A stretch of 64,000 nucleotides of DNA from a virus. Within the stretch, counting starts at the first letter, position 1. Each line of letters opens with the position of its first letter. Where the stretch lies: the IMG/VR virus record IMGVR_UViG_3300048919_000048, positions 87,944 to 151,943 of that record; one strand, written 5' to 3'. A model generated the notes under the pieces. That model worked only from the letters and a program-made list of their open reading frames with translations. It made no database searches and was not told the DNA's origin. Below, one piece after another: positions 1 through 64,000 of this stretch. The translations under genes were made by a program, and so were the position numbers.

Positions 1-397
1 AGCGAGGCACACCGGAAGACGGATACATATCTGCCTTCATCACGGTAAACCACGTCTGCCCGCCTCCGGAGTCCGGCAGCAACATCTGATCAGAAAGATG
101 CTCTGTGCCCTCTCGTGCTCGGAACAAAAGAGTCTCAGAGTAAACGGTGTAGGAGTCATAGTCCTCTTCACCGCCGATCATCAACTGGTTGTTCTGGTCA
201 CGGATGGCTTTGCCCCGCATCGGTTGGATAGTGCATTCAACGGCAGTGAAGGGGGTGTAAACCACCTCTCGCCCGCCGTTCAGGAACGGACTGTCAGGGT
301 CTGTCTTGACCCACTCACGTTTCCTGCATTGCACCTCGATTCGAGGAATGAGTTTGTTACGGCTTGAGAGCAACGAATAAGCTCTTGGCATCGCCAT
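1..397 (-). CDS. Putative head-completion (head-tail connector) protein, C-terminus cut by window edge
   Basis: The reading frame is open from an ATG at 397 to the left edge, so at least 132 residues are seen and the stop lies outside the window. An AGGAG ribosome site stands just upstream. The product starts MAMPRAYSLLSSRN and reads like a small beta-rich connector, with alternating hydrophobic strands such as the stretch around YDSYTVYSETLL. It is the last gene of the leftward virion block, downstream of two other connector-like genes, and that position is the main support for a head-closure or stopper role. No catalytic motif is visible. The function is inferred from context; the existence of the gene is well supported by the start, the ribosome site and the open frame. 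Confidence 0.6.
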   Translation of the reverse strand, partial: MAMPRAYSLLSSRNKLIPRIEVQCRKREWVKTDPDSPFLNGGREVVYTPFTAVECTIQPMRGKAIRDQNNQLMIGGEEDYDSYTVYSETLLFRAREGTEHLSDQMLLPDSGGGQTWFTVMKADMYPSSGVPR

Positions 398-407
398 CAG
401 TCACTCC

Positions 408-869
408 TTATTTGCCTTGGTACTTGACAACCTTGTACGTTGCCGCACTTGACAAGTCACCATAATGAATCATTGCGTCGTCAAACCCCTTGTAGCTCGC
501 CCAGTCTTTTGATACCTTAGGGTTACTGAATGTCCCAGTGGAGATCGTGAAGCGAATACTATCTGCTGCGTCCTTTCCGATTTTCTCCAAGTAGCTACTG
601 AAGTGGCGACCTTGGATGATCCCGTTGTGCATTCGTTTGATATGCTTCAGGAGACCTTCTTGGAAGTGCAGGGAGGTTGAGAACATGAAGTTACGCTCAG
701 GAAGGTTATTCCAGCCTTCTTCATGGATGGCGGCAAGAGTCGCCATGTTCAGCCCAGAATAGTGTTTCTCGTCGTAAAAACCAGATTCCACTTCTTTCTC
801 AGCTAAATCAGAGAGTTGGCTGAAATACCGCTTCAGTTCAGAGATGTCGGTGAACGACTTCTTTGCCAC
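408..869 (-). CDS. Putative HK97 gp10-like neck / tail-completion protein
   Basis: This 153-residue protein has a helical charged N-terminus followed by the segment MATLAAIHEEGWNNLPERNF. That layout is typical of phage neck or tail-completion proteins of the HK97 gp10 and virion-morphogenesis type, where a conserved HE-G element precedes a proline-arginine turn. The rest is rich in short helices with a GRHFSSYL element. It sits between two connector-like genes in the leftward structural operon, which fits a role at the head-tail joint. The ATG at 869 follows a GGGG-AAAT stretch and lies about 20 bases downstream of a promoter candidate. The family call rests on one motif and on position, so it is moderate. 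Confidence 0.55.
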   Translation of the reverse strand: MAKKSFTDISELKRYFSQLSDLAEKEVESGFYDEKHYSGLNMATLAAIHEEGWNNLPERNFMFSTSLHFQEGLLKHIKRMHNGIIQGRHFSSYLEKIGKDAADSIRFTISTGTFSNPKVSKDWASYKGFDDAMIHYGDLSSAATYKVVKYQGK

Positions 870-889
870 GGTATTTCCCCATGAAAGTT

Positions 890-918
890 ATTTTACCACA
901 TTAGGTTAGCAAAAGCAA
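890..918 (-). promoter_or_regulatory. Left-arm sigma70-like promoter for the head-completion genes
   Basis: On the minus strand TTGCTT is followed after exactly 17 bases by TAAAAT, just upstream of the gene starting at 869. The same 17-base spacing and TAAAAT box recur upstream of genes starting at 10727 and 19634, which supports a shared promoter type. Confidence 0.55.
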
Positions 919-931
919 CAAAGTCAACGCT

Positions 932-1459
932 TTAGCGAACCATCCAAGGACTGCGTCTCGCTTGGCTGCAAGGCCATGCTGACTGCTTAGGGATCGCCGG
1001 GGTTGGATACACACCCTGTTCCATAAAGCCGTTCACAGAGTTAGGGTTGTTCTTCACACGGAAGAATTCATCTTTACGTACACCACCAATGATCACGAGG
1101 GCATTGTTGAATCCAAGGGATGGGTCAACATAATCCGGGTTCAGTTCGAGCCAGTCAAGGAAGTCTTTCCATGATTCCCAGCTTGATCCGCCTTTGATGG
1201 AAATAGTCTCGTCACCGATTTTCTCGAATCGCTCACGAATAGATGAAGCACCGCTGGAAACTTCCTGAACAATCAACCAACGGACGCAGTCAACGACGGT
1301 GTTGTACAGGGCCAGTGGGGTTTTATCCGGGTTGTTGTCCAAGTCATACGTCAACTTCCACTTGGTCCAGAAGAAGAGGATCGTCGCATCCGAAATCTCC
1401 TCGGTGGTGATACCACCCAAGAGCATACGGACGATCTCAATTACTTGTTCGTCGGTCAT
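932..1459 (-). CDS. Putative head-tail connector / adaptor protein
   Basis: A 175-residue, largely helical acidic protein beginning MTDEQVIEIVRMLLGG. The N-terminal half is built like phage head-tail adaptors: a helix, the segment ILFFWTKWKLTYD, a helix with VVDCVRWLIVQEVSSG, and a short strand before a WESWKDFLDWLE helix. The C-terminal 40 residues look extended and proline-rich. It lies upstream of the two other head-completion candidates in the same operon. No enzyme motif is present. The ATG at 1459 follows a GGAGG site with good spacing. The adaptor role is inferred from the helical pattern and gene order; tail-terminator type proteins are an alternative. Confidence 0.5.
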   Translation of the reverse strand: MTDEQVIEIVRMLLGGITTEEISDATILFFWTKWKLTYDLDNNPDKTPLALYNTVVDCVRWLIVQEVSSGASSIRERFEKIGDETISIKGGSSWESWKDFLDWLELNPDYVDPSLGFNNALVIIGGVRKDEFFRVKNNPNSVNGFMEQGVYPTPAIPKQSAWPCSQARRSPWMVR

Positions 1460-1488
1460 AAAAGGGGCCTCCAGTAAGGGTAGACTTC

Positions 1489-1517
1489 ATGTTACCATAT
1501 TTTGCACAAAAAGTCAT
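1489..1517 (-). promoter_or_regulatory. Candidate promoter upstream of the connector gene
   Basis: Minus-strand ATGACT and TAACAT lie 17 bases apart, about 30 bases upstream of the ATG at 1459 and just after the terminator of the collagen-like gene. Both boxes match the consensus at four positions, so this is a weak candidate supported by location and by the 17-base spacing used elsewhere on this arm. Confidence 0.35.
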
Positions 1518-1525
1518 TGACAGAC

Positions 1526-1550
1526 AAAAAGAAAGCCGCCCGAAGGCGGC
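1526..1550 (-). terminator. Rho-independent terminator after the 269-residue collagen-like gene
   Basis: A 6 bp GC stem (GCCGCC/GGCGGC) with a TTCG loop is followed on the minus strand by a T-rich run. It ends the gene whose stop codon lies at 1556. Confidence 0.85.
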
Positions 1551-1555
1551 TGTAC

Positions 1556-2365
1556 TTAGTTGGTGTACAACTTGATTTGAACTTCAAGGAATGTTAAGTT
1601 CATATCAACCCCGGTGGTATTGACAAGCCACAGGGTACAACCATCCACAGTAAAGGGGTCGGTTACGGTGTGGGTCCAAGAGTCCAAGGAGATTGCACCC
1701 CTGTCCAGTGATGTACCGGAAACCTTTACCCTCGTGGCTGCTGCCAGTTGAGTTGTACCGTCGGCACGACGCAAGTCAACACGCCATTCACGGGCTTGGT
1801 TAGCACCGCCTGACAGTTCGCCTTGAAGTCGAACAACAAATCGGACATCTCGCCAGCCGTCCACTGCTGGGAACTTGGCTACCCCAGTCGAGGAATTGAA
1901 ATCAATCTGTGCGTTACTGTCCGCCAACAGTGCCCAACCAGGCGCGGTCCCGATGTTAAGGGACTGTCCATTTGTGATGGTGATTGCGTTAGTTGTTCTT
2001 CGAACATCAATGCTGAAGACGGCACCATCATCTCCCGCCGGGCCTTGTGTTCCTTGAGTCCCTTGCGGACCTTGGATTCCCTGAATACCTTGGTCGCCTT
2101 TATCTCCTTTCGGCCCAGTAGCACCAGTCAGTCCAGTGTCTCCCTTCAGACCTTGTTCACCCGCCGGGCCTGTAGGGCCTGCCGGGCCAATTGGTCCTTG
2201 GGGTCCTGGGTCGCCAGGGTCTCCCTTATCCCCTTTTGGTCCCACAGTTCCTCCCCCGGAACCGATCGAGGCAAAAGGAATCATCGTCTCTGACTGGAGG
2301 TCATACAATGCATACCCAAAGTATACACCGTTTTGCTCTCCCGTAATACCTCTTAGTGTTGCCAT
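1556..2365 (-). CDS. Collagen-like fibre protein with C-terminal beta-sandwich-like domain
   Basis: A 269-residue structural protein in three parts. Residues 1-35 form a globular tip beginning [20 protein letters not shown]. Residues about 36-110 are an almost unbroken Gly-X-Y collagen repeat rich in GPKGDKGD and GPQGPIGP triplets. Residues about 115-269 are beta-rich and resemble the trimeric C-terminal caps of collagen-like phage fibres. Collagen-like phage proteins normally trimerise through the triplet rod. The gene is bounded by hairpin terminators on both sides, so it may form its own transcript. It sits among head genes rather than tail genes, which makes a capsid-surface fibre as likely as a tail fibre. 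The collagen part is certain; the exact virion location is not. Confidence 0.8.
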
Positions 2366-2382
2366 ACTGACTCCTTATACAG

Positions 2383-2403
2383 AAAAACCGCCCCGAAGGG
2401 CGG
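2383..2403 (-). terminator. Rho-independent terminator after the head-fibre-like gene
   Basis: The stem CCGCCC/GGGCGG closes on a TTCG loop and is followed by five T residues on the minus strand. It directly follows the stop codon of the gene ending at 2409. Confidence 0.85.
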
Positions 2404-2408
2404 CTTTA

Positions 2409-2804
2409 TTATGCTCCCGGAGCAAACAATCCTGTAGCCCTGATAGCAGCTAGCAGATTGTTGAAATCCGCCATTGTCGGATCAGCGGTGATATTTGGGA
2501 AATCTCCTTGGAGAACCCCACCACGCTGTGTTGTAGTTGGAACCTTATTCCCAGCCATTGCTGTGGTTCCAGTTGTACCGATAACAAGGTCGGATGTTCC
2601 AGCGCCGATCGCTGAACGGGCAGTAGCTTGGTCTGCCCCAGCCGCGATAACAGCAGGTTTGTCAGTCACGTCAGCCCATGCTACAGAGCCGCCGCCACCG
2701 CTGCCTTCAAAAAGTTCAGTCAGGGTTTTAGTTTCCCCGGTTGCCTGATCCATGATCTGGTAACCAGTCAGTGTGCCGAGTGATGCACCGCCAATTGCTG
2801 CCAT
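2409..2804 (-). CDS. Head-fibre-like structural protein
   Basis: A 131-residue protein with a Gly/Ser linker (GSGGGGS) near residue 35, then a segment WADVTDKPAVIAAG and ATARSAIGAG that recurs in many phage fibre and baseplate-attached proteins. The last third (GGVLQGDFPNI, then FNNLLAAIRATGLF) resembles the C-terminal part of phi29 gp8.5-type head-fibre proteins. The sequence is low in charged residues and predicted to be extended, as in fibrous attachments. It follows the DUF4376-like gene by one base and ends in its own terminator. The head-fibre call is a recalled resemblance and is moderate; a structural role is likely. Confidence 0.5.
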   Translation of the reverse strand: MAAIGGASLGTLTGYQIMDQATGETKTLTELFEGSGGGGSVAWADVTDKPAVIAAGADQATARSAIGAGTSDLVIGTTGTTAMAGNKVPTTTQRGGVLQGDFPNITADPTMADFNNLLAAIRATGLFAPGA

Positions 2805-2805
2805 G

Positions 2806-3456
2806 TTATTCTCCTACAAAAGTAGTTGGGACTTCAGGGATGTCTGTGATGACAGAGGTGTCGTACACAGATTTTACGTAGGCCAGGAGGTTTTGGTGGA
2901 CCTTCCCGGTTGCGACCATAATCGCATCAATCTTCGCCACTGCGTCTGCGGAAGGCAAAGTAAGGGTTGAAAAATCCGTTTTACGGATTAGAATGTCTTT
3001 GTCAGGATGGGCTTGAGCATACGCCTTGATGGTGTCGAGGTTGATAAGCTCACGAGGCTCAACCGAGAAAGTATCCCCGTCAACAGTTACCCCGGCAGAC
3101 AGGTCTGCGGTATACTGCTGGTAGGCACGGCTACGATGATCTTCTTTGGCCCGGACCAAGTTCTCTGCGATCTCTTCAGGATAGAAATCACGAGCTACCC
3201 AAGTCTTGTACCAGAGGTCATCGTCAGGATTTAGTTTGGGAGTTCCCTCTGTGACAACATCACCGACAGGGATCTCTGAGTCATGAACCATGCAATAACC
3301 CCACAGGTCACGCATGTCAGCTTCCCATACATAAGAGCCGATACTGACGTTGGTATGCTCTTTCAGGAAGTCACTGAGGTAAACGGGGTATTTCATGTCG
3401 GACATGCGAATCATCGGTGTCCAAGCATAAACCTTGCTGGTAGGATCTACAGCCAT
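2806..3456 (-). CDS. DUF4376-like fibre-associated protein
   Basis: The open frame extends further upstream, but the ATG at 3456 has an AAGGAG site with ideal spacing and sits just after a hairpin, so the product is taken as 216 residues starting MAVDPTSKVYAW. The C-terminal half (about residues 95-210) matches the helical DUF4376 pattern: a run of charged residues DHRSRAYQQY, a central GVTVDGDTFSV strand pair, and a final helix ending in a VKSVYDTS segment. DUF4376 proteins are usually coded beside phage fibres and are thought to belong to the fibre or to help assemble it. Placement directly downstream of the 1093-residue fibre agrees. No enzymatic residues are apparent. Confidence 0.65.
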   Translation of the reverse strand: MAVDPTSKVYAWTPMIRMSDMKYPVYLSDFLKEHTNVSIGSYVWEADMRDLWGYCMVHDSEIPVGDVVTEGTPKLNPDDDLWYKTWVARDFYPEEIAENLVRAKEDHRSRAYQQYTADLSAGVTVDGDTFSVEPRELINLDTIKAYAQAHPDKDILIRKTDFSTLTLPSADAVAKIDAIMVATGKVHQNLLAYVKSVYDTSVITDIPEVPTTFVGE

Positions 3457-3467
3457 TTGGATCTCCT

Positions 3468-3489
3468 TTAAAGGGGCCGAAGCCCCTTT
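3468..3489 (-). terminator. Hairpin between the long fibre gene and the DUF4376-like gene
   Basis: An AAAGGGGC/GCCCCTTT stem has a TTCG loop. It is weakly T-tailed and is followed at once by the next ribosome site, so it may only partly terminate transcription. Confidence 0.6.
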
Positions 3490-3494
3490 TGGTA

Positions 3495-6400
3495 TTAGTC
3501 TACAGTCATCGCCTGAACACCCGTCAGGTCCGTGCCGTCCCAGAAGAACGTCAGGATGGTACGGGTTGTACCAAGCGCAGGCTGGGTTCCGTTTGACCAA
3601 GCCATCGGGGTAGGCCACGTCATAGAGCCGCCTTTACCGATGAACTTAACAACTACCGTCATCGCACGGCCTGCTGGCAGGTTGGAGATGGTAATTGTCT
3701 TGGACGTGGTTCCGTCAACGGTGAACACGTTAGACACAGCAGCATCCAGCGCACCAGTGGCAGACATCACACGGAGGTCGTAACGGTCAAGCTTCTTCCA
3801 CGCACCGTTTGAACGGACGTAGTAGCCGGAATCCTGAGGCGCTTCAAGAACGCTGATCAGTGTCCAGTCACCGTCGATACGGGAATACTGCTTACCATCC
3901 TTAGGTGCATCGTAGACGTTACCACCACCCATGTGGCCCAGAGAACCCCAAGTGGTTGCGTTTGTCTTCAGGAAGAACTCAAGGGTAGAGGAGTTCAGGA
4001 AGTAATCCCCGACACGTCCATCAGCAGGGGTAGGGTTACGGGCAAACACGATCCACAAGGAACCTTGGTCACCTTTATCACCTTTAACACCCTGAGGTCC
4101 GGTAGGACCTGTGTTACCTTGAGGACCAGTAGGTCCGATTGGACCTTGGATAGGACCCAAGTTTTCGTAGGCAGAACCCGTCCAACCCCAGAAATCGCCA
4201 TCGATCAGGTAACCCTGTCCCAGCGTCCCGGTTGGCGGCAGTTCAGAACTGCTGTTCAGCTTACCGATGATTTCTACACCCGGACCCATGTCACCTTGAG
4301 GACCCTGAGGACCGATATCCCCCTTGTCACCCTTAGGACCTTGTGCCCCAGTGGCACCAGTTTCACCTGTGGCACCTGTAGGACCAACTGGACCACGAAC
4401 AACGCCCATGTTAACCCAAGTGCTGCCGTTCCAAGAGAAGCCTGTTCCGGTGTCCTCGGTCACGTAGTAATCACCGACGGTGTTACCAGATGACGGCAGG
4501 GAGCCTTGGTTAGGGACAGTCCCTTTAGGGATTACTCCTGCACCATTATCGCCAGTGTCGCCCTTCGGACCAGCAGGTCCGGTATCACCAGTGTCGCCTT
4601 TAGGTCCGGTGTTACCACGTGCCATCCCGGTATTAACCCACTGGAGGCCGTCCCAAGCAAATCCTTCACCTGTGTCAACAGTTGTCCAGAAGTCACCCTT
4701 CACGTTGTCGGTGGTAGGGAGGGAAGCTTCGTTAGGAACAGTGCCTTTCGGATTCAGGCCAGTACCTTGTGGACCAACGTCACCTTGGTCACCTTTTGGA
4801 CCTTGTTCGCCCGCCGGGCCAGCAGGTCCGGTAGCGCCAGTGTCACCTTTAGGCCCGGCTGGACCCTGCGCTCCAGTATCACCCTTCGGACCACGAACTG
4901 GTCCAACGTTCTGCCATGCAGTACCGTTAAAGATGTACAGGTCGTCACCGATCAGCCATGCATCACCCGTCACCGGATTTGCAGGAAGATCTGCTTCGCT
5001 CGCTTTCTCACCAAGGATAGCTACACCTTCACCAACAGGACCTTGAGGACCTGTCAGGCCAGTGTTACCACGTGGACCCTGAGGGCCAGTGTCACCTTTT
5101 GCACCTTTCAGGCTGGCAAGATATTCGTTCAGCGAACCTGTGAATCCAGCTTCAACCGCAAGAGCATAGTTGTCCTTACCAGTTGCGCCCGGGTCGCCTT
5201 TCACGCCCTGAGGGCCTTGAGGGCCAGTATCGCCCGTATCACCTTTAGGGCCTTGGAATGCCCCGAGGTTCTCCCAGTTTCCGTTACCAGTTGATACCCA
5301 AACATCCGTGCCGATCAGGTATGCATCACCTGCATCTGCTCCGGCAGGGAGACTACCTTCGTCTGCTACCTTACCGAGAATGTTGATGGCGTTGGCGTTT
5401 GTACCGTCTACACCGGGATCACCCTTATCGCCCTTCGGCCCGGTTGGTCCGGTTGGTCCGATGAGAGAGTTCAGGAAGTCAACCTGAGAACCAGTGTGAC
5501 CGTTATCCAGCCAAACCTGATACGCAGACTTACCTTCCGGCCCGACTTGGCCTACAGTTTGCCATTTATCGGTGTCACCTGTCCAGACATACATCTTGTC
5601 TTGGATGATGTAGCAATCGCCGTTGCTGTTGCCTTCCATTGGGAGGAAGGATGGATCAGGGAAAGATCCGAGGATCTGGAGACCGATGCCGTCAGCCCCT
5701 TTCAGGGAACTCAGCCATTCGTCCTCTGTCCCAACGAAGCCTGCGTTAACTGCGACTTCATACGCAGACAGACCCTGAGGACCAGCAAAGCTGCCGAGGT
5801 TTTTCCACTGCTTAACGCCACCCTCTTCTACCACCGTCCAGAAGTTCTGGTTGATGACGTAAGTGTCGCCGAGTTCCATATCCGCAACTGGTGGCAACTG
5901 GGTAACATCACTCAGTTGGTCGATGACGTTGATGCCGATCCCTGCTGGGCCTTTAGGACCTTCCGGACCACGGGCACCCTGTGCCCCGGCTGGGCCAGCG
6001 GGACCTGTTGCACCTTGAGGGCCAGTTTCGCCCTGAGGACCTTGTGGTCCTGTCAAACCTTCTGGGCCTTCCGGACCCTGTGGTCCTGTTGGACCAATCG
6101 GACCTTGCGGCCCGGTAGCACCAGTGTCGCCCTTATCACCCTTGACAGTCTCGACGAAAATACCGTCAGACTTCATCTCGATCTTGTTCGCCGGGTCAGC
6201 AGAGATTTTGGTCTCTTGCGGGCGAACATACATAGCGCCTTGGCGGATTTCGAGCATGTTGTCCTGTGCAGTGGACACAGGGACATTCAGGCCAGCAGAA
6301 CCAGCCTTCAGGGCGTTCTGAGCACTTGGATCAACAATCACATCAATCTGAGTCTTGGCCTTCCCGGTAGGGTCAGCTTTGATATCCAGAGTCTTGTTTG

Positions 6401-6776
6401 GTGACGTGGTTGATACGTTGACAGGATCGGAGTATACTCCTTCCAGCGCTGGGTTACCAGCGTTAGCTGCATCCTGTGCAGAAATGTACGTTACCGTGTT
6501 CCCTTCTTTTGAGGAAATCTTGGTGTCGGAACTTCCAACAAAGAGGCCCTGTTCGTCTGAGGAGCTTACCACCTGGAGGCGGTTACCTGCACGACGGGAT
6601 ACGTTGACATTTGCCAGAAGAGGAGAGGATTGAGTACCATCACCGATCAGTGTGGTAGATACGGTGTCTTGTGTCTCGATCCCCGTGAAAGGGGCACCAG
6701 ACCCACCTGAGGTGCTCGTAGAAGGATCTGGTACGGTAACCAGTACCTCTACGACCTTATCTTCGTATTGTGCCAT
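3495..6776 (-). CDS. Giant modular collagen-like fibre protein
   Basis: A 1093-residue fibre. Residues 1-205 form a beta-rich base with threonine/serine repeats. From about 210 to 930, runs of Gly-X-Y collagen triplets alternate with seven or eight copies of a small beta module of the form G-x-SLP-x-GD-Y-W-x-G-W-x-NLG. Three copies of a second motif (AY, then AVEAGF, then SLKG) are also present. The final 130 residues are a beta cap with a glycine-rich entry (GHMGGGN) and a domain ending in LTGVQAMTVD. Proteins of this design trimerise into long thin fibres that touch the host. Position between capsid and connector genes is unusual for a tail fibre and leaves open a head fibre. Internal DNA repeats invite recombination. 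The start has a GGAG site at suitable distance. Confidence 0.9.
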   Translation of the reverse strand: MAQYEDKVVEVLVTVPDPSTSTSGGSGAPFTGIETQDTVSTTLIGDGTQSSPLLANVNVSRRAGNRLQVVSSSDEQGLFVGSSDTKISSKEGNTVTYISAQDAANAGNPALEGVYSDPVNVSTTSPNKTLDIKADPTGKAKTQIDVIVDPSAQNALKAGSAGLNVPVSTAQDNMLEIRQGAMYVRPQETKISADPANKIEMKSDGIFVETVKGDKGDTGATGPQGPIGPTGPQGPEGPEGLTGPQGPQGETGPQGATGPAGPAGAQGARGPEGPKGPAGIGINVIDQLSDVTQLPPVADMELGDTYVINQNFWTVVEEGGVKQWKNLGSFAGPQGLSAYEVAVNAGFVGTEDEWLSSLKGADGIGLQILGSFPDPSFLPMEGNSNGDCYIIQDKMYVWTGDTDKWQTVGQVGPEGKSAYQVWLDNGHTGSQVDFLNSLIGPTGPTGPKGDKGDPGVDGTNANAINILGKVADEGSLPAGADAGDAYLIGTDVWVSTGNGNWENLGAFQGPKGDTGDTGPQGPQGVKGDPGATGKDNYALAVEAGFTGSLNEYLASLKGAKGDTGPQGPRGNTGLTGPQGPVGEGVAILGEKASEADLPANPVTGDAWLIGDDLYIFNGTAWQNVGPVRGPKGDTGAQGPAGPKGDTGATGPAGPAGEQGPKGDQGDVGPQGTGLNPKGTVPNEASLPTTDNVKGDFWTTVDTGEGFAWDGLQWVNTGMARGNTGPKGDTGDTGPAGPKGDTGDNGAGVIPKGTVPNQGSLPSSGNTVGDYYVTEDTGTGFSWNGSTWVNMGVVRGPVGPTGATGETGATGAQGPKGDKGDIGPQGPQGDMGPGVEIIGKLNSSSELPPTGTLGQGYLIDGDFWGWTGSAYENLGPIQGPIGPTGPQGNTGPTGPQGVKGDKGDQGSLWIVFARNPTPADGRVGDYFLNSSTLEFFLKTNATTWGSLGHMGGGNVYDAPKDGKQYSRIDGDWTLISVLEAPQDSGYYVRSNGAWKKLDRYDLRVMSATGALDAAVSNVFTVDGTTSKTITISNLPAGRAMTVVVKFIGKGGSMTWPTPMAWSNGTQPALGTTRTILTFFWDGTDLTGVQAMTVD

Positions 6777-6809
6777 TACTTACTTCTCCGGGGAAGGGAT
6801 GGGAGAGAT

Positions 6810-6826
6810 GGCCCCGTGAAGGGGCC
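6810..6826 (-). terminator. Hairpin after the 200-residue head-block gene
   Basis: GGCCCC and GGGGCC form a 6 bp stem with a five-base loop. It lacks a T run, so it could be a transcript-stabilising hairpin or a weak terminator between the genes starting at 7437 and 6776. Confidence 0.4.
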
Positions 6827-6834
6827 GGAGGGAA

Positions 6835-7437
6835 TTACAGTGCAGCTTTCAGATCTTCCAACATTGCATCGAAAGTCTTAGCCTTGCTCAGGGAGATTCC
6901 CAGAGTCAGGGCGTAGGATTCCAGAGCGGCCTTTGCAGCAGCTTTCTTGGTATCGTCACGCAGAGTTTCTGCATGGGCGAGGATCTCTGCCTTTTCTTCA
7001 TCAGTGCGAGAAGAAACAGCTTTTTCCTCAACTTCTTCCTTGACTTCTGACGTTGGTTCGATTACAGTTGTCTGTACCAAACCAGCGAGAGGAGAAACTT
7101 CCTCAACGTCAGGAGGGATAACGTTGGCGCGGGCCACACGGATCTCTTCGACATTCGCCAAGAATTTCTCTGGGGTCTTAGGTGTCTCATGGAAGAAAAT
7201 GAGGAACGCCGCACCCTTACGGACAGAGGCGACAGTGTTGATTCCCAACGCCGTCATTTCCTCGATCTGAGTCAGGAATTCATACAGGTTACGGCCCATG
7301 ACGAGTTCATTGTCATAGGAATAAAGGAAAGGTGCCAGGCGGGCTGATGCATCTACATCCAGTTTCGGCAGGTATTGACCGAAGAACTTCAGCATGTGAT
7401 ATTCGCTCTGGAACACTTCCATATGCGGTTGTGCCAT
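6835..7437 (-). CDS. Head-block protein with C-terminal HeH/SAP-like helical motif
   Basis: A 200-residue protein in three parts: a folded N-terminus (about 1-105) starting MAQPHMEVFQSEYHMLKFF, an acidic linker (about 110-150) rich in Glu and Val, and a C-terminal helix-loop-helix (AALESYALTLGI, then FDAMLEDLKAAL). This last part resembles the HeH/SAP-type motifs that close many proteins coded beside major capsid genes. It lies immediately downstream of the capsid gene, separated by a terminator and a candidate promoter. Its exact role is unknown; a head-associated or connector function is likely. The start is supported by a GGAG site eleven bases upstream. Confidence 0.55.
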   Translation of the reverse strand: MAQPHMEVFQSEYHMLKFFGQYLPKLDVDASARLAPFLYSYDNELVMGRNLYEFLTQIEEMTALGINTVASVRKGAAFLIFFHETPKTPEKFLANVEEIRVARANVIPPDVEEVSPLAGLVQTTVIEPTSEVKEEVEEKAVSSRTDEEKAEILAHAETLRDDTKKAAAKAALESYALTLGISLSKAKTFDAMLEDLKAAL

Positions 7438-7471
7438 TATAGGATACTCCTTCGTTGTGAATCAAAAGCCT

Positions 7472-7500
7472 ATCTTACAATGGTACACTATTTTGGTTAA
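7472..7500 (-). promoter_or_regulatory. Candidate promoter downstream of the capsid gene
   Basis: Minus-strand TTAACC and TAAGAT are separated by 17 bases in the gap between the capsid-gene terminator and the gene starting at 7437. The TAAGAT box is preceded by TG. It could restart transcription after the strong capsid terminator. Confidence 0.45.
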
Positions 7501-7521
7501 AATGTACAGTTATACCGGAAC

Positions 7522-7550
7522 CAATAAAAAAGGCCACCCGAAGGTGACCT
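7522..7550 (-). terminator. Strong terminator after the major capsid gene
   Basis: An 8 bp stem (AGGTCACC/GGTGGCCT with one G-U pair) closes on a TTCG loop and is followed by six T residues. Nearly the same hairpin ends the methylase-like gene near 50475. Confidence 0.9.
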
Positions 7551-7557
7551 TTTTCAA

Positions 7558-8556
7558 TTATGCAGTGAACTTACCTGTTGACTTAACAACCAGTTCAGGA
7601 CGGTTGTTTACGGTCAGGAAGGAAGTCTCAGATTCGATCTTCGCTTCACGCAGGTAGTTGGACTCTTTGAAGAACACGTACAGTTCCTGAGCCACCTGGT
7701 TTGCATCACGCAGGGTGTCGCTCGGAGCGTAGTAGATCTCGAACATACGAGAGATACCACGTGGGAAGATATACGCTTCACCTGCCGGGATGTTACCGGA
7801 GATATCTTCGATGAACAGGATGTTCTTGTGTTCGAAGATACGGTTGTTAGCGTTACCGCCCAGACGACGACGCAGCATTTCCTGAGTGGATGGGTACTGA
7901 GAGTACGCACCAGTCACCTGTGGGTGAGCGATCAGAGCGGAGAACCACTGACGGGACGCCAGAACGACGATCTCGTAGTTGTCACCGTTGTCACCAGCCC
8001 AGTCGATGATGTGAGCACGAGCTTCAGCTTCCAGAACCTCGATTGGGTCAACACCCAGTTTGGTGAAGTCTACGTCAGCCGTAGTCTGGGTTGCACCCCA
8101 AACGTCGTAGTAGTCGTAGTCACAGGTCGGGTCATCCGGAGACCAAGAGGTGCCCTTCAGAGCAGCATACATGGCTTTGGACTTCAGGATCGCATGGCTG
8201 CGACGGATACGTGCCATGTGGCGCTGAACTTCAGCGTCAACCGTGGCTGGGGCGTTCTCGGTGCCGAACTCACGGAAGTTCTGGATATCAGCACGGTCGA
8301 TGGAACGGTCCAGTGGGAAGAACGGAATGTTCAGGTTGATGATCTTTTTACGATCGTTCGCCAGGTGCTGACGTACACCACCACGCTGAACAGCCTTGAT
8401 GTCACCAGCGCCGTCATCACGACGCTCGATACGAGCCACAGTGGTACGACCATAGTGTTCGGAGAACAGGTTCATGCTCTGGAGCAGAGTGTCCACACGT
8501 GGCATGGTAGAGATCAGGCCAGTGTAGTCAAGAATCTGGAAATCACCGTTTTGCAT
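7558..8556 (-). CDS. Major capsid protein (lambda gpE family)
   Basis: A 332-residue protein with the pattern of the lambda gpE-type capsid family. An N-terminal arm (MQNGDFQILDYTGLI) leads to a strand TTVARIERRDDG, then PFFPLDRSIDRADIQNF, a long helical segment around KSKAMYAALKG, and a C-terminal half ending with YAPSDTLRDANQ and PELVVKSTG. The length is normal for this family. It would form the hexamers and pentamers of the icosahedral shell. The gene follows the scaffold-like and decoration genes and ends in the strongest terminator of the block, as expected for a highly expressed virion gene. AGGAGATATTTAA before the ATG provides the ribosome site. Confidence 0.9.
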   Translation of the reverse strand: MQNGDFQILDYTGLISTMPRVDTLLQSMNLFSEHYGRTTVARIERRDDGAGDIKAVQRGGVRQHLANDRKKIINLNIPFFPLDRSIDRADIQNFREFGTENAPATVDAEVQRHMARIRRSHAILKSKAMYAALKGTSWSPDDPTCDYDYYDVWGATQTTADVDFTKLGVDPIEVLEAEARAHIIDWAGDNGDNYEIVVLASRQWFSALIAHPQVTGAYSQYPSTQEMLRRRLGGNANNRIFEHKNILFIEDISGNIPAGEAYIFPRGISRMFEIYYAPSDTLRDANQVAQELYVFFKESNYLREAKIESETSFLTVNNRPELVVKSTGKFTA

Positions 8557-8575
8557 TTAAATATCTCCTGTTGAA

Positions 8576-9034
8576 TTACAGTACGGAACCGATGAACTGG
8601 GTGCCGACAATCTTATCAGTTACCTGGTTACCTTGGGCTTCCAGAACCTTGATACCTGCGGCGTCGATCGCGGTGCCGTCAGCGTATTTGACTTTCAGAG
8701 CGTTCAGGGTCAGGCCGCGAACCGCCAGAACCATAGGAACTTTCTCGCCTGGTGTGAAAACACCAACGTAGTGTTCAACACCCGGCAGAACCTTACGGTC
8801 AACCAGAACACCGTAGATGTCAGCAGCGTCAGCAGGAGCGGCAACCGGAGTACCGTCTTCTTTTACCAACAGGCCAGCAAACAGGGTAGTTTTTGAATCC
8901 GCAGCCGCGCCGGATGCGATAAAGGTCATATCCACTTCTTTGAAGTTCCAGCCAGTGTCACCGAAGGCAACAACACGGCCCAGAACGATATCGGAGTAGT
9001 TACCTTCGAGGGTAGCAACGTGTGCTTTAGCCAT
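8576..9034 (-). CDS. Putative capsid decoration protein
   Basis: A 152-residue, Gly/Ala/Val-rich beta protein starting MAKAHVATLEGNYSD. The core segment ADIYGVLVDRKVLPG and the following GVFTPGEKVPMVLAVRG have the layout of lambda gpD-like head-stabilising proteins, which bind as trimers on the expanded shell. It lies directly upstream of the capsid gene and downstream of the protease and scaffold genes, exactly where decoration genes are usually found. No enzymatic motif is visible. The ATG has a ribosome site of weak GGGG type. The role is inferred from pattern and order. Confidence 0.7.
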   Translation of the reverse strand: MAKAHVATLEGNYSDIVLGRVVAFGDTGWNFKEVDMTFIASGAAADSKTTLFAGLLVKEDGTPVAAPADAADIYGVLVDRKVLPGVEHYVGVFTPGEKVPMVLAVRGLTLNALKVKYADGTAIDAAGIKVLEAQGNQVTDKIVGTQFIGSVL

Positions 9035-9051
9035 TTTTAGGGGTCTCCAGA

Positions 9052-10155
9052 TTAGGCGTTAATGAATTCAGCAGAGCCAGAAGCTTTCGCCAGTTCTGCT
9101 TGACGTTCTTTGATCACACGGTCCAGACGGGCCTGTGCATCTTCGGAACCCTTGGCGACTTCGGTCAGGGTGCCGTCAGCACCGATGCCTTTGCCATCAG
9201 CGAAGGATTTTTTAATCTGCTCGATCTCTGCATCTTTAGCAACAAGAGCGTCGTCTTTTGCTTTCAGATCAGCGGCAGCTTTTTCCAGTACAGAAACCAA
9301 GACGGCCTGCGCTGGGTTTTCGATCACATCGGCAACAACTTCACGCTGGTCAGCAGCTACGAAGGAAAAGCCGGAGGCTTTCTCAATAGCTACGGCGCGT
9401 TTAGCTGCCAGTTGAGCCTTAACGATTTCCTCAGCAGCACCAAAGGTTTTCTGCATAGAGGTCATCTGGGCAACCAGAGCTTCATTGGCCTTCATCAGAT
9501 CAATGAACTGCTGGGATTTGGTTACGTCAACTTCTTTCTCCACGGGATTCTCCTCGATGGTGTTGGTAGATGCTCCAGCGGAGCTTTCAGTTGGTGCCTC
9601 AGCAGTAGACTTTTGTGTTTCCACAACAGGCTTGACTTCTGGAGCAGGTTCGGTTACAGTCTTATCACCGAAGTCGATACCCAAGTCACGGCAACCGTCT
9701 TCAAAGTCCTTGCGGGCCTTGATAAGCTCGAACTGTTCCATAAGGGACAATTCTGCGCCGTCACGGGCCTTTTTGATGATGGATACGGAGGCGAGTTTTT
9801 CATCCAGGTATTCCTGGTGTTTCTCGTTCCATTCCGCTTCCCATGAGTCATCATTAGGCGGGTTATCTTCGATGGACTGTTCGAACTCGGTTTTCATCCC
9901 AAGCACCTTGGTGAGCAACTCAGCGTCTCCACTCCACAAATGGAAGAAGCGGCGCAGGTACTCTTCCATGGAGATGGTGAGCGTAACCTGTTCGAGAGAT
10001 TTAAGGATGTCAACCGTGAGCTTGTCAGGGTCAACTTCAGATTTGGTCAGGAGGCTGACGTGGCGGTTATTCGCGCTGTAGCCCTGATCTTTGTGAGTGA
10101 GAGCAATGCCGCGAGACTTAATCTTGCGACCTTTCTCGATCCACGTCTTGATCAT
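9052..10155 (-). CDS. Putative prohead scaffold / core protein
   Basis: A 367-residue, highly charged protein. Residues about 1-170 are helical with many Glu and Lys. Residues about 170-215 form a Pro/Thr/Glu-rich linker. Residues about 215-350 are a heptad-rich coiled coil with a KAKDDALVAKDAEIEQ region. This composition and its place between protease and decoration genes match phage scaffolding proteins, which shape the prohead and are then degraded. Its first codons overlap the end of the protease gene by four bases, suggesting translational coupling. No enzymatic residues are seen. The scaffold role is a strong inference but not proven by a family motif. Confidence 0.7.
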   Translation of the reverse strand: MIKTWIEKGRKIKSRGIALTHKDQGYSANNRHVSLLTKSEVDPDKLTVDILKSLEQVTLTISMEEYLRRFFHLWSGDAELLTKVLGMKTEFEQSIEDNPPNDDSWEAEWNEKHQEYLDEKLASVSIIKKARDGAELSLMEQFELIKARKDFEDGCRDLGIDFGDKTVTEPAPEVKPVVETQKSTAEAPTESSAGASTNTIEENPVEKEVDVTKSQQFIDLMKANEALVAQMTSMQKTFGAAEEIVKAQLAAKRAVAIEKASGFSFVAADQREVVADVIENPAQAVLVSVLEKAAADLKAKDDALVAKDAEIEQIKKSFADGKGIGADGTLTEVAKGSEDAQARLDRVIKERQAELAKASGSAEFINA

Positions 10156-10727
10156 TTGGCTTCCTCTTCTTCGAGTGAAATACTGAAGTCAAGTTGAGTC
10201 AGTTCGTTAGTCTCTTCGTTCAGCATTCCGCCGCACTGAAGTGACAGGCCACCGATAATTCCGGCCTTTTTCAACTCCCATGTTTCAGGGGTGTATTGAA
10301 CCTTCGCTACCCATGACCCAGCTTTAATTACTTCGCCTGTTTCAGCGACTGTGACGTCGAACTCTGGTTGAATCCAGTGGTCAACGATTTTCCAAGAGTC
10401 GGTATCAAAAAGGTGATACAGGTTCTCCGTGACAGCACCGAGTTCCTGAGCCTTTTTGAAATCCTGTTGGGCTTTTACCAAGGTATCCTTGGACATCCAT
10501 TGCCCGTGAAGGTCCGGGGTGTCAGGTTCATAAATGATCTCGTAAGAAACCATCTCCTCTGCACCTGCGGATTTCTGGACAAGGACGGAGCCAACGGCCC
10601 CGTCAATTGCAGCAGCTTTATTAAAACCCTGCGACAGAAGGTCGTTGGCCTTTTTCACAAACCGACTCTTTTGAATTCGAGTCAGAATAGCCTGTGAAGG
10701 AAGGTCGGAAAGGGTAATGTTTTCCAT
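10152..10727 (-). CDS. XkdF-like prohead protease
   Basis: The ATG at 10727 (191 residues, MENITLSDLPSQ) has a GGGAG site at better distance than the longer frame or the adjacent ATG at 10730. The core (about 75-180) carries the XkdF/S78-type pattern: YEIIYEPDTPDLHGQWMS, then AVTENLYHLFDTDSW, then IKAGSWVAKVQYTPETW and GGLSLQCGG. XkdF-like proteins are presumed prohead proteases that process scaffold and capsid; the LYHLF histidine and the LSLQ serine are the likely active residues. The gene sits between portal and scaffold-like genes. A promoter candidate (TTGCAA, 17 bases, TAAAAT) lies just upstream. Family membership looks clear; the catalytic assignment is inference. Confidence 0.8.
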   Translation of the reverse strand: MENITLSDLPSQAILTRIQKSRFVKKANDLLSQGFNKAAAIDGAVGSVLVQKSAGAEEMVSYEIIYEPDTPDLHGQWMSKDTLVKAQQDFKKAQELGAVTENLYHLFDTDSWKIVDHWIQPEFDVTVAETGEVIKAGSWVAKVQYTPETWELKKAGIIGGLSLQCGGMLNEETNELTQLDFSISLEEEEAK

Positions 10728-10746
10728 CATTGCTCCCGTGATAATT

Positions 10747-10775
10747 ATTTTAGCACTGAACTGACTGTTTTGCAA
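10747..10775 (-). promoter_or_regulatory. Left-arm promoter upstream of the prohead protease
   Basis: Minus-strand TTGCAA is followed after exactly 17 bases by TAAAAT, 20 bases upstream of the protease start. It matches the spacing and -10 box of the promoters at 890 and 19669. Confidence 0.6.
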
Positions 10776-10796
10776 CAGGTTGTTTTCACGACCGGA

Positions 10797-12320
10797 TTAA
10801 TTATCCAAATTAGCCGCTGAATTATCCCGTGCAGCAGAGATTTTACCAGTACCGTTACCGGAAGAACCCTTCGTCATGCCGTCCCCGGCGCGACTGGTAT
10901 CTTCTCCCAACAGCTTCATGAGTCCCTCTTGAGAAATGTCTTCCTCAATCTTCTCATCAATGCCCAGAACTTCAAGAACACGGTTGATAACCTTAGGAGT
11001 CTTCGGCAGGTAGCCAACGGCACCGATACGCTGAATCGCCTTAGAGAAACCTTCCATGTCTACGTCCACAATCTCCCCAGCCTTGACGTATGGCATCTCT
11101 GTCTCTGGGAGGCGGATGTCATTCAGGGCCAGCAGTTGTGGCAGCAGGTTTTCGTTCAGAGCTTCCAGAATGATCTCGTTTACACGCTGAACAAACTGGG
11201 TGTGGATGGTCTGTTTTGACTCAGACAGGTTGTAAGAACCGCCCTTGTCGTTACCCACGTTGATGAATCCAGCACCGAGGCGGTCAAGGATGGACTTCTT
11301 ACGGTCGCTAATCAACTGTGCGGTACTGTACTGCTTGCCCATCCCATCGATCCCTTTCAGGGTCATGGAATACTGAGGGGCGTTGTCCTTGGTGTCAGAA
11401 GGCAGCATGAAGAATGACTGCTCACCAGAGTGGGCGTTTGCAGCATCTTCCATCAGGCCACGAACCATCTCCGCTTCCGGGGAGGACGGGTCCATAGCCG
11501 CCTTGTTAAGGATCTGGGAAGGGATCTTCAATTCGATCACACCGCCCATGTCCTTGGTGGCACCAACGACTTCGAGGTTCTCAATCAGAATCTTTTCACG
11601 CCAGGCGCGGTAACATCCTACCAGGGGTGATACGCCGAGAGCTTGGGAGGAAGAACCACCCGTATTCATGAGCATCACACGGTTGATAGGGATGATTACG
11701 TCACTCATCCGGGTGGATGTACCACCAACGCCGATTTCGCTGGCTGTGTAGTTCTGGAAAGCCGACAGGGATTGTTTTACACCGACGATAGCAGAACCAT
11801 CTTCGTTATAGACAATCGGGTTTGTACGGCTCAGTGAAGCTTGTGGTCGGAAAGCAAGGTTTTTAATCTTGTACTTGCCGATGTATTCTCCAACTGTTAC
11901 CTGCGTGTAGACTTTCTCCACAACGGACAGGCCATACTCGTTGAATGTCGCAGCATCACGGGCGAACTGGCGGAGGGTCTGACCATCCATGTTCTTCAGG
12001 CAATACTCGACGAACTTAGCAGCCTTTTTGGACTCCTCAGATTCACCAGGGATTACCTTGAAGTCCTTGAACGCTTTTTCCACGAAAGTGTACAGCATGT
12101 CAAGGCCAGTCGCAACAGTCGCATCCTGCTTCATGGATTCAACTGTGCCGATCAGGTTAGGCCAGCGGATCTCTTCCGCCTTCATACGTTCTGAGTCAAC
12201 CTGAACCTTTGCCAAAGCAAAAGTCCCCTGCTCACTCATACGCATACGGGATACGTTGACCTGTTCGCTGGTGGCCTTAGCCACACGAACTTGGCGATTA
12301 CGATTACGTTTTCTTGACAC
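10797..12320 (-). CDS. Portal protein
   Basis: A 507-residue protein with portal architecture of the Mu gp29/DUF935-like kind. A basic N-terminus (MSRKRNRNRQVRV) precedes a helix with WPNLIGTVESMKQD and an EKAFKDFKVIPGES wing segment. Further features are NEYGLSVVEKVY, GVSPLVGCYRAWREK, a stem region around DRLGAGFINVGND, and a C-terminal acidic clip and tail. Portals form the dodecameric ring at one capsid vertex through which DNA enters. It lies directly downstream of the large terminase with an 18-base gap. Length and order are normal. The start has a GGGG-type site; a competing internal start is not needed. Confidence 0.9.
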   Translation of the reverse strand: MSRKRNRNRQVRVAKATSEQVNVSRMRMSEQGTFALAKVQVDSERMKAEEIRWPNLIGTVESMKQDATVATGLDMLYTFVEKAFKDFKVIPGESEESKKAAKFVEYCLKNMDGQTLRQFARDAATFNEYGLSVVEKVYTQVTVGEYIGKYKIKNLAFRPQASLSRTNPIVYNEDGSAIVGVKQSLSAFQNYTASEIGVGGTSTRMSDVIIPINRVMLMNTGGSSSQALGVSPLVGCYRAWREKILIENLEVVGATKDMGGVIELKIPSQILNKAAMDPSSPEAEMVRGLMEDAANAHSGEQSFFMLPSDTKDNAPQYSMTLKGIDGMGKQYSTAQLISDRKKSILDRLGAGFINVGNDKGGSYNLSESKQTIHTQFVQRVNEIILEALNENLLPQLLALNDIRLPETEMPYVKAGEIVDVDMEGFSKAIQRIGAVGYLPKTPKVINRVLEVLGIDEKIEEDISQEGLMKLLGEDTSRAGDGMTKGSSGNGTGKISAARDNSAANLDN

Positions 12321-12338
12321 GGCATATCCCCTGTGGTA

Positions 12339-13826
12339 TTAATAACGTCGTGAAGCGTACAAAGTAGGGGCATTTGGTCGAGGAATAGCGACGGCGCGGA
12401 CAACCTCGGTCTTCTCCAGGAAGTTAATTCCTGATGCCACGGCATCCGCCCAGTCATCCTTACGGGACCCAGTAGAACGCTCACCGTTGAAAGCTTCAAG
12501 CTCTTTCATCAGGGCGATATACGTGTCCATCGGGAATGACTTTTTGACGATCCGGACAAATCCGTTTTGAGCCAATTGGGCGAACGGAGAGAAGCGGGTA
12601 AGCTTCGATTTGTTACCGGGCGTCGGGTCTTTTTCCACCAAGTACCCTTTGGAGATAAGATCTCTGGATGACGTTGTAAACTCAGAAATACCTGCTTGGC
12701 CCGGGTCAACGGAGAAGATGATGATTGTATCGTCACCATCAATGATCGCCTGTTTGGTGATCAGTACATCACGCTCGCCAGCCTTTTTACAAAAGCGGCC
12801 TGCGGTCCCGGTAGACCATTCACCGTCGTCGATGAAGTCTTCATGGTAATCTCCGAACAGGTAGTAAAACCCGTCGTCATCACGCGCCACACCGATCCCG
12901 GCAGTGAAGTCGGGGGTCTTGTTAGCTGTGGAGCGCTCCGTGCCTGCCTTATCGTAAGCACGTACTTTAGTGACGTTCAGTGGGAGGCAATCAACCTCTT
13001 TCAGGAACTCACGTTTGAAATAGTTTGCACCTTCCGGGCGGGCATCCCAGTTGCCGTGAAGCAGACGGGCGCGGTCAACGTCGTTCAGACCTTCCAACTG
13101 GGCAAGGTATTCCGGGTTGTTGATCAGCATCGGAGGGTTGTCGTAAATGGTGGAAGAGATGAAGCTGAAAGATACCGGGCGAGTTTTCTTGCCGTATCTC
13201 TCTTGGAGTTCTTCCTTGGTGGCACCCCAAATGTAGTTGTCGTCAATACGGACAAACCAGCGGATGACACCGTCACGCTCTGGGATCGGGAAGCCGTTCT
13301 CGTCCAGATACCAGTCAATCATTTCCCGGAGTTTGTGATCCGGGTCCGGGTTACAAGAGATAACCATGCGGGAAGGATATTTCGAGCCAGAACGCAAACG
13401 AGACATCATGTACTCAAGCTGTTCCCACTCAAACTGTGTTCCTTCGTCCACGCCGATGAAAGTAAATTCCAGACCCTGGATGTTGTACTTATCGTTGATA
13501 TGCTGCATGGACTGCCACTTCACCGTCGCCCCGTTAGGGAACGTCGCAATCATCTCGTTCTCTTTGAACTTCGGCTTGACGATTGGTGGAAGCTGGTTGT
13601 AAATATCTTTAGCCTTGTCGAACAGACCGCCCTGACCACGAATCTGAGGCACTGTACGGCGGAACATGATACATGCTGTACGAGGATCGTCTACGATCAG
13701 GAGCGGCATCAACTGGAGCAGGTAAGACTTACCTGAACCTGCTGCACCACCCATGACGAGGATCTGGGCCTTGGATTCGAGAACCATCTGTTGCTTACGG
13801 CTCGCAGGTGCGAACGTAGCTGACAT
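12339..13826 (-). CDS. terL: Terminase large subunit
   Basis: A 495-residue packaging motor. Residues 26-34 form the Walker A loop GGAAGSGKS. The adenine-binding region precedes it. A Walker B with catalytic glutamate lies around FTFIGVDEG near 130-140. ISCNPDP (about 162-168) is the coupling motif. The C-terminal half has the nuclease pattern with acidic residues at AYDKAGTE, FSVDPGQAG and RKDDWADAVASG. It cuts concatemeric DNA and pumps it through the portal using ATP. The gene heads the leftward virion operon. A small-subunit gene is not obvious next to it; the AT-hook protein at 17515-17889 is a possible candidate. AGGAG precedes the ATG. Confidence 0.95.
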   Translation of the reverse strand: MSATFAPASRKQQMVLESKAQILVMGGAAGSGKSYLLQLMPLLIVDDPRTACIMFRRTVPQIRGQGGLFDKAKDIYNQLPPIVKPKFKENEMIATFPNGATVKWQSMQHINDKYNIQGLEFTFIGVDEGTQFEWEQLEYMMSRLRSGSKYPSRMVISCNPDPDHKLREMIDWYLDENGFPIPERDGVIRWFVRIDDNYIWGATKEELQERYGKKTRPVSFSFISSTIYDNPPMLINNPEYLAQLEGLNDVDRARLLHGNWDARPEGANYFKREFLKEVDCLPLNVTKVRAYDKAGTERSTANKTPDFTAGIGVARDDDGFYYLFGDYHEDFIDDGEWSTGTAGRFCKKAGERDVLITKQAIIDGDDTIIIFSVDPGQAGISEFTTSSRDLISKGYLVEKDPTPGNKSKLTRFSPFAQLAQNGFVRIVKKSFPMDTYIALMKELEAFNGERSTGSRKDDWADAVASGINFLEKTEVVRAVAIPRPNAPTLYASRRY

Positions 13827-13845
13827 AATTCTCCTGAAATAAATG

Positions 13846-13873
13846 TTGACAACTAATGCAATATGGGTATATT
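13846..13873 (+). promoter_or_regulatory. Rightward sigma70 promoter antisense to the virion operon leader
   Basis: TTGACA and TATATT are separated by 16 bases on the plus strand in the gap between terminase and Rz1. A start near 13880 would run straight into the hairpin at 13893, giving a transcript of about 40 bases if the hairpin works in this direction. Confidence 0.5.
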
Positions 13874-13892
13874 ACCATAATACGGCCCAAAA

Positions 13893-13922
13893 GAAAAGGC
13901 CCTCCACGTATGGAGAGCCTTT
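13893..13922. terminator. Terminator after the spanin genes, possibly bidirectional
   Basis: An AAGGC-CTCCA arm pairs with TGGAG-GCCTT around a CGTA loop, with T-rich flanks on both strands. On the minus strand it follows the stop of the Rz1-like gene at 13931. Confidence 0.75.
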
Positions 13923-13930
13923 TGGCACAA

Positions 13931-14245
13931 TCACTTACCCTTGTCGCAGACTTCCCCAACCGAATCGTGGAAGAGGTTGCAGACGTATTGCTGGAGGTCT
14001 TCGAACCTGCGTTCTATTGTCCCTGCACGTAAGTTGTTGTTACTAACCACAACTCCGGCCTCACCGTTGTCAGCACCCCTCTTCAGGTACTGCTTTGGCG
14101 GCGACTTACGCATTAGCTCTCTGTCCGGCTTTGCTGCAAGGTCTTCTATCGTGGTGCCCTTGAAGGCAACCTCTGGGATTCTGTCTTTATTGCTACATCC
14201 TGATAGTGCCAGAACCATGAACATTCCGAGAATAAACTTCCTCAT
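13931..14245 (-). CDS. Rz1-like outer-membrane spanin lipoprotein
   Basis: A 104-residue protein with a classic lipoprotein signal: MRKF, a hydrophobic core, then the lipobox LSGC with the cysteine at about residue 17. The mature part is short, charged and lacks the long helix of an inner spanin. It would be lipidated and anchored in the outer membrane, reaching across the periplasm to the inner spanin during lysis. Its ATG overlaps the stop of the inner-spanin gene by one base (TGATG), so translation is likely coupled. Separate, non-nested genes are one of the known spanin layouts. The signal and the gene pairing make the call strong. Confidence 0.85.
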   Translation of the reverse strand: MRKFILGMFMVLALSGCSNKDRIPEVAFKGTTIEDLAAKPDRELMRKSPPKQYLKRGADNGEAGVVVSNNNLRAGTIERRFEDLQQYVCNLFHDSVGEVCDKGK

Positions 14246-14616
14246 CAGTCCCCCAAGGATTCATTGTACAGGTCGATAAAGTCATCATCCAGCCCTTTCT
14301 TCCGGGCGGCTTCAGTCTTGTTGTATTCGATCTGCTTGTGAGTTACATCCTGGGTACGCTTCTCTTCAAGCTTGCGCTTCTCTTCAGATACCCGGGCCAG
14401 TTGTTCGTTAAGAGACACGTTCTCGGCCTTACCTTTGTCGATAAGGTCAACGTACTCCTTCCCTTTCTTCTCCCACTGGACATTAGCAGACTGGAACCCA
14501 CGGTCATATGCCGCAGACTCCTTCGTACCGACGTACCAGTTGAAGGAGAAGATCAGTGCGATCGCCACTGCAATGCCGATCAGATACTTCTTGTATTTCA
14601 GAATAAATGCGTTCAT
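14245..14616 (-). CDS. Rz-like inner-membrane spanin
   Basis: The product is 123 residues from the ATG at 14616, which has a GAGGAGGG ribosome site; the longer upstream frame lacks one. Residues about 8-26 (YLIGIAVAIALIFSFNWYV) form a single N-terminal membrane anchor. The remainder is a periplasmic coiled coil with heptad-spaced Leu and many Lys/Glu, such as EEKRKLEEKR. This is the expected form of an i-spanin, which fuses inner and outer membranes with its lipoprotein partner coded next. The endolysin and holin candidates are over 30 kb away, so the lysis genes are dispersed here. Confidence 0.85.
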   Translation of the reverse strand: MNAFILKYKKYLIGIAVAIALIFSFNWYVGTKESAAYDRGFQSANVQWEKKGKEYVDLIDKGKAENVSLNEQLARVSEEKRKLEEKRTQDVTHKQIEYNKTEAARKKGLDDDFIDLYNESLGD

Positions 14617-14652
14617 ACTTCCCTCCTCTGAGTAGTTTATCACCGTTTGCAC

Positions 14653-14682
14653 AAATAAAAAAGCCCTCCACGAAGGGAGGGC
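14653..14682 (-). terminator. Strong terminator at the end of the tRNA transcript
   Basis: A 7 bp stem (GCCCTCC/GGAGGGC) is followed by TTTTTTATT on the minus strand. It separates the tRNA cluster from the spanin genes. Confidence 0.9.
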
Positions 14683-14725
14683 ACTGAGGCGAAGGAGAGG
14701 AGATATTTCTGTTATTATAAGAATG

Positions 14726-14801
14726 TGGTGGAACTGAACGGATTTGAACCGCCGACGCGATGCTCTTCAGGCAACCGCTCTACCAACTGAGCTACAGTTC
14801 C
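14726..14801 (-). tRNA. tRNA-Phe(GAA)
   Basis: The 7 bp acceptor GGAACTG/CAGTTCC, D arm GCTC/GAGC, anticodon loop CTGAAGA and encoded CCA are all present. The anticodon stem has one T-T mismatch. The last tRNA of the leftward cluster. Confidence 0.95.
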
Positions 14802-14802
14802 A

Positions 14803-14898
14803 AAATAATCAGGGACTTGCGTTACTCCAGTATCGGAATCCACATTGAGTACGCCTACTCAACCCTACTCACATTCAACCGGAGCCTGATTATCTATT
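14803..14898. other. Unassigned 96-base spacer in the tRNA cluster
   Basis: This spacer between the Phe and Ser tRNAs shows no complete cloverleaf, open frame with a ribosome site, or terminator. It may hold processing sequence or a decayed tRNA. Confidence 0.4.
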
Positions 14899-14985
14899 TG
14901 GCAGAAGAGGAGAGACTTGAACTCTCAGGCCCCTAGGGACCCCGGATTAGCAGTCCGGTGCGGCTACCAATTTCGCCACTCTTCT
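14899..14985 (-). tRNA. tRNA-Ser(GCT)
   Basis: A class II tRNA of 87 bases with acceptor AGAAGAG/CTCTTCT, anticodon stem CCGGA/TCCGG, loop CTGCTAA, a long variable arm and discriminator G before CCA. It reads AGC/AGU serine codons. Confidence 0.95.
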
Positions 14986-14989
14986 AAAT

Positions 14990-15082
14990 TGGCGGAAGAT
15001 AATAGAGTCGAACTATCACCGTGGGGTCGCCACAGCGGGCCGGGGTTCAAATCCGGGTGCGTACCACTACGCCCTATCTTCC
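14990..15082 (-). tRNA. tRNA-Ser(TGA), with A-C mismatch in the anticodon stem
   Basis: A 93-base class II tRNA. The acceptor GGAAGAT/ATCTTCC is perfect, the variable arm is long and discriminator G fits serine. The loop TTTGAAC gives anticodon TGA, but the closing 31-39 pair is A-C and position 38 is C, so decoding quality is uncertain. Confidence 0.8.
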
Positions 15083-15083
15083 A

Positions 15084-15746
15084 TTATTTGATAGAAATCC
15101 AAGCCGTTTTAGTGTTTGTCGGGTAGGTTGAATTTCTGAAAAGTGTAAGAGGTGCTGCGCCAGCTCCACCTTGTGCGTTAACAAAGGCTGAAAGTTGGGC
15201 ATCACTGACGGGCTGGAAAAACACTTCAACTCCGTCCAAGGAAAGATGGATTCCATCGCTTCCCATATAATAAGAGATAAGATGCCAACCCGTCTTTACG
15301 TTTTCCGTCCCGGACATCGGGTTTGCTTGACCATTCCAGCCATAGAAGCAAACCCTTAATTGATCACTTACCAACTTTAGCCCGAAAGACCAATAGTTTA
15401 TACCGGAATTCTGAACCATGAATCCGATCAGGGTGGGGTGGATCTGGTTAGGATAAACATCATTCACCCTATCAACATAAACCATGGCGTCTACCCTTGC
15501 CCCTCTTCGAAAGGCAGATAAGTTTGACCCGTAGTTGTACGAGATGTATCCGTTATTTGATTGAATAACATCGTTACCACCAAACAATGTCTTTGTTACA
15601 CCAGAATAACCTGTTGGAGACCTATTACCAGACAAATCGGGATTCATGCCATTCTGAGCCGAGGCCAAGAACAAGCAAGTCGATGGATCTGGCGGTGGAA
15701 GATACACGCCCGCCGGGCGACCACCAACCATTAGAATTTCGTTCAT
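15084..15746 (-). CDS. Lectin-like (LamG/concanavalin-fold) protein gene inside the tRNA cluster
   Basis: The frame is open further upstream across a tRNA, but the ATG at 15746 has a GAGGTG site and gives 220 residues starting MNEILMVGGRP. After a short proline-rich entry the protein is beta-strand-rich. It has the spacing of a LamG/concanavalin-like jelly roll: VDAMVYVDRVNDVY, then TLIGFMVQNSG, then YWSFGLKLVSDQLRVCFYG, then GWHLISYYMGSDGIHLSLDG. Such domains bind sugars or mediate adhesion and are common in phage fibres. There is no signal peptide. It lies between Ser and His tRNA genes in the same direction, so it would be cut out of the tRNA transcript. A virion accessory role is inferred. 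Confidence 0.7.
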   Translation of the reverse strand: MNEILMVGGRPAGVYLPPPDPSTCLFLASAQNGMNPDLSGNRSPTGYSGVTKTLFGGNDVIQSNNGYISYNYGSNLSAFRRGARVDAMVYVDRVNDVYPNQIHPTLIGFMVQNSGINYWSFGLKLVSDQLRVCFYGWNGQANPMSGTENVKTGWHLISYYMGSDGIHLSLDGVEVFFQPVSDAQLSAFVNAQGGAGAAPLTLFRNSTYPTNTKTAWISIK

Positions 15747-15759
15747 ACACACCTCGAAT

Positions 15760-15835
15760 TGGGGTGACCTGTGGGACTTGAACCCACGACTGCCCGGTTC
15801 ACAACCGGGGATTCTACCTGCTGAATTAAGGCCAC
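15760..15835 (-). tRNA. tRNA-His(GTG)
   Basis: Acceptor GTGGCCT/AGGTCAC, loop TTGTGAA in stem CCCGG/CCGGG, discriminator C and CCA are present. The usual G at position -1 is not encoded (the base is T), which would require later addition or unusual processing. Confidence 0.93.
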
Positions 15836-15906
15836 ATTTCAGTGCTCTCCTGTTGAAGCCATCACAGCGTTGCTGATCCATCATTCAACCCAAAAGCACT
15901 CAAAAA

Positions 15907-15982
15907 TGGCGGGGGATGGAGGATTCGAACCTCGCGTTAGCGGGATCAAAACCCGCTGTTTTGCCAATTAAACTAATCCCCT
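15907..15982 (-). tRNA. tRNA-Gln(TTG)
   Basis: Anticodon stem GCGGG/CCCGC with loop TTTTGAT. The first acceptor pair is A-C, in line with the weak 1-72 pair usual for glutamine tRNAs. Discriminator G and CCA are encoded. Confidence 0.93.
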
Positions 15983-16022
15983 ACGCTGGGTGAGATAACC
16001 CGATCACCACGGGCAATAAAAT

Positions 16023-16096
16023 TGGAGCGGACATCCGGGATCGAACCGGACTCATTAGCTTGGAAGGCTAAGGCACAACCACTATACCATGCCCGC
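16023..16096 (-). tRNA. tRNA-Gly(TCC)
   Basis: A compact 74-base tRNA with acceptor GCGGGCA/TGTCCGC, anticodon stem TTAGC/GCTAA, loop CTTCCAA, discriminator T and CCA. It reads GGA/GGG. Confidence 0.95.
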
Positions 16097-16102
16097 TTTA
16101 TG

Positions 16103-16180
16103 TGGTACTCCAGGAGAGATTCGAACTCATCACTGACATGATCCTAAATCAAGTGCCTCTACCAATTGGGCTACTGGAGC
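16103..16180 (-). tRNA. tRNA-Leu(TAG) with short variable arm
   Basis: Acceptor GCTCCAG/CTGGAGT, D stem GCC/GGC, loop TTTAGGA and discriminator A fit leucine. However, the variable region is only about six bases (TCAGTG), whereas leucine tRNAs normally carry a long extra arm. The T stem has two mismatches. Confidence 0.8.
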
Positions 16181-16185
16181 GAAGA

Positions 16186-16260
16186 TGGATGCGGGGGTCG
16201 GATTCGAACCGACGACATGAGGCGTATGAGACCTCCGCGCTACCGCTGGGCCACCCCGCA
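16186..16260 (-). tRNA. tRNA-Met(CAT), initiator-like in places
   Basis: The loop CTCATAC gives anticodon CAT. The body TGCGGGG-TG and T arm GTCGG/CCGAC resemble initiator tRNA. However, the 1-72 pair is intact (T-A), the anticodon stem lacks three G-C pairs, and discriminator is T. Elongator Met or an Ile tRNA with modified CAT cannot be excluded. Confidence 0.85.
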
Positions 16261-16266
16261 ATAATT

Positions 16267-16343
16267 TGGTCGGTGTACGAGGACTCGAACCTCGGACCTA
16301 ATGCTCCCAAAGCAATCGCTCTACCAAACTGAGCTACACACCG
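16267..16343 (-). tRNA. tRNA-Pro(TGG)
   Basis: Acceptor CGGTGTG/TACACCG, loop TTTGGGA, discriminator A and CCA. One T-T mismatch in the anticodon stem, as in the Phe tRNA of the cluster. Confidence 0.93.
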
Positions 16344-16347
16344 TGTA

Positions 16348-16423
16348 TGGTTGGAGATGGTGGTTTCGAACCACCGACCTGACCCTTATCAAGAGCCTGC
16401 TCTACCAACTGAGCTAATCCCCA
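16348..16423 (-). tRNA. tRNA-Ile(GAT)
   Basis: Acceptor TGGGGAT/ATCTCCA, D arm GCTC/GAGC, loop TTGATAA, discriminator A and CCA. Two G-T pairs lie in the anticodon stem. Confidence 0.93.
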
Positions 16424-16427
16424 AAAG

Positions 16428-16503
16428 TGGCGGTCCTAACGGGATTCGAACCCGCGACTCTCCCGTGACAGGGGAGTATGTTTACCGCTAATACCATAGG
16501 ACC
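16428..16503 (-). tRNA. tRNA-Asp(GTC)
   Basis: Acceptor GGTCCTA/TAGGACC, anticodon stem CTCCC/GGGAG with loop CTGTCA plus C, discriminator G and CCA, as expected for Asp. Confidence 0.93.
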
Positions 16504-16509
16504 TGAATT

Positions 16510-16616
16510 TGGTTTTGAGATGAGAGTCCGAGTCTTGTACAGCCTTACCCGTTGTCAATTGGCAGCTATCGCGCGATTCGCACTTCCGACACGGGATTTA
16601 ACTGTTACACCTCAAA
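16510..16616 (-). other. Unresolved tRNA-like segment
   Basis: This 107-base stretch begins TTTGAGGT and ends ATCTCAAA-A-CCA on the minus strand, so its ends can form an 8 bp acceptor-like stem with a CCA tail. It is packed two bases from tRNA-Trp and six from tRNA-Asp. A normal D, anticodon and T arm could not be assigned. It may be a decayed, interrupted or unusual tRNA. Confidence 0.35.
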
Positions 16617-16618
16617 GA

Positions 16619-16700
16619 TGGCAGGAAGGTGAGGAGTCGAACCCCCGGAGCCGGGGTTGGAACCCGGTGGAGTTCCACAACCCCATTAATCTACCAACCT
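16619..16700 (-). tRNA. tRNA-Trp(CCA), with poor acceptor pairing
   Basis: Anticodon stem CCGGG/CCCGG and loop TTCCAAC give anticodon CCA, with discriminator G. The acceptor AGGTTGG/CCTTCCT carries two T-T mismatches and the D loop is enlarged (82 bases in total), so this may be degenerate or strongly modified. Confidence 0.75.
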
Positions 16701-16706
16701 AAAAAC

Positions 16707-16784
16707 TGGTACACCCAACGGGACTCGAACCCGTATTTGCCGACGTGAAAGGTCGGTGTCCTATTCCAATTAGACGATAGGTGC
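16707..16784 (-). tRNA. tRNA-Glu(TTC)
   Basis: Acceptor GCACCTA/TGGGTGT with wobble pairs, anticodon stem CCGAC/GTCGG, loop CTTTCAC and CCA. Discriminator is A rather than the usual G. Confidence 0.92.
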
Positions 16785-16834
16785 TTTTAACGAATAGCCA
16801 TCGAAATGACTATTGATTAATTACACATATTGTT

Positions 16835-16910
16835 TGGCTGACGGTACTGGATTCGAACCAGTTATCCTGGGCTTAACAGGCCCCCGCATGTCCATATATG
16901 CTCACCGTCA
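16835..16910 (-). tRNA. tRNA-Asn(GTT)
   Basis: Perfect acceptor TGACGGT/ACCGTCA, D stem GCAT/ATGC, loop CTGTTAA, discriminator G and CCA. Confidence 0.95.
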
Positions 16911-17077
16911 ATAATAGGGTGCGCCCCTTCCGGTGTGATTACGCAGTTATCGTCGAGGGAACTCGTAAACAGGGACCTTCAGTTGGACGACTTGCGGTTA
17001 GCTAATCCGCTTCCTTTCTTTACCGTGGGCCGCAGGGAATGCAAGCATTTTACCTGAAGATATTTCCACGGTTTACC
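16911..17077. other. Unassigned 167-base spacer in the tRNA cluster
   Basis: No coding frame with a ribosome site is seen. A 7 bp stem ACCGTGG (17022-17028) with CCACGGT (17066-17072) encloses a 37-base loop, and a GCGG-loop-CCGC hairpin lies near 17000. No complete cloverleaf or CCA end could be placed. It may be a processing spacer, a decayed tRNA or a small structured RNA. Confidence 0.4.
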
Positions 17078-17154
17078 TGGTGGACCGTCAGGGACTCGAA
17101 CCCCGAACCTCGGGATTAAAAGTCCCTTGCTCTAACCAATTGAGCTAACGATCC
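17078..17154 (-). tRNA. tRNA-Lys(TTT)
   Basis: Acceptor GGATCGT/ACGGTCC with one wobble, D arm GCTC/GAGC, loop CTTTTAA, discriminator A and CCA. Confidence 0.95.
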
Positions 17155-17158
17155 GATC

Positions 17159-17253
17159 TGGCAGTAGGAGGGAGATTTGAACTCCCGGGACCAGGGGCTA
17201 CCTGATCCGACACCTTTCCAAGATGCTGCTTTAAGCCACTCAGCCATCCTACT
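17159..17253 (-). tRNA. tRNA-Ser(GGA)
   Basis: A 95-base class II tRNA with acceptor AGTAGGA/TCCTACT, loop TTGGAAA, a long variable arm, discriminator G and CCA. It is the third serine tRNA of the cluster. Confidence 0.94.
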
Positions 17254-17259
17254 AAAATT

Positions 17260-17347
17260 TGGTGGGGAGTGATGGAGTCGAACCACCCGAGTCGCAATGA
17301 CAACAGATTTACAGTCTGCACCGCTACCTCTACGGAAATAACTCCCC
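17260..17347 (-). tRNA. tRNA-Tyr(GTA)
   Basis: Acceptor GGGGAGT/ACTCCCC, anticodon stem GCAGA/TCTGT with loop CTGTAAA, an extended variable arm as usual for bacterial Tyr, discriminator A and CCA. Confidence 0.94.
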
Positions 17348-17489
17348 GAAATTCTCTTTTGTTCGGCTCACCTGATATCCATGAGGCTGCGCTACCTCAT
17401 ATAGACCTTATTCGCTGGACCGCCCCGTTGTACACCGTGACTATCTTGCGAGTTCGTTAACAGATGCCCGACAGAAGAGAACTTTAATA
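17348..17489. other. Non-coding spacer between tRNA-Tyr and the AT-hook gene terminator
   Basis: Only a short hairpin (TGAGG/CCTCA, near 17379-17399) stands out. No tRNA, promoter box pair or credible frame was found. Confidence 0.4.
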
Positions 17490-17510
17490 AAGGCCCCTAA
17501 TGAGGGCCTT
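17490..17510 (-). terminator. Terminator after the AT-hook protein gene
   Basis: AAGGCCC and GGGCCTT form a 7 bp stem with a seven-base loop followed by a T-rich stretch on the minus strand. It may be read through to reach the downstream tRNAs, or those have another source. Confidence 0.75.
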
Positions 17511-17514
17511 TCAA

Positions 17515-17889
17515 TTACTCATCTTCCCCTACCACTTTATACTCACGAATTTCGGTTGTCAATGGCATAACCGCTTTTAGTTCATCAGATGAACCTGAGT
17601 GAGTCTGGGAGGAGGCAGATGTTGTGCCGCCTGCTGCGTCGTCTTCGTTATCCTCTTCAGTGTAGAGGTTGTTAACCTCTTTCGCCTGCTCAAGGATATA
17701 CTTCGCCGTCGTTTCTTTCACCTTCTCTGTGCCGGAGGTCAGAAGACCTTCGAGAGTGGAGATAGCTTTCGGCGTCAGACGGGCTAATTCGCCTCGGAGA
17801 TTAATCATTGCCTTTTCAAGGGCAATGGCTGTACTCTCCTCTTTGCTTGGGCGACCACGCTTACGAGTTACAATCGCAGCCTTGCTCAT
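17515..17889 (-). CDS. AT-hook-containing small protein, possible DNA-binding or small terminase-like role
   Basis: A 124-residue protein. The N-terminus carries the AT-hook-like core KRGRPSK (residues about 10-16), which binds the minor groove of AT-rich DNA in other proteins. Residues about 20-75 form two helices with EKAMINLRGELARL and KYILEQAKEVNNLY. The remainder is an acidic Ser/Thr-rich tail. It has its own promoter (TTGACA, 17 bases, TAAGAT) and terminator, and splits the tRNA cluster into two groups. A small-terminase role is possible because no other candidate was found near the large terminase, but nothing in the sequence proves it. A regulator or nucleoid-type protein is the alternative. 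Confidence 0.6.
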   Translation of the reverse strand: MSKAAIVTRKRGRPSKEESTAIALEKAMINLRGELARLTPKAISTLEGLLTSGTEKVKETTAKYILEQAKEVNNLYTEEDNEDDAAGGTTSASSQTHSGSSDELKAVMPLTTEIREYKVVGEDE

Positions 17890-17915
17890 AATGCCCCCAT
17901 TGAGTTAGTGTATTC

Positions 17916-17944
17916 ATCTTAGCAGTATAATTACACTATGTCAA
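17916..17944 (-). promoter_or_regulatory. Strong promoter for the AT-hook gene
   Basis: Minus-strand TTGACA is followed after 17 bases by TAAGAT, upstream of the ATG at 17889. The -35 box is perfect. Confidence 0.75.
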
Positions 17945-17960
17945 TAGGTTACATGAAAAT

Positions 17961-18083
17961 TGGCAGCGACTCCAGGATTCGAACCCGAACAGCCCGGCGA
18001 TCAACCCGGGAGCGAAGTACCCTATTGGATAGATGGTCTACTCATGCCTGAGCGATTCCCATTTCTCCTCAACCTCAGTCGCC
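17961..18083 (-). tRNA. Atypical 123-base tRNA-like gene, anticodon loop of eight bases
   Basis: The ends form a 7 bp acceptor GGCGACT/AGTCGCT (one G-U) with discriminator G and CCA. The T arm TCGGG/CCTGG with loop TTCGAAT and a D-like stem GGTT/AATC are recognisable. The anticodon stem CCCGG/CCGGG is perfect but encloses an eight-base loop, GTTGATCG. About 45 extra bases, themselves able to form small hairpins, separate the D stem from the anticodon stem. It is packed six bases from the next tRNA. It may be an interrupted tRNA or a decoding oddity; Ile(GAT) is the nearest normal reading. Confidence 0.5.
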
Positions 18084-18089
18084 AATGTG

Positions 18090-18169
18090 TGGTGCCCCTC
18101 CCCGGAGTCGAACCGGGAACTCCTGCCGTTTGAAAGCAGAGCCTCTACCTTTTGTTGGGCCAGAGGGGC
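18090..18169 (-). tRNA. tRNA-Leu(CAA) with short variable arm
   Basis: Acceptor GCCCCTC/GAGGGGC, loop TTCAAAC in stem CTGCT/GGCAG, discriminator A and CCA. The variable region is only about five bases before the T stem CCCGG/CCGGG, again lacking the long arm expected of leucine tRNAs. Confidence 0.85.
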
Positions 18170-18170
18170 T

Positions 18171-18247
18171 TGGAGCAACGTACTGGATTCGAACCAGTGA
18201 ACACCTCGTTTGCAGCGAGAGCCGTTACCAGACTCCGGCAACGTTGC
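18171..18247 (-). tRNA. tRNA-Cys(GCA)
   Basis: Perfect acceptor GCAACGT/ACGTTGC, stem TCTCG/CGAGG with loop CTGCAAA, and discriminator T, the main cysteine identity element. CCA is encoded. Confidence 0.95.
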
Positions 18248-18253
18248 ATGATC

Positions 18254-18329
18254 TGGTGCTGGATGCAGGGGTCGAACCCGCGACCTTCTGATTACAAATC
18301 AGTTGCTCTACCAACTGAGCTAATCCAGC
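18254..18329 (-). tRNA. tRNA-Thr(TGT)
   Basis: Acceptor GCTGGAT/ATCCAGC, D arm GCTC/GAGC, loop TTTGTAA, discriminator A and CCA. It is the first tRNA transcribed in the cluster. Confidence 0.95.
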
Positions 18330-18594
18330 AAATCTCCCAGCAAGTCCGGTAGCTGTTACACTCCGGGGGAGGGAGAAATGGGCAGAGGACGTATGCCCGT
18401 GGGGTTGACTTCCCCTTACCGTCCAGCAAAACATGTTTCACGTTACGGGTGGTCGTAAGACCTGAAGCAACCGTCGCTATTCCAGAGGTCGTCGATGGAG
18501 CCGCTGTCTTCCGGCTGAACTGGCCCAACGTCATCGCAGAGGGTCCACTTTATCCATCCACCTACTTGATTGTCATCTCGTTCGGGACATATTC
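18330..18594. other. Leader of the tRNA cluster, about 265 non-coding bases
   Basis: The region lies between the promoter at 18595 and tRNA-Thr. Short open frames on both strands lack ribosome sites and family-like sequence, so no gene is called. It would be the 5' leader of the tRNA precursor. No complete cloverleaf was found in it. Confidence 0.5.
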
Positions 18595-18623
18595 AGATTA
18601 CTTGGAGTCATGTTCTTTGTCAA
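18595..18623 (-). promoter_or_regulatory. Promoter for the tRNA cluster
   Basis: Minus-strand TTGACA and TAATCT are spaced by 17 bases. The boxes overlap the last codons and stop of the zinc-ribbon gene, and the first tRNA lies about 260 bases downstream. Confidence 0.7.
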
Positions 18624-18780
18624 CAGGCTTTTTATCGTTTGCACAAAGATTGCACATTATACTCCGTTTTGGACCGAGATATCGGTTACCGCACACGAAA
18701 CAGAGGCAGATGTAGCCCTTGTATTCGTGGTTCCGGGGGTCATCAGCCCCCGGCAGGTGATTAAAGGTCCGGGCGCTCAT
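18598..18780 (-). CDS. Small zinc-ribbon protein
   Basis: The ATG at 18780 has a GGGGAG site six bases upstream and gives 60 residues, better than the longer frame. Two CxxC-type knuckles are visible, CFVC and CNLC, about 16 residues apart, joined by GNRYLGPKRSI, with a preceding NHEYKGY element. This is a compact zinc ribbon, a fold common in small phage regulators that bind nucleic acid or protein. The gene overlaps the preceding 30-residue peptide gene by 20 bases and its end overlaps the tRNA-cluster promoter. The function is unknown. Confidence 0.75.
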   Translation of the reverse strand: MSARTFNHLPGADDPRNHEYKGYICLCFVCGNRYLGPKRSIMCNLCANDKKPVDKEHDSK

Positions 18781-18853
18781 CGAAAACTCCCCAGTCCTCT
18801 TCATTTCTTATACCCTCACCCCAGCCTACGAAACCGTCGAACTCGTCTTTCAT
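18761..18853 (-). CDS. Microprotein B, 30 residues, paralogue of its upstream neighbour
   Basis: An ATG at 18853 with GGGGAG six bases upstream opens a 30-residue acidic peptide containing the core VGWGEGIRNEEDW. The neighbouring peptide at 18855-18944 has the matching core IGYGDGIRDEEDF, so the two look like a tandem duplication. The stop of the first peptide is one base from the start of the second. The shared GxGxGIRxEED pattern across two separate frames argues that both are translated. No function is recognised. Confidence 0.65.
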   Translation of the reverse strand: MKDEFDGFVGWGEGIRNEEDWGVFDERPDL

Positions 18854-18854
18854 G

Positions 18855-18944
18855 TCAGACTCCCCAATTGTGTTCAAAGAACTCAAAATCTTCTTCGTCA
18901 CGGATACCATCTCCGTATCCAATCACCAATTCAGTGCTGTTCAT
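18855..18944 (-). CDS. Microprotein A, 29 residues, paralogue of its downstream neighbour
   Basis: Starting at an ATG at 18944 with GGAGG ten bases upstream, this frame codes 29 residues with the core IGYGDGIRDEEDFEFFE. It is strongly acidic. The next gene codes a close relative with GWGEGIRNEED. The start overlaps the end of the 73-residue gene before it by four bases, so it fits the operon's coupled layout. No function is recognised; a small inhibitor or adaptor peptide is a reasonable guess only. Confidence 0.65.
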   Translation of the reverse strand: MNSTELVIGYGDGIRDEEDFEFFEHNWGV

Positions 18945-19162
18945 ACTGAAATATCCTCCACATAGTAGGTTAATCCCGGGAGACCATCTCCCTTCATGTC
19001 GTTATCGACAAGCTCTTTAATCCCGGATGCAAGAAGTTTATGCATTTCAACCTTGATCTGGTCCATAGACAACTGCTTCAACTTTTCCTCCAGATAAGGG
19101 GCCAAGTCGGCATTGCTGTAGTCCATTTCAAAAGTGACCTTCACTTCGATAACCTGCTTCAT
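18941..19162 (-). CDS. Small protein of unknown function (73 residues)
   Basis: The product starts MKQVIEVKVTFEMDY and looks like a strand followed by two helices, with DLAPYLEEKLKQL and MHKLLASGIKELV, then a short strand TYYVEDISV. It overlaps the gene before and after by four bases, giving a coupled operon of small early-type genes. Its beta-alpha-alpha-beta outline resembles its upstream neighbour (VVTIDLDDDY start), so they may be distant relatives. No domain is recognised. Confidence 0.7.
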   Translation of the reverse strand: MKQVIEVKVTFEMDYSNADLAPYLEEKLKQLSMDQIKVEMHKLLASGIKELVDNDMKGDGLPGLTYYVEDISV

Positions 19163-19386
19163 TTAACCTCTCCGTCGAAGGTTACAGAGACTTTGGTCGC
19201 TCCAGCTTCACCCATCCCCCGCATCAAGGTTTCTGTTATTGCCTCTGGGAACTTGTCTTCCGCTACAGAGTATACCGGGTTACTCTCGTCAACACCAGGC
19301 ACATTCTTCAGTTCTTTGATGACCTCTGGTGTAGATAGATAATCATCATCCAGATCAATCGTAACGACATACTGAAATTTTCTCAA
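19159..19386 (-). CDS. Small protein of unknown function (75 residues)
   Basis: The product starts MRKFQYVVTIDLDDDYLS, has a central helix ITETLMRGMGEAG and ends with a strand TKVSVTFDGEV. It is acidic. The start overlaps the upstream gene by four bases and the end overlaps the downstream gene by four bases. It shares the strand-helix-strand outline of its downstream neighbour. No family is recognised. Confidence 0.7.
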   Translation of the reverse strand: MRKFQYVVTIDLDDDYLSTPEVIKELKNVPGVDESNPVYSVAEDKFPEAITETLMRGMGEAGATKVSVTFDGEVK

Positions 19387-19634
19387 ATTTCCTCCTTCAA
19401 AATTGCCAGTTTATAACGAGAGGTCTTATCAACCTCATTTGGGTAAAACGAGTATAAACGGTTACCATCTCCAAAGTCAACACTTTGCCAATGCTCAAGT
19501 GGGAACCCTACGGTGCTGAAGGCTAAATCGTCCGCATCGTCGAGGGCATCTTGAAGTGTGGGGTAATGCTCAGAGTGTTCTTCGGAAGTGTAATCGGGGG
19601 TGACAAAACTGAGAGTGAGTTTATAGGGATTCAT
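19383..19634 (-). CDS. Small acidic protein of unknown function (83 residues)
   Basis: First gene of a coupled operon reading leftwards to the tRNA promoter. The product starts MNPYKLTLSFVTPDY and has an aspartate-rich helix (LQDALDDADDLAF) followed by WQSVDFGDGNRLYSF. A promoter of the TTGACT-17-TAAAAT type stands 35 bases upstream. No domain is recognised; expression early in infection is inferred from the setting. Confidence 0.7.
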   Translation of the reverse strand: MNPYKLTLSFVTPDYTSEEHSEHYPTLQDALDDADDLAFSTVGFPLEHWQSVDFGDGNRLYSFYPNEVDKTSRYKLAILKEEI

Positions 19635-19668
19635 AAGTCCAACAGTAAGTTAATCAAGTGATATGGTC

Positions 19669-19697
19669 ATTTTACTGGAGGACTTAACGATAGTCAA
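19669..19697 (-). promoter_or_regulatory. Left-arm promoter for the small-gene operon
   Basis: Minus-strand TTGACT and TAAAAT are separated by 17 bases. Both boxes match other left-arm promoters. It overlaps the 3' end of the gene at 19694. Confidence 0.7.
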
Positions 19698-20023
19698 CGC
19701 TTGACGAAGGAGTCAAGGAAATCGGCAAGCAGGCCGGGGGTTGGGGTCAAGGTTAGCTCGACACGTAGCGTCCGGCTCTTCGTATCCTCCTCGGAAAGAG
19801 GGAGGCATTTTACGGCAGGAGTGAAGTCAACCAGGGGCTTAACTTCCTCCCCGTCAATAAAGCACCTGACTTCCTTGTTGTCATAAACGCGCTGTGCGAC
19901 GTTCTCAGCGTTTTCTGCGTAGTAGTCAAGCAAACCCTCGTCTACGGTCTGTTGTGGCTCCTTAGAGCGATCCAGGTGGGTTGCTGCACGGTTCCTGTCA
20001 TGTTTTGCGACAAGGTTTCTCAT
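19694..20023 (-). CDS. Protein of unknown function (109 residues), conserved-looking N-terminus
   Basis: The product opens MRNLVAKHDRNRAATHLDRSKE, a basic start resembling a small family of phage proteins with an N-terminal VAKH motif. A helical LLDYYAENAENVAQRVY segment and a beta C-terminal half (TLRVELTLTPTPG) follow. It begins at an ATGA overlap with the 56-residue gene. The start is fixed by that overlap and a GAG-rich stretch. No function is known. Confidence 0.7.
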   Translation of the reverse strand: MRNLVAKHDRNRAATHLDRSKEPQQTVDEGLLDYYAENAENVAQRVYDNKEVRCFIDGEEVKPLVDFTPAVKCLPLSEEDTKSRTLRVELTLTPTPGLLADFLDSFVKR

Positions 20024-20190
20024 TCGCTGTGCTCCGAGATGATTGAATGGATGTTTCCGAGTTCAACATCGACGGTATCGAGTTCATCAAGAGGCTCGAA
20101 GTCTTCAATGTTTCCTTGTCGGTCCAAATACACTATGGCGATCTCAGTGATGGTCCGGGTAATAGTTGCCTTTACCTTACGAGGTTTCAT
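20020..20190 (-). CDS. Small protein of unknown function (56 residues)
   Basis: An ATG at 20190 with a CAGGAG site opens a 56-residue frame starting MKPRKVKATITRTITEI. It ends in a four-base overlap with the next gene, so it fits the operon. A basic N-terminus precedes an acidic second half (DFEPLDELDTVDVEL). It lies directly after the terminator of the nadV-like gene, so it is probably reached by read-through or an unseen promoter. Confidence 0.65.
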   Translation of the reverse strand: MKPRKVKATITRTITEIAIVYLDRQGNIEDFEPLDELDTVDVELGNIHSIISEHSE

Positions 20191-20203
20191 ATTTTCTCCT
20201 GTG

Positions 20204-20227
20204 AGAAAACCGCCCCGAAGGGCGGTT
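20204..20227 (-). terminator. Terminator after the nadV-like gene
   Basis: AACCGCCC/GGGCGGTT with a TTCG loop, then TTCTC on the minus strand. It follows the stop at 20232 directly. Confidence 0.85.
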
Positions 20228-20231
20228 GAAA

Positions 20232-22022
20232 TTATTTCAGGTTTGCTGTGACACGCTCACGGATTTCAGTCAGCGTTTCGTCAACCAACAGTTTGCCGTC
20301 ACGGAACACGACACGGAGTTCGTTATCGGCATCGTTGACTTGCTCCAGTTGGAGGTTATCAACCAGCTTCAGTTCTCCGTCTTCACCACGAACAACCTTC
20401 AGGAAGCCCTGAGCAGACTTCTTGCCAAGGTCGGTCTTAGGCTCTTTGACGACCATGATTTGCTGACCGTCGATAACCGCGCCAGTTGCCTTCACGGCCT
20501 GACCCAGAGAATCACGGGTGTTGAACTGAGTGGTGAAAGAACCAACACCAAACACAACGTTGCTTGATGCAAAGCCCTTCGCTTCCAGACGCTCGAAGAT
20601 CTCTTTGGCGCGGGCCACGGTGATGGAGTCACCGTAAATCAGACCGACATGAGTATCCAGAGTGCGGTAGCCTTTGGAGTTCACATCTCCGCCGAACACA
20701 TCGTGCAGGAGTTCAACAGAACCTTTCTGCTCGTTGGTCAGTTCTGGCTTGTCGATAGCCGTCACCTTGCTACCATCAACGTAGTAATACGTGTATTCAG
20801 CACGGTTCCACTCAATGGAGCCACTCATGCGGTACAGTTCACCGTCGAACAGGAAGAAACGCTCAACGATGTCATCGCCACGTTCACCATGTGGAGTATC
20901 CTGACGGACCTCTTCAACGGCGCTTTCCAGTGCCCAGCTTGCCGCTTTTTCCAGAGTACCAGCTTCATCGAGTGCCTCGATTTTACGCCAGTCGAGTGTG
21001 CCACAGATGATATCTTCCGGTACGCCGGAGTCCGGGCGGAATACCACACGACCGTCACGGGCCATGATTTCATCTTTCAGGATGCGAACACCCTCAGTGA
21101 TCAGACGGAACCAGTCATAGCTATCGCCGACATATGACACGAAACCTTTCGGGAAGATTTCCGTGATGTAACGACGCAGGAACTCGACCTCTGCGTGGAA
21201 ACGCAGGTCATCCAGCGACATTTCCGGATGCTCAGAACGAAGGCGTCCGATGATGAAGCCGATGTTCGTTGTTGCAACGCTGTGCTCGGATGCCGGGATG
21301 GAGCCGGATACGAACTTACCCTTCATACCGTAATAACGGTTTGCATACAGAATCGCCGGGATGGTATCTGTACCCTGGGAGTTCATCAGTTGACCGAACT
21401 CAGACTGCGCCGCATCGTGAGTACCAGCCTGACCACGATAAGCAAAGCAGTGGATCTGGTATGGAACGTGCAGGTTGTTGTCACAGGTTTTCTGCGCCCA
21501 CAGTTCAGCCAGCTTACGATACTGCCAGAAAATGGTTGCCGTGGTTACGGTTTTCCAGTTTTCAGAGGAGATCACCGACTCCAGATAGTTAGGTAACCAG
21601 TAGAAGTCCGGATGCGTGTTCTGAATGGTGAACAGCGGAACCTGTACCGGAGAAAGTGTACCTTCCGGCAGAGCACGGATTTCAACAGGCAGGTAACCCA
21701 AGTCGTGCAGCTTTTCAAAGCCCCACGTTTCAACCATGTCCGGGCCGATAGCCAGGTCACAGGTTTCTTTGAATTCGCCGATAGCGTCTTCCTTCGGACG
21801 ACCGAAGAACTCACGGTTGAAGTGGTCGATCAGGAACCACTTGATAAAACCTTGCAGTCCGGCAGACATGACGCGCTGGTCATTGTCGGAGAAATGCTGG
21901 AAGTGCTTGCTTGATCGTGGTGTCATGTTGTCCTGTACGATTTCAGACTTTTTGCTGTACATGGAGATGTGGCTTGGTTTATACCAGTCAGCAAACAGAA
22001 TAGGCAGGTCATTATGTAACAT
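20232..22022 (-). CDS. nadV: Nicotinamide phosphoribosyltransferase family enzyme (NadV / Nampt, possibly Namat)
   Basis: A 596-residue protein of the Nampt family, longer than the human enzyme (491). The family's active-site blocks are in order: AYRGQAGTHD and EFGQLMNSQGTD (about 190-215), SIPASEHSVAT with the catalytic-region histidine (about 240-250), YVGDSYDWFRL, VFRPDSGVPED with the Arg-Asp pair (about 330-340), and VVFGVGSF plus TRDSLGQAVKATG. Nampt couples nicotinamide with PRPP to give NMN. In phages with an adjacent Prs-like gene, as here, the enzyme may instead be Namat, which joins nicotinamide to ADP-ribose pyrophosphate and restores NAD+ directly (NARP1). The two cannot be told apart by eye. 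A GAGGAG site fixes the start. A hairpin separates it from prs. Confidence 0.92.
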   Translation of the reverse strand: MLHNDLPILFADWYKPSHISMYSKKSEIVQDNMTPRSSKHFQHFSDNDQRVMSAGLQGFIKWFLIDHFNREFFGRPKEDAIGEFKETCDLAIGPDMVETWGFEKLHDLGYLPVEIRALPEGTLSPVQVPLFTIQNTHPDFYWLPNYLESVISSENWKTVTTATIFWQYRKLAELWAQKTCDNNLHVPYQIHCFAYRGQAGTHDAAQSEFGQLMNSQGTDTIPAILYANRYYGMKGKFVSGSIPASEHSVATTNIGFIIGRLRSEHPEMSLDDLRFHAEVEFLRRYITEIFPKGFVSYVGDSYDWFRLITEGVRILKDEIMARDGRVVFRPDSGVPEDIICGTLDWRKIEALDEAGTLEKAASWALESAVEEVRQDTPHGERGDDIVERFFLFDGELYRMSGSIEWNRAEYTYYYVDGSKVTAIDKPELTNEQKGSVELLHDVFGGDVNSKGYRTLDTHVGLIYGDSITVARAKEIFERLEAKGFASSNVVFGVGSFTTQFNTRDSLGQAVKATGAVIDGQQIMVVKEPKTDLGKKSAQGFLKVVRGEDGELKLVDNLQLEQVNDADNELRVVFRDGKLLVDETLTEIRERVTANLK

Positions 22023-22036
22023 ATGAATCTCCTCAG

Positions 22037-22061
22037 TTAAAAATCGGGGCGGTGTGCCCCG
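22037..22061 (-). terminator. Hairpin between prs and nadV, terminator or attenuator
   Basis: CGGGGC/GCCCCG with a five-base loop and ATTTTT tail lies on the minus strand, between the prs stop and the nadV ribosome site. It would lower nadV expression relative to prs unless read through. Confidence 0.6.
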
Positions 22062-22075
22062 GAACGTGATATAAG

Positions 22076-22966
22076 TTACTGGAACTTCACCATCTTGTCA
22101 ACCGATTTGAAAATTTTATTTTCGTTTCGGCCTTCGAGGTTCTTCATCCACGGGTATGCGGAGTAAACCTCGTCGATGACATCCTTAAACACATCCGCAC
22201 CGTAGGAATAAATCCCATGGGTGGTGTACAGAATGACTTCGCTTGCGCCTTGGTCACGAAGGACCTTGCCCAGTTCGATGAAGGTTCGACCGCCATCGCA
22301 GATGTCATCAACCATAATCACACGCTTGCCCTTAACGTCAGGGCCGGAGTATGTGGTATCCGTGATCTCATTGGTAATGAGGTTTCGGTGCTTCGTACCA
22401 ACACCAATATGTCGGTGACCAACCTTCTTCGCCAGCTTGGTGACTTTCTTAATCGCCCCGGCGTCAGGTGCCACAATGACAGCGTCATCAAAGAAGCCCG
22501 GGCCGAGAATATCCAGAGCCAGTTCGTATTGCTCGAAGACGGATACGTTTTTGATGTGGGACGGGGACACGTCTGAGTGCGGGTCATCCACAATAATTCG
22601 GTCAAAGGAGCACAGCCCCAGAATTCGACCAAACACCTCAGCCGACAGCGGCTCACCTGGAACCATAACCCGGTCTTGTCGGGCATACGGGATGTAGGGC
22701 AGGTGGCAAACCTTTTTCACCAAGTGCCCGGTGCCACGACCCAGACGGTTGAATGCGTCGGTGAACAGGAGCAGGTCCATGATGGCATCTGAACTGTCCA
22801 CGTTGGCATAGACCACCAGGTCTTTACCTTCCGGCATGTTTTCTTTCAGATCGGGGTTGAATGGGCTGGTCAGCATATACCCGTTGATACGGACGCTGCG
22901 CTCACCCCCGGCGAATGTTCCAAATTCGATATCCAGTTGGCTACCGCCAAGATATGCACGAATCAT
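22076..22966 (-). CDS. prs: Ribose-phosphate pyrophosphokinase family enzyme (Prs, possibly Adps)
   Basis: A 296-residue enzyme of the PRPP synthetase family. Visible family blocks are YIPYARQDR (canonical ATP/flexible loop region, about residue 90-98), IIVDDPHSDVSPS, APDAGA (canonical SPDAG) near 170, and the PRPP loop VIMVDDICDGGRT near 220. Classical Prs transfers pyrophosphate from ATP to ribose 5-phosphate. In NARP1 phages the homologue next to a Nampt-like gene is Adps, which pyrophosphorylates ADP-ribose. The departures in the PRPP loop (DGGRT in place of the DTAGT-like form) and the neighbouring nadV make Adps a serious option. Acts in the cytoplasm of the infected cell. AGAGGAG precedes the ATG. 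Confidence 0.92.
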   Translation of the reverse strand: MIRAYLGGSQLDIEFGTFAGGERSVRINGYMLTSPFNPDLKENMPEGKDLVVYANVDSSDAIMDLLLFTDAFNRLGRGTGHLVKKVCHLPYIPYARQDRVMVPGEPLSAEVFGRILGLCSFDRIIVDDPHSDVSPSHIKNVSVFEQYELALDILGPGFFDDAVIVAPDAGAIKKVTKLAKKVGHRHIGVGTKHRNLITNEITDTTYSGPDVKGKRVIMVDDICDGGRTFIELGKVLRDQGASEVILYTTHGIYSYGADVFKDVIDEVYSAYPWMKNLEGRNENKIFKSVDKMVKFQ

Positions 22967-22999
22967 ATTTCTCTCCTCTCAGTTAAAGTGTCTGCATGG

Positions 23000-23033
23000 T
23001 ACAAAAATAAAAAGGCCCCGTCAAGAGCCTTTT
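23000..23033 (-). terminator. Terminator overlapping the end of the winged-helix gene
   Basis: AAAAGGC/GCCTTTT with a ten-base loop is followed by TTTTTATTTTT on the minus strand. The stem begins inside the last codons of the gene ending at 23021. Confidence 0.75.
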
Positions 23034-23386
23034 AAAATATTCGGGTCATTTACCACAATGTACAGCCGGGACTTCACCTTACCCTCGTACACGGTGTCTT
23101 CCTTGTGCGTCGAGATGTAACCCATCTCCTCCATCCTCTTCAGGAATTGTCCAACCTTGGTTCTTGAGTTTACAGACATGCCAAAGAGAGCCGCAAGCTT
23201 ACCCTGCGATTCATAATAGCACTTCTCGACCGGGATACCTTCCTTCACCGCCTTACGTGCAAAAAATCCAAACCTCCAATGAAGAATCACCATCTTCTTT
23301 ACATCGTCCCCCTTCATGTCCATCACCCACTGCATTGGGAACTGGATGAAGGCACCCTCCGGGACGAAACAATCAAACTCTTCCAC
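23021..23386 (-). CDS. Winged-helix-like DNA-binding protein
   Basis: A 121-residue protein with helical N-terminus (FIQFPMQWVMDMKGDDVKKM), then a pattern typical of a winged helix: GKLAALFGMSVNSRTKVGQF as helix-turn-helix and LKRMEEMGYISTHK leading into a beta wing with KVKSRLYIVV. Such proteins in phages act as replication initiators or transcription regulators. It is the first leftward gene beside the AT-rich divergent region, the natural position for a regulator or origin-binding protein. The DNA contact residues are not identifiable by eye. A regulator is the safest reading. Confidence 0.65.
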   Translation of the reverse strand: MEEFDCFVPEGAFIQFPMQWVMDMKGDDVKKMVILHWRFGFFARKAVKEGIPVEKCYYESQGKLAALFGMSVNSRTKVGQFLKRMEEMGYISTHKEDTVYEGKVKSRLYIVVNDPNILKGS

Positions 23387-23413
23387 TTGCCCTCCTTACT
23401 CTAACCCGACTCC

Positions 23414-23442
23414 AGTTTGCCATCTTGTCTTCCACATGTCAA
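23414..23442 (-). promoter_or_regulatory. Candidate leftward promoter of the divergent region
   Basis: A perfect minus-strand TTGACA lies 17 bases from CAAACT, upstream of the winged-helix gene. The -10 box is poor (three of six), so the site may need activation. Confidence 0.35.
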
Positions 23443-23482
23443 CCATGTAGCCCAAAAGGCACACAAGAGTATATAACTACAT

Positions 23483-23519
23483 AAAACCTCGCTACGCTCG
23501 CCCTCCGGGCTACGGTTTT
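23483..23519. terminator. Bidirectional terminator-like hairpin in the divergent region
   Basis: AAAACC and GGTTTT flank an inner GCCC/GGGC hairpin, giving A/T-rich ends on both strands. It could block transcription crossing between the two arms. Confidence 0.55.
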
Positions 23520-23683
23520 ATTAATCTTATAATTTATTCGTTACACTCATAAATTATTAATCTTATAATTATTATTCATATTCATTCATAATAATTATTA
23601 AAAAGAAGAAAACAATAGAAGATTTCTATCAATCTTAAAGATCTTTATATAGATCTTACATGAAAAATTTTAAATTTAAAGTA
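23520..23683. other. AT-rich divergent region with direct and inverted repeats, candidate origin
   Basis: This stretch is far richer in A+T than its surroundings. A 15-base direct repeat ATTAATCTTATAATT occurs at 23520 and 23556. Inverted repeats are AATTTAT/ATAAATT (23531-23555), AATTATTA/TAATAATT (23567-23596) and a perfect AAGATCT-ttatat-AGATCTT palindrome (23638-23657). No gene is present. It separates leftward from rightward transcription. This is the expected look of a replication origin or a control region, but no known initiator box was recognised. Confidence 0.5.
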
Positions 23684-23712
23684 TTGACAGGAGGATCATC
23701 AGATCATAGAAT
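23684..23712 (+). promoter_or_regulatory. First promoter of the rightward arm
   Basis: TTGACA is followed after 17 bases by TAGAAT, 40 bases upstream of the first rightward gene. It stands at the edge of the AT-rich repeats. Confidence 0.7.
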
Positions 23713-23751
23713 GAATACATCGAAACGAGACAACCGTATGAGGGTTATAGA

Positions 23752-24033
23752 ATGTTAAGTAATAAGAAACGTAATAAAATTGATGAACTGGAATTAGCTC
23801 ATCTGGAAGCTGTGCGTGAGGCATGGCACTCAGCGAAAGCTGGCCTGAAGGTCTGCATGGTGTCTGTTTACGAGTGTGGATGGGACACCCTGTTGGGTAA
23901 ATATTATGGTGTGATGATCAAATATGTTGAGAAGGGCTTGATTTATCATCGTGTGGAAGATAGTATGAAGCCTGAACTCCAGCTTACCGCTGATGACCTT
24001 GACAATGTACTGATTACGATGGAGATGATCTGA
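23752..24033 (+). CDS. Protein of unknown function (93 residues), first gene of the right arm
   Basis: The product starts MLSNKKRNKIDELEL with a basic then acidic helix (ELAHLEAVREAWHSAKAG), followed by strands KVCMVSVY and YHRVEDSM and an acidic C-terminal helix ADDLDNVLITM. The ATG follows GAGGG at workable distance. A 15-codon frame starting at 23713 overlaps its first bases and could be a leader. Its position right after the first promoter suggests very early expression. No family is recognised. Confidence 0.7.
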   Translation: MLSNKKRNKIDELELAHLEAVREAWHSAKAGLKVCMVSVYECGWDTLLGKYYGVMIKYVEKGLIYHRVEDSMKPELQLTADDLDNVLITMEMI

Positions 24034-24260
24034 TGAAACAGTGTGTGAATGATATTGTGGCCTTCGGCCTGAATCAACGCGAGTTGGACTTGGTGGCCTT
24101 TGTGGTGATCATTGTGCTTGGAATTGTGCTTGGCCGATGGATGCTGTCCTACCTCGACCACGGGTTGGAGACTAAAGAGGAGCGCTGGGCACGGAAGAAC
24201 CCGTTCTTGGCGGTTGACTTGGACATGCACCCTCGTGGGAAGAAACGAAATGTGTGGTAA
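24033..24260 (+). CDS. Small single-span membrane protein
   Basis: A 75-residue protein with a membrane segment at about residues 20-40 (LVAFVVIIVLGIVLGRW) and a basic cytoplasmic-type tail (KKRNVW end). It starts at a TGATG overlap with the gene before it, so translation is coupled. There is no signal-peptide cleavage site. It could modify the host envelope early in infection, which is a guess from position. Confidence 0.7.
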   Translation: MKQCVNDIVAFGLNQRELDLVAFVVIIVLGIVLGRWMLSYLDHGLETKEERWARKNPFLAVDLDMHPRGKKRNVW

Positions 24261-24450
24261 CTGTGATGATGGTTCATACCCTCACTACGGTGTTGGACCA
24301 CATATCTGCTTCTACAAGATACCGGGCGCGGTGATCGGGCAATCAATAACTTTGTCCACAGCACCTCCAAATTACGTGGAGGATTCTGACTGCCCCGGGT
24401 TGGGTGTTTGGTACTGCCCGGAGTGCCGGGCTGGAATGAAGGAGAAATAA
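24250..24450 (+). CDS. Small cysteine-rich, zinc-binding-like protein
   Basis: The ATG at 24250 gives 66 residues starting MCGNCDDGSYPHYG; the longer frame upstream lies inside the previous gene. CxxC pairs at CGNC and CPEC, with histidines and another cysteine between (VGPHICFYK), suggest a zinc-binding fold. A GGGAAG site is eight bases upstream. It overlaps its neighbours by eleven bases and one base. The function is unknown. Confidence 0.65.
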   Translation: MCGNCDDGSYPHYGVGPHICFYKIPGAVIGQSITLSTAPPNYVEDSDCPGLGVWYCPECRAGMKEK

Positions 24451-24752
24451 TGGCTTTAAATTTCCGAGATGGTGTTGTCGATCGGATGGAGGAGATCTAC
24501 CGGGCACAAGAGAAGCCTCGATTCTACAAGTGGTCTATTGATCTGAATGACCAGTTGGAGTATCTTGAGGAACGGATGCACCGGGCCAATATCGACTTCA
24601 CTGTGACCAAGGTAAAACAGAACTGTGACAACATGCACTTGACAGTGTCAGGAGACCCGGATCAAGTGGCATGGATGGACATGGCGCTGCTTGTGTGGGC
24701 AAACAATAAACGGTGCAAGCACCTGTTGGTACTGGAGCATGTTGATGGATGA
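24450..24752 (+). CDS. Protein of unknown function (100 residues)
   Basis: The ATG at 24450 follows AAGGAG with a six-base gap, so the product starts MALNFRDGVVDRMEE. It is helical at the start, then has strands IDFTVTKVKQN and MHLTVSGDPD and a final helix VAWMDMALLVWANN. This alternation suggests a compact alpha-beta fold. It overlaps the previous stop by one base. No family is recognised. Confidence 0.65.
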   Translation: MALNFRDGVVDRMEEIYRAQEKPRFYKWSIDLNDQLEYLEERMHRANIDFTVTKVKQNCDNMHLTVSGDPDQVAWMDMALLVWANNKRCKHLLVLEHVDG

Positions 24753-25077
24753 GACAATCATCGCCTACAAATTGTTTCGTGTTCGGAAGGATGGCACAAT
24801 AGGCCCCCTATTCATCAACAGGAAGCTCGTGGTGGCCCCTGGTGAGTGGATGGAGGCAGAGTGCCACCCGACAAAAGGGTTCGCTTTACGGCCCGGCTGG
24901 CACTGCACACTGGCCCCTGTGGCCCCGCACCTAAGCACCAACCTGAAATCCGGTGAAGTGCGTAAATGGTTTAAGGTGGAGGTTCAGGGTATTACAACCT
25001 TCCAGCGTCCGGAGTCCCAAGGTGGGACGTGGGTCCTGGCTAAAAGACTCCGTGTCGTGGAGGAAGTGGATGTGTAA
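24745..25077 (+). CDS. Phage protein of unknown function with HPTKGF / RPGWHC motif
   Basis: The ATG at 24745 overlaps the previous stop and gives 110 residues starting MDETIIAYKLFRVRKDG. It carries a run of conserved-looking motifs: GPLFINRKLVV, then HPTKGFALRPGWHCTLAP, then PHLS, a KWFKVEV strand and FQRPESQGGTWVLAKRL. This set recurs in a widespread phage protein family of unknown function, as far as can be recalled. The His, Cys and Arg residues in the central motif could bind metal or nucleotide. No role is proven. Confidence 0.7.
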   Translation: MDETIIAYKLFRVRKDGTIGPLFINRKLVVAPGEWMEAECHPTKGFALRPGWHCTLAPVAPHLSTNLKSGEVRKWFKVEVQGITTFQRPESQGGTWVLAKRLRVVEEVDV

Positions 25078-25288
25078 CTGTGAAGAATGCAAGCGCTGGA
25101 GCCGGGTTTATGAAATCCAAGTCTTCCTGCGGCACCATGGAGAAGAGGCATTGCTCGACGGTCTTGATGAACTGTATGAGACGTATGTCCATGACAGCAT
25201 GGATCACGAGCATCTGAAGGCGATCGTGGACAACAAGTGGCCTTCTGCGGAGGCATACATGAAAGAAAAGGGGTGGGTTCGTGGCTAA
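25070..25288 (+). CDS. Small CxCxxC protein of unknown function
   Basis: The product is 72 residues starting MCNCEECKRWSRVYE from an ATG at 25070, eight bases after GGAGG. The opening CNCEEC could bind a metal. Two helices follow (LLDGLDELYETYVHD and a final PSAEAYMKEKGW). The gene overlaps its upstream neighbour by eight bases. Similar small phage proteins with an N-terminal CxCxxC and a later DxxWP motif (DNKWPSAE here) are recalled, but their role is unknown. Confidence 0.65.
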   Translation: MCNCEECKRWSRVYEIQVFLRHHGEEALLDGLDELYETYVHDSMDHEHLKAIVDNKWPSAEAYMKEKGWVRG

Positions 25289-25706
25289 GAGTTTATCGGA
25301 GATGTGGTTGGATGCAGGAATCGACCGCTGCCTTGAGCAGCCTAAGATTGAGGAAGCCCTTCGTGAGAAGTTGAAGGATTTCTCAAATGAAGAAGATATC
25401 CAACCTTTTGACGAAGAGGAGGAACCGGAGTACGACTCACCTAACGGAAGTGTGTGGATCGTAGCTGTCGATTACGCCGGGAGGGTAACTGTTCTGGAAA
25501 CCCCGAACATTCACCCGGCACTGCTGGACAACGGCCCGGAGGCAGAATATCTCGGCCTCCCGCCGGACGTGGATGACATGGACCCAGGGGTTTATCGCTG
25601 GACGTGCAGTTATCACACCCATATTGACCGGGAGTCTGGTCAAGTTGATGATTACGACTTTGAGATAGAGGAGTCGGTATTGCTCTGGTCACCAGATAAT
25701 GCTTGA
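25281..25706 (+). CDS. Acidic protein of unknown function (141 residues), GTG start
   Basis: The frame opens at GTG 25281 with GGGGTGGG upstream and overlaps the previous gene by eight bases. The product begins MAKSLSEMWLDAGID and is strongly acidic around DEEEEPEYD. The central part has GSVWIVAVDYAGRVTVLE strands and the end DYDFEIEESVLLWS. No domain is recognised. An acidic composition of this kind occurs in DNA mimics and inhibitors, but that is only a possibility. Confidence 0.65.
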   Translation: MAKSLSEMWLDAGIDRCLEQPKIEEALREKLKDFSNEEDIQPFDEEEEPEYDSPNGSVWIVAVDYAGRVTVLETPNIHPALLDNGPEAEYLGLPPDVDDMDPGVYRWTCSYHTHIDRESGQVDDYDFEIEESVLLWSPDNA

Positions 25707-25818
25707 CGCGGTTCGGTTCCTTGCGGTATTCTTGGTTTTCGGCGGGGTTGTCCTCGCCGGACTTACCATAATGGCGATGGCAGGAGGTGTCGGCGGTGAG
25801 AAGTGTAAAGGAGATTGA
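25699..25818 (+). CDS. Small membrane peptide (39 residues)
   Basis: ATG 25699 opens a 39-residue frame with one long hydrophobic segment (residues about 5-30, FLAVFLVFGGVVLAGLTIM) ending in MAMAGGVGG and a polar tail EKCKGD. It overlaps the previous stop by eight bases and the next gene by about 22 bases. No ribosome site is strong, but coupling by overlap is plausible. A membrane role is inferred only from hydrophobicity. Confidence 0.5.
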   Translation: MLDAVRFLAVFLVFGGVVLAGLTIMAMAGGVGGEKCKGD

Positions 25819-25987
25819 GGCTGACCTGAAAAAGCAAGATTTTAGGATCTACTATCGGGCGGTTAAGGCGAGAAGCCGCCTGCAAGGCTGGCTCCCGGCA
25901 CTGATTAAGGCAAACGACGAATTTTTCCGAGATAATCCGGACTACGTCGAAGGTGCAATGTGTGGAAAACTGAAGGAGAAACAATGA
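25796..25987 (+). CDS. Small helical protein, GTG start (63 residues)
   Basis: AGGAGGT at 25782 sets the start at GTG 25796; a GTG nine bases upstream is possible. The product is basic and helical (SVKEIEADLKKQDFRIYYRAVKARSRL). The C-terminus overlaps the ligase start by four bases. It may be translated together with the ligase. No family is recognised. Confidence 0.6.
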   Translation: MRSVKEIEADLKKQDFRIYYRAVKARSRLQGWLPALIKANDEFFRDNPDYVEGAMCGKLKEKQ

Positions 25988-27363
25988 GTAACGTAACGAG
26001 TATTCTTGCAGAGTTGTCAGCAACCCGATCCTTGAAGGAGAAGGAAGCGATCCTGCGAGCAAATGCGGATAATGATGGCCTTAAACAAGCCTTCCAGATC
26101 GCATATTCCAAAGAACTGAACTTCTTCGTTCGTGGGCTGCGTGTCCCGTTCTTCACCCCCGGCCTTCGGACACTGTCAGATAGTGTCCAAATGTTGGTTG
26201 AAAACATCGCCGGGCGTGTATATACTGGTGACGATGCCAAGTCGTACATGACCCAACTGGTGCAGACCTGCGAAGAGCCGGACACCCTGATGAAGATCAT
26301 CAACCGAGACCTGGAATGTGGCATCCAGACCACGCTGACCAACAAGGTGTGGAAAGACCTGATCACGGAACCTCCGTACCAGAGCTACACCCTGTTCAAA
26401 GAGGACCTGTTGCGTAAGTTCAACTACAAGGGCGCTTTCTCCGACGAGAAAATGGACGGCCTGTATGCGGACATCATGGTGTGGCCTGAGCAGGTGGTCT
26501 ACCGATCACGTTCCGGCAAGGAACTGAACTTCCGCGCCCCGGAGAACGTTGAACGTGCGCTGATGAAAGCGGCTGTTGACGATGACGGCACGGCGAAGCC
26601 ATACGTGGCACACGGAGAAGGTCTGGTTATTGATCCAAACGGGTTGCACGGTGTTATGGAACGTGCCGAAGGCAACGGATACCTGAACCAAGACCCGGCA
26701 GATATCGATCGTGACCGTGTTCGCCTGGTGATCTGGGACCGTGTGACGATGGATGAGTATATTGCCCGCAAGTCGAAGCGTCCGTACAGCGAACGCCGCC
26801 TGTCTGCGCAGGGCCTCGCCTGGTGGGTGGAAGATCCGGAGCACATGCAGTTCGTGAAAGGTCGACAGATCAACAGCCTCAAAGAGGCGATCGATCACTT
26901 CATCGAGATGCGTCTCCAGAAGAAAGAAGGCACGGTCCTGAAAGAGGCCGCGATGCCTTGGGGCGACAATAAGACGAAGAAAGGCGTCAAACTGAAGAAC
27001 GAGTTCGATGTGGATCTGGAAGTTGTCGGGACGACCCCGCACAAGAAAGATCCAACACTGATCGGCTCACTGATCTGTCGTACTCGTGACGGACTGCTTG
27101 AAGTTGGTGTCGGCTCCGGCCTGACCGACGCGCTTCGTAAGAAGCCTGCGGAATATTTCATCGGACAGATCATCACGATCAAGGCCAACGACATCACGAA
27201 GTCGGAGACCAAAGAGCTTCAGTCTCTGTTCCTGCCGCGCCTCAACTACAAATTCGTTGAGATCCGCTTGGACAAGACGGTCGCAAACAGTCTGCCGGAA
27301 GTGATCGAGGCGTCTGACTCACTGCTGGATCTGCTGCGGGCCATCGCGGAGGACCTGGAATGA
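25984..27363 (+). CDS. ATP-dependent DNA ligase
   Basis: The product is 459 residues from an ATG with AAGGAG upstream. The layout is that of T4-type ligases: a helical N-terminal domain, the adenylation motif KMDG near residue 157 with the nucleophilic lysine, further nucleotidyltransferase motifs (HGEGLVI near 210), and the closing lysine motif VKLKNEFD near 340 followed by an OB-fold domain (GVGSGLTDALRK). It seals nicks in replicating DNA using ATP. It is the first large gene of the right arm and overlaps small genes on both sides by four bases, which ties its expression to theirs. Confidence 0.9.
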   Translation: MSNVTSILAELSATRSLKEKEAILRANADNDGLKQAFQIAYSKELNFFVRGLRVPFFTPGLRTLSDSVQMLVENIAGRVYTGDDAKSYMTQLVQTCEEPDTLMKIINRDLECGIQTTLTNKVWKDLITEPPYQSYTLFKEDLLRKFNYKGAFSDEKMDGLYADIMVWPEQVVYRSRSGKELNFRAPENVERALMKAAVDDDGTAKPYVAHGEGLVIDPNGLHGVMERAEGNGYLNQDPADIDRDRVRLVIWDRVTMDEYIARKSKRPYSERRLSAQGLAWWVEDPEHMQFVKGRQINSLKEAIDHFIEMRLQKKEGTVLKEAAMPWGDNKTKKGVKLKNEFDVDLEVVGTTPHKKDPTLIGSLICRTRDGLLEVGVGSGLTDALRKKPAEYFIGQIITIKANDITKSETKELQSLFLPRLNYKFVEIRLDKTVANSLPEVIEASDSLLDLLRAIAEDLE

Positions 27364-27800
27364 CAGGATTTTGGATCGGTGCTGTCGCCTGCGTCATTCT
27401 CGGGTGTGTTTGGTACTGGGACAAGTTCATAACGCCAAAGCGTATGACCCGGCCCCCGGTAAATCGGATCATGGAGCTTATTGCAGAGAAGAAGCTGGAA
27501 GTGTACGACAATCCGTCACAAGCGGATCGGGATCGCTGTAGCCACTTTGTTGACTATGTGATCCTCGACACCCAGCGCGGCGCAAAGACCTTCATGTACC
27601 GGGATGCCTTCCACGGATCTGCTGTTACCTCCGGAGATCTTGACTGGATGAATCGCTGGGAGCAAAACCGAGTTCTTAAACTGGTCGAGCAGATCTGCGG
27701 TGCCCGAAGGAAGGCGTATCGTAAAGCGTGTGCCGTCGAGAGGGAGGCCCGTGACGAGCGCCGACGGGAAGAAGCACAAAAGATTTACGAAAGTCGTTGA
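27360..27800 (+). CDS. Membrane-anchored protein of unknown function (146 residues)
   Basis: The product starts MTGFWIGAVACVILGCVWYW, a single N-terminal membrane anchor at about 4-20. A soluble part follows with KLEVYDNPSQADRDRC and a highly basic and acidic C-terminal helix with RRKAYRKACAVEREARDERRREE. The ATG overlaps the ligase stop (ATGA). Its stop codon lies inside the -35 box of the next promoter. The function is unknown; it would sit on the inner membrane. Confidence 0.65.
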   Translation: MTGFWIGAVACVILGCVWYWDKFITPKRMTRPPVNRIMELIAEKKLEVYDNPSQADRDRCSHFVDYVILDTQRGAKTFMYRDAFHGSAVTSGDLDWMNRWEQNRVLKLVEQICGARRKAYRKACAVEREARDERRREEAQKIYESR

Positions 27801-27824
27801 CAGTGTGCCGGGGCCATGTATAAT
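27797..27824 (+). promoter_or_regulatory. Consensus promoter with palindrome across the -10 box
   Basis: TTGACA-16-TATAAT is a perfect sigma70 match. An 8-base perfect inverted repeat, GGGGCCAT/ATGGCCCC, flanks GTATA and covers the -10 box (27810-27830), a possible operator. The TGA stop of the upstream gene lies inside TTGACA. Confidence 0.85.
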
Positions 27825-27855
27825 GGCCCCCACTGAAACAGAAAAGGAGAAGTTG

Positions 27856-28218
27856 ATGTCGCAGTTTATTAAAGATGCCATTCGTACCGAGTCCCACAAT
27901 TTCTATCTGGATGCGGTTGGGCCGCGCCTGATTCACGCCTCTATGGGTCTGGTAACGGAAGCGGCAGAGTTTCAGGATGCTCTGAAGAAGTCACTGTTCT
28001 ACGGTAAGCCGCTGGACACCACCAACCTGAAAGAAGAGGTGGGTGACCTGCTGTGGTATCTGGCGCTGGCGATGGACGCACTGAACACCGATTTCGATGC
28101 GGAGCAGGATCGTGTGATCCGTAAGCTAAAGGCTCGTTACCCAAGCAAGTTCGATAACGAACTGGCAGAGAACCGCGATCTGGCAACCGAGCGCAAGATC
28201 TTGGAGACCGACAAGTAA
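27856..28218 (+). CDS. MazG-like nucleotide pyrophosphohydrolase
   Basis: The product is 120 residues starting MSQFIKDAIRTESHN, taken at the ATG with AAGGAG upstream. The four-helix metal-binding pattern is present: GLVTEAAEFQDAL (Glu35, Glu38) and KEEVGDLLWYLALAMD (Glu60, Glu61, Asp64). MazG-type enzymes hydrolyse NTPs or dNTPs to monophosphates and pyrophosphate; phage versions are thought to adjust nucleotide pools or alarmone signalling. It is the first gene after a consensus promoter. A second MazG-like gene is at 55512. Confidence 0.8.
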   Translation: MSQFIKDAIRTESHNFYLDAVGPRLIHASMGLVTEAAEFQDALKKSLFYGKPLDTTNLKEEVGDLLWYLALAMDALNTDFDAEQDRVIRKLKARYPSKFDNELAENRDLATERKILETDK

Positions 28219-28394
28219 TGCCGATGTATTCTTACAAATGCCCCGAGTGCGGGTCAGTATTTGACAAGAATCGAAAGATTGCAGAGCGCGAAACTGCCCC
28301 TTGCAATTGCGGCGGTACTGCGGTAAAGTCTCTTTCTGCTCCCCGGGGCATTAAGAATGGTTATTTTGAACAAGGGCGAATGTTCGTCCGATAG
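28218..28394 (+). CDS. FmdB-type zinc-ribbon protein
   Basis: A 58-residue protein starting MPMYSYKCPECGSVFDKNR. The CPEC and CNCGG pairs, the spacing, and the opening MPxYxYxC are those of the FmdB/CxxC-CxxC-SSSS regulatory zinc ribbon. A short basic tail follows. It begins at a TAATG overlap with the MazG-like gene, so it is coupled to it. FmdB-like domains are thought to regulate transcription, but no target is known. It is too small to show more. Confidence 0.75.
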   Translation: MPMYSYKCPECGSVFDKNRKIAERETAPCNCGGTAVKSLSAPRGIKNGYFEQGRMFVR

Positions 28395-28402
28395 GAGGAC
28401 TA

Positions 28403-28738
28403 ATGGAAACTAAAATGACAATGCAGAGCCTGGTACCGTTCGCATACGACCCGACCAAAAACGCTGTGATTTTCGATGGTCATCGCGTAACTGGTTTTGC
28501 ACAGCCACTGAAGTACCGCCGTGTTGAGGAGGATACTCACGAGCTTCATCTTCAGGTCGTGAGCGAGTTCCTCCAGAAGATCGGTGTCGGTAATACTGGC
28601 GTACTAACCATCGGCGCACATGCGGGTGGCGAACGTAAAGTTTCGATCAACTGCGGTGTTCTTCGTGTGGAAACCATTTACATCAAAGAACTGACCGGAG
28701 ATGTACCTGAGGTTGTGGTAGTTCTGAAAAAAGTTTAA
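28403..28738 (+). CDS. Protein of unknown function (111 residues)
   Basis: A ribosome site AGGAGG precedes the ATG. The product starts METKMTMQSLVPFAYDP and is a beta-rich protein with VIFDGHRVTGFAQPL, a helix LQVVSEFLQKIG, and strands TGVLTIGAHAGGERKVSIN and DVPEVVVVLKK. No cysteine motif or signal is seen. It is the last gene before a new promoter. No family is recognised. Confidence 0.65.
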   Translation: METKMTMQSLVPFAYDPTKNAVIFDGHRVTGFAQPLKYRRVEEDTHELHLQVVSEFLQKIGVGNTGVLTIGAHAGGERKVSINCGVLRVETIYIKELTGDVPEVVVVLKKV

Positions 28739-28745
28739 GTTTTTG

Positions 28746-28774
28746 TTTACACGCTGAGTTAAAACGAGCATAAT
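28746..28774 (+). promoter_or_regulatory. Promoter upstream of the 105-residue helical protein
   Basis: TTTACA-17-CATAAT lies between genes at 28738 and 28808. The match is good at both boxes. Confidence 0.6.
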
Positions 28775-28807
28775 GCTCACACATTCACTGAAGAGGAGTA
28801 ATACACA

Positions 28808-29125
28808 ATGGCTAAAATCAAAATCGAACTGCTGAACACCCTGCCTTCTGATCCGGCTGTCCGTAAGCGCCTGGCAAACATCGTTCAGGAAGGTGTTGAT
28901 GCGATTCGTAAGCAGAAAGATGGCGCAGAGGATCTGAAAAGCATCCTGGCGATCACCAAAGAAGACCTTAACATCGATCCGAAATTCCTGCGTACCCTGA
29001 TCAATGGTGAGTACGACAAGCAGGATGCCGCAGAGAAAAAACGTGCGGCGCTGGAAGGCCAGATCGAACAACTGAACGAACTGGACATCCTGATGGGTCG
29101 TAAGGCCGACGAAGACGGCGAGTAA
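28808..29125 (+). CDS. Helical protein of unknown function, possibly DNA-binding
   Basis: A 105-residue all-helical protein starting MAKIKIELLNTLPSDPAVRKR, with a heptad-like C-terminus (AAEKKRAALEGQIEQLNELDIL). It recalls small T4 DsbA-type double-stranded DNA-binding proteins in its NIDPKFLRTLINGEYDKQ segment, but that is only a faint likeness. It has its own promoter and good GAGGAG site, suggesting high expression. An alternative is a small structural or chaperone-like protein. Confidence 0.6.
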   Translation: MAKIKIELLNTLPSDPAVRKRLANIVQEGVDAIRKQKDGAEDLKSILAITKEDLNIDPKFLRTLINGEYDKQDAAEKKRAALEGQIEQLNELDILMGRKADEDGE

Positions 29126-29143
29126 TACCCCGCTATGCAGTAC

Positions 29144-29161
29144 CCGCCCCTCCGGGGGCGG
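29144..29161 (+). terminator. GC hairpin after the 105-residue gene
   Basis: CCGCCCC/GGGGCGG closes on a TCCG loop but lacks a T run. It could stabilise the transcript or partly terminate. Confidence 0.45.
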
Positions 29162-29198
29162 TTAACCCCAAATAATAATTGAGAAAGGAGATTTACCC

Positions 29199-29477
29199 AT
29201 GAATATCAACTTCAACGATGCAACCTTCGAAAAACTGCGTTTCCTGGCTGACCGTGAAGGTCGCTCCGTAGCCGCATTCGTTTCCATGCGTATGGATGAA
29301 CTGGCAGACCAACTGGTAAACACCACCTTCACTCTGAACGAACTTCCGGCGGGTGTGCAACTGGCACATCTGGACCCGACACCGCGCCCGGCCCCGGTGC
29401 GTAGCGGAGAACAAGCGTTCTACGTTCTGCCAAGCGATAATCAGAATGAGCGCCGTTACGCTGAAGACCAATACTAA
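29199..29477 (+). CDS. Small protein of unknown function (92 residues)
   Basis: Preceded by GAAAGGAG, the product starts MNINFNDATFEKLRFLADRE and has a strand-helix-helix N-terminus like ribbon-helix-helix regulators (FEKLRFLADREGRSVAAFVS), then a proline-rich tail. A regulator is possible but the sequence does not prove it. It ends just before a terminator and is cleanly spaced from both neighbours, as expected for a well-expressed gene. Confidence 0.65.
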   Translation: MNINFNDATFEKLRFLADREGRSVAAFVSMRMDELADQLVNTTFTLNELPAGVQLAHLDPTPRPAPVRSGEQAFYVLPSDNQNERRYAEDQY

Positions 29478-29480
29478 AAT

Positions 29481-29505
29481 AACCGCCCTTCGGGGCGGTT
29501 TTTCT
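29481..29505 (+). terminator. Strong terminator after the 92-residue gene
   Basis: AACCGCCC/GGGCGGTT with a TTCG loop is followed by TTTCTTT on the plus strand. Confidence 0.9.
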
Positions 29506-29516
29506 TTATATCCCTA

Positions 29517-29544
29517 TTGACTCCTGCCAACCATCCTGTATACT
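29517..29544 (+). promoter_or_regulatory. Right-arm promoter
   Basis: TTGACT-16-TATACT lies directly after the terminator at 29505 and about 30 bases before the next start. It has the 16-base spacing and TG before the -10 box shared by the right-arm group. Confidence 0.75.
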
Positions 29545-29575
29545 ACTCACATCAAACAACGAAAGAGGAAATATC

Positions 29576-30094
29576 ATGTCGAACAGCATTAACCTGACCT
29601 TCATCGAAAAATGGATCAACAATGTATCGATCTACCCTCCGGCAGAGATTTTCTTCCAAGCTCCAAAGAGCCAAGAGAAGAAAGAGAAGCGCTGCAAGGA
29701 GATTTGTGAGTCTCTATACCGTTTCAACTGGGAGGACTCCCCGGTGCCAAACCCAATAGGCACTGTTCGTGAGATTGTCCGGGAGATGGTGGTGGTTGAT
29801 AAACTGTTCGAATACAACCGATTCCCACCGGATTACCAGAACATCCTGAAATTGCTTGCGAGGTTTTTGAAGGCGGCATGTTATCTGATCGACCAGTTGA
29901 ACGATATGCACAAAGAGCATGAGAAACTGAGCGAATGGTACTTGGAATGGCGACGTGGTCAGTTGCACATCATAATGAACGCAAACCGCTGGGGTGCTGA
30001 CATCCTGCGATTGCCGACAGAGGGCGAGTACGCCGATCAGATTCAAAAACAGTTTTTAGACGACGTATCACTGACACTGAAGGAAATGGAATGA
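29576..30094 (+). CDS. Helical protein of unknown function (172 residues)
   Basis: The product starts MSNSINLTFIEKWINNVS and is predominantly helical, with a charged KSQEKKEKRCKEICESL segment near residue 35 and a LARFLKAACYLIDQLNDMHK helix near 100. It has no signal or membrane segment. AGAGGAA precedes the ATG. It heads the operon of small genes transcribed from the promoter at 29517. No family is recognised. Confidence 0.65.
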   Translation: MSNSINLTFIEKWINNVSIYPPAEIFFQAPKSQEKKEKRCKEICESLYRFNWEDSPVPNPIGTVREIVREMVVVDKLFEYNRFPPDYQNILKLLARFLKAACYLIDQLNDMHKEHEKLSEWYLEWRRGQLHIIMNANRWGADILRLPTEGEYADQIQKQFLDDVSLTLKEME

Positions 30095-30294
30095 GGACAG
30101 ATATGAAATGGCGTGACCTAGCCTTGCAGTTCGATGGTCATCGTATGCAGGCTCTCTGTTTTCTGAAGCAGATTCTCGGATCTTTGCCGGAAACGGAGTT
30201 CCCAGAGGCCCGGCAGTTTTTGAAAGAAGGTCCAATCCCCGGCGAAGAGATCCTTCGTCAACGTCTACAGGAAATGATGGAGAAAATAAAATGA
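30091..30294 (+). CDS. Small protein of unknown function (67 residues)
   Basis: The product starts MRTDMKWRDLALQFDGHRMQ, is helical, and overlaps the genes on both sides by four bases (ATGA-type). The end is FLKEGPIPGEEILRQRLQE. A coupled member of the operon; no family is recognised. Confidence 0.6.
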   Translation: MRTDMKWRDLALQFDGHRMQALCFLKQILGSLPETEFPEARQFLKEGPIPGEEILRQRLQEMMEKIK

Positions 30295-30497
30295 AATACT
30301 TCGCACTGGGCTTTTCTATCGCAGCACTGGTTGCCGTCATTATGATGGGTAATGCACAGGCGGCACAGACGCTTGACCTGGAGGATTACTACACCGACGG
30401 CAGCGACAAGGTATGCATCTACAGCAACGGTCGAACCACTGTGGCAATCACTCACGAGGGGGGCGGTTCTTGCCCTTCCAAATACGTTAAGCACTGA
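30291..30497 (+). CDS. Small exported protein with signal peptide
   Basis: A 68-residue protein with an N-terminal signal: MKYFALGFSIAALVAVIMMGNAQA, cleavage likely after AQA at about residue 24. The mature part of some 44 residues has two cysteines (VCIY and GGSCPSK) that could form a disulfide bond in the periplasm. It is coupled to the gene before it by a four-base overlap. An exported protein of this size could block superinfection or alter the envelope; that is inference. No domain is recognised. Confidence 0.7.
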   Translation: MKYFALGFSIAALVAVIMMGNAQAAQTLDLEDYYTDGSDKVCIYSNGRTTVAITHEGGGSCPSKYVKH

Positions 30498-30504
30498 GGT
30501 GACA

Positions 30505-30717
30505 ATGACATATTTCAAAATTAAGTCAGCGCACCTGCCGTGGCTGGAGATGGAGATTTGCAAGGGGACGATCTTTTATCAGCACTACAGCTTCGCCACA
30601 CCAGACTGGGTTCCATGCGGAGCTTACCGGGAAGGCAGTGCCAGCTATGATCGTCTGTCGGCAGAAGAGGTCAGCCGCATGATCAAAAAAGACAAAAACG
30701 TATACTGGAGGAACTGA
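30505..30717 (+). CDS. Small protein of unknown function (70 residues)
   Basis: The ATG at 30505 with GAGGTGA upstream gives 70 residues starting MTYFKIKSAHLPWLEMEIC; the longer frame upstream lies across the exported-protein gene and is not used. Aromatic residues are frequent (YQHYSFATPDWVPCG). A basic helix ends the protein. The stop overlaps the next start by one base. No family is recognised. Confidence 0.6.
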   Translation: MTYFKIKSAHLPWLEMEICKGTIFYQHYSFATPDWVPCGAYREGSASYDRLSAEEVSRMIKKDKNVYWRN

Positions 30718-31229
30718 TGACTTTATTCGAAGAGTACGCGATGTTGGTGTCCAACGGCAATGCTGACTTGCACAAGGACCTCCACGGGTGTTATGATGAC
30801 CCACAAGTGATGTTGCTGCTGGTGGACTTTGAGCGCAAGGTGAAAGCCAATCTCTTCAGTGTATTCGACGAGATGGCTCCTGAAGGTCTCCCGGATGTTT
30901 GCTACAAAGTGGCGGATTGGTGGGACGGACGTAAGTTGCAGCGCCGGATTGTGTCGGCAGCAAATCGCTTCGAACTGAAGGACGGTGGGACTCTGGTTAT
31001 CCCCGGTGCCCGTCACTACTCCCGCGATATGGCGGCGGTTATTGACCAAGTACGCGACAAACTGGTGAATGATCATGTGCATGGGGATGACCAAGGGTTC
31101 ATCGACCAGTGGGGAGAGTACCACACCCGCGAAGAAGCAGTTATCATCGCCACCCACGCCGGACAGATTGACCGCTGGCGTCGAAAAGGTGGTCCGGCAA
31201 ACGAATTATTCAGCGAGGACCTTTACTGA
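30717..31229 (+). CDS. Conserved-looking phage protein of unknown function (170 residues)
   Basis: The product starts MTLFEEYAMLVSNGNADLH. The C-terminal half carries the motif series VIPGARHYSRDM, then GDDQGFIDQWGEYHTREEA, then GQIDRWRRKGG and ELFSEDLY. This series recurs in a widespread phage family of unknown function, as far as can be recalled. The His, Asp and Glu residues are spaced as in a possible active or metal site. The start overlaps the previous stop by one base. Confidence 0.7.
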   Translation: MTLFEEYAMLVSNGNADLHKDLHGCYDDPQVMLLLVDFERKVKANLFSVFDEMAPEGLPDVCYKVADWWDGRKLQRRIVSAANRFELKDGGTLVIPGARHYSRDMAAVIDQVRDKLVNDHVHGDDQGFIDQWGEYHTREEAVIIATHAGQIDRWRRKGGPANELFSEDLY

Positions 31230-31468
31230 TGGGTAGGTTAAGGGTCGGTGAAAGTCATGACAATCCATTTATGACTTTATCACAATTCCAGAAGTATGCG
31301 TCCCCACGCGACTGGAAATGGTTCTCCACATCGTTCTTTGAGGCGGGGTATGGAAACGACACACCCGGCGAGGTTATGATTCACTTCTATGAGTGCAGAA
31401 ACAAGTACATGTCTGAAAGATGCGCTGAAGAAATGAGCGCTTGGTACAATAAGGAGAGAGGGATTTAA
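31229..31468 (+). CDS. Small protein of unknown function (79 residues)
   Basis: The product starts MGRLRVGESHDNPFMT and is rich in aromatic residues, with DWKWFSTSFFEAGYG. It overlaps the stop of the gene before it and the start of the gene after it by one base each. No family or motif is recognised; the coupled position is the main support that it is translated. Confidence 0.6.
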   Translation: MGRLRVGESHDNPFMTLSQFQKYASPRDWKWFSTSFFEAGYGNDTPGEVMIHFYECRNKYMSERCAEEMSAWYNKERGI

Positions 31469-31626
31469 TGAAAATCTGGACAATCTTTTACAAAGTTGAT
31501 GGCGTTGAGAAAACGTACCAAATCCCGGCGGAAGACTATATTCACGCCCTTGTGCGCCTGGGTCAGATCTACGGCGACAAAGAAGGCAAAGATGATCGTG
31601 TAATCGTCGTGCAGAAGGTGATGTGA
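31468..31626 (+). CDS. Small protein of unknown function (52 residues)
   Basis: An ATG at 31468 with AAGGAGAGAGG upstream opens a 52-residue frame starting MKIWTIFYKVDGVEK. Strands alternate with a helix DYIHALVRLGQIY. It ends with an overlap on the next start. Its length is below common annotation cut-offs, but site and overlaps support it. Confidence 0.6.
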   Translation: MKIWTIFYKVDGVEKTYQIPAEDYIHALVRLGQIYGDKEGKDDRVIVVQKVM

Positions 31627-31964
31627 TGGAAACTGTGACTATCGAAGTATTTGCGGTGGATATGTCGAAGGCTGTCGGGTTCCGCAAGATGGAGCCTACT
31701 GGCCCGGCGGGGCTACGATTCGGACTGTATCTTCCGGCGAAGGGTGAGAAATTGACCCGATTTGGTCAATTGGTGGATATTCTTGACGCCCATTTGATTG
31801 ACAGCCCGTTGTTCCCGTGGAAGATTTCCTATATCCACATCAACCCCGGGTATTACAAAGAGGATTCCAGTATTCTGCTGGCGCAGTATCTTCCGGAGCT
31901 TCCTTTGTCGGCAGACTGCCGCATCAGTTGCCCGGCGTCCCTAATTTTTGGAGATGGACTATGA
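31626..31964 (+). CDS. Protein of unknown function (112 residues)
   Basis: The ATG at 31626 overlaps the previous stop; a GTG one codon upstream is possible. The product starts METVTIEVFAVDMSKAVGF and has glycine and proline in the middle (MEPTGPAGLRFGLYL), a helix FGQLVDILDAHLI, and a C-terminal CRISCPASL stretch. Beta-alpha-beta character is likely. No family is recognised. Confidence 0.6.
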   Translation: METVTIEVFAVDMSKAVGFRKMEPTGPAGLRFGLYLPAKGEKLTRFGQLVDILDAHLIDSPLFPWKISYIHINPGYYKEDSSILLAQYLPELPLSADCRISCPASLIFGDGL

Positions 31965-32161
31965 TTAAGATTCTTTTTGCATTTCTCTATGTCGTGTTCA
32001 TCGTCGCTATGAGTTGCATTATTCCGGCGATTATGATCCCGGTGTTCCAAGACTACGGGTTGTATGCCCGAGATGTGGTCGGTTTCACCCTGACGATCAC
32101 CCTAATTTCTGATATAATCCTGCTCGGATTTGGGGCAGTGGTGTGGAGCGTATACGCATGA
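31961..32161 (+). CDS. Small membrane protein (66 residues)
   Basis: The ATG at 31961 overlaps the previous stop (ATGA). Two hydrophobic spans are seen at about 4-28 (LFAFLYVVFIVAMSCIIPAI) and 42-64, with a short polar turn. Small two-span proteins of this sort can be holins or membrane modifiers. Its place far from the endolysin makes a holin role less likely than for the protein at 60073. Confidence 0.6.
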   Translation: MIKILFAFLYVVFIVAMSCIIPAIMIPVFQDYGLYARDVVGFTLTITLISDIILLGFGAVVWSVYA

Positions 32162-32355
32162 AAGTGATTCATCCAATCAAAAACGGCATGTTCCCGATCC
32201 AGACAGTCCTGCGGGACCTTGCTAACCAAGAGAACTGCGATGGTGATCCATATGACCAGATGTATCAGGCCGCTGATTACATCGACGATCTGGAGGCTCG
32301 CTTGGAGTTCTTCCGTGAAAAGTACAACCGACTTGCCGGGGAGTTTAACGTATGA
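32158..32355 (+). CDS. Small protein of unknown function (65 residues)
   Basis: The ATG at 32158 overlaps the previous stop, giving MKVIHPIKNGMFPIQTV. It has a long C-terminal helix (ADYIDDLEARLEFFREKYNRL) that could be a coiled coil. It overlaps the next gene by four bases. A longer in-frame start at 32143 lies inside the previous gene and is less likely. Confidence 0.6.
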   Translation: MKVIHPIKNGMFPIQTVLRDLANQENCDGDPYDQMYQAADYIDDLEARLEFFREKYNRLAGEFNV

Positions 32356-32540
32356 GTTATGTTGCGGGTTTTTACATGATCACTCAGCGAAATGGCCTGA
32401 CGCCGATCAAGTTCCGCATTGATGGTCATCAAGTCATACCGACATTCTCGTCATATCGTGAGGCATCTATGTTCGCCGACGATAACGTTCCGATGGATGT
32501 TGACTACCGTGTCACTGAAGTAGCTATTGGGAGAGCATAA
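32352..32540 (+). CDS. Small protein of unknown function (62 residues)
   Basis: The product starts MSYVAGFYMITQRNGLTP and alternates strands (KFRIDGHQVIPTF) with a helix REASMFADD and a final strand VDYRVTEVAI. It overlaps the genes before and after. No family is recognised. Confidence 0.6.
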   Translation: MSYVAGFYMITQRNGLTPIKFRIDGHQVIPTFSSYREASMFADDNVPMDVDYRVTEVAIGRA

Positions 32541-33097
32541 TGAAAGTAACCGATAAGCATGTGTTCTTTTACTCGTGGAAGGACATGTTTAGCAATCATT
32601 ACCGCAATGACCGGGCTTTCGCTTTACCGCGCCATGAGCAGGAAGGTGTGAAGTTCTACACTGGGGAGCACATGATGATGTACGAAAAGGCCATGCTGTT
32701 TGCCGATCACAATATCGCCCGGCAGATCACAGAGGTCTTCCACCCGCAAGAGGCCAAGATGCTGGGCCGTAAGGTAAAGGGATTCAACAACGTACTGTGG
32801 GAGAAGTCCAGAGAGCAGATCGTCGAGAACGTCTGCTACTGCCGCCTGGTGTTCGACCTCGGCCTCCGCTGCGAGGCGATACAGCACCGACTGGCGGGCC
32901 GCAGTTTCGTCGAGGCATCTGACCGGGATCGCATCTGGGGTGTGGGTCTGAGCCAAGATCACCCGATGATTGATGACGAGGCCAACTGGCTGGGCCTGAA
33001 CCTACTGGGTAAGGCGTGGGACCGGGCGACTGACGCCCTTATTGATCGCTGCGGCGGATATGACCGTGTGAGAGGTGATTTTGCAGATCAAGCATAA
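32540..33097 (+). CDS. NADAR (YbiA/RibX-like) family protein
   Basis: A 185-residue protein matching the NADAR (DUF1768) pattern over most of its length: an opening strand VFFYSWKDMFSN, then FYTGEHMMMYEKAMLFAD, then AKMLGRKVKGFNNVLWEKSREQIV, then CEAIQHRLAGRSFVEASDRDRIWGVGLS and GLNLLGKAWDRA. Conserved Trp, Glu, Lys, Arg and Asp residues of the presumed active site are in place. NADAR proteins act as N-glycosidases on riboflavin intermediates or on ADP-ribosylated nucleotides and DNA bases. In a phage also carrying nadV and prs, an ADP-ribose counter-defence role is attractive. The exact substrate is inference. Confidence 0.85.
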   Translation: MKVTDKHVFFYSWKDMFSNHYRNDRAFALPRHEQEGVKFYTGEHMMMYEKAMLFADHNIARQITEVFHPQEAKMLGRKVKGFNNVLWEKSREQIVENVCYCRLVFDLGLRCEAIQHRLAGRSFVEASDRDRIWGVGLSQDHPMIDDEANWLGLNLLGKAWDRATDALIDRCGGYDRVRGDFADQA

Positions 33098-33584
33098 GAT
33101 TTGTCTAATCCCACAAACGGCGTGGGATAACAACCTTCGCTCCTACCTCACCCAAGCTGGGTGGGATAAGGTGCGCCGTAAGTGCTATGCCGAGCACAAC
33201 TATACCTGCCAGATCTGTGGCGGGCAGGGTGGTAACGGAAGAAAACATCCGGTTGAGTGCCATGAAAGCTGGACATTCGAAAACGGAGAGGTTAAACTGG
33301 TCGGCCTCATGAGCCTGTGTCCGCCGTGCCATGAGTTCCACCACCCGGGACTCGCAGAGAAGAACGGGAAATTGGAAAGAGCGATCAAGCAATTCATGAA
33401 GGTCAATGGGATCAGTCGTGATCAGGCCATTGCCTATCTGAAAAGTGAGTTCGCCACATGGCAGCAGCGCAGCCAGCAGGAGTGGTCGCTTAACATCGAC
33501 TACCTGAGTGAGTACATGGGGCCGGACTTCAAGTTCAAGCGCCCCGTCAAGGAAGACAAGGATGATTTTGGTGATGCGTTCTAA
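33075..33584 (+). CDS. HNH-like endonuclease
   Basis: A 169-residue protein. Residues about 38-92 carry a zinc-bound HNH-type core: CQICGGQGG, then HPVECHESWTF and KLVGLMSLCPPCHEFHHPG. The second CxxC knuckle and the CHEFHH histidines fit a beta-beta-alpha metal nuclease. The helical C-terminus could bind DNA. The start is GTG 33075 inside the previous gene (23-base overlap); TTG 33081 is an alternative. It may be a homing-type endonuclease or take part in DNA processing. It lies just upstream of a FEN-like exonuclease. Confidence 0.75.
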   Translation: MILQIKHKICLIPQTAWDNNLRSYLTQAGWDKVRRKCYAEHNYTCQICGGQGGNGRKHPVECHESWTFENGEVKLVGLMSLCPPCHEFHHPGLAEKNGKLERAIKQFMKVNGISRDQAIAYLKSEFATWQQRSQQEWSLNIDYLSEYMGPDFKFKRPVKEDKDDFGDAF

Positions 33585-33596
33585 GAGGAGTAGGTA

Positions 33597-34709
33597 ATGG
33601 GTTATCCTGTAGTAGAAAACTTTAAGGATATTGTTACGGATGATGTTACTATTGTTCTTGATTTGGATCAGACGTGTTATGTTGCGGCGGCGGGCGCGGA
33701 AAAGCGAACCATTATCGCAACCCACATTAAGTCTGGTCGCCAGATGGAGTTCAAGAACAAGACGGAGTTCTGGGGCCGACAGCAAACCGTAGTTGGCGGC
33801 TGGCTGAAGGACCAGAACACCAACATGGAAGCCAAAATGCTGGCGTCGGGGAAGGAATTCAAACCTTGGACCCGTGAGGACTTCACGATCGAGGATAAGC
33901 AGACCCCGGAACCCGTGGAGAACTGCCTGCATTTGCTGAAGATCAAGATCAACGCGATCCTTGAGCATATGGGCACAACCAATGGGCTGGGCGTCCTTGG
34001 AGGGGAAGGTAATTTCCGGCTGGTTTTACCTACTCCGGAGATCTACAAAGGGAACCGTGAGGATACTATCCGGCCGCTCCTTTTGGCAGACACTCGTGAG
34101 TATGTCCAGCGTAAATACGGCGCGATCGTCATCGACGGTATCGAGGCCGATGACTACCTGACCATGAAGCAGTATGAAGGCTGGTTGCATTACAAAAAGA
34201 CTGGCAAATTCAACTACATTGTGGCATCCTTCGATAAGGATCAGGTGCAGTGCCCGGGGCTGATCTTCAACACCATGCGCGATTCGACAGAGCGCGACTG
34301 GAAGCACCCGCTCCCGTGGCTCATTGATGACTCCATGGGTGAGATCTGGATGGAGAGCGGGAAGGTTAAGGGCTGGGGCAAGAAGTTCTTTGGCTACCAG
34401 ATGCTGTTCGGTGACCAGTCGGATAACGTCAAGCCGTACCAGAACTTCGACAAGATCCGGTTTGGTGAAACATCTGCCTTCAAGGTCATCTCTCCTTGTC
34501 AGGACGAGAATGCCATGTGGGCAGCGATCGTTAATCAGTACAAGAAGTGGTTCCCTGACGGGGTTGAGTTCACTGACCACATGGGTGTTCCTCGTAAGTT
34601 CACCGCCGGGCAGTGGGCATCGGTTATCTTCCAGGCTGTCTACATGAAGCGTACACCGGACGATAACACCACTTTGGGAAATGTTCTTCGTAAAGCGGGG
34701 GTTGTGTAA
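33597..34709 (+). CDS. FEN-like 5'-3' exonuclease / flap nuclease
   Basis: A 370-residue protein with the acidic clusters of the FEN/PIN superfamily: IVLDLDQTCY (about 20-28), DGIEADDYLTM (about 182-190), IVASFDKDQVQCPG (about 210-222) and MLFGDQSDNVK (about 265-275). These Asp residues bind two metal ions. Phage relatives such as T5 and T7 exonucleases remove RNA primers and trim 5' ends during replication and recombination. A GAGGAG site precedes the ATG. It neighbours other nucleases in a DNA-processing block. Confidence 0.85.
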   Translation: MGYPVVENFKDIVTDDVTIVLDLDQTCYVAAAGAEKRTIIATHIKSGRQMEFKNKTEFWGRQQTVVGGWLKDQNTNMEAKMLASGKEFKPWTREDFTIEDKQTPEPVENCLHLLKIKINAILEHMGTTNGLGVLGGEGNFRLVLPTPEIYKGNREDTIRPLLLADTREYVQRKYGAIVIDGIEADDYLTMKQYEGWLHYKKTGKFNYIVASFDKDQVQCPGLIFNTMRDSTERDWKHPLPWLIDDSMGEIWMESGKVKGWGKKFFGYQMLFGDQSDNVKPYQNFDKIRFGETSAFKVISPCQDENAMWAAIVNQYKKWFPDGVEFTDHMGVPRKFTAGQWASVIFQAVYMKRTPDDNTTLGNVLRKAGVV

Positions 34710-35044
34710 TGAGTCAAGACGACGCCAAGGGTTTAGATTCTCGCGTCGAGGAGATGATTAAGGCCGATGAGATCCGGGCGGCGTTTGTGCCCGGTTCCTC
34801 AAAGAACTTTTATCTCATCGAGGAGCCATGGACAATGCTTGAAGAGCCATGGCGTATCCAGTGGTATGATAATCGTACCCGCAGCCTGTGTGAGGTTTAC
34901 CCGGTGGGTGTCCCTTACCCAGGGGACAAGTACGCCATGTTCACGGTGTACGACGAGATCAGTAAGGTCATTAAGAACTACGTGTTTTTGATGAACGAGT
35001 ACCATTTTATTGCTGAGGACGAAGATGCGCTTATTGTCGATTGA
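34709..35044 (+). CDS. Protein of unknown function (111 residues)
   Basis: The product starts MSQDDAKGLDSRVEEMIKA at a TAATG overlap with the exonuclease. It has repeated EEPWTMLEEPWRIQWYD and an acidic end (EDEDALIVD) that overlaps the RuvC-like gene by 20 bases. Its acidity and mixture of strands suggest a small accessory protein to the nucleases. No family is recognised. Confidence 0.6.
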   Translation: MSQDDAKGLDSRVEEMIKADEIRAAFVPGSSKNFYLIEEPWTMLEEPWRIQWYDNRTRSLCEVYPVGVPYPGDKYAMFTVYDEISKVIKNYVFLMNEYHFIAEDEDALIVD

Positions 35045-35648
35045 TCAGAGTATGGCCTCCTGTGCGTATGTTGTCCTTGATGACGGGGTTCCGATCTTCA
35101 AAGAGGTCTTGCATACGACCGGGTCTGAGAAAAAGGCAGGCTCGTCTTCAGACTGGTGTTTGTTCTTCAAACACCCGGCGGAGCAGATCGCATACATCTC
35201 CCGTAAAATTGCGGATGTGTGTGAGTCTTTCGAGGTCGAGCACATCGTGCTTGAATCTTTGAGTTTCGGCTCCGCTGGCAATGCGACCCGCGATCTGGCT
35301 GGTTTATTTTTTGGAATCCAGTTGACACTGCTTCGTGATGGGTATAGCATGGACAATATCCACACCATCGCGCCAACGTCCGTTAAATCTTGGGCACGTA
35401 AATGGCTTCCCGGCGAAGAGCAGGAAGTTCCTAATGCGAAAGGCACCAAGATGGACAAGGTTAAGATGGGCAAAGACGAAATGATGCGTGTCTGCGAGAT
35501 CCTCCACCCGGGGTTCTTGAAGGGCTATAACAAGTCCGGAAAGAATGGCGGGGCAACTGACCTCGCTGACGCCATCCTGATTGGAGGGTGTTTCCTTGAA
35601 AGAAATGGAGATCGACTGGGTTTCGCTAAGAAGGGAAGCAACACGTAA
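35025..35648 (+). CDS. RuvC-like Holliday junction resolvase
   Basis: The product is 207 residues from the ATG at 35025 (GAGGAC upstream). The RNase H-fold resolvase signature is visible: first Asp in MRLLSIDQS (residue 7), Glu in HIVLESLSFG (about 76), and the pair TDLADAIL near 180. A helical DNA-binding loop with KGTKMDKVKMGKDE lies between. RuvC enzymes cut four-way junctions in pairs. In phages they resolve branched DNA before packaging. An endonuclease VII-type resolvase is coded one gene away, an unusual pairing. Confidence 0.85.
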   Translation: MRLLSIDQSMASCAYVVLDDGVPIFKEVLHTTGSEKKAGSSSDWCLFFKHPAEQIAYISRKIADVCESFEVEHIVLESLSFGSAGNATRDLAGLFFGIQLTLLRDGYSMDNIHTIAPTSVKSWARKWLPGEEQEVPNAKGTKMDKVKMGKDEMMRVCEILHPGFLKGYNKSGKNGGATDLADAILIGGCFLERNGDRLGFAKKGSNT

Positions 35649-36279
35649 AATCGTCCTCTGCGGTGATCGGAACGACTGTGAGTATTGGCTGCACGGGCTT
35701 AGTGGTACACTGGGCCGTGACAACACCTATATCTCTCGTGCTCGTGGTAACAGGACGGAACTCTTGGTGCTCGATAAGGCGCTAAACCTCCTGTTCTTGG
35801 TGGAATTCATCAGTACGAACCAGTGGTCGTGGTACGAAAAGATGAGGGGCACCCGGTATGACGAGGTTCTCATCACCCGGCGCGGTATGCAGAGGATGCA
35901 ATACCCGGAACAACTGGCTGATACACTTTCTCGGAGGGAAAGGAATGGGACGGTATTGGAGATGTCTCTTTACTACCTCACGCAAAACGACAGCCAAGCA
36001 GTGAAAAAGTTGGGGCTGGAAACAGCCCAAAGCACTGCGCTCGATAACGGGGATGATGTCGGAACAATGTCGGAAGAATTTGACTTCCCTGTTTCACTTT
36101 TCCGTCGAAGCATGATGGGTTATTTTGAAGATTACCGCCGTCCAACACGTGAGGAATTTCTCTTCGCGCTGACAATGGAGAATATTAGTGGCAGTACGGC
36201 CCGGGAGAAGAAGGCGATCGAAGAGGCCCTCCTTTACGTCCAAAGTAAAGGCAACAACGCCAATTCGAGTTCCGCTTAG
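35596..36279 (+). CDS. Protein of unknown function with a C-terminal segment like the right-end paralogues
   Basis: The frame runs from 35581; TTG 35596 has a GGAGGG site seven bases upstream and is preferred, giving about 227 residues. The N-terminal half has GDRNDCEYWLHGLSGTLG and a LLVLDKALNLLFLVEF segment. The final 70 residues (FPVSLFRRSMMGYFED, then TREEFLFALTMEN, then a helix) resemble the C-terminal domain repeated in genes at 57.3-62.5 kb, where YPEE-like motifs follow a FFED-like strand. The function is unknown. The overlap with the resolvase is 53 bases. Confidence 0.55.
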   Translation: MKEMEIDWVSLRREATRKIVLCGDRNDCEYWLHGLSGTLGRDNTYISRARGNRTELLVLDKALNLLFLVEFISTNQWSWYEKMRGTRYDEVLITRRGMQRMQYPEQLADTLSRRERNGTVLEMSLYYLTQNDSQAVKKLGLETAQSTALDNGDDVGTMSEEFDFPVSLFRRSMMGYFEDYRRPTREEFLFALTMENISGSTAREKKAIEEALLYVQSKGNNANSSSA

Positions 36280-36757
36280 TAAGGACAAGTGGGTTTCTGG
36301 TTCCAAGAGCATAGCGGCTTACCGCGACCAACTCCTGCTGGAGCAAGGCGGTGTTTGTGCTATCCTTGGGGAGCCTATGACGGACCCATGTTTGGACCAT
36401 GATCACTATGACGGTAAGTGCCGTGGTGTGATTGGTTCCACACTGAACCTGTTTGAAGGCGGAGTCCAGAAGTTATGGGCAAAGCACATGGAAGGTAAAA
36501 CAGGGTTGACAATGAGTGAGACGTTGCGTAGACTGGCAGACTACCTTGAGACTGACCAGACGCACCGTAAGTTCCACGGCGAGATTGTTGCGGATCTTAA
36601 AAAGTCACTCAAGAGGTGGACTAAGGAGACTATCGCCCGTAACGCATACCTGAACTTCGGTATCGTTATCGACGAGAACCTGGACAAGGGCGTGATGATT
36701 ACCATCTACGTTACTGAGTTTGTCCGGAAATTGGAGGAAGACTATCTTTATGAGTAG
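36188..36757 (+). CDS. Endonuclease VII-like resolvase
   Basis: A 189-residue protein with a basic N-terminus (MAVRPGRRRRSKRPSF), then YRDQLLLEQGGVCAILGEPM, LDHDHYDGKCRGVIGSTLNLFEGG. This matches T4 endonuclease VII-type his-Me nucleases, with DHDH and the Asn-Leu helix. It cleaves branched DNA. The only start with a ribosome site is GTG 36188 (GGAG seven bases upstream), giving a 92-base overlap with the gene before it. No downstream start in the frame is plausible before the motif. One zinc cysteine pair of T4 gp49 is not evident. Confidence 0.8.
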   Translation: MAVRPGRRRRSKRPSFTSKVKATTPIRVPLSKDKWVSGSKSIAAYRDQLLLEQGGVCAILGEPMTDPCLDHDHYDGKCRGVIGSTLNLFEGGVQKLWAKHMEGKTGLTMSETLRRLADYLETDQTHRKFHGEIVADLKKSLKRWTKETIARNAYLNFGIVIDENLDKGVMITIYVTEFVRKLEEDYLYE

Positions 36758-36983
36758 CATTGATAGAAGTTTATACGCCGGGTTGGATACCCCATACATT
36801 CGATTCTTCTACCGTAACTGGAGAGGTGAATGCGGTTATCGAACCATCAAGGGTGCCCCGATGTTCTGGTACGGGGAAAGTCAGTACCATAAGGGTGCTC
36901 AGTGGTTCATCAAGGCCCACGATGTTGATAAAGACGACGTTCGTGATTTTGCCCTGGTAGACATTATCGAATTTTGTAAGTAA
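36750..36983 (+). CDS. Small protein of unknown function (77 residues)
   Basis: The ATG at 36750 overlaps the previous stop and gives MSSIDRSLYAGLDTPYIRF. The segment YIRFFYRNWRGECGYRTI, the later WYGESQYHKGAQWFIKAHDV and the final DFALVDIIEF recall a small conserved phage family with WYL-like strand character. Its role is unknown. Coupling to the nuclease gene is likely. Confidence 0.65.
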   Translation: MSSIDRSLYAGLDTPYIRFFYRNWRGECGYRTIKGAPMFWYGESQYHKGAQWFIKAHDVDKDDVRDFALVDIIEFCK

Positions 36984-36997
36984 TCGGGAGATTAATT

Positions 36998-38080
36998 TTG
37001 GCTAATGTAACTTTCACTGTTGAACAGGTTATGGCTCTGATGAAGGGTGGGTTGTCCCAACGCGAGGTGGCCCGTCAACTGGGCAAGGAATCTCAAGAGT
37101 CAACTGTACGCAACATGCTGAAGCGTGAACTGGAAGCACGTAATCTGGACTCTGTCCAAGAACTGATTGACAGCATCCCAACCCCGGACGAGTATGCTGA
37201 CTTTATGCAGCAAGAGGTTAGCTCCGGAAAAACCGTAGCCGAGATCCAAAAGAGCTTCATCGATCATGTACGTGATAGCAACCCCGGCGCGAAGGTGTTC
37301 TTGGGCGACGTGGAAACATCCCCAAGCATCGCGTATTCCTTTGGTCGCTTCAAGCAATTCATTGCTCCGAAACAGGTGATCATGGAACCGTACATGCTGA
37401 CGTTTGCCGGAAAGTGGCTGCACAACCCGTCGATCTTCAGCCGCAAGCTGACTGACTATCCGGAAGAGTTTAGCCGGGATCACCAGTCTGACCGAAAACT
37501 GATCGAAGACCTCTGGAAAGTGTTGGACGAGTGTGATATCTTCATCGCACACAATGCCCGCTTTGACCGTGGTTGGGCCAACCAGCGTTTCGCATACTAC
37601 GGTATGCAGCCGCCAAGCCCATATATCACGATCGACACCCTTGCGGCGCTGAAGGAGGCGTTCTCTCTTCCTTCAAACGCACTGGAAGCAGCGTGTAACT
37701 ACTTCGAGCTTGACAGCCGTAAGCTGTCTCACGAAGGTTTCGGACTGTGGCGTCGTTGTGTGGAAGGCGATCCTACCGCATTCGACGAGATGGAGGAGTA
37801 CAACATCGGGGACATCCCGACGCTGGAAGAGTTGTACCTGACTGTTCGTCCGTACATGCGTAAGCACCCGAACATCGCCCTGTTCCATCCGGATCAGTCA
37901 GTGATGCGCTGTGTGCGCTGTGGCTCCGACGACCTGGTGGAAGAGAAAGGCAAGTCTGCCCACACCTTCCTGTCCAAGTTCAAGGTGTACCGTTGTCAGG
38001 AGTGCGGATCTTGCGCTCGTGACCGTCAGAACGTTCGTGAGAAGGCAGCGATGAAGAAAACGCTGGCGAACATTCTGTAA
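36998..38080 (+). CDS. DEDD-family 3'-5' exonuclease with N-terminal HTH and C-terminal zinc ribbon, TTG start
   Basis: The product is 360 residues from TTG 36998 (GGGAG upstream). Residues 1-50 form a helix-turn-helix (LSQREVARQLGKESQES). Residues about 98-290 are an RNase H-like exonuclease core: VFLGDVETSP with Asp104 and Glu106, IFIAHNARFDRGW, and YNIGDIPTLEELY. Residues about 305-345 hold a zinc ribbon (CVRCGSDD and CQECGSC). Such a fold removes nucleotides from 3' ends, either for proofreading or host DNA decay. The added DNA-binding ends suggest a targeted nuclease. It ends in a strong terminator. Confidence 0.8.
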   Translation: MANVTFTVEQVMALMKGGLSQREVARQLGKESQESTVRNMLKRELEARNLDSVQELIDSIPTPDEYADFMQQEVSSGKTVAEIQKSFIDHVRDSNPGAKVFLGDVETSPSIAYSFGRFKQFIAPKQVIMEPYMLTFAGKWLHNPSIFSRKLTDYPEEFSRDHQSDRKLIEDLWKVLDECDIFIAHNARFDRGWANQRFAYYGMQPPSPYITIDTLAALKEAFSLPSNALEAACNYFELDSRKLSHEGFGLWRRCVEGDPTAFDEMEEYNIGDIPTLEELYLTVRPYMRKHPNIALFHPDQSVMRCVRCGSDDLVEEKGKSAHTFLSKFKVYRCQECGSCARDRQNVREKAAMKKTLANIL

Positions 38081-38086
38081 TCAAAG

Positions 38087-38108
38087 CCGCCCTTCGGGGC
38101 GGTTTTTC
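38087..38108 (+). terminator. Terminator after the DEDD exonuclease
   Basis: CCGCCC/GGGCGG with a TTCG loop is followed by TTTTTCTTTT. Confidence 0.9.
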
Positions 38109-38124
38109 TTTTGGCGAGGGGAAT

Positions 38125-38430
38125 ATGTATATTACGGCAGAAATGAAAGCGGCTCTTGACAAAAAGCAGTCCCATCGGGATAATGGTGACCAGTTCAAGT
38201 ACCGTCTTTTCTATGATCCTACCTCATACTTCTTTAAGTACAAGGTTCAGGAGTTCAGGTATGTTGAGAGTGAGCCTTATGTGGGGAGACCGCTTCACAA
38301 AAAAGGATGGAAAACTCTCCGCCAGTTCGCCAGTGAGGGTAAGGCTCGGGCGGTAATTGATGAGCTTGAGCGTATTAACGGTTATTTGGCTAAAAAGCCG
38401 TCTTGGTACAAAGAGGAGTTTGAGCAATAA
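38125..38430 (+). CDS. Protein of unknown function (101 residues)
   Basis: The product starts MYITAEMKAALDKKQSHRD and is rich in Tyr and Lys (FKYRLFYDPTSYFFKYK). It overlaps the next gene by one base. AGGGG upstream of the ATG is a weak site, and the gene stands just after a terminator, so another promoter may serve it. No family is recognised. Confidence 0.6.
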   Translation: MYITAEMKAALDKKQSHRDNGDQFKYRLFYDPTSYFFKYKVQEFRYVESEPYVGRPLHKKGWKTLRQFASEGKARAVIDELERINGYLAKKPSWYKEEFEQ

Positions 38431-39086
38431 TGATCCTGATTAATCTGAATGCCCCGGCGGGCGCTGGAAAAGATGCCCTGTGCGCCGAAATCGAGCAGTA
38501 TGTGAATACCCCGGGATACGAAGTGATCCACATGGAATTCAAAGAACTGCTGTTCGACATCGCCATCCGAGCATCCGGCGTCAGCCGTAAGCTGTGGTTT
38601 GCACTGTATGAGCGCGAGTACAAGGAAAAGCCTTGCCCTTACCTGCAAATCAATGGTGTTAACGTGAGTCCACGTGACTGGATGATCCACTGCTCCGAAA
38701 ACATCATGAAGCCGACATTCGGCAACGATGTGTTTGGGAAGGCATTTGCCGCCAAGCTGAAAAAGCTGAAGGAAGAGACTCCGAAGGGGATTAAGCGTAT
38801 TGTGGTGGTTAGCGATGGCGGGTTCATCGAAGAGTCCATTCCGGTTGTTGAAGTGGTTGGCCCGGACAATTATTTCCTGTGCCGAATCCACCGACTGAAA
38901 CCAGATGGGACGGAATATAACTTCGACGGTGACTCTCGCAGATACATCAGCGCGGATGAGTTCCCGGCGGATCTCCGTCCGTATGAAACGGACATTCTGA
39001 ACGAAGAGGGTGACCTGATCGGAACGGTGGTCAAGATCTTTGACTTTGTACAAGACATTAAAGGAGTTGGATTGAATGGCGCATAA
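38430..39086 (+). CDS. Deoxynucleoside monophosphate kinase-like protein
   Basis: A 218-residue P-loop protein starting MILINLNAPAGAGKD, the Walker A loop at residues 8-15. Further on, FKELLFDIAIRASGVSR, DWMIHCSENIMK and VVVSDGGF with EESIPVVEVVGP fit phage dNMP kinases such as T4 gp1 and T5 dNMP kinase. It phosphorylates dNMPs toward dNTPs. It belongs to the nucleotide metabolism block and overlaps the HAD gene by eleven bases. Confidence 0.8.
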   Translation: MILINLNAPAGAGKDALCAEIEQYVNTPGYEVIHMEFKELLFDIAIRASGVSRKLWFALYEREYKEKPCPYLQINGVNVSPRDWMIHCSENIMKPTFGNDVFGKAFAAKLKKLKEETPKGIKRIVVVSDGGFIEESIPVVEVVGPDNYFLCRIHRLKPDGTEYNFDGDSRRYISADEFPADLRPYETDILNEEGDLIGTVVKIFDFVQDIKGVGLNGA

Positions 39087-39687
39087 TAAAACCCCGATCC
39101 TGATCGATGTGGACCTGACTTTCGTAGACTCCGGCTGGCCTTGGTTGGAATGGATGGAAAATGTGTACCAGATCCCTGCTGATCGCCTGTTAATGGAGAA
39201 CGACCACAAGGAACATGGCCTTTTCAACTACAACCTGTCGAAATATTTCCCGACTCGTTGCAAAGAGGCTATTGCCCCATACGAGTTTTGGGAAGACCCG
39301 CACCTGTATGACAAAATGGTTCCTCGTGAAGGTGCTGTGGAGGCCGTCCGTCGTCTGCACGAAGCCGGGCACCCGATCCGCTTTGTGTCTTACTGCAAAA
39401 AGGGACACTTCAGCAGCAAGGTCCGCTTCCTGAAGCGCCACTGCCCATTCTTGGATTTGGACAACGGCACGGATGGTAGCGGGTTCTATGCGACCAAGGT
39501 GAAGGCTGGTGTAGCGGGTGGGGTTATCATTGATGATCGTAACCAGTTCCTCAATCAGTTCCCGGATGACGTGATTAAGGTTAAATTTAACACGCCGTTC
39601 ACTCAAGACGAGGAGCCTCGTACCCAGTACGACCTTACCTCCAACGACTGGAACGTGATTGCCGAGTGGCTCTTGGAAACACTGTAA
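39076..39687 (+). CDS. HAD-superfamily 5' nucleotidase / phosphatase
   Basis: A 203-residue HAD enzyme. Motif I with the nucleophile lies at ILIDVDLTFVDSG (residues about 8-20), motif II (IRFVSYCKKG, about 101-110) and motif IV (GVIIDDRNQF, about 150-158). It resembles small phage 5'(3')-deoxyribonucleotidases that dephosphorylate dNMPs. It may balance the dNMP kinase just upstream. The substrate cannot be read from the sequence. A GGAG ribosome site precedes the ATG. Confidence 0.75.
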   Translation: MAHNKTPILIDVDLTFVDSGWPWLEWMENVYQIPADRLLMENDHKEHGLFNYNLSKYFPTRCKEAIAPYEFWEDPHLYDKMVPREGAVEAVRRLHEAGHPIRFVSYCKKGHFSSKVRFLKRHCPFLDLDNGTDGSGFYATKVKAGVAGGVIIDDRNQFLNQFPDDVIKVKFNTPFTQDEEPRTQYDLTSNDWNVIAEWLLETL

Positions 39688-39869
39688 TGCGGTGTGGTAA
39701 AGGCAGGTATGTTGTCCGGTACGGGGAGCATATCGAGGTTAGATCGGAGCAGGGAGACCTGCTCACTTCTTTCCGGGTGACGAAGGACATGTGCAAAGAA
39801 ATGCTTGACCTGTACCTCGCCGTCCGGCACAATGTTGTTGTTCCTTACCGTTTGCGTAAGTTGAAGTAA
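39687..39869 (+). CDS. Small basic protein of unknown function (60 residues)
   Basis: The ATG at 39687 overlaps the previous stop (TAATG). The product starts MRCGKGRYVVRYGEHIEV and has a helix KDMCKEMLDLYLAVR. It is basic. No family is recognised. Confidence 0.6.
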   Translation: MRCGKGRYVVRYGEHIEVRSEQGDLLTSFRVTKDMCKEMLDLYLAVRHNVVVPYRLRKLK

Positions 39870-39883
39870 TTAGAGGAGATTTT

Positions 39884-40966
39884 ATGGGTCAGGTATTTAG
39901 CAAGGGAAACATCGAAGTTCAGATCATTGCGGATTCGGTGGGGCAGCGCAGCGGGCGTATCACGACGTTTGAACTGACGTACCCCCGTATCATCCACAGT
40001 GAGTTTATGACTCACCGACTGTTCAGCCGCAACGCGATGTCATCCCGCGCCGTGCCGATCAAGAAGATGGTTGAATTGATCCGTACCAACATGGCAATGC
40101 CTGTCCGATTCGGCTCAAACCAACCCGGGATGCAGGACAAAGGCGTCGAGCACGACGGTCAGGTTTGGTACGGTTGGACCGAAGACGAAGACGGCTCTAT
40201 GAAAGAACTGTACTGTACCGGGAGAGAGGCATGGCACCGTGCAGCAGAAGAAGCCTGCCGATGGGCAGAGCGTTTTGACGAAGCAGGGTATCACAAGCAG
40301 ATCGCCAATCGTCTGATTGAACCATTCCAGATGATGAAGACGGTCATGACCACAACGGAGATGGAAAACTTCCTGTGGCTGCGTGTCGATGCTGACGCTG
40401 ACCCGACGATCGAAGTGCTGGCAAACCTCATGAAAGAGGCGCTGGAAAACTCTGAACCTGAGTGGCTTCAGCCTGGCGTATGGCACACACCGTATGTTGA
40501 CCACGTTTACGGCTTCGGGCCGGAGGGCGACGCACACATCTTTGAAGGTTACTGCGTTCTGGACGAGAATGATCGCCCGGTAATGCTGACAGAGGAAGAG
40601 GCGCTACGCATCTCTGCCTCTTGCTGTGGTCAGGTTAGCTATCGCCGTCTGGATAGCACCAAGGACAAGGCTCTGGATATCTACACCCGCCTTGTGGCTG
40701 GCAAGAAGGTCCATGCATCTCCCTTCGAGCACCAGGCGAAAGAGATTGCGGCGGAGTACCACCGCACCAATGATTACGGGGAGGTTCTGTGGTCTATTAA
40801 CCACCCAACCAATTTCCGGTCTTGGGAGAAGGGTATCACCCACGTTGATCGTGACGGTAACTTCTGGAGCGGAAACTTCAAGGGATTCATTCAGCACAGA
40901 CAGCTTATCCCAGGTCATGTCAAGAACTGGGCTGAAGGGATACGAAGGGCCGTGGGGGTTCAGTGA
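39884..40966 (+). CDS. thyX: Flavin-dependent thymidylate synthase
   Basis: A 360-residue ThyX-type enzyme. The signature HRLFSRNAMSSR (about residues 44-55) corresponds to the RHR-x7-S FAD/dUMP motif. NRLIEPFQMMKTVMTTTEMENFLWLR follows near 145-170, and a C-terminal SPFEHQA near 280 closes the active site. It methylates dUMP to dTMP using FAD and folate, so it supplies thymidine independent of the host ThyA. It is longer than bacterial ThyX (about 220-260) because of a middle insertion. GAGGAG precedes the ATG. Confidence 0.9.
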   Translation: MGQVFSKGNIEVQIIADSVGQRSGRITTFELTYPRIIHSEFMTHRLFSRNAMSSRAVPIKKMVELIRTNMAMPVRFGSNQPGMQDKGVEHDGQVWYGWTEDEDGSMKELYCTGREAWHRAAEEACRWAERFDEAGYHKQIANRLIEPFQMMKTVMTTTEMENFLWLRVDADADPTIEVLANLMKEALENSEPEWLQPGVWHTPYVDHVYGFGPEGDAHIFEGYCVLDENDRPVMLTEEEALRISASCCGQVSYRRLDSTKDKALDIYTRLVAGKKVHASPFEHQAKEIAAEYHRTNDYGEVLWSINHPTNFRSWEKGITHVDRDGNFWSGNFKGFIQHRQLIPGHVKNWAEGIRRAVGVQ

Positions 40967-40980
40967 CTGGAAGATATGTG

Positions 40981-41009
40981 TTGACAAAGAAGTAACCTTA
41001 CCCTATTCT
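40981..41009 (+). promoter_or_regulatory. Right-arm promoter before the nrd region
   Basis: TTGACA-17-TATTCT lies between thyX and the next gene. The -35 is perfect. A GC-rich hairpin follows in the 5' leader. Confidence 0.65.
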
Positions 41010-41016
41010 GTTATGA

Positions 41017-41034
41017 CCGGGGCATTGACCCCGG
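41017..41034 (+). terminator. Leader hairpin before the 164-residue gene
   Basis: CCGGGG and CCCCGG form a 6 bp stem with a CATTGA loop, then GATTTTGTG. Lying just after a promoter, it could act as an attenuator or stabilise the transcript. Confidence 0.45.
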
Positions 41035-41058
41035 GATTTTGTGTACGAGGAGATGTAG

Positions 41059-41553
41059 ATGGCTTTTGGAAAGAATGTGAAATATGGCTCTGTGACTCTG
41101 GACTTCATCCTGGCCTGTGCGAAGATCCTTGATTTAAACCCGAAGGACGACAAGACTCTGCGTATCGTTCTGCACCGAATCGGATTCCAAGTCTCCGTCC
41201 TGAACGAAGAGACTGGCGAGTACGTTCCGTGCAAGATTGACCGCATGAATAACGTCAACGTCCGTTGTGCTGACAAGCCTTATATGTTCCGCAAAACCAC
41301 CGTTTTTTCTGGTCGCCTGCGTGATGAACGTGACTTCCCGTTTGTGGGAATTTATGATAAAGTGGATGTCCTCGACGTGGATAGTGCGATCGGCGCTGCC
41401 ATGGTAAACTCGCTGTCTTTTGACATTCCCTCTGTGGAAAAGGTCAACACCCGCAAGTATACCAAACGTGAGGATCGTAGCGACGTTGTTGTCATGGACC
41501 TCCCAGAGTTCGGTGACACGGATGACATCTTTAATCTGGTGAAAGGAGCGTAA
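41059..41553 (+). CDS. Protein of unknown function (164 residues)
   Basis: The product starts MAFGKNVKYGSVTLDFIL. It has a helical first third, strands QVSVLNEETGEYVPCKI and an acidic end (EFGDTDDIFNLVKG). GAGGAG stands upstream. It opens the operon that goes on to ribonucleotide reductase. No domain is recognised; it might be a regulator or partner of the reductase, but nothing proves this. Confidence 0.6.
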   Translation: MAFGKNVKYGSVTLDFILACAKILDLNPKDDKTLRIVLHRIGFQVSVLNEETGEYVPCKIDRMNNVNVRCADKPYMFRKTTVFSGRLRDERDFPFVGIYDKVDVLDVDSAIGAAMVNSLSFDIPSVEKVNTRKYTKREDRSDVVVMDLPEFGDTDDIFNLVKGA

Positions 41554-41555
41554 TC

Positions 41556-41786
41556 ATGACTAAAAAGAACAATGCTGTTCCGGACGAGCAGACCAAGTGG
41601 TTCAAACGTGGCTTCCAAAGCAAAGCCGAGTACATTGGCTGGTTGCAGTTCAACGATCTGTGTGACGAGTCGATGGGTTACGATGATACATACCACGACC
41701 CGTACTCCGGTAAAACGATCCGTCTCGGTGCGGCTTCCGAGGAAGATGTTGAGCAGTATGAAGTAAAACAGCCTGAAGCTAAGTAA
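41556..41786 (+). CDS. Small protein of unknown function (76 residues)
   Basis: The product starts MTKKNNAVPDEQTKWFKR and has a helical KAEYIGWLQFNDLCDE region followed by DTYHDPYSGKTIRL. It lies between the gene above and nrdA with an AAGGAG-containing gap. No family is recognised. Confidence 0.55.
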   Translation: MTKKNNAVPDEQTKWFKRGFQSKAEYIGWLQFNDLCDESMGYDDTYHDPYSGKTIRLGAASEEDVEQYEVKQPEAK

Positions 41787-41806
41787 TTCATAATAAGGAG
41801 ATTCGC

Positions 41807-44065
41807 TTGACCAGCATTAATGTTGTAAAAAATTCCGGCGAAACGGAGAAGTTCGACGCCGAGAAGGCTAACCGTGTGGTAGAGTGGGCCTGTGAAGGTC
41901 TCGATGTGAGTGCATCAGAGATCTTGATGAAAGCACAGATCCAGATGTTCGACGGCGTAACAACCCGGGCAATTCATGACACCCTGATCAAAGCCGCTTC
42001 AGACCTGATCAGTGTCCAGAACCCGGATTATCAGTATGCCGCTGCACGACTGCTGCTGTTCAAGATCCGAAAAGAGGCGTATGGTGACTTCAAGCCATTC
42101 AGCCTGTTCGAGCAGATTTATCTGAACGTTGGGAATGGGAAGTATGACCGTCACCTGCTGGAAGACTACAGCCGTGACGAAATCGACTTCCTTGACGGAA
42201 AGATCGTACACGATCGTGACTTCGACTACACTTATGCAGCAATGCGTCAGTACGAAGACAAGTATCTGGTCAAGAACCGTGTCTCCGGGGAGATTTACGA
42301 ATCCCCACAGATGGCACTGATGCTTATTGCGATGGGCCTGCTGTCCAAGGAGGACAAGGCCACTCGTCTGGAGCGTATCGTTGACCTGTACGAGAATGTG
42401 TCTCTGATGAAGGTGTCTCTGCCGACACCGATCATGGCGGGTGTTCGTACCCCGACACGCCAGTTCAGTTCTTGCGTATTGATCGAGTCCGGCGATGATA
42501 TCGACCAGATCTTCAACGCACTGACGGCGCAAGGTAAATACGCTGCCCAGCGAGCAGGGATCGGCCTTAACTTTGGCATGATTCGTGGTCAGGACGCACC
42601 AATCCGTGGCGGAGAGGTGAAACACGCAGGGACTGTGCCGATCGTCCGTTCTTACCAAGAAGGTCTTGGGTGGACATCTCAGGGCGGTGTACGTAAGGCT
42701 TCGGCTACTTACTTCTACCCGATGTGGCACTGGGATTTCGAAAATCTGATCGTGATGAAGAACAACCGTGGTACAGAGAGCACTCGTGCTCGTCACGTTG
42801 ACTATGGTCTGCAAATCAACAAAATGCTGTATGCACGTCTGCAACATGGGCGAAATATCACCCTGTTCCATCCTAACGTTGCAGGTGGCAAGCTGTACGA
42901 GTATTTCTTCTCCGATCAGAAGAAATTTGAAGAGTTGTACGAGAAGTTGGAAGCCGATCCGGAAGTGGCTAAGAAAACCATCTCCGCAGCGGAAGCCTTC
43001 TCCGTGGCTATGCAGGAGCGCAGTCAGACAGGACGCATCTACATTCAACACGTTGACCACTGCAACACCAACAGCCCGTTCAATCCAGAACTGGCCCCAG
43101 TGAAACAGTCCAACCTGTGCATGGAGATTGCCCTGCCTACTCACGCGATCAATGACCTCAAAGACCCTGAGGACGACGGGGAGATCGCACTCTGTACGCT
43201 GTCTGCAATTAACCTTGGCAAGGTTGAGAGTCTGGAAGACCTTCGTGGCCCGGTCCGCACCTTGGTGCGCTCACTTGACCGCCTGTTGGACTACCAGAAC
43301 TACCCGGTGCTGGCGGCAGAGAAGACTAAGGATCGTCGAACGTTGGGTATTGGCTGGACCAACCTTGCGTATTACCTGGCGAAGCGTGGGCTGAAGTACA
43401 GTGATCCTCGTGCTGCAAATGCGGTTCACGAACTGGCAGAAGCATTCCAGTTCTACCTGCTGGAAGCGTCGATGGATTTGGCGAAGGAACTTGGGAAGTG
43501 TAAGTTGTATGACCAAACCTCATACTCCCAAGGCATTCTGCCTATTGACCGTTACAAAAAGGAAGTGGATAATCTCCACACTGCTGAACTGAAGATGGAT
43601 TGGGAATGGCTCCGCTCTCAAATCGCTATTCATGGTCTGCGTAACTCTACGCTGTCAACCATGATGCCGTGTGAGACATCAAGTCAGATCACCAACTCAA
43701 CGAACGGGTTCGAGCCGCCTCGTGATGCGATTTCCTTCAAGAAGTCCGCTGCGGGTATGCTCCCAGTGTTGGTCCCGGGCGTTGGTGACCCAAGTGTGGT
43801 GTACGAGTACAAGTGGGACATGGAATCCCCTCTCCCTTATCTGGGACTCGTGGCTATCATGCAGAAGTTTATCGACCAGTCAGCTTCTGCCAACACGTTC
43901 TACAAGCCTTGGAGCTTCCCAGACGGTAAGCTGCCAATCAAGGTTGTCATTCGTGACATCATGTGGGCGTACAAGCACGGCCTGAAGACTCTGTACTACC
44001 AAGAGACTAAGGACGGCAACGATCAGGAAGATGATGGTTGCGGAAGTGGTGCATGTAAACTGTAA
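41807..44065 (+). CDS. nrdA: Ribonucleoside-diphosphate reductase, class Ia alpha subunit, TTG start
   Basis: The product is 752 residues from TTG 41807 (AAGGAG, six-base gap). An ATP-cone-like N-terminus (MTSINVVKNSGETEKFDAEKA) precedes the catalytic barrel with FSSCVLIESGDD, SNLCMEIALPTH (active-site cysteine), and later TLSTMMPCETSSQ. The C-terminal tail ends in CGSGACKL, the cysteine pair that is re-reduced by glutaredoxin or thioredoxin. It converts NDPs to dNDPs with NrdB. No intein or frameshift is seen. A strong terminator follows, and nrdB has its own promoter. Confidence 0.95.
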   Translation: MTSINVVKNSGETEKFDAEKANRVVEWACEGLDVSASEILMKAQIQMFDGVTTRAIHDTLIKAASDLISVQNPDYQYAAARLLLFKIRKEAYGDFKPFSLFEQIYLNVGNGKYDRHLLEDYSRDEIDFLDGKIVHDRDFDYTYAAMRQYEDKYLVKNRVSGEIYESPQMALMLIAMGLLSKEDKATRLERIVDLYENVSLMKVSLPTPIMAGVRTPTRQFSSCVLIESGDDIDQIFNALTAQGKYAAQRAGIGLNFGMIRGQDAPIRGGEVKHAGTVPIVRSYQEGLGWTSQGGVRKASATYFYPMWHWDFENLIVMKNNRGTESTRARHVDYGLQINKMLYARLQHGRNITLFHPNVAGGKLYEYFFSDQKKFEELYEKLEADPEVAKKTISAAEAFSVAMQERSQTGRIYIQHVDHCNTNSPFNPELAPVKQSNLCMEIALPTHAINDLKDPEDDGEIALCTLSAINLGKVESLEDLRGPVRTLVRSLDRLLDYQNYPVLAAEKTKDRRTLGIGWTNLAYYLAKRGLKYSDPRAANAVHELAEAFQFYLLEASMDLAKELGKCKLYDQTSYSQGILPIDRYKKEVDNLHTAELKMDWEWLRSQIAIHGLRNSTLSTMMPCETSSQITNSTNGFEPPRDAISFKKSAAGMLPVLVPGVGDPSVVYEYKWDMESPLPYLGLVAIMQKFIDQSASANTFYKPWSFPDGKLPIKVVIRDIMWAYKHGLKTLYYQETKDGNDQEDDGCGSGACKL

Positions 44066-44067
44066 GT

Positions 44068-44094
44068 AAACCGCCCTTCGGGGCGGTTTTTCTG
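44068..44094 (+). terminator. Terminator after nrdA
   Basis: AAACCGCCC/GGGCGGTTT with a TTCG loop, followed by TTTTCTG. Confidence 0.9.
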
Positions 44095-44104
44095 TCTTAG
44101 GGTA

Positions 44105-44132
44105 TTGACACTCGGTCCGTCATCCGTATAAT
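44105..44132 (+). promoter_or_regulatory. Consensus promoter for nrdB
   Basis: TTGACA-16-TATAAT is followed by GGACC. A GGTCC in the spacer (44114) pairs with GGACC (44133), an inverted repeat like the one at the 60016 promoter. Confidence 0.85.
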
Positions 44133-44163
44133 GGACCATAAGTTTAGAGAAAAGGAGAAAACA

Positions 44164-45261
44164 ATGTCTTACAGCACGTTTAACCAGAACAAGTTCGACT
44201 TTCTGACTCAGCCGATGTTCCTCGGCGAGACTCCGAACGTTTCTCGTTATGACCAGCAAAAACACGCCAAGTTCGAAAAGCTGATCGAAAAGCAACTGGC
44301 ATTCTTCTGGCGTCCGGAAGAGGTGAACGTAACCCGTGATCGAATTGACTATATGAATCTGCCGGATCACGAGAAGCACATCTTCATCAGCAACCTGAAG
44401 TATCAGACCCTTCTGGACTCTGTACAGGGCCGTGGTCCGAACGCAGTTCTTCTGCCGATCGTGTCAGACACGACCTTGGAAACGTGGATCGAGACTTGGG
44501 CGTTTAGTGAGACTATCCACTCTCGCTCATACACCCACATTATTCGCAACATCATAGCGGACCCTTCAATCGTCTTTGACGACATCATGAAGTCTCCGGA
44601 GATTATCGCCCGCGCCGAAGCTGTGACGAAGATGTATGACGACCTGTACGTGTTGAACTGCCGTAAGGCCCTGAACCTCCCGGTTGACCCGTACACCCAC
44701 GCCCGTGCGCTGTACCTGTGCCTGCACAACATCAACGCACTGGAGGCGATCCGCTTCTACGTGAGCTTCGCCTGCTCCTTCGCCTTCGGCGAGCGCGGGG
44801 TGATGCTGGGCAATACCAACATCATCGAGTTAATTGCTCGTGATGAAGCCTTGCATTTGTCAGGAACTCAGTATATTCTGAGAGAAATGCAAAATGGTAA
44901 CGAAGGGGACCTGTTTGCTCGTGTGGCAGAGGATTGCTACGAGGAAGCACGACAGGGCTTTATCGACGCTTCTGTGCAGGAGAAAGATTGGGGTAGCTTC
45001 CTGTTCAAAGACGGTTCAATGATCGGTCTGAACAAAGGTATGCTGGACGGATACATCGACTACATCACCGACCAGCGTATGCGAGCAGTTGGCCTGGGGG
45101 AACTGATCGGTAAGCCGACTAAGAACCCGATCCCTTGGATCAATAGTCACCTGAGCACCAGTAATGTGCAGGTAACACCACAGGAAACTGAGAACGGGCA
45201 ATACCTGTCCGGTCAGGTTGATTCTTCAATGTCTGCGGATGACTTCCGCATGGAACTCTAA
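44164..45261 (+). CDS. nrdB: Ribonucleoside-diphosphate reductase, class Ia beta subunit
   Basis: A 365-residue ferritin-like protein. The iron and radical residues are in recognisable helices: [19 protein letters not shown] (Glu and His ligands, radical Tyr nearby), [20 protein letters not shown], and [14 protein letters not shown]. The C-terminus (SADDFRMEL) is the tail that docks onto NrdA. It makes the tyrosyl radical needed by NrdA. The ATG follows AAGGAG. It has its own strong promoter and is followed by the glutaredoxin gene after a small gene. Confidence 0.95.
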
Positions 45262-45270
45262 GGGGGTTTT

Positions 45271-45492
45271 ATGGCAAAGTTGAAATGTTTGACCGTCGGT
45301 AAGCGATATGGTGAATTCTTCACCGTGGGAAAGGTTTACGGGGCGGATCTGGAATATGGAGTGGCTGATAACCATTCTTTTGACGACACCGACCACAACT
45401 GGGAGCTTGAGCCTGACGGAATCACCGTCCGGGAGACCTGTTGTGATGAAGACAGCGCCATCGTGGCTACCTTTGAAGTGGTGGAGGAGTAA
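45271..45492 (+). CDS. Small protein of unknown function (73 residues)
   Basis: The product starts MAKLKCLTVGKRYGEFFTVG and is beta-rich with a run VYGADLEYGVADNHSF and an acidic CCDEDSAIVATFEVVEE end. It resembles small SH3-like barrels in rhythm only. It lies between nrdB and the glutaredoxin gene, overlapping the latter's ATG by one base. Its role is unknown; co-expression with the reductase is likely. Confidence 0.6.
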   Translation: MAKLKCLTVGKRYGEFFTVGKVYGADLEYGVADNHSFDDTDHNWELEPDGITVRETCCDEDSAIVATFEVVEE

Positions 45493-45773
45493 TGTACTTT
45501 ACAGTCTTCGGTAAGGAAAACTGCCCGTACTGCGTGCGGGCGAAGGAACTCCTCCAGTCAAAAATGGCGGAGTTTACATACAAGGATGTGTTGGAGGACG
45601 AAGTGTTCTTCATGCAAATGAACGCTTGGGTAAAAGATGCGACGGGACGACCTGCTTCTACCGTGCCGCAGATTTTCCTTGACGATCAGTACATCGGTGG
45701 GTACACTGATTTAGTTGAGCATTTCAACAAGCCGGAAGAAATCAATCCTTCCGACTATTTTGGCGAACTGTAG
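45492..45773 (+). CDS. nrdC: Glutaredoxin
   Basis: A 93-residue thioredoxin-fold protein with the CPYC redox motif at residues 11-14 in MYFTVFGKENCPYC. The later TVPQIFLDD has the cis-proline loop and YIGGYTDLVEHF the closing helix. It reduces the cysteine pair of NrdA. It follows nrdB after one small gene and likely belongs to the same transcript. Length and motif are normal. Confidence 0.92.
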   Translation: MYFTVFGKENCPYCVRAKELLQSKMAEFTYKDVLEDEVFFMQMNAWVKDATGRPASTVPQIFLDDQYIGGYTDLVEHFNKPEEINPSDYFGEL

Positions 45774-45782
45774 GAGAAGGGA

Positions 45783-46187
45783 ATGGAGACAAGCACCATT
45801 GTTTCACCAGAAGATGCACATCTGAGCATCGTTCATAGCGTGGCTACTCGCCTTGCCGACATGAACATCGAACCACAGATCGAGGTGGCCTACAGTACAC
45901 TGGAGTTCCTCCAGGATATTGAGGATAAAACTGCCGACGATCTGCGCCGCATCAAGGAACAAGAAAAGCTGGTAGACATGCTCTCTGGCAACGATTATCG
46001 AAATCGTCTCCGGAATCTGTTTACTGAGCATCTGTCCAAGCTGGCTCCGGTTCACCTGAAGCAGTATCATTCCGATCTTCTGTATCAGGATGCCATTGAG
46101 CAGATGAACACAGAGATCATCCCGGCGCTTGAGGAAGCGCAGCAGGAGCTTCTTTATGGCGTAGTAAGTAAGCCAACCCTGCAATAA
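45783..46187 (+). CDS. Helical protein of unknown function (134 residues)
   Basis: The product starts METSTIVSPEDAHLSIVH and is all helix, with a charged central DLRRIKEQEKLVDML and an acidic end. It lies between glutaredoxin and the endolysin with a good GGAGAAGG site. No family is recognised; it is not hydrophobic enough for a holin. Confidence 0.6.
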   Translation: METSTIVSPEDAHLSIVHSVATRLADMNIEPQIEVAYSTLEFLQDIEDKTADDLRRIKEQEKLVDMLSGNDYRNRLRNLFTEHLSKLAPVHLKQYHSDLLYQDAIEQMNTEIIPALEEAQQELLYGVVSKPTLQ

Positions 46188-46196
46188 GGAGTTGTA

Positions 46197-46790
46197 GTGC
46201 CAGAACGCTTTAGTAAAGAGGGCATTATCCGTGCCAAGGTGAACATCGAGGCCGGATATGTCAACAACAAGAACGACCTGGGTGGTGAGACCAATCATGG
46301 GATCACTATTGCAACCGCCCGGGAGTTCGGTTACAAAGGTGCGATGAAGGACTTAACAGTTGCCCAAGCCTTGGACATTTATGACCGGGGTTGGTGGCAG
46401 CGTATGTGGTTGGACGATATCTTGGCTATCAGCCCGGCTATCGCTGACCGCATGTTTGACTTCGGGATTAACTCCGGACGTGCAAACGCAGTTAAAACCC
46501 TCCAACGTATGTTGAACGTATTGAATCGCCAAGGTAAACTCTACGGGGATATCGAGCCAGATGGTGGCATGGGTAAAAACACCCTCGCAGCACTGAAGGC
46601 ATTCCAGAAGGCGCGTGGAGACAAGGGAGTAAATATCCTTGCCTTCGCACTGACCTGCCACCAGGTGTCTTATTACACGGACATCAGTGAGAAGCGTCAG
46701 GCCAACGAGGAGTTCACCTACGGGTGGTACGATCGTGTGTTCCGGGAGATGCCGGAGTACAACGTTGAACTGGGCCTTTGCCAGAAGTAA
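46197..46790 (+). CDS. Endolysin, GH108-type peptidoglycan hydrolase, GTG start
   Basis: The product is 197 residues from GTG 46197 (AGGAG upstream). The catalytic block NIEAGYVNNKNDLGGETNHG (Glu18 as acid) is the hallmark of glycoside hydrolase 108 lysozymes. FDFGINSGRANAVKTLQRML and the C-terminal WYDRVFREMPEY region belong to the peptidoglycan-binding part. It cleaves the glycan strands at lysis. It has no signal or membrane anchor, so a holin must release it. The spanins are in the left arm. Felix O1-like phages carry the same endolysin type. Confidence 0.9.
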   Translation: MPERFSKEGIIRAKVNIEAGYVNNKNDLGGETNHGITIATAREFGYKGAMKDLTVAQALDIYDRGWWQRMWLDDILAISPAIADRMFDFGINSGRANAVKTLQRMLNVLNRQGKLYGDIEPDGGMGKNTLAALKAFQKARGDKGVNILAFALTCHQVSYYTDISEKRQANEEFTYGWYDRVFREMPEYNVELGLCQK

Positions 46791-46795
46791 CTGAC

Positions 46796-46812
46796 GGCCC
46801 CCGCCGGGGGCC
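46796..46812 (+). terminator. GC hairpin after the endolysin
   Basis: GGCCCCC/GGGGGCC with a GCC loop. It lacks a T run, so efficient termination is uncertain. Confidence 0.45.
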
Positions 46813-46834
46813 ATAAACAGCTTTGGGAGGTACT

Positions 46835-47572
46835 ATGCGTCATAGCAATCGTCAGGCACGTCAGGATCGTCGTAAGGATAAATTTTCAGCGGGTCGCCAG
46901 GTGACACCGAAGGCGGAGCCGGAACTGAAAAAGCCGATCACACCAAAGGGTCGGTTCCAAAAGGATCTTCTCAACGCCATTCACCAGCATCAGGCCGTTT
47001 TTGTTAACGCGCCCGCCGGGACTGGTAAGACGTTTGTAGTGATGAGTACCGCTATCGACTGGTTGAAGCAAGGCAAGATCGATAAAATCATTCTTTCCCG
47101 CCCAACAGTGGGGATGGGTAACAGTATCGGCCTCCTGCCCGGGACTATCCGGGAGAAGTTTGAGCCGTTCTTGGCAGCGCTGGTTCAGGTTGTCAAGGAT
47201 CGCTACGGTCACGGCTTCTATGAAACGCAGTTGGGTTGTGGTAACATTGAGTTCGTTCCGCTGGAATACGTTCGTGGTCGTTCTTTCGAGAACGCTGTGG
47301 TTATCGTCGATGAGTTCCAAAACACCGACATTGAAACAGCGTATACGATCATGACTCGTACCGGGGAAGGCTCTAAGCTGTATTGCTTGGGTGATATTTC
47401 CCAGAACGATATGAAGAGTCGTGAGACTGGTCTTAACTGGGCAATTGAGTTCATTGATCGACACGAACTGTTCGACTTTGCTGACTACGTGGAAGGGACG
47501 AGCGACGATATCGTTCGAAGCGACCTGTGTAAGGCAGTCGTCAAGGCTCGTGAGAAAGACCTGGAGGGTTAA
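46835..47572 (+). CDS. phoH: PhoH-like ATPase
   Basis: The product is 245 residues from the ATG at 46835 (GGGAGG upstream). After a basic N-terminus the P-loop APAGTGKT is at residues 59-66, followed by IILSRPTVGMGNS, LEYVRGRSFENAVVIVDEFQNTD with Walker B and YCLGDISQND. This is the PhoH/RNA-helicase-like ATPase common in phages, with a suspected role in RNA or phosphate metabolism. The next gene starts at an overlap with its stop. Confidence 0.88.
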   Translation: MRHSNRQARQDRRKDKFSAGRQVTPKAEPELKKPITPKGRFQKDLLNAIHQHQAVFVNAPAGTGKTFVVMSTAIDWLKQGKIDKIILSRPTVGMGNSIGLLPGTIREKFEPFLAALVQVVKDRYGHGFYETQLGCGNIEFVPLEYVRGRSFENAVVIVDEFQNTDIETAYTIMTRTGEGSKLYCLGDISQNDMKSRETGLNWAIEFIDRHELFDFADYVEGTSDDIVRSDLCKAVVKAREKDLEG

Positions 47573-48174
47573 TGACGGCATACACCGGGATTGGTTCCCG
47601 TGAAACCCCGGATGAAGTCGTAGGCGTCATGGAGGACGCCGCTTACCGACTGGCCCGAATGGGGTTTGTATTGCGTTCCGGAAAAGCAGCCGGGGCCGAT
47701 GCGGCGTTCCAACGTGGGGCGCAGAGGTTTAAAGGTGCAAAGTGCGAGATCTTTATCCCGTGGAGAGGGTTCACAGGCGGGGATGGACTGATTAGCGATT
47801 GGGACATAACCTTGGATGCTGTGGACAGGCAATTCCCAGAACACGCAGAAATGCGTTGGGATTGGGTTAAAGAAGTGCATGGTGGATGGGAGAGATTGTC
47901 CCAAGGCGCTCGCAAGCTGCACGAGCGTAACGTCCATCAGTTGTTTGGTGCGGATCTCGGCAACGCCTACTTGAACCAAAGCAAGTTCGTGATATATTAC
48001 GCTCTTGAAACCAAGAAGGGTGATCCAAAAGGTGGTACTGCGACGGCGGTAAATCTGGCGAAGAAGCAGGGTATCCGTACCTTGAATCTCCTCCACGATA
48101 AAAACCGAGAGGTGCTTGAGAAGTTCTTGGTGAGTATGGAGGTTAAGCGTGGCATTAAACAAGAGCAACCTTAA
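47572..48174 (+). CDS. DprA/SLOG-like Rossmann protein
   Basis: A 200-residue protein with a nucleotide-binding Rossmann start, MTAYTGIGSRETPDEVV, then LRSGKAAGADAAFQRGAQRF, and a later KGGTATAVNLAKKQGI. This is the layout of DprA/LOG (SLOG) proteins, whose GG-x-GTA motif binds nucleotides. Phage members are uncharacterised. SLOG domains bind NAD- or ADP-ribose-derived signals in some immune systems, so a decoy or cleavage role is possible but unproven. DNA-binding in transformation (DprA) is the other known role. It is coupled to phoH by one-base overlap. Confidence 0.7.
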   Translation: MTAYTGIGSRETPDEVVGVMEDAAYRLARMGFVLRSGKAAGADAAFQRGAQRFKGAKCEIFIPWRGFTGGDGLISDWDITLDAVDRQFPEHAEMRWDWVKEVHGGWERLSQGARKLHERNVHQLFGADLGNAYLNQSKFVIYYALETKKGDPKGGTATAVNLAKKQGIRTLNLLHDKNREVLEKFLVSMEVKRGIKQEQP

Positions 48175-48463
48175 CAACGCTTTTTCGTTGGGTAAGGACA
48201 AGAAGACAGGCAAGTGGTCTGTTGGACAGTGGGCAAATCAAACGCTGTGGGCCATCGACGGCTCCAATAAGCGGATCTGCTCCTTCAAGGAGATGACCCA
48301 TTGGCGGTATTTCCGTCAAGCGATGGAGCATGTGTCAGATGTGCCTTTGACACCGGGTGAACGTGTAAGTATCAGTGTTAAGCGAGGTATCAATGAGTGG
48401 TACTACGTTATTGACAAAATTACGTCAGATGACGGAAAATTTCACTACCTCGTCGGTATCTAA
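48149..48463 (+). CDS. Protein of unknown function (104 residues), GTG start
   Basis: GTG 48149 has a GGAGG site six bases upstream and overlaps the SLOG-like gene by 26 bases. The product starts MALNKSNLNNAFSLGKDKK and has a WRYFRQAMEHVSD helix and a final beta part (VSISVKRGINEWYYVIDKI). No family is recognised. Its coupling suggests a link to its neighbour. Confidence 0.6.
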   Translation: MALNKSNLNNAFSLGKDKKTGKWSVGQWANQTLWAIDGSNKRICSFKEMTHWRYFRQAMEHVSDVPLTPGERVSISVKRGINEWYYVIDKITSDDGKFHYLVGI

Positions 48464-48473
48464 GGGAGAGTTT

Positions 48474-48950
48474 ATGGATAAGGGTATTTTTGCTACGGTT
48501 GAACATCGTAAGCTGATGGAGCTTAAAAACTGTGGCGCTGTAGATGCCGCTCGCCTGGAGGATCTGGCGGAAGTTCTTTTCCTGAACATGAAGGAGGAGA
48601 TTATTGCTGTACGTAAGCTGGACACCAAAAAGGGATTCTGGGGCCGCTTGTTTAATCTGTCCATGCCAGTGGAACAAGAAGTTCCTCTGATGTTCTCTAC
48701 CCGGCAGGAGCTTGTTGACCACCTGTCCGAGATCGAGGTTCCGAGCCTCCTCTGTCCTGTCACAGAAGAGGGGAAGGAGCGCTTGGTGTTTGTTCACCGG
48801 GCGGCGAAGTACGCCGAGGAGGCTGTTAAGATCCTCGACATGTTTAAGCGTCACCACGAGGTGATTGTGGATTCAGATCGTTCCCAAGTGATCGACTGGA
48901 TTCTCCAGAACCACATTCGTGTCCGTACTGAACTGAGCAAGGGGGCCTGA
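48474..48950 (+). CDS. Protein of unknown function (158 residues)
   Basis: The ATG at 48474 with GGGAGAG upstream gives MDKGIFATVEHRKLMEL. It is helical at the start (LEDLAEVLFLNMKEEIIAV), has a middle section WGRLFNLSMPVEQE and a C-terminal helix VIDWILQNHIRVRTEL. An overlap of one base links it to the ClpP-like gene. No family is recognised. Confidence 0.6.
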   Translation: MDKGIFATVEHRKLMELKNCGAVDAARLEDLAEVLFLNMKEEIIAVRKLDTKKGFWGRLFNLSMPVEQEVPLMFSTRQELVDHLSEIEVPSLLCPVTEEGKERLVFVHRAAKYAEEAVKILDMFKRHHEVIVDSDRSQVIDWILQNHIRVRTELSKGA

Positions 48951-49960
48951 TGGAAGAGCAAGATATTATCGATCCAACGTACCGTGGCAATATCTGGTGT
49001 ACACCGCAGGAGCGTATGGACTGGCGTCTGTATGTGACAGAACTCGGGGATGATCCAAAGAATCATATCGAAGCTTTGGATATGATCCGGACGGCGGAAG
49101 AGGAAGATACAGTAGAGGTTCTGATCACCTCTCCGGGAGGATACTGCAACATCGCCGATATGTACTTGGCGGCTTTTGCTGACAGCAAGGCCAAGATCAT
49201 CACCCGTGCAATCGGGGAATGCTGCTCTGCGGCGACAACGATTTTCTTGGCAGGCCATGAGCGGGTGTGTGATGATGGCTGTTACTTCATGTTCCACAAC
49301 GTGCAGTTCGGTGGTCTCGGTGGAGATTCTGCAAATGTGTTCGGAAGAACCAAGTTCTACGAACGCCTGTTCAAGGAGAAGTCCTACCACCAAATGGCGG
49401 AAGTCCTGAACAAAGAAGAATTGGCTGAACTGTTTGACCGTGCCGGGGAAGTTTACCTGTCCGCAGCGGAAATGCGTGAACGTCTACAAAACAGTGAACG
49501 TCGTAGGGAGACGCTGAACTTACCGGAGACGGTAGCTGGGGTATGGGACGGTAAACCCGGGGCTGTTATGCGATTTGGGGATGGCAACATGCTGGGGTAT
49601 GGTATCACTGTAAGCCCAGAGGCCCGTGGGGAACTCACACCGAAGGAATGGTGGGATCTTGTGATTAAGAACCCAATGCGTGGAACCTCAACGTCTACGG
49701 TGAGTCTGCCATTCCCAGAGACGAAGGTGCGTTCGGCAACGGAGTTTGAACAAGGTGATGAGTTCGAGATCACCTTGGACGACGGGTACAAAAAGACTTT
49801 CCGCTTAAGCACCCTGGGTCCTCGTGACTTTGCAGAGTACAATACTGACGAGATCGTCGAGATGGGGCAGGCGTTCGGTGCAGATCTGAGTGGTATGCCA
49901 TATTATCAGGCGGTTGATGCACTGATTGAGGAAATTCAGAACGGCGGGGGTGAGCAGTAA
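48950..49960 (+). CDS. ClpP-like serine protease with C-terminal extension
   Basis: A 336-residue protein. Residues about 28-185 follow the ClpP fold: VEVLITSPGGYCNIADMY, the nucleophile region AIGECCSAATTIFLAG (Ser93), and the histidine in FMFHNVQFGG (His116). Residues about 190-336 form an added beta-rich domain with SLPFPETKVRS and FEITLDDGYKK. ClpP-type enzymes of phages usually process capsid proteins, but an XkdF-like protease already serves that role here and this gene is far from the head cluster. A regulatory or host-protein-degrading role is possible. Length is well above typical ClpP (about 200). Confidence 0.75.
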   Translation: MEEQDIIDPTYRGNIWCTPQERMDWRLYVTELGDDPKNHIEALDMIRTAEEEDTVEVLITSPGGYCNIADMYLAAFADSKAKIITRAIGECCSAATTIFLAGHERVCDDGCYFMFHNVQFGGLGGDSANVFGRTKFYERLFKEKSYHQMAEVLNKEELAELFDRAGEVYLSAAEMRERLQNSERRRETLNLPETVAGVWDGKPGAVMRFGDGNMLGYGITVSPEARGELTPKEWWDLVIKNPMRGTSTSTVSLPFPETKVRSATEFEQGDEFEITLDDGYKKTFRLSTLGPRDFAEYNTDEIVEMGQAFGADLSGMPYYQAVDALIEEIQNGGGEQ

Positions 49961-50472
49961 TGGCGGCATTGAAGCCAAAGGGTGAGCGTAAAGAGTACGA
50001 CGTTTATGAAACACCCGAGTGGGCCGTCAAATGCCTGTTCGATCTGATTCCAATCCGAAAGGGCTGGACGTACATGGAGCCGTGCCGCGCCTCCGGGCGC
50101 TTTTACAACGAACTGCCGATTGGTTCGGCGTGGGGAGAGATCCGGGAAGGTGTTGATTATCTTAATACCTCTTACGATCGTGTGGACTGCATTATCACCA
50201 ACCCCCCGTACTCGCTGGCGCAGGAGTTCGTCGAGAAGGCGCACAACGATGCTGACGTGGTGATTATGCTTCTCCGCTTGGGGTTCTTGGAGAGTATGCG
50301 CCGGGAGGAGTTCTGGAAAAAGTATCCGCTGGACAACCTGATCACCCTGTCGAAGCGCCCATCTTTCACAGAGGACGGTAAGACGGACGGTGCCGGGTAC
50401 GGGTTCTTTATTTGGGACCCGCTCAAAAAGCTGAATCTGGCAAACCCGTTCTATTGGGTATCTCCAAAATAA
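49960..50472 (+). CDS. Small adenine-methyltransferase-like protein
   Basis: A 170-residue protein with the NPPY catalytic motif at residues 81-84 (DCIITNPPYSLAQEF) and an opening TPEWAVKCLFDLIP, MEPCRASGRF SAM-binding region. Both are typical of N6-adenine DNA methyltransferases of the phage Dam-like type, but at 170 residues it lacks a full target-recognition domain. It could methylate phage DNA to resist host enzymes, or have lost that function. It ends in a strong terminator. Confidence 0.75.
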   Translation: MAALKPKGERKEYDVYETPEWAVKCLFDLIPIRKGWTYMEPCRASGRFYNELPIGSAWGEIREGVDYLNTSYDRVDCIITNPPYSLAQEFVEKAHNDADVVIMLLRLGFLESMRREEFWKKYPLDNLITLSKRPSFTEDGKTDGAGYGFFIWDPLKKLNLANPFYWVSPK

Positions 50473-50474
50473 TA

Positions 50475-50501
50475 AAAAGGTCACCTTCGGGTGGCCTTTT
50501 T
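50475..50501 (+). terminator. Strong terminator after the methylase-like gene
   Basis: AGGTCACC/GGTGGCCT with a TTCG loop, then TTTTTTG. It almost matches the terminator after the capsid gene (7531-7550). Confidence 0.9.
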
Positions 50502-50503
50502 TG

Positions 50504-50531
50504 TTGCATTGCGCCAGAGGATGTGTATAAT
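50504..50531 (+). promoter_or_regulatory. Right-arm promoter
   Basis: TTGCAT-16-TATAAT follows immediately after the terminator and lies 25 bases before the next start. Confidence 0.75.
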
Positions 50532-50556
50532 GACAACCACTGAAGAGGAGACAACC

Positions 50557-50889
50557 ATGAAATACGACATCTTTTACCGACCAGTGTTCACCAAGAAAGA
50601 ACGGAAACTCTCCGGCTACGAGATGATCGTGTACCCTCATGACTCCCCCCGCCCGGCGGGTGACTTCGACGTTATGACCATCGAGCCTGCGGCGGACAAT
50701 GAGTTCACCCGTTTTGAGAACATGCTCCGTAGTGGGTACGACCCGCTCAGTGATGTTTCTTTTGTTGACAAGCATCCGCTGAATATAATAAGATACCTGC
50801 GTGGTGAGAAAGAAATGCCCAAACGCACGATCGGCTGGGAAAAAGACATTGACCGCTGGTCTGTTAACTTACGAGGGGAGCGAGTATGA
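50557..50889 (+). CDS. Protein of unknown function (110 residues)
   Basis: The ATG at 50557 with GAGGAG upstream gives MKYDIFYRPVFTKKERKLS. It mixes strands (YEMIVYPHDS) with an acidic helix (DNEFTRFENMLRSGYD). It overlaps the next gene by four bases. No domain is recognised. Confidence 0.65.
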   Translation: MKYDIFYRPVFTKKERKLSGYEMIVYPHDSPRPAGDFDVMTIEPAADNEFTRFENMLRSGYDPLSDVSFVDKHPLNIIRYLRGEKEMPKRTIGWEKDIDRWSVNLRGERV

Positions 50890-51110
50890 GTCATGTAGTA
50901 AGAGATTATCTGTTCGAGGGGTGCCAAATACCCCAGAAATTCATGGATGCGGTATACAGCCCCTCTTGGGACGCAAGAAACATGCGATTCCAAGGGACTG
51001 ATCAGGCAGACTACGGCGAAGCGATCACCGTGCGCATATCGGCAGAGAGCAATGAGACCTTGGACTGGTTCCTCGGCGAATGGACCAACTGGAGAGAGGT
51101 GAAGCAGTGA
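50886..51110 (+). CDS. Small protein of unknown function (74 residues)
   Basis: The product starts MSHVVRDYLFEGCQIPQKF. It has tryptophans near both ends (SPSWDAR and DWFLGEWTNWREV). It is coupled by four-base overlaps to the genes before and after. No family is recognised. Confidence 0.6.
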   Translation: MSHVVRDYLFEGCQIPQKFMDAVYSPSWDARNMRFQGTDQADYGEAITVRISAESNETLDWFLGEWTNWREVKQ

Positions 51111-52426
51111 AAATTTATTTGGTTGGCGGGGCAGTCCGCGATGAACTGATGGGTGTGCCAAGCAAGGACCGTGATTACGTGGTTGTTGGCTCAACCCATG
51201 AAGAAATGCTGTCCTTGGGGTTCGGTATGCCGCACGGCGCTGCCTTCCCGGTGTACCTGCACCCGGAGACAAAGGAAGAGTATGCACTGGCACGTAAAGA
51301 GCGCTCTACCGGGGACGGATACCACGATTTCGAAGTTATGTTCAGCCCGGATGTGACCATCGAAGAGGACTTGGCCCGCCGGGACCTGACTATCAATGCG
51401 ATCGCAAAGGATCTGGAGACCGGGGAATACATCGATCCATACGGCGGCATCCGTGACATCCAAAAAGGTGTCCTGAGGAACGTATCAGCGGCAGCGATGC
51501 GTGAAGACCCTCTCCGAATCTACCGACTGGCCCGCTTCCTGGCCCGATTCGGCGGCAAGTTTGTGGTGGACCACTCAACGATGTTCATTTGTGAGAGTGC
51601 AAAAGCGACACTGGCGGCGCTCCCGAAAGAGCGCAAGATGGCGGAGATCCGAAAATGCTTCGAGGACCAGAGCAATGATAACCGACCATCGTTGATGATC
51701 GATATGCTCTGCAATCTCGGCGAGATGCCGGAGGTGGCGAACCTGCGTGGTGCTTTACAGCCTAAATCTCACCACCCAGAGGGCGACGCATACATCCACA
51801 CCCTCCTGTGCCTGGATTACGCCCAACGCATCATGTCGGCCCCGGAAACAAAGTGGGCTGTTCTGTGCCATGACCTCGGTAAAGTTCAGTATTTTGAGTA
51901 CGGAAATCTGCACGGGCACGAGGAGTTCGGTGTTGTATTGGTTGAACAACTGAGTAATCGCTTCGGCGTACCGAACAAATGGGTGGACCTCGCCAAGCGT
52001 GTTTGTGCCGATCACACCCGTCTGCACCGGATCATGGATCTGAAGCCACGCAAGGTGTTTGAGTTGATTGAGCGTATCAAGGCTCATAAGCCGGACGAAA
52101 ATCACTTTGCCTTGAAGTTTATGGAGGCTTGCCTGTGTGATGCACGGGGCCGTGGCCCAGAGAAAATGTTTGACATCTACGATCAGCCTCATGTATTATG
52201 GGCCTGTGCTGTGGAGTTGCACAAGAACCGACTGGAAATCTCTGAGAAAAGCAAAGAGATCTCCGCCCGGCTGGCAGGTCGTCGTGAATTAATCTCTTCA
52301 GAGATCAAAGCGATGAAAGTAAAATACGTTGCCCGCGCCCTTGTCAGGGTAAAGGCAGAACTTAAAAAATTAAGAGAGGAGGAAGGTTATGACGATTCCA
52401 ATTTACCTACTTGGCGTCTGTATTAG
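51107..52426 (+). CDS. cca: Multifunctional CCA tRNA nucleotidyltransferase, GTG start
   Basis: The product is 439 residues from GTG 51107, overlapping the previous stop (GTGA). The class II head KIYLVGGAVRDELMG (G7-G8, R11-D12) is followed by KDRDYVVVG, RRDLTINAIAKD and EDPLRIYRLARFLARFGG. An HD domain follows, with LCHDLGKVQYF and KRVCADHTRLHR, as in gammaproteobacterial CCA enzymes that also have phosphatase and phosphodiesterase activity. It adds or repairs the 3' CCA of tRNAs. Since the tRNAs here already encode CCA, repair of damaged ends is its most likely task. Confidence 0.92.
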   Translation: MKIYLVGGAVRDELMGVPSKDRDYVVVGSTHEEMLSLGFGMPHGAAFPVYLHPETKEEYALARKERSTGDGYHDFEVMFSPDVTIEEDLARRDLTINAIAKDLETGEYIDPYGGIRDIQKGVLRNVSAAAMREDPLRIYRLARFLARFGGKFVVDHSTMFICESAKATLAALPKERKMAEIRKCFEDQSNDNRPSLMIDMLCNLGEMPEVANLRGALQPKSHHPEGDAYIHTLLCLDYAQRIMSAPETKWAVLCHDLGKVQYFEYGNLHGHEEFGVVLVEQLSNRFGVPNKWVDLAKRVCADHTRLHRIMDLKPRKVFELIERIKAHKPDENHFALKFMEACLCDARGRGPEKMFDIYDQPHVLWACAVELHKNRLEISEKSKEISARLAGRRELISSEIKAMKVKYVARALVRVKAELKKLREEEGYDDSNLPTWRLY

Positions 52427-52718
52427 TGCGGTTGTGTGGTTCTTGGGAATCAAGATTCGCCAACGTGGGTATTACCTGCCAATGCCTCGTAAGTATGATG
52501 GCAATCTACTTGACCCGCTTGACAAGCCGGAGCGTATCGACTGGACACTCCTGATGCTTGGCTGGTTTATCATATCTGTGGCGTGGCCTTTCTGTTGGAC
52601 GGTGCTGATCCTGTTCTATGTTGTGTCGTGGGTAGTAACCATCTGCGGCTGGGTATGGGAGAAGACTCTCGGCAACGAAAAGTTCGCTCATAAAATTTTC
52701 GGGGTAAAAGGAGAGTAA
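52389..52718 (+). CDS. Membrane protein of unknown function (109 residues)
   Basis: The product starts MTIPIYLLGVCISAVVWFLG. It has one N-terminal hydrophobic span (about 4-20) and a pair of spans at about 53-90 (LLMLGWFIISVAWPFCWTVL). It overlaps cca by 38 bases, with GGAGG upstream of its ATG inside cca. Orientation is unknown. It begins a trio of membrane-protein genes. Confidence 0.65.
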   Translation: MTIPIYLLGVCISAVVWFLGIKIRQRGYYLPMPRKYDGNLLDPLDKPERIDWTLLMLGWFIISVAWPFCWTVLILFYVVSWVVTICGWVWEKTLGNEKFAHKIFGVKGE

Positions 52719-52719
52719 C

Positions 52720-53019
52720 ATGTTTGCATTTGTGCGTGAGTTTGTTGATACCGTTTTCAGTTTCTGTTCCCTACCGTGGGTGTGGGTTCCGTTGGGTGTC
52801 CTGACGTGGGTGGGGACAATCTATCTATTCGCTAAGAATTCCTCCCCTTACGAGCGAGAGTTCCACATTGCTGTCGGGGCAGTTCTCGGGGTGATCTTCG
52901 GGTTTATCGCCCCGGGTGTTGTGGCATTTTCTCCAATCATCTTGGCCTTTGTTGCCGTCATCATGCTGATAGTTTTGGCTGGTGCCGGAGTGGCTAAACT
53001 TCTGGGGGTGGACGAGTGA
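52720..53019 (+). CDS. Three-span membrane protein
   Basis: A 99-residue protein with spans at about 18-37, 49-69 and 71-93 (IILAFVAVIMLIVLAGAGVA). The short charged C-terminus follows. Three-span proteins of this length include class I holins, so this is one of two or three holin candidates in the window. It is not next to the endolysin. AAAGGAG precedes its ATG. Confidence 0.6.
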   Translation: MFAFVREFVDTVFSFCSLPWVWVPLGVLTWVGTIYLFAKNSSPYEREFHIAVGAVLGVIFGFIAPGVVAFSPIILAFVAVIMLIVLAGAGVAKLLGVDE

Positions 53020-53414
53020 AAGTATCCGAACTGATATCTGAGTTGCAGAAATGCAACCCGGAAGACAAAGTGGCGGTGCAGATCGACAAAGGCTTCGTGA
53101 CGATCGGCGGTACACCACGTGTCGGGGTAGAGTCTGCCCACAACGGGTTCGACTGGGACCACGGGACTGTCTTCTTGAAGCTGGAAGGCGGAAAAATGTT
53201 GACAGACATTTCTCGTGAAGAGTATACTGAGCATATCCGATACAAACAGTTGGTCAGCGGCCTTCGTGGCAAGCAGGACATTGAGCATTTGTCGAATATT
53301 TTCGTGAAAAAGGACTTCGTGATCAATCGACTTCTGCGACTGGTCAACGTCGAAGAACTTGAACCGTTCGAGGTCTCAGACCTCATTACTGATATTAGAG
53401 AGGAGCGTTTATAA
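53016..53414 (+). CDS. Protein of unknown function (132 residues), GTG start
   Basis: GTG 53016 overlaps the previous stop (GTGA). The product begins MKVSELISELQKCNPEDKV, a helix-strand opening found in a group of small phage proteins, then VAVQIDKGFVTIGG. It continues with a helical C-terminus (NRLLRLVNVEELEPFEV). No function is recognised. Confidence 0.6.
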   Translation: MKVSELISELQKCNPEDKVAVQIDKGFVTIGGTPRVGVESAHNGFDWDHGTVFLKLEGGKMLTDISREEYTEHIRYKQLVSGLRGKQDIEHLSNIFVKKDFVINRLLRLVNVEELEPFEVSDLITDIREERL

Positions 53415-53803
53415 TGTTGGCACCAATGTGGCAGTATTTCACGATGATGATCATGTTCTCCCTGGCCTTTGTCTTAAATATTATCGGGGTGGCGGCGGTT
53501 GTCTTTGCAGACCGTAAAATAATGACCAGTGGGAATTACGACACGGCGTTCGGCCTGTTCTTCCGTGTTGTTGTGTCAGGCATTATGATGTACGCTTCCT
53601 ACTCCCTGTTCCAGTGGTACACCGGACCTCTTGGCTTAGGAATTTTGTTGGTACACTGGGCATCGGTCATCTCAACCTTCCTGTACTCCCTGAGCATTTC
53701 AGGCCGTAAGGTAGAGTACACCTTAGGGAAGGCACTTTGGGGCGCTCTGTACACAGGCGGCATGGTGATCTCGTTGATCGTGTATGGCCTGTCATGTCTT
53801 TAA
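53414..53803 (+). CDS. Four-span membrane protein
   Basis: A 129-residue protein with spans at about 6-30, 46-66, 70-92 and 104-126 (LGKALWGALYTGGMVISLIVYG). It starts at a TAATG overlap. Its size and number of spans do not match a known family by eye. It might alter the host membrane or act in superinfection exclusion; this is conjecture. Confidence 0.65.
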   Translation: MLAPMWQYFTMMIMFSLAFVLNIIGVAAVVFADRKIMTSGNYDTAFGLFFRVVVSGIMMYASYSLFQWYTGPLGLGILLVHWASVISTFLYSLSISGRKVEYTLGKALWGALYTGGMVISLIVYGLSCL

Positions 53804-54024
53804 CCAAAGACTGTACCAACTGCGATAACTTCATCCGGGTTAAAAAGCCCGGATGGGTAGGTCTGTGTGATTTGCACGATTGGAGGATTAATGGAAAATA
53901 CCATTGTGGCAAGTGGAAGGGTAAAAAGCATCGTAGAGAAGCTGGAAAGTCACAAAGACGTATCGAAGGTGCTGATGTTATGTCTCGCCGGATCTCATGC
54001 GTATGGGACGGCGACTCCGACTAG
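53794..54024 (+). CDS. Small cysteine-rich protein overlapping the RlaP-like gene
   Basis: An ATG at 53794 opens 76 residues with CTNCDNF, GLCDLHDW and YHCGKWKGKK, a set of cysteines and histidines that suggests a metal-binding fold. Its C-terminal half overlaps the next gene by 134 bases in another frame, an unusually long overlap, so part of the frame may be fortuitous. The N-terminal motif set and a four-residue overlap with the previous gene favour translation. Confidence 0.45.
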   Translation: MSLTKDCTNCDNFIRVKKPGWVGLCDLHDWRINGKYHCGKWKGKKHRREAGKSQRRIEGADVMSRRISCVWDGDSD

Positions 54025-55015
54025 CGATACCGATATCCGTGGCATCATCGTGGCCCGCCCGGGAGTAATCCGGGCACCGTTCCGAACCCTGCGTGAGATG
54101 GGGATTGAGGACGAGGAGGACGGCAAGGTTTACGAACTGAACAACTTCATGGAATTGTTCTGCGACATGAACCCGAACATCATCGAACTGGGATTCACCG
54201 ATGACCAGGCGACGCTGTATAAGCACCCGGCTTGGGACTATTTAAGGTCCTTCCTGCCACAACTGCTTAACAAGAACGTTGCGTTCCGTTTCGGCGGCTA
54301 TGCCATGGCGCAGTTGAAACGCATCAAAGGCCACAACAAGCATATCAACAACCCTATGCCGGAGGCCAAGCCTACCCAACTGGAGTTTTTCCGCTTGGTG
54401 CAGAGCTATCTCGACGTGAAGGTGTTTAAGCATGAAGACTTTATGCGTAAACTGAACAACATGGAAGGCATTTGCACCTTGGTGCCGTTCGGTGCGGATA
54501 TCTACGGCGTTGTACCGGACCACCGTGAAAATGTTGGCCCGATGTTCAACCCGGATGGCTCGATCCGTAAGTTGCAGTACGACGAGATCCCGGAGTCTGT
54601 GAAAAAGCAGCCTCCTTTGTTCATCGTTAAGTATCTGAGGCAGGATCACATGGTTGCCAAGGATAAGCACCACAACTACTGGCAGTGGGTGAAGAACCGT
54701 AACGCCGCCCGGCACGAACTGGAAGAGAAGTTCGGTTACGACACCAAACATGCCATGCACTTGGTGCGACTGCTACGAATGGGGGAGGAAATCCTGGAGA
54801 CCGGGCAGGTTATCGTCCGCCGACCTGACGCAGATGAACTGCTCGGCATCCGCAACGGGACCCACAGCTACGATGATATCGTGGAATGGGCGTCCGACAA
54901 GGACAAACTGATCCGTGACGTTCTCTACCGCGAGAGTAAGTTGCCGAAGAACAGCAACAAGCGATTGGCGGAAGAACTGATCCTCAACGTCCAGGATGCC
55001 GCATGGGAAAAATGA
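53891..55015 (+). CDS. RlaP-type predicted nucleotidyltransferase
   Basis: The product is 374 residues from the ATG at 53891 with GGAGG seven bases upstream. The polymerase-beta-type core is at LAGSHAYGTATPTSDTDIRG (Gly34-Ser35, Asp46, Asp48). It has the length and long helical C-terminus of the RlaP (PF10127) family, which is found next to RNA ligases and thought to act in RNA repair. In this genome it sits three membrane genes downstream of the CCA enzyme. No RNA ligase gene is in the window. Its substrate is unknown. Confidence 0.8.
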   Translation: MENTIVASGRVKSIVEKLESHKDVSKVLMLCLAGSHAYGTATPTSDTDIRGIIVARPGVIRAPFRTLREMGIEDEEDGKVYELNNFMELFCDMNPNIIELGFTDDQATLYKHPAWDYLRSFLPQLLNKNVAFRFGGYAMAQLKRIKGHNKHINNPMPEAKPTQLEFFRLVQSYLDVKVFKHEDFMRKLNNMEGICTLVPFGADIYGVVPDHRENVGPMFNPDGSIRKLQYDEIPESVKKQPPLFIVKYLRQDHMVAKDKHHNYWQWVKNRNAARHELEEKFGYDTKHAMHLVRLLRMGEEILETGQVIVRRPDADELLGIRNGTHSYDDIVEWASDKDKLIRDVLYRESKLPKNSNKRLAEELILNVQDAAWEK

Positions 55016-55503
55016 CGAACGGAAGAATGGCATATCTTCTGTCTGTCGATACACACCGGGCCAAAAGCCCGGTTATCTCTTGGATAGAAGAAAACATCCG
55101 GACAGGGAAGGCTAACCCGGATTACGGGACGGCGTGTGCAGAAGTTATTCAAGAAGTTACTATCCGTTTGGTTGAAAACGTGGACTACGAGGTTGAAGAC
55201 GGAAAGGTGATCAGTGTCATCACGGGCTGGAAGTCAACACCTTATTTTGAGAACCCGTCAAAACCAACTAAACAAGAGATTGACTTGCTGGAAATATGCG
55301 AGCATAATCATTTTATCTGGCTGAGAGGCATGTGCTTTGAGATCCTCGATATGCTGGACCACCCTCACTCATGTTCCATTGACTATCACATTATGGAAGA
55401 GGAGTGCAGCGGACCCGGGTGTGAGAGAACAGGGCCAGTAAACTACCACGGGGGTAGAAGCTGGCAATATTATTGTGGTGGCGGGCCGCGCTGCTGCCCA
55501 TAG
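55012..55503 (+). CDS. Cysteine-rich protein of unknown function (163 residues)
   Basis: The ATG at 55012 overlaps the previous stop (ATGA); another ATG at 55003 adds three residues. The product is helical in the middle (KQEIDLLEICEHNHFIWL) and ends in a cysteine cluster: EEECSGPGCERTG, then YYCGGGPRCCP. These six cysteines may bind zinc. No family is recognised. Confidence 0.6.
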   Translation: MTNGRMAYLLSVDTHRAKSPVISWIEENIRTGKANPDYGTACAEVIQEVTIRLVENVDYEVEDGKVISVITGWKSTPYFENPSKPTKQEIDLLEICEHNHFIWLRGMCFEILDMLDHPHSCSIDYHIMEEECSGPGCERTGPVNYHGGRSWQYYCGGGPRCCP

Positions 55504-55511
55504 GAGAAGAG

Positions 55512-56009
55512 ATGAGCAAAACTATCGCCAATATCCTCCACGAGGTTAAAAATCGTGGTGAATTGAACATCATCACTCTTGAAAAATTCAAGGTGCGTGG
55601 ACAGTTTGGTAACAAGTTCCAAGCTTTAACGCCAAGTGATTACAACGACTTCGACGCATTCACTTTCGAAAAGGGGCTGTACGTCCGTTACAACGGTGGG
55701 TGGTACGACGGGACAAACCATCCGATGAGTCCATTCCCTGAGTGGAGAGACAGCCTTAATGCAGGATACCACCTGAAGAAGATCGAGAAGAGAAACTACG
55801 GGTCCTTCGGAAAGATAATGGAAGAGCTTGAAGAGTTGAACGATGCTCATGAACAGGGGAGCAAGATCATGCAACTGGTCGAACTTTCCGATCTGTACGG
55901 TGCGATCGAAGGCTACCTGCAAGAGCGATTCCCGGGTATGGAGATGCATGACCTCAAAAAATTCTCCGACATAACTAAGCGGGCGTTCAAAAACGGGCAC
56001 AGGGGGTAA
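55512..56009 (+). CDS. Second MazG-like protein
   Basis: The ATG at 55512 with AGGAGA upstream gives 165 residues. An N-terminal half of unknown fold precedes the MazG-type helices: GKIMEELEELNDAHEQG (about 103-118) and QLVELSDLYGAIEGYLQERF (about 123-142). The Glu and Asp residues are those of the metal site. It could hydrolyse NTPs or dNTPs. It differs clearly from the enzyme at 27856, so the two may have different substrates. The extra N-terminal part is unusual. Confidence 0.7.
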   Translation: MSKTIANILHEVKNRGELNIITLEKFKVRGQFGNKFQALTPSDYNDFDAFTFEKGLYVRYNGGWYDGTNHPMSPFPEWRDSLNAGYHLKKIEKRNYGSFGKIMEELEELNDAHEQGSKIMQLVELSDLYGAIEGYLQERFPGMEMHDLKKFSDITKRAFKNGHRG

Positions 56010-56010
56010 A

Positions 56011-56604
56011 ATGAAATATCCAATCAGCGCTGAAGTAATTATGGATGCGTATGCGTGGTGGTCACGTTGGTTTCGTGCCAAAAGGGTGCCGGGCTTGGTT
56101 GACCCGGATGTGATGGCGCACACCTGCCCGCCGGACGTACACGATGATCGGCTATACGGGGCCGGGGCGGATACGGTCGTCGCATCAGCGGAGCAGTCTT
56201 TCATCCAACTGGATAAGGACGGGGAATTGGCACCTGGTAGCTGGATGGCATTGACACCGTGCTATCGTGACGAACCCGTTCTCGACGAAGTACACCTGCC
56301 AGTGTTTCTGAAGCTGGAACTGATCCGTTTGAGCGACGAAAAGAATTTCTATACCCGTTCCGATGCCATGTGGCTGGCTGGGGAAATGCAGAAGTTCTTC
56401 AGCGAGTTCTACGGGATGCCGACTGAACTCGTAGAAACGATGGATGGGTTCGATGTCATGTATGACGGTCTGGAACTTGGATCGTTCGGAGTCAGGCGGA
56501 CCATGACCGGAAAATCGTATGTTTATGGCACCGGATTAGCCGAGCCGAGAGCATCGATCGCACTGATGCGTTTCCAGCAAAAATGTGAAAGCACTTTTGA
56601 CTAA
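56011..56604 (+). CDS. Class II aminoacyl-tRNA-synthetase-like core protein
   Basis: A 197-residue protein with segments resembling class II synthetase motifs. A motif 2-like TPCYRDEP with arginine and glutamate lies near 82-90, and a motif 3-like YVYGTGLAEPRASIAL near 172-188. A beta-sheet lies between. Full synthetases are much larger and have tRNA-binding domains, so this looks like a bare catalytic core. Paralogues of class II synthetases can adenylate amino acids for other uses. With CCA and RlaP-like genes upstream, a tRNA-linked role is a tempting inference, but the motif match is by eye only. Confidence 0.55.
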   Translation: MKYPISAEVIMDAYAWWSRWFRAKRVPGLVDPDVMAHTCPPDVHDDRLYGAGADTVVASAEQSFIQLDKDGELAPGSWMALTPCYRDEPVLDEVHLPVFLKLELIRLSDEKNFYTRSDAMWLAGEMQKFFSEFYGMPTELVETMDGFDVMYDGLELGSFGVRRTMTGKSYVYGTGLAEPRASIALMRFQQKCESTFD

Positions 56605-56621
56605 AAATTCATTGCAAGGTT

Positions 56622-56656
56622 ATGCCTATTGACCAGATCCCGACGATAGGCATTTT
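56622..56656 (+). terminator. Terminator after the synthetase-like gene
   Basis: ATGCCTAT/ATAGGCAT form an 8 bp stem with a 16-base loop, followed by TTTTC. Confidence 0.7.
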
Positions 56657-56699
56657 CGATGTATTAAAATCTATTTTACGGATTTAAATGTGAAACGGA

Positions 56700-56775
56700 G
56701 ATTTTGTTGTGTAAAATGACAACACGCCCTCTTTGTCAATAGTTTTCTGTTGTATTTTTGCATAACATGGTAAAA
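56700..56775 (+). promoter_or_regulatory. Control region with two TAAAAT boxes before the paralogue array
   Basis: TAAAAT occurs at 56712 inside an inverted repeat GTTGT/ACAAC (56706-56723), and again near 56769 with TTGTAT 15 bases upstream. The region is AT-rich, gene-free, and lies between a terminator and the gene at 56810. The TAAAAT boxes are like those of the left-arm promoters, so this array may be expressed with the virion genes. Confidence 0.45.
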
Positions 56776-56809
56776 TGGTTGTGCGGAATCTTACAACGGG
56801 AGGAAGGCT

Positions 56810-57253
56810 ATGTTTTACGCATACGTTCATCAACTTCCGATGGTAGAGGGTAACCTCGACCTGATCCGAGGAGATCGTCTTGAGTACCCCAGTGGGTCTA
56901 TCCGCCGGGCCAAGGCCGACACTTGGGGATTCAGGGCATATGTCTTGGAGGATAAGGTCCGAGGGGTTACTTACCGGGTAAATCGTCAAGGAATGGTGGT
57001 TGAGACACCTTCCGGGCCGATACCAGTCCCGAACCCCGGAGAGTTGAAGCACACTCCATTTGCCGTCTCTGGCGAGGAGGGGGAGATTAATGCATTCTTG
57101 ACGCTCTGCAAGAAGATCGTTGCGGACCACAAGAAACAGAACTCTCTTTCAAACCGTGTTCGGCGTTTCACACGCAAGCCTTTCGGGATCATCCTGATCG
57201 CCGGGGCTGCAATCTACACCATTGTGACAGTCATCGTGCTGTTCTTTGGATAA
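56810..57253 (+). CDS. C-terminally membrane-anchored protein of unknown function
   Basis: A 147-residue protein starting MFYAYVHQLPMVEGN, with strands SGSIRRAKADTWGF and VTYRVNRQGMVVETPS, a helix, and a C-terminal membrane segment (about 124-146, IILIAGAAIYTIVTVIVLFF). A tail-anchored topology is suggested. GGGAGG precedes the ATG. It is first in the rightmost block but does not share the domain of the following genes. Confidence 0.65.
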   Translation: MFYAYVHQLPMVEGNLDLIRGDRLEYPSGSIRRAKADTWGFRAYVLEDKVRGVTYRVNRQGMVVETPSGPIPVPNPGELKHTPFAVSGEEGEINAFLTLCKKIVADHKKQNSLSNRVRRFTRKPFGIILIAGAAIYTIVTVIVLFFG

Positions 57254-57267
57254 TCGGGTCGATCGTC

Positions 57268-57291
57268 GAAAGGCGGTCGGCCTTTCTTTTT
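57268..57291 (+). terminator. Terminator before the paralogue array
   Basis: GAAAGGC/GCCTTTC with a five-base loop is followed by TTTTT, then a GGAGG site for the next gene. Confidence 0.85.
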
Positions 57292-57300
57292 GGAGGTAAT

Positions 57301-57708
57301 ATGAACGCAGGGTTGACCATAAAGGGGACGGTTGCAAGCGTACATGGCCTGCCATGCCCTCCCCAGGCAGTATGCGCTGGCGATACATATATCGTGGGTT
57401 CTGACCTCTATGCCTGGGACGGTCGTCAATGGAACTGGGTGGGTCCAATATCTGGCCCAACAGGTGGTTGGTCGGCGATGAAACAATACACCTTGACCTA
57501 CAACGGCGTTTCTGCAACAATTTGGTCGTCGAACGAAATAACATCCCTGTTCTTTGACCCAGAGAACCTTGATATGGATGATTTGGCGATATTTGAGACG
57601 ACGTACCCTGAAGATTACAAAGCCTTCGAGGCGGAATGGTCGGAGAACAGAGCAAGACAATTGGCATCTGATGAACTGAACGTGTGGAGAGACAAATATG
57701 TCAAGTAG
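57301..57708 (+). CDS. Array member 1: fibre-like beta module plus shared C-terminal domain
   Basis: A 135-residue protein. Residues about 7-55 resemble the beta module of the giant fibre (IKGTV, LPCPPQAV, AGDTYIV, LYAWDGRQWNWVG, SGPTG). Residues about 62-135 hold the domain shared along the array: strands TLTYNGVSATIW, a FFDPENLDMDDL turn, the signature FETTYPEDY, and a helix with EAEWSEN and ELNVW. No enzyme motif is seen. The match of its first half to a virion fibre suggests a structural or assembly role. GGAGG sets the start. Confidence 0.65.
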   Translation: MNAGLTIKGTVASVHGLPCPPQAVCAGDTYIVGSDLYAWDGRQWNWVGPISGPTGGWSAMKQYTLTYNGVSATIWSSNEITSLFFDPENLDMDDLAIFETTYPEDYKAFEAEWSENRARQLASDELNVWRDKYVK

Positions 57709-58225
57709 AACAAGATACAATTTTAACCCAGACCATCTCCCGATTGGTTTGAGGTATCTCGGAGAGGTGCAGTCAGTAACAAATCTCCCAAATGATCCTA
57801 TGGTCGGTGACGTTGTGTATGCAAGGGACCAGCAAAGAGCTTTTGCTTGGGTGGGTGTAAACTGGTCAAACTTGGTATTGAGGCATTCCAGCCCTCAAAT
57901 ATCGCACGGTCTTGGTGGAGAGATACAGTGTATTCAACCGCCCCCTGTGTATGTTACCGATGGGCTTATGACCCATCAGAACAAATTGACTTACCGGGGG
58001 ATATCGTTTACCATCGAGTCTGAACACAACATAGCCGAGATGTTTTTGCAACAGCATAATCTAACCAAGCAAGACATGGGCATGTTCAAGATGATGTACC
58101 CTGAGGAATTCAAACAGTTCCGAGAGGGGTGGGCACACAGATGGGCGATCGAAAGAGCCAAAGAAGAATTTGACGAATGGGAGTTAGACTACTATGAGAA
58201 AAAGCCAAGAAGAGATTACCCGTGA
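57698..58225 (+). CDS. Array member 2: fibre-like module plus shared C-terminal domain
   Basis: A 175-residue protein that overlaps member 1 by eleven bases. Its first part (LGEVQSVTNLPNDP, VGDVVYARD, FAWVGVNWSNL) again resembles the fibre module. The second part has LTYRGISFTIES, AEMFLQQHNLTKQDMGMF, the signature KMMYPEEFKQF and a Trp-rich helix GWAHRWAIERAKEEF. It is among the best preserved array members and shows the pattern most clearly. Confidence 0.65.
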   Translation: MSSRTRYNFNPDHLPIGLRYLGEVQSVTNLPNDPMVGDVVYARDQQRAFAWVGVNWSNLVLRHSSPQISHGLGGEIQCIQPPPVYVTDGLMTHQNKLTYRGISFTIESEHNIAEMFLQQHNLTKQDMGMFKMMYPEEFKQFREGWAHRWAIERAKEEFDEWELDYYEKKPRRDYP

Positions 58226-58700
58226 GGTGTTTGGACAAGGTTCCCGCTGGATCGGCTGGAACCATTGGCTAACTCATCAGCTTGTTTTCAAATATATTTG
58301 GAACAAGGTTGAGCAAGGAACGATCCTTGGTAGCCGGGCATCCTTTTACCTCAGAACCAGGACGGAGTCTAACTGGGCCACCAAAGATATGATAAAAGTC
58401 AATATCGACAACCAAACTGGAGACCTGTCAAGTGTCGAGATCCCCGGTGGGGACGGAAAATCACGGCTAACGGTAATGGCAAACTGCTCTGTATGGTTAG
58501 ACTCTGACGGGGTATCGGTAACCCTATCGGAGATGTTCGAGGACCCATGGCGACCAACGTTCGAAGAGTTGGATCTTTTCCAAGTTTTGTACGGCGATGA
58601 GCAGATCCTTATTGATATCAACCGTGAATTTTTCGGAATCACCAGGAAGTTTGATAAGGCGGTTGGGAATATGACGATCAGCACGTTCTACCCTAAATAA
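58194..58700 (+). CDS. Array member 3: diverged N-terminus, recognisable C-terminal pattern
   Basis: A 168-residue protein overlapping member 2 by 32 bases. The first 100 residues (GQGSRWIGWNHWLTHQ, KYIWNKVEQG) are unlike the others. The end shows the array pattern in weaker form: GVSVTLSEMFEDPWRPTFEELDLFQVLYGDE and a helix DINREFFGITRKF. The function is unknown. Confidence 0.6.
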   Translation: MRKSQEEITREVFGQGSRWIGWNHWLTHQLVFKYIWNKVEQGTILGSRASFYLRTRTESNWATKDMIKVNIDNQTGDLSSVEIPGGDGKSRLTVMANCSVWLDSDGVSVTLSEMFEDPWRPTFEELDLFQVLYGDEQILIDINREFFGITRKFDKAVGNMTISTFYPK

Positions 58701-58708
58701 TTGGAGGT

Positions 58709-59182
58709 TTGATGAGCGAAATCAAAGATGTAATAGAGAGGTTGGCTAAAGACTGGAGTTGGGACTCGGTGATTAATCACCCTACCCGCCGCCATATCAT
58801 TACCACACTGGAGGGAAAACTCCGGGGATTGGGCATTGAGGTCCCTACCGGGCCGAATACCCACCGTGAGTTCACCATGCGTCACGAAAAGAAAAATGGG
58901 GACCTCCGCCTGTGGACCAAGAGCATGAGTGGACTGCTCCAGTGGAGAACCGACCCAGAGAAGGGTGATCGCCTTGTGTATCACCCATTTGGACGTGGCG
59001 GCACAGAGCGCCTGAAGATCGAGGAGATCTTCATGGACACCCACGATGTGGATGAGGGAGAAGTGGCCCTGTTCGAGATGCTGTACTCAGATCTTTCACC
59101 GATGGTGCCATTGTTTGCGGGCGCTCTCGACGAAGCTGACCGTTTATTGAAGGAGAAATATGGTGATCCAAAAGCAAATTGA
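58709..59182 (+). CDS. Array member 4: shared C-terminal domain, helical N-terminus
   Basis: The product is 157 residues from ATG 58709, or 156 from the next ATG at 58712; TGGAGG is upstream. The N-terminus is helical (SEIKDVIERLAKDW, RRHIITTLEGKLRG). The C-terminal part shows LKIEEIFMDTHDVDEGEVALFEMLYSDL and a helix ALDEADRLLKEKY, the array pattern without the proline-glutamate pair. It overlaps the next gene by 23 bases. Confidence 0.6.
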   Translation: MMSEIKDVIERLAKDWSWDSVINHPTRRHIITTLEGKLRGLGIEVPTGPNTHREFTMRHEKKNGDLRLWTKSMSGLLQWRTDPEKGDRLVYHPFGRGGTERLKIEEIFMDTHDVDEGEVALFEMLYSDLSPMVPLFAGALDEADRLLKEKYGDPKAN

Positions 59183-59576
59183 GTCTATGCAGAGGGCCGA
59201 GCAAATTCGGGCGCAACTTATGGCAAATATGTTTAGTGCAGACAGTGGCGTAATGGGGGTTAATGGTATGATGGGACCGGGGCCGGGACCTCAAGGTCCG
59301 AGGGGAGAACCAGGGACTCCGGGTATTGAAAGGGAAAAATACATCCTTCGCTATGCTGGCCTGCCCTTCGAAATCTGGCTGAAGCCTGGTACTTTTGCCA
59401 TGATCGAAGACGCGACCGAGGTTAACGGCGATGACCTTGAATTCATCAAGATGATGGATAAGGATGAATGGGAGAAGATCCGCGAGACGTGGTGTTTAGA
59501 ATGGCATAAGCGCCGGGGGCACCGGGCTTTTGAGGCGGGCCTCTACGAAGAGTTTGAAGCAGGGGTGGTATTATGA
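59160..59576 (+). CDS. Array member 5: short collagen segment plus shared domain
   Basis: A 138-residue protein. A helical start (QKQIESMQRAEQIRAQL) leads to a Gly-X-Y run (GPGPGPQGPRGEPGTPG, about 40-56), then LRYAGLPFEIWL, FAMIEDATEVNGDDLEFI, the signature KMMDKDEWEKIRETW and a helix CLEWHKRRGHRAFEAG. Collagen next to the shared domain ties the array to fibre proteins. GAAGG-type site; the start overlaps member 4. The start codon reads ATG within AAATATGG. Confidence 0.65.
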   Translation: MVIQKQIESMQRAEQIRAQLMANMFSADSGVMGVNGMMGPGPGPQGPRGEPGTPGIEREKYILRYAGLPFEIWLKPGTFAMIEDATEVNGDDLEFIKMMDKDEWEKIRETWCLEWHKRRGHRAFEAGLYEEFEAGVVL

Positions 59577-60019
59577 CAGAAAAGACATACCAGCAGGTTT
59601 TTAGCAGCAGCAACCTGTATGACTCTGGAACAGGATCGGGTCAGATAGACCCCTCTTGGCTGACTGGTCCGTCTATGAACACTGATTTCTCCCGCTGGGA
59701 GGAGGCCAAAAGGGAACTCCAGCGCAAGAGATTGGCGGATATCCTCAACAGCAACCCACCTTGGAAAGGTGCGGGCATGATCGCCGAGACTGATGACAAG
59801 CCAAAGTCACGTACCCGGACATTGAAGTTCAAAGATGTCACTTTTGTGGTGAGTCTTTTCGACGCAACCATGGAATTTTTCGAGGACGAAAGGATGATAA
59901 CTCAAGATGAGTTACGCCTTGTGCGGGTAACTTACCCCGAGGAGTACGAGAAGATAAGGAAGTCTTGGACTCATGCATGGAGAGAACTAAAAGCGATCGA
60001 AGCTTTCGAAAGTGATTGA
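59573..60019 (+). CDS. Array member 6: shared C-terminal domain with YPEE signature
   Basis: A 148-residue protein overlapping member 5 by four bases. The N-terminus is low-complexity (SSSNLYDSGTGSGQ), then a charged helix EEAKRELQRKRLADIL. The end is close to the consensus: LKFKDVTFVVSLFDATMEFFEDERMITQDELRLV, RVTYPEEYEKIRKSW and HAWRELKAIEAFES. Its TGA stop lies inside the -35 box of the next promoter. Confidence 0.65.
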   Translation: MTEKTYQQVFSSSNLYDSGTGSGQIDPSWLTGPSMNTDFSRWEEAKRELQRKRLADILNSNPPWKGAGMIAETDDKPKSRTRTLKFKDVTFVVSLFDATMEFFEDERMITQDELRLVRVTYPEEYEKIRKSWTHAWRELKAIEAFESD

Positions 60020-60043
60020 CATCCACATCTGGTCCTGTATGAT
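60016..60043 (+). promoter_or_regulatory. Promoter with inverted repeat around -10
   Basis: TTGACA-16-TATGAT is bracketed by GGTCC (60031) and GGACC (60044). It lies 30 bases before a small two-span membrane protein. Confidence 0.8.
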
Positions 60044-60072
60044 GGACCCATCAAACAACGAGGAGAGTAAAA

Positions 60073-60246
60073 ATGAGTAAAGTTACCATCGGCGAGAAAG
60101 CAGTGATTATCGGCACGTTATCCTTGATCGGGGGCTGTGTCGCTGTACTGGCGGACAAAGGCACCACAGGTGCGGCGATTATCGGTGTAATCTCCGGCAT
60201 TATCGGTGCGGGTGTGATTGGACTGTTGCACAAGGTGCGTAGCTGA
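60073..60246 (+). CDS. Small two-span membrane protein, holin candidate
   Basis: ATG 60073 with AGGAG upstream opens 57 residues with two hydrophobic spans, about 9-26 (AVIIGTLSLIGGCVAVLA) and 31-52 (TGAAIIGVISGIIGAGVIG), joined by a short charged turn (DKG), and a basic end HKVRS. This is the form of small class II holins. It has its own strong promoter, which would fit a timed lysis gene, and there is no holin next to the endolysin. The role is inferred from form alone; a membrane modifier is the alternative. Confidence 0.6.
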   Translation: MSKVTIGEKAVIIGTLSLIGGCVAVLADKGTTGAAIIGVISGIIGAGVIGLLHKVRS

Positions 60247-60545
60247 TGGGAAAATACACAAGATACTCTTCGCTTTTGGTTCATGCGATGTCTCCTGAAC
60301 TCCGAGAAAAATTCTTTTTGGATGGCGAGCAGGATACCGACGCCGGGTGGGATCTTTTCGAGACCTTGTACCCAGAGGAGGCAGATATTCTCATGGAGGT
60401 TCTGCAACCAAAACTGGATGAAATCATAAAAGACTTACAGTTCCGCCGGGATTACAATACACTTCTTGGCGAAGGTAAACAAACAGAGGCCACCCGGTTG
60501 CTAATCTGCCACCGGGCAGACAAACTTAACTGGGATAAGGACTAA
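60246..60545 (+). CDS. Array member 7: short form of the shared domain
   Basis: A 99-residue protein starting MGKYTRYSSLLVHAMSPEL at an overlap with the small membrane gene. It keeps the core FFLDGEQDTDAGWDLFETLYPEEADIL and a helix LQPKLDEIIKDLQFRRDYN, but has no N-terminal module. The YPEE signature is intact. It ends just before the next gene. It appears to be a minimal member of the array. Confidence 0.6.
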   Translation: MGKYTRYSSLLVHAMSPELREKFFLDGEQDTDAGWDLFETLYPEEADILMEVLQPKLDEIIKDLQFRRDYNTLLGEGKQTEATRLLICHRADKLNWDKD

Positions 60546-60548
60546 ATC

Positions 60549-60809
60549 ATGCTTCAAATGAACAAAGAGGTTACTATCGAGGCACTGACGGATGCGGCGG
60601 GATACACCCCGGGCCGGATGTTACTGGTATTTGCAAACAGTCACCATCATGCCGTCGGCGGATGGAAAGATTTCTTAGGTGTGGCTCTCTCCGTGGATAG
60701 CGCCAAGGAATTGATCCACAATTCAGGGATCACCTACGGTGATTACCAAGTTGTTGACTACAAAAGCCTTTCTGTAGTGGCAGAAGGCTCTTTTGGGAGC
60801 TTAAACTGA
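60549..60809 (+). CDS. Small protein of unknown function (86 residues)
   Basis: The product starts MLQMNKEVTIEALTDAAGY and mixes strands (RMLLVFANSHHHAVGG) with a helix SVDSAKELIHNSG. It has a histidine run HHH. It does not match the array domain. It overlaps the next gene by one base. No family is recognised. Confidence 0.6.
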   Translation: MLQMNKEVTIEALTDAAGYTPGRMLLVFANSHHHAVGGWKDFLGVALSVDSAKELIHNSGITYGDYQVVDYKSLSVVAEGSFGSLN

Positions 60810-61093
60810 TGCGGTCACGTTTCGGAAGTGTTGTATACATGGCAGTTGTTGGCGGACAAGCCTCCAACTGCGGTTTTGCCCGGAACTGTAAGAGCATGAT
60901 CCTGACCGCCTTTCCGGGTATGCCCCGGGAAGTTTTTGACCGGGAAGACATCAAAAAGATGATGTTTGAGGTTGACAACGTGTCGGGCGCTCTGTATGTT
61001 ATTGAGCCAGTGGAGGGTAATCCTCTTATCATGAACTCAACCCTTGAGGGTTTGCAGAAGGAGTATGACGAATGGTTGGACCGTACATCGTAG
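60809..61093 (+). CDS. Small protein of unknown function (94 residues)
   Basis: The product starts MRSRFGSVVYMAVVGGQAS and has two cysteines (NCGFARNC), a helix REVFDREDIKKMMFEV and a C-terminal acidic helix. The ATG overlaps the previous stop. It overlaps the 30-residue membrane peptide by 22 bases. No family is recognised. Confidence 0.6.
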   Translation: MRSRFGSVVYMAVVGGQASNCGFARNCKSMILTAFPGMPREVFDREDIKKMMFEVDNVSGALYVIEPVEGNPLIMNSTLEGLQKEYDEWLDRTS

Positions 61094-61164
61094 CTGCGCT
61101 GTTCTCTGTCATCTGGATCGGGTGCTGCATTTGGATCGGACTTATGCTGGGGAAACGCCGATGA
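61072..61164 (+). CDS. Membrane micropeptide (30 residues)
   Basis: ATG 61072 opens a 30-residue frame with one span (IVAALFSVIWIGCCIWIGLML, about 6-26; shown in full length 21, so only the ends IVAAL and IGLML are diagnostic) and a basic end GKRR. The GGAG site is about ten bases upstream, inside the previous gene. Its stop overlaps the next start, the gene of an exported protein, so the pair is coupled. Confidence 0.5.
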   Translation: MVGPYIVAALFSVIWIGCCIWIGLMLGKRR

Positions 61165-61367
61165 AAAAGGTGCTGATTTTACTGGGACTGTTGGCCTTCG
61201 GGGCCAGTGCCGAGGAAGAGGTGAAGAATTGTACCATCCATGACCATGGCGGCGGGGCGACGATCATCGCCTGCCCGGACTACGTCATCACAAAGACTTC
61301 CGAAAAGACGATGATTTGTCGTCTAATGCAAGGCAGTCCCAATGCCAGTTGCACACAGGTTCCTTAA
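61161..61367 (+). CDS. Small exported protein with signal peptide and disulfide-type cysteines
   Basis: A 68-residue protein. MKKVLILLGLLAFGASA is a signal peptide, cut after ASA at about residue 17. The mature part has four cysteines (VKNCTIHD, IIACPDY, MICRL and NASCTQV) that suggest two disulfide bonds in the periplasm. It is coupled to the membrane micropeptide. Small periplasmic phage proteins include lysis regulators and exclusion proteins. No family is recognised. Confidence 0.65.
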   Translation: MKKVLILLGLLAFGASAEEEVKNCTIHDHGGGATIIACPDYVITKTSEKTMICRLMQGSPNASCTQVP

Positions 61368-61379
61368 AACGCTCTACAA

Positions 61380-61451
61380 CGCGTTCTGAGAGCTTTTAAG
61401 ACGAGGCAAGGTGATTTATCATCTTCTCCCAGAAAACCTCTCAGAAACGCG
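61380..61451 (+). ncRNA. Structured 72-base element in a gene-free gap
   Basis: CGCGTTCTGAGAG at 61380 pairs with CTCTCAGAAACGCG at 61438 with one bulged base. An inner AAGGTGA/TCATCTT hairpin with a TTTA loop lies between. The long stem lacks a T run, so it is not a simple terminator. It could be a small RNA or a regulatory leader of the gene at 61503. No known RNA family was recognised. Confidence 0.5.
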
Positions 61452-61463
61452 CTGGTGAATCCT

Positions 61464-61479
61464 GACGGGCATTCCCGTC
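61464..61479 (+). promoter_or_regulatory. Leader hairpin before the 110-residue gene
   Basis: GACGGG/CCCGTC with a CATT loop lies 24 bases upstream of the ATG at 61503. It follows the larger stem at 61380, so the leader carries two consecutive hairpins. Confidence 0.5.
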
Positions 61480-61502
61480 TCAAACTTTATCGGAGAACTC
61501 AA

Positions 61503-61835
61503 ATGAAAGTACAAGGTGCCCTTTGGAAGCAATTTTATAACGACGAAGAATACTGGAAAGGTTATTATCACGATGACACCGTTGTGACATTTGATGGTGT
61601 TGAGCAGGAAGATTATGACAACCCGTCTGACGACGCTGTTGTTAACATCGAATCTGGCTATGTGTACAAGGAAGGTGATGAGTACCACTCCCGGGATGTG
61701 ACACTGGTAACGTTCTTCCGTCGATGGAAGAAGATTCAAACCACAACCGTGATCGTAGTTACCGTGGACAAGGACTACGCCGAATCTGTCCGCGACGAGA
61801 TTGATCGTCTCGATGGCGTCAAGGCGGTGAAATAA
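61503..61835 (+). CDS. Protein of unknown function (110 residues)
   Basis: The ATG at 61503 with GGAGAA upstream gives MKVQGALWKQFYNDEEYW. It is acidic and aromatic at the start (YWKGYYHDDTVVTFDG), then has strands VTLVTFFRRWKKIQTTTVIVV and a C-terminal helix DYAESVRDEID. No family is recognised. The preceding hairpins suggest post-transcriptional control. Confidence 0.65.
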   Translation: MKVQGALWKQFYNDEEYWKGYYHDDTVVTFDGVEQEDYDNPSDDAVVNIESGYVYKEGDEYHSRDVTLVTFFRRWKKIQTTTVIVVTVDKDYAESVRDEIDRLDGVKAVK

Positions 61836-62035
61836 TGGCAACATTGATGGCAATATTTATGTGGGTGTTCGGGGTAATATTCCCGGTCGTAGGCCTGGTA
61901 TATGTCCTGTACTGGTGCATGGAAATGGCAAGCCATGTGATCAAAGGTCTGCTGGGCCTGTTCGCATACTTACTTGTGGGCCTGCCAATCTACTACACGG
62001 TGATGTTTTTCATCGGGAAGATTATCTTTGGCTAA
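61835..62035 (+). CDS. Small two-span membrane protein (66 residues)
   Basis: The product has spans at about 5-30 (AIFMWVFGVIFPVVGLVYVL) and 38-63, nearly all hydrophobic, with a short polar link (MEMASHVIKG). It starts at an overlap with the previous stop. It is another possible holin-type protein by size, though its charge pattern is poor. Its end overlaps the next gene by eight bases. Confidence 0.6.
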   Translation: MATLMAIFMWVFGVIFPVVGLVYVLYWCMEMASHVIKGLLGLFAYLLVGLPIYYTVMFFIGKIIFG

Positions 62036-62534
62036 GTTCGATCTTTGTGAGGGATTAGAGGATCTTCTTCGTCGGGCCGGGTATAAAGTGCCCGCCGGGG
62101 AGATATTTTCTTACATCCGCACTATAGCAGCGGCGGAAATTTGCAACACACCCGGGCCACCAGGGCCACCTGGACCTATGGGTCCGGTAGGCGCACCAGG
62201 GGAACCCGGACCTGCTGGTCAGGATGCGTGGGACAAGTACCGATGGGATTCCAAGACGGAGACCATGTTCACATCCAGTTGGAAGGGGATTGAGTTTACA
62301 TTTCCCCTGCCGACTTGTTTTGTTGAAGGATTCCCCGAGGGTGAACTAAGCTACGGGGATATAAACTACATCCGCACCATCTATGGCAATATGGTGGTGG
62401 AAACCATGGCAGTCTTCTGGCGCAGAGCCTACGATTACCATACGGATATGCAACTTTTCATCAACGAGGAGGACTCATGTCGTTTGCAGAGTATCAACCA
62501 ATCAAATTCGTTTCCGGACCCTTTGAAGGACTGA
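62028..62534 (+). CDS. Array member 8: collagen segment plus diverged shared domain, TTG start
   Basis: TTG 62028 with GGGAAG upstream gives 168 residues. A helical start (CEGLEDLLRRAGYKVPAG) precedes a Gly-X-Y run (GPPGPPGPMGPVGAPG, about 43-66). Then come SSWKGIEFTFPLP, CFVEGFPEGELSYGDINYIRTIYG and a helix VFWRRAYDYHTDM, which follow the array pattern with IYGN in place of YPEE. It is the second member with collagen. Its 3' end overlaps the KOW-like gene by 58 bases. Confidence 0.6.
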   Translation: MAKFDLCEGLEDLLRRAGYKVPAGEIFSYIRTIAAAEICNTPGPPGPPGPMGPVGAPGEPGPAGQDAWDKYRWDSKTETMFTSSWKGIEFTFPLPTCFVEGFPEGELSYGDINYIRTIYGNMVVETMAVFWRRAYDYHTDMQLFINEEDSCRLQSINQSNSFPDPLKD

Positions 62535-62647
62535 CCGGGAAAACACTTTCTGCCGTTCCAGATACGGAGAACTGGTACGTGGAAGTTAAAATCGGCCTGA
62601 ACCCGGTGATTCAAGAGGTCCCGGAGTCAGACATCGCCCCTCTGTAA
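62477..62647 (+). CDS. Stand-alone KOW-like domain protein (56 residues)
   Basis: ATG 62477 with GAGGAGGA upstream gives 56 residues. The stretch IKFVSGPFEGLTGKTLSAV, followed by WYVEVKIG and PVIQEVPESDI, matches the KOW fold seen at the C-terminus of NusG and RfaH, where a VxxGPFxGxxG turn is typical. KOW domains touch ribosomal protein S10, Rho or RNA. Here it is not attached to a NusG N-terminal domain. It might mimic NusG to change termination or coupling. The match is by eye. It overlaps the end of array member 8. Confidence 0.6.
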   Translation: MSFAEYQPIKFVSGPFEGLTGKTLSAVPDTENWYVEVKIGLNPVIQEVPESDIAPL

Positions 62648-62698
62648 GGTGAATTTCACAGGGATGTGTGATAAAATTACCTTTTAAAAGGAGGATCT

Positions 62699-63859
62699 AT
62701 GTTCGAAATGATGACTGCTATGGGGAAGCCACCACTCCCGGCGGGAAACATAAAAAAGTTCAGTACAGGCGCAAATGCCATTGTGGCCCTTTCAAAGAGC
62801 GGTAATCTGTACTCCATCGGGGACTCGTGGTTCAGTGGAACTGGCGGAACTACAACCGTTTGGACCCTGGTGGGATCGGGTGTTGAAGAATTTTGGACCG
62901 GATACCGACAACTTCTCGTTAAGATGGTTGATGGACGATGGATGTTCATGGGGTCTAACCGCCAATTCCCGCTTACCATTGGGACAAGTCCCACAACCCT
63001 GCAAGATGTAACTGCCTATATGCAATACACGGCGGGGCTTAGCATTAAGCAGGTTGTTGTCGGGAACTATTCCCTGGCAGTTGTGTTCACCAATGGTCAG
63101 TATGCCATGTGTGGTGCCAATTCCAACGGTGGCCTGGGGCTTGGTAACCAGACGGCTGTCCGTGGCCTGACAATGAGAACAGACTTCACTAACGTCAAGA
63201 AAATTGATTTTGAGTGGGCACTTCCTGATACGTCATACATGCTACTGAATGACGGAAGGGTGTTTGCAGCAGGGGATTCTTCAACAGGCTGCGCCGGAGT
63301 GGCAAGCGGGAACGTCTTGACATGGACCCAACAGGCTGTCGCTGTTTCTGGGTCACCTTGCATCGACATCGTTGCCGGGGCTAGCGGATGGTTTCGTGTC
63401 GTAGAGACACCGTCAGACTATAGGATATTTGGGCAGGGTCGCCAGTTCGATGGTTCCTTGGGGACCGGACAAACAAGTTCGACAAACATGACAACCCCGA
63501 CGTTGTCATACACTGTCACAAGTAAGTCTGGAGGTCCACCTGTTGTTCAGGTCGGGTTGTATTGTGCAAGGTTTATTCACCCGGTGACTCTCAAAGAGAT
63601 GTACACAGGGACCAACTCTAACTCTCAGCAGGGCGGGGGGTTGGCTTGGGCTTCTCCTGTCAGGTATTCCTTTACAGAGATGCCTGTAACACCTGTGGTT
63701 GGTGATTTCACGAACATGCGGGCAAATTATTCTGGGGCCTACAAGGTCAGTAACAACATCCTGTATGGGGTTGGTGTGAATACCGCTTCCGGCTATCTCC
63801 CGGGGCTTGGTACAAGGGTCTATGAGTTCACGCCTTTAGATACGACACTTATCAATTAA
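62699..63859 (+). CDS. RCC1-like beta-propeller protein
   Basis: A 386-residue protein built of repeats resembling RCC1 blades: NAIVALSKSGNLYSIGDS, YSLAVVFTNGQYAMCGANSNGGLGLGN, SYMLLNDGRVFAAGDSS, SGWFRVVETPSDYRIFGQG and a late YSGAYKVSNNILYGVG. Each gives the strand, D/NG turn and glycine-rich loop of an RCC1 repeat, so a six- or seven-bladed propeller is likely. In phages such propellers may serve as adhesins, tail-tip or host-binding proteins. No signal peptide is present. GGAGGA precedes the ATG. A strong terminator follows. Confidence 0.75.
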   Translation: MFEMMTAMGKPPLPAGNIKKFSTGANAIVALSKSGNLYSIGDSWFSGTGGTTTVWTLVGSGVEEFWTGYRQLLVKMVDGRWMFMGSNRQFPLTIGTSPTTLQDVTAYMQYTAGLSIKQVVVGNYSLAVVFTNGQYAMCGANSNGGLGLGNQTAVRGLTMRTDFTNVKKIDFEWALPDTSYMLLNDGRVFAAGDSSTGCAGVASGNVLTWTQQAVAVSGSPCIDIVAGASGWFRVVETPSDYRIFGQGRQFDGSLGTGQTSSTNMTTPTLSYTVTSKSGGPPVVQVGLYCARFIHPVTLKEMYTGTNSNSQQGGGLAWASPVRYSFTEMPVTPVVGDFTNMRANYSGAYKVSNNILYGVGVNTASGYLPGLGTRVYEFTPLDTTLIN

Positions 63860-63885
63860 CCGCCTTCGGGCGGTTTTTTTTTTAT
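63858..63885 (+). terminator. Terminator after the RCC1-like gene
   Basis: AACCGCC/GGCGGTT with a TTCG loop, followed by ten T residues. Confidence 0.92.
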
Positions 63886-63888
63886 TGC

Positions 63889-63916
63889 TTGCAATCCGTA
63901 AACAGTCGTGTATACT
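63889..63916 (+). promoter_or_regulatory. Right-arm promoter for the last gene
   Basis: TTGCAA-16-TATACT with TG before the -10 box follows the terminator directly. The transcript would start about 60 bases before the ATG at 63985. Confidence 0.75.
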
Positions 63917-63926
63917 GGTCATGTTG

Positions 63927-63976
63927 GTTATCCCTTTTAGGGGATAAGTTATTGATTACCCTCTGAAGGGGATACA
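63927..63976 (+). promoter_or_regulatory. Leader with two small hairpins
   Basis: TTATCCC/GGGATAA and CCCT/AGGG hairpins lie one after the other in the leader of the gene starting at 63985. They could protect the transcript or control translation. Confidence 0.45.
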
Positions 63977-63984
63977 GGAGGTCT

Positions 63985-64000
63985 ATGTCTAACGGTAATA
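63985..64000 (+). CDS. Start of a gene cut by the window edge
   Basis: ATG 63985 follows AGGAGGT and begins MSNGN before the window ends. The promoter, leader and ribosome site show that a gene starts here. Its product cannot be judged. Confidence 0.6.

What the first reader, a model, noticed from the sequence alone, without database searches (positions are those of the whole stretch)
32540..33097. NADAR-family protein in a phage that also carries a NAD+ salvage pair
The YbiA/NADAR pattern is clear over the whole protein. NADAR domains are linked to removal of ADP-ribose from nucleotides or guanine in DNA. Together with the prs-nadV pair this suggests a wider NAD/ADP-ribose counter-defence set, for example against DarT-like DNA ADP-ribosylation.
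Basis: partly seen in the sequence, partly recalled or inferred. Interest (0 to 1): 0.7.

Follow-up and report, generated by a model that had tools for sequence, protein, structure and literature searches.

The report
Phage NADAR enzyme with NAD-rebuilding pair
A bacteriophage gene encodes an intact enzyme of the NADAR family, which removes ADP-ribose from guanine, in a phage that also carries what looks like a known pathway for rebuilding NAD from ADP-ribose; the enzyme is an ordinary member of a well-described group, and only the possible hand-over between the two is a fresh idea.

Summary
Window 32540-33097(+) encodes a 185-aa NADAR protein (Pfam E 5.5e-32). Its AlphaFold model (mean pLDDT 96.9) matches the ADP-ribose-bound NADAR structure 8bau (Z 21.2). 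All catalytic residues and nearly all ADP-ribose contacts are kept, under strong purifying selection. It belongs to the glutamate-type (YbiA) family, not the histidine-type T4 gp30.3 or aspartate-type DarT1-linked family. It is a conserved gene of the Certrevirus, Seunavirus and Mydovirus phages examined.

ADP-ribose hydrolysis is very likely; anti-DarT use is plausible and already published in outline for phage NADARs, but E. coli YbiA and T4 gp30.3 did not rescue DarT1 toxicity. The "prs-nadV salvage pair" needs correcting: the NadV-like protein carries the Namat signature (GSFTTQFNTRD), so the pair looks like NARP1, which makes NAD+ from ADP-ribose and nicotinamide. NADAR's expected product is NARP1's input, a link that no held paper makes. 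Against a general module, the genes lie 9.6 kb apart on opposite strands, and NADAR is rarer in Namat-type (5 of 38) than in Nampt-type (19 of 50) phage contigs. Verdict: new member of a known kind, modest interest.

The parts
32540..33097 (+). NADAR (YbiA-family, glutamate-type) predicted ADP-ribosyl N-glycosidase, 185 aa; catalytic E43, K50, E125
20232..22022 (-). NadV-like protein, 596 aa, with the Namat signature GSFTTQFNTRD at residues 494-504; probable nicotinamide ADP-ribose transferase of NARP1
22076..22966 (-). Prs-like protein, 296 aa, 53 nt upstream of the Namat-like gene in the same direction; probable Adps (ADP-ribose pyrophosphorylating enzyme) of NARP1
   Evidence: Adps-specific residues not tested
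33075..33584 (+). downstream ORF annotated as HNH endonuclease in CR9, CR3, SSE121 and KNP2; same neighbour in the relatives (context only)
33597..34709 (+). exonuclease gene of the replication module, following the HNH gene(s) in CR9, CR3, SSE121 and KNP2 (context only)
47572..48174 (+). DprA-like (possibly SLOG-superfamily) protein, a candidate further ADP-ribose-related gene
   Evidence: PHROG 768 E 5.5e-63; Pfam DNA_processg_A E 0.0015, below cut-off; CR9 gp224 annotation. That DprA belongs to SLOG is recalled.

Best explanation
The gene encodes a catalytically competent NADAR of the YbiA family that hydrolyses the N-glycosidic bond between ADP-ribose and a base, most likely guanine in nucleic acid, releasing ADP-ribose. 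The phage most likely keeps it as a counter-defence enzyme that cleans ADP-ribose off its genome, or off RNA, when a host guanine-ADP-ribosylating toxin such as DarT1 or YarT is active. Shown here: family, fold, retained catalytic residues, purifying selection, and a conserved place in the replication region. Inferred: the reaction (about 0.85), the counter-defence role (about 0.55), and DarT1-type DNA modification as the main target (about 0.35).
For: Pfam and NCBIfam matches above cut-off. Model mean pLDDT 96.9, pTM 0.91; 8bau, a NADAR with bound ADP-ribose, is the best match by Foldseek (E 2.1e-9) and by VIA-align (Z 21.2, rmsd 1.6 A over 162 residues); YbiA 2b3w Z 15.4. The residues reported in P. 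nicotianae NADAR (PMC11543638, passages seen) map as E43=E43, K50=K50, K75=K73, R79=R77, W89=W87, R93=R91, E125=E125, D130=D130, W133=W133, with one change, D86=N84. K73 aligns with the lysine that E. coli C7 NADAR needs for DarT1 rescue in vivo (K115); that column is A in E. coli YbiA and Q in T4 gp30.3, the two that failed to rescue. dN/dS is about 0.04-0.13 in the certrevirus pairs that could be computed. The order MazG region ... NADAR - HNH - exonuclease - endonuclease VII - polymerase exonuclease is kept in CR9, CR3, SSE121 and KNP2. Published activity: NADARs reverse guanine ADP-ribosylation on DNA and RNA (PMC11543638, PMC11125620, PMC11833690; passages seen). Johannesman 2025 Nat Commun carries an anti-DarTG1 claim for phage orphan antitoxin-like enzymes in its title (reference line seen; paper not held; its NADAR/AdfN content is recalled).
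Against: E. coli YbiA, also glutamate-type, and phage T4 NADAR did not protect from DarT1 in cells. The DarT1-linked subfamily uses an aspartate (D171) that this protein lacks. YbiA-family enzymes have a reported riboflavin-intermediate activity, and the curated model the protein passes (TIGR02464) bears that name. Iyer and co-authors argue that phage NADARs mainly act on soluble ADP-ribose derivatives (PMC9503650). The host and its defence systems are unknown, and no host DarT was searched. The T4 alignment in the K73 column is weak (18% identity).
Confidence: 0.55

Rival explanations
1. The NADAR acts on small soluble ADP-ribose derivatives, such as cyclic ADP-ribose immune signals or toxic by-products, rather than on modified nucleic acid.
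For: Proposed for phage NADARs in general from genome context (PMC9503650 sections 3.4.3, 3.7.2 and 3.7.4). The phage also carries a probable NARP1, which answers NAD+-depleting defences, and a DprA-like protein.
Against: The characterised NADAR activity is on guanine-ADPr. No NADAR was seen cleaving cyclic ADP-ribose in the passages read. No NADAR enrichment with Namat-signature NadV.
Confidence: 0.2
2. It is a metabolic housecleaning N-glycosidase like E. coli YbiA, acting on early riboflavin intermediates or other damaged nucleosides.
For: Glutamate-type YbiA family; TIGR02464 'riboflavin biosynthesis intermediates N-glycosidase' above cut-off; it sits among nucleotide-metabolism and replication genes.
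Against: No riboflavin-synthesis family appears in the Pfam scans of 76 window proteins. The ADP-ribose pocket residues K73 and R91 match the ADPr-bound NADAR better than E. coli YbiA does (A and K there).
Confidence: 0.13
3. It serves RNA: it removes ADP-ribose from guanosines of tRNA or mRNA, or works beside RNA repair.
For: NADARs reverse guanosine-ADPr in RNA (PMC11833690). The window carries 18 tRNA genes, a tRNA nucleotidyltransferase at 51080-52426 and an RlaP-type 'RNA repair pathway' nucleotidyltransferase at 53867-55015.
Against: The two nucleotidyltransferase genes lie about 18-22 kb from the NADAR gene. No KptA-type enzyme appeared in the Pfam scans.
Confidence: 0.1

Closest known systems
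YbiA family of NADAR proteins (E. coli YbiA 2b3w; P. nicotianae NADAR 8bau)
   Same: Fold (Z 15.4 and 21.2), glutamate at the last strand, catalytic E43/K50/E125
   Different: Phage-encoded; 26% identical to E. coli YbiA; keeps the K75-equivalent lysine that E. coli YbiA lacks; N instead of D at the adenosine-ribose contact
Phage orphan NADAR anti-DarT factor (AdfN; Johannesman 2025, title seen as a reference only, content recalled)
   Same: Stand-alone NADAR in a phage; proposed counter to DarTG1
   Different: Here glutamate-type, in a Vequintavirinae phage; anti-DarT activity untested. T4 gp30.3 is histidine-type and 18% identical
DarG1, the DarT1-linked NADAR antitoxin
   Same: Superfamily, E88/K95 equivalents and the K115-equivalent lysine
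   Different: No D171 equivalent and no adjacent toxin gene
NARP1 (Adps plus Namat)
   Same: Adjacent Prs-like and NadV-like genes; [quoted passage not shown] best solved match is SPbetaL1 Namat (9w5x, E 4.5e-124; human Nampt about 1e-45)
   Different: Position 5 of the motif is T instead of the usual aromatic; an insertion of roughly 90 residues absent from SPbetaL1 Namat; activity untested
RyDEP plus NARP1 (PMC13232231, passages seen)
   Same: A phage glycosidase whose product, linear ADP-ribose, can feed NARP1
   Different: RyDEP has a different domain (RyR, PF02026), cleaves cyclic ADP-ribose, and lies inside the NARP1 operon; here NADAR lies 9.6 kb away on the other strand

Membership tests
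NADAR superfamily (PF08719) | Profile match above curated cut-off | tested here: met
   111.7 bits against 35.1
NADAR superfamily (PF08719) | YbiA fold | tested here: met
   8bau Z 21.2, 2b3w Z 15.4; model mean pLDDT 96.9
NADAR superfamily (PF08719) | Catalytic Glu and Lys (E43, K50 in P. nicotianae numbering) | tested here: met
   E43 and K50 present; each in 55 of 55 phage and IMG/VR sequences aligned, E43 being inside one of the peptide patterns used to fetch part of them
NADAR superfamily (PF08719) | Hydrolysis of guanine-linked ADP-ribose | not testable with these tools
   needs an assay
YbiA family | Glutamate in the last strand near the catalytic centre (PMC11125620, PMC11543638) | tested here: met
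   E125
Phage gp30.3 type | Histidine at that position | tested here: not met
   E here, H in T4 30.3
DarG1 (DarT1-linked, BC4488 family) | Catalytic aspartate (D171 in E. coli C7) | tested here: not met
   E125 at the structural position; the residue two before it, where D171 lies relative to E173, is F123
DarG1 (DarT1-linked, BC4488 family) | Adjacent darT toxin gene | tested here: not met
   neighbours are a small unknown ORF and an HNH gene; no ART family in 76 window proteins scanned
DarG1 (DarT1-linked, BC4488 family) | Lysine K115 needed for DarT1 rescue | tested here: met
   K73
DarG1 (DarT1-linked, BC4488 family) | Basic N-terminal extension of the fold | not tested
   no DarG1 sequence or electrostatics compared
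AdfN (phage anti-DarT factor) | Protects phage from DarTG1 | not testable with these tools
   paper not held; needs an infection assay
NARP1 | Namat signature GSX-Phi-X-Phi-X-Phi-TRD with aromatic positions 3 and 7 | tested here: met
   GSFTTQFNTRD at 494-504; position 5 departs
NARP1 | Neighbouring Adps (Prs-like) gene | tested here: met
   22076-22966, 53 nt upstream; in a check of the signature, a Prs-like gene lies in 47 of 80 Namat-motif loci and 5 of 80 Nampt-motif loci
NARP1 | ADP-ribose pyrophosphorylation and NAD+ synthesis | not testable with these tools
   needs an assay

The most novel reading that the evidence does not exclude
NADAR and NARP1 together form a recycling route in this phage lineage: NADAR strips ADP-ribose from toxin-modified guanine, and Adps plus Namat join the freed ADP-ribose to the nicotinamide released by the toxin, so that the phage both repairs its nucleic acid and recovers the NAD+ that the defence consumed. 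RyDEP is a published precedent for a different ADP-ribose-releasing enzyme feeding NARP1; no held paper has both the words NADAR and NARP1.
Probability: 0.2. Interest if true: 0.6.

Novelty: new member of a known kind. Interest (0 to 1): 0.3.

Why it matters
Phage NADARs are mostly annotated as hypothetical proteins or as 'GTP cyclohydrolase II' in the records listed. This one is a complete glutamate-type enzyme that keeps a lysine needed for DarT1 rescue, so it is a clean test of whether YbiA-type phage NADARs, and not only the T4-like ones, counter DNA ADP-ribosylation. The corrected reading of the neighbouring pair as NARP1 makes a simple coupled assay possible: does ADP-ribose released from modified DNA become NAD+?

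Tried and rejected
Chance or pseudogene: rejected. gp30.3-type or DarG1 membership: rejected on the catalytic residue. G. lovleyi NADAR 8bat was not listed by Foldseek, VIA-align or the profile search; this absence is not used as evidence that the folds differ.

NADAR linked to NARP1 across phages: tested and not supported. Of IMG/VR contigs of at least 90 kb, PF08719 was found in 5 of 38 with the Namat motif and 19 of 50 with the Nampt motif (Fisher p 0.015). I examined 38 of 119 Namat-motif loci (all those that I read as lying in contigs of at least 90 kb) and 50 of 52 such Nampt-motif loci of 120 (the two smallest, L214 and L232, were dropped to fit the limit). PF08719 does not detect T4 gp30.3, so histidine-type NADARs are missed in both sets. 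Only 80 of 119 and 80 of 120 loci were checked for being NadV-like (all were). Conversely, in 45 NADAR-bearing records (with T4 and V5 set aside) 26 have a NadV-like gene, and 23 of these 26 carry the signature; but the query there was itself Namat-like, many records are close relatives, and at least one phage (CR3, also as G002) is present twice.

Riboflavin genes, ARTs, macrodomains, Nudix, TIR or sirtuin domains in the window: none listed in Pfam scans of 76 of 114 chosen ORFs; the other part of the virus record was not scanned for them. Phylogeny: the query groups with POP15, L105, CR3 and CR9; deep forks are open, and T4 30.3 and YbiA are long branches whose place is unsure. One sequence (L128, stop at codon 20 of the frame used) was dropped from the residue table, and five with later stops were cut at the stop. 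E125 and D130 are part of the peptide pattern that fetched the bacterial set, so their conservation there is by construction. Two single-protein scans for a neutral control set gave too few contigs (5 and 3) and were left.

Full report
What is there. The window is bases 87,944-151,943 of an IMG/VR virus record of 151,943 bp, close to Cronobacter phage CR9 (Certrevirus, Vequintavirinae; 91.6% over 95% of window 28-38 kb). The ORF at 32540-33097(+) encodes 185 aa. Pfam NADAR matches at E 5.5e-32, and NCBIfam TIGR02464, the YbiA-type N-glycosidase model, above its cut-off. PADLOC lists the candidate-system model PDC-M42C at 81.9 bits; the NCBIfam anti-phage NADAR model NF053876 reaches only 25.9 bits of the 240 needed.

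Relatives. 671 of 50,697 phage records hold a relative by tblastn, 28 of them at 60% identity or more; the 28-38 kb region itself matches 28 records, although I did not check that the two sets are the same. In CR9, CR3, SSE121 and KNP2 the gene lies between the MazG region and an HNH - exonuclease - endonuclease VII - polymerase exonuclease run (KNP2 has two HNH genes there); POP15 has a similar gene layout, mostly unannotated. Of 17 phage records examined with Pfam models, 15 have NADAR and 9 of those 15 also have a NAPRTase-family (NadV) gene; Escherichia phage V5 and T4 have neither by these models. Within Vequintavirinae the five certre-, seuna- and mydoviruses examined have both, and V5 has neither, which is at least one shared gain or loss and no more.

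Structure and active site. The AlphaFold model from a 62-sequence alignment has mean pLDDT 96.9 and pTM 0.91. The best solved match is 8bau, P. nicotianae NADAR with ADP-ribose (Foldseek E 2.1e-9; VIA Z 21.2 over 162 residues), then E. coli YbiA 2b3w (Z 15.4). Residues named in PMC11543638 (passages seen) map as E43, K50, K73 (K75), R77 (R79), W87 (W89), R91 (R93), E125, D130 and W133, all kept, with N84 for D86. The numbering was derived from the alignment, with an offset of two between the chain and the paper. The glutamate E125 places it in the YbiA family; T4 gp30.3 has H and DarT1-linked NADARs use D. K73 aligns with the lysine that E. coli C7 NADAR needs for DarT1 rescue but not for catalysis; E. 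coli YbiA has A and T4 gp30.3 has Q there. Those two were active in vitro but did not rescue DarT1 toxicity (PMC11125620 section 2.1). This correlation is a lead, not proof.

Selection and exchange. Pairwise dN/dS among certrevirus alleles is about 0.04-0.13 where dS could be estimated. The core of the gene looks exchanged: its middle falls to 68-85% identity with CR9 in 100-nt windows while windows on either side reach 92-100%, and the same stretch is 88-93% to POP15. Against CR9 it is among the 9 of 92 aligned genes at or below 82% (median 96%); four of the other eight lie in the adjoining variable block 29.5-32.2 kb, so this marks a recombining region rather than the NADAR gene alone.

The NAD pair. 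The genes at 22076-22966 (Prs-like) and 20232-22022 (NadV-like) are adjacent on the minus strand. [quoted passage not shown] The window protein has GSFTTQFNTRD: aromatic at 3 and 7, T instead of the usual aromatic at 5. Its best solved match is SPbetaL1 Namat (9w5x, E 4.5e-124), far above human Nampt. As a check of the signature, a Prs-like gene lies in the locus of 47 of 80 Namat-motif and 5 of 80 Nampt-motif IMG/VR loci (Fisher p 3.6e-13; loci differ in length). So the pair is most likely NARP1, which makes NAD+ from ADP-ribose and nicotinamide, not a Prs-Nampt salvage pair.

Linking the two. NADAR is expected to release ADP-ribose, the input of NARP1. RyDEP, a different phage glycosidase, is published as feeding NARP1 (PMC13232231, passages seen). 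No held paper contains both NADAR and NARP1. Iyer and co-authors already noted phage NADARs near NadM and NadV (PMC9503650 section 3.4.3). Evidence against a general module: distance and strand, and NADAR in 5 of 38 Namat-type against 19 of 50 Nampt-type contigs of at least 90 kb.

Other genes. Pfam scans of 76 of 114 chosen ORFs show nucleotide metabolism, a CCA-adding-type enzyme, an RlaP-type nucleotidyltransferase and structural genes, and no ART, macrodomain, Nudix, TIR or sirtuin. A DprA-like protein at 47572-48174 may be a further ADP-ribose-related gene if it belongs to the SLOG superfamily (recalled).

Verdict. The anti-DarT reading is plausible and, for phage antitoxin-like enzymes in general, already in print by title. 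The corrections are the family type, the NARP1 reading of the pair, and the absence of a general NADAR-NARP1 link. Interest is modest.

Noticed in passing
L162/L171, G001:C1:101405-103796 (IMG/VR 2595698358): The Namat gene of this certrevirus-like record is split into two open frames (query residues 1-263 and 266-596) separated by about 0.6 kb, as if interrupted by an intron or homing element inside the gene.
   Followed up: no
window 20232-22022 (residues about 344-430): The Namat-like protein carries an insertion of roughly 90 residues absent from SPbetaL1 Namat.
   Followed up: no
window 29576-33000: Block of genes with low identity to CR9 between highly similar flanks; it ends inside the NADAR gene.
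   Followed up: partly
window 51080-52426 and 53867-55015: tRNA nucleotidyltransferase with HD domain and an RlaP-type nucleotidyltransferase in a phage with 18 tRNA genes.
   Followed up: partly
window 62699-63859: RCC1-repeat protein, a eukaryote-like repeat, not aligned to the CR9 stretch compared.
   Followed up: no
L005:4001-4558 (phage CR3): The NADAR gene is annotated from a later start (4136), which cuts off 45 residues including E43; the full frame is open.
   Followed up: no
L023 (CAKLQF020000017.1): Record labelled Acinetobacter phage carries rpmI, rplT and ybiA, so it looks like bacterial chromosome.
   Followed up: no
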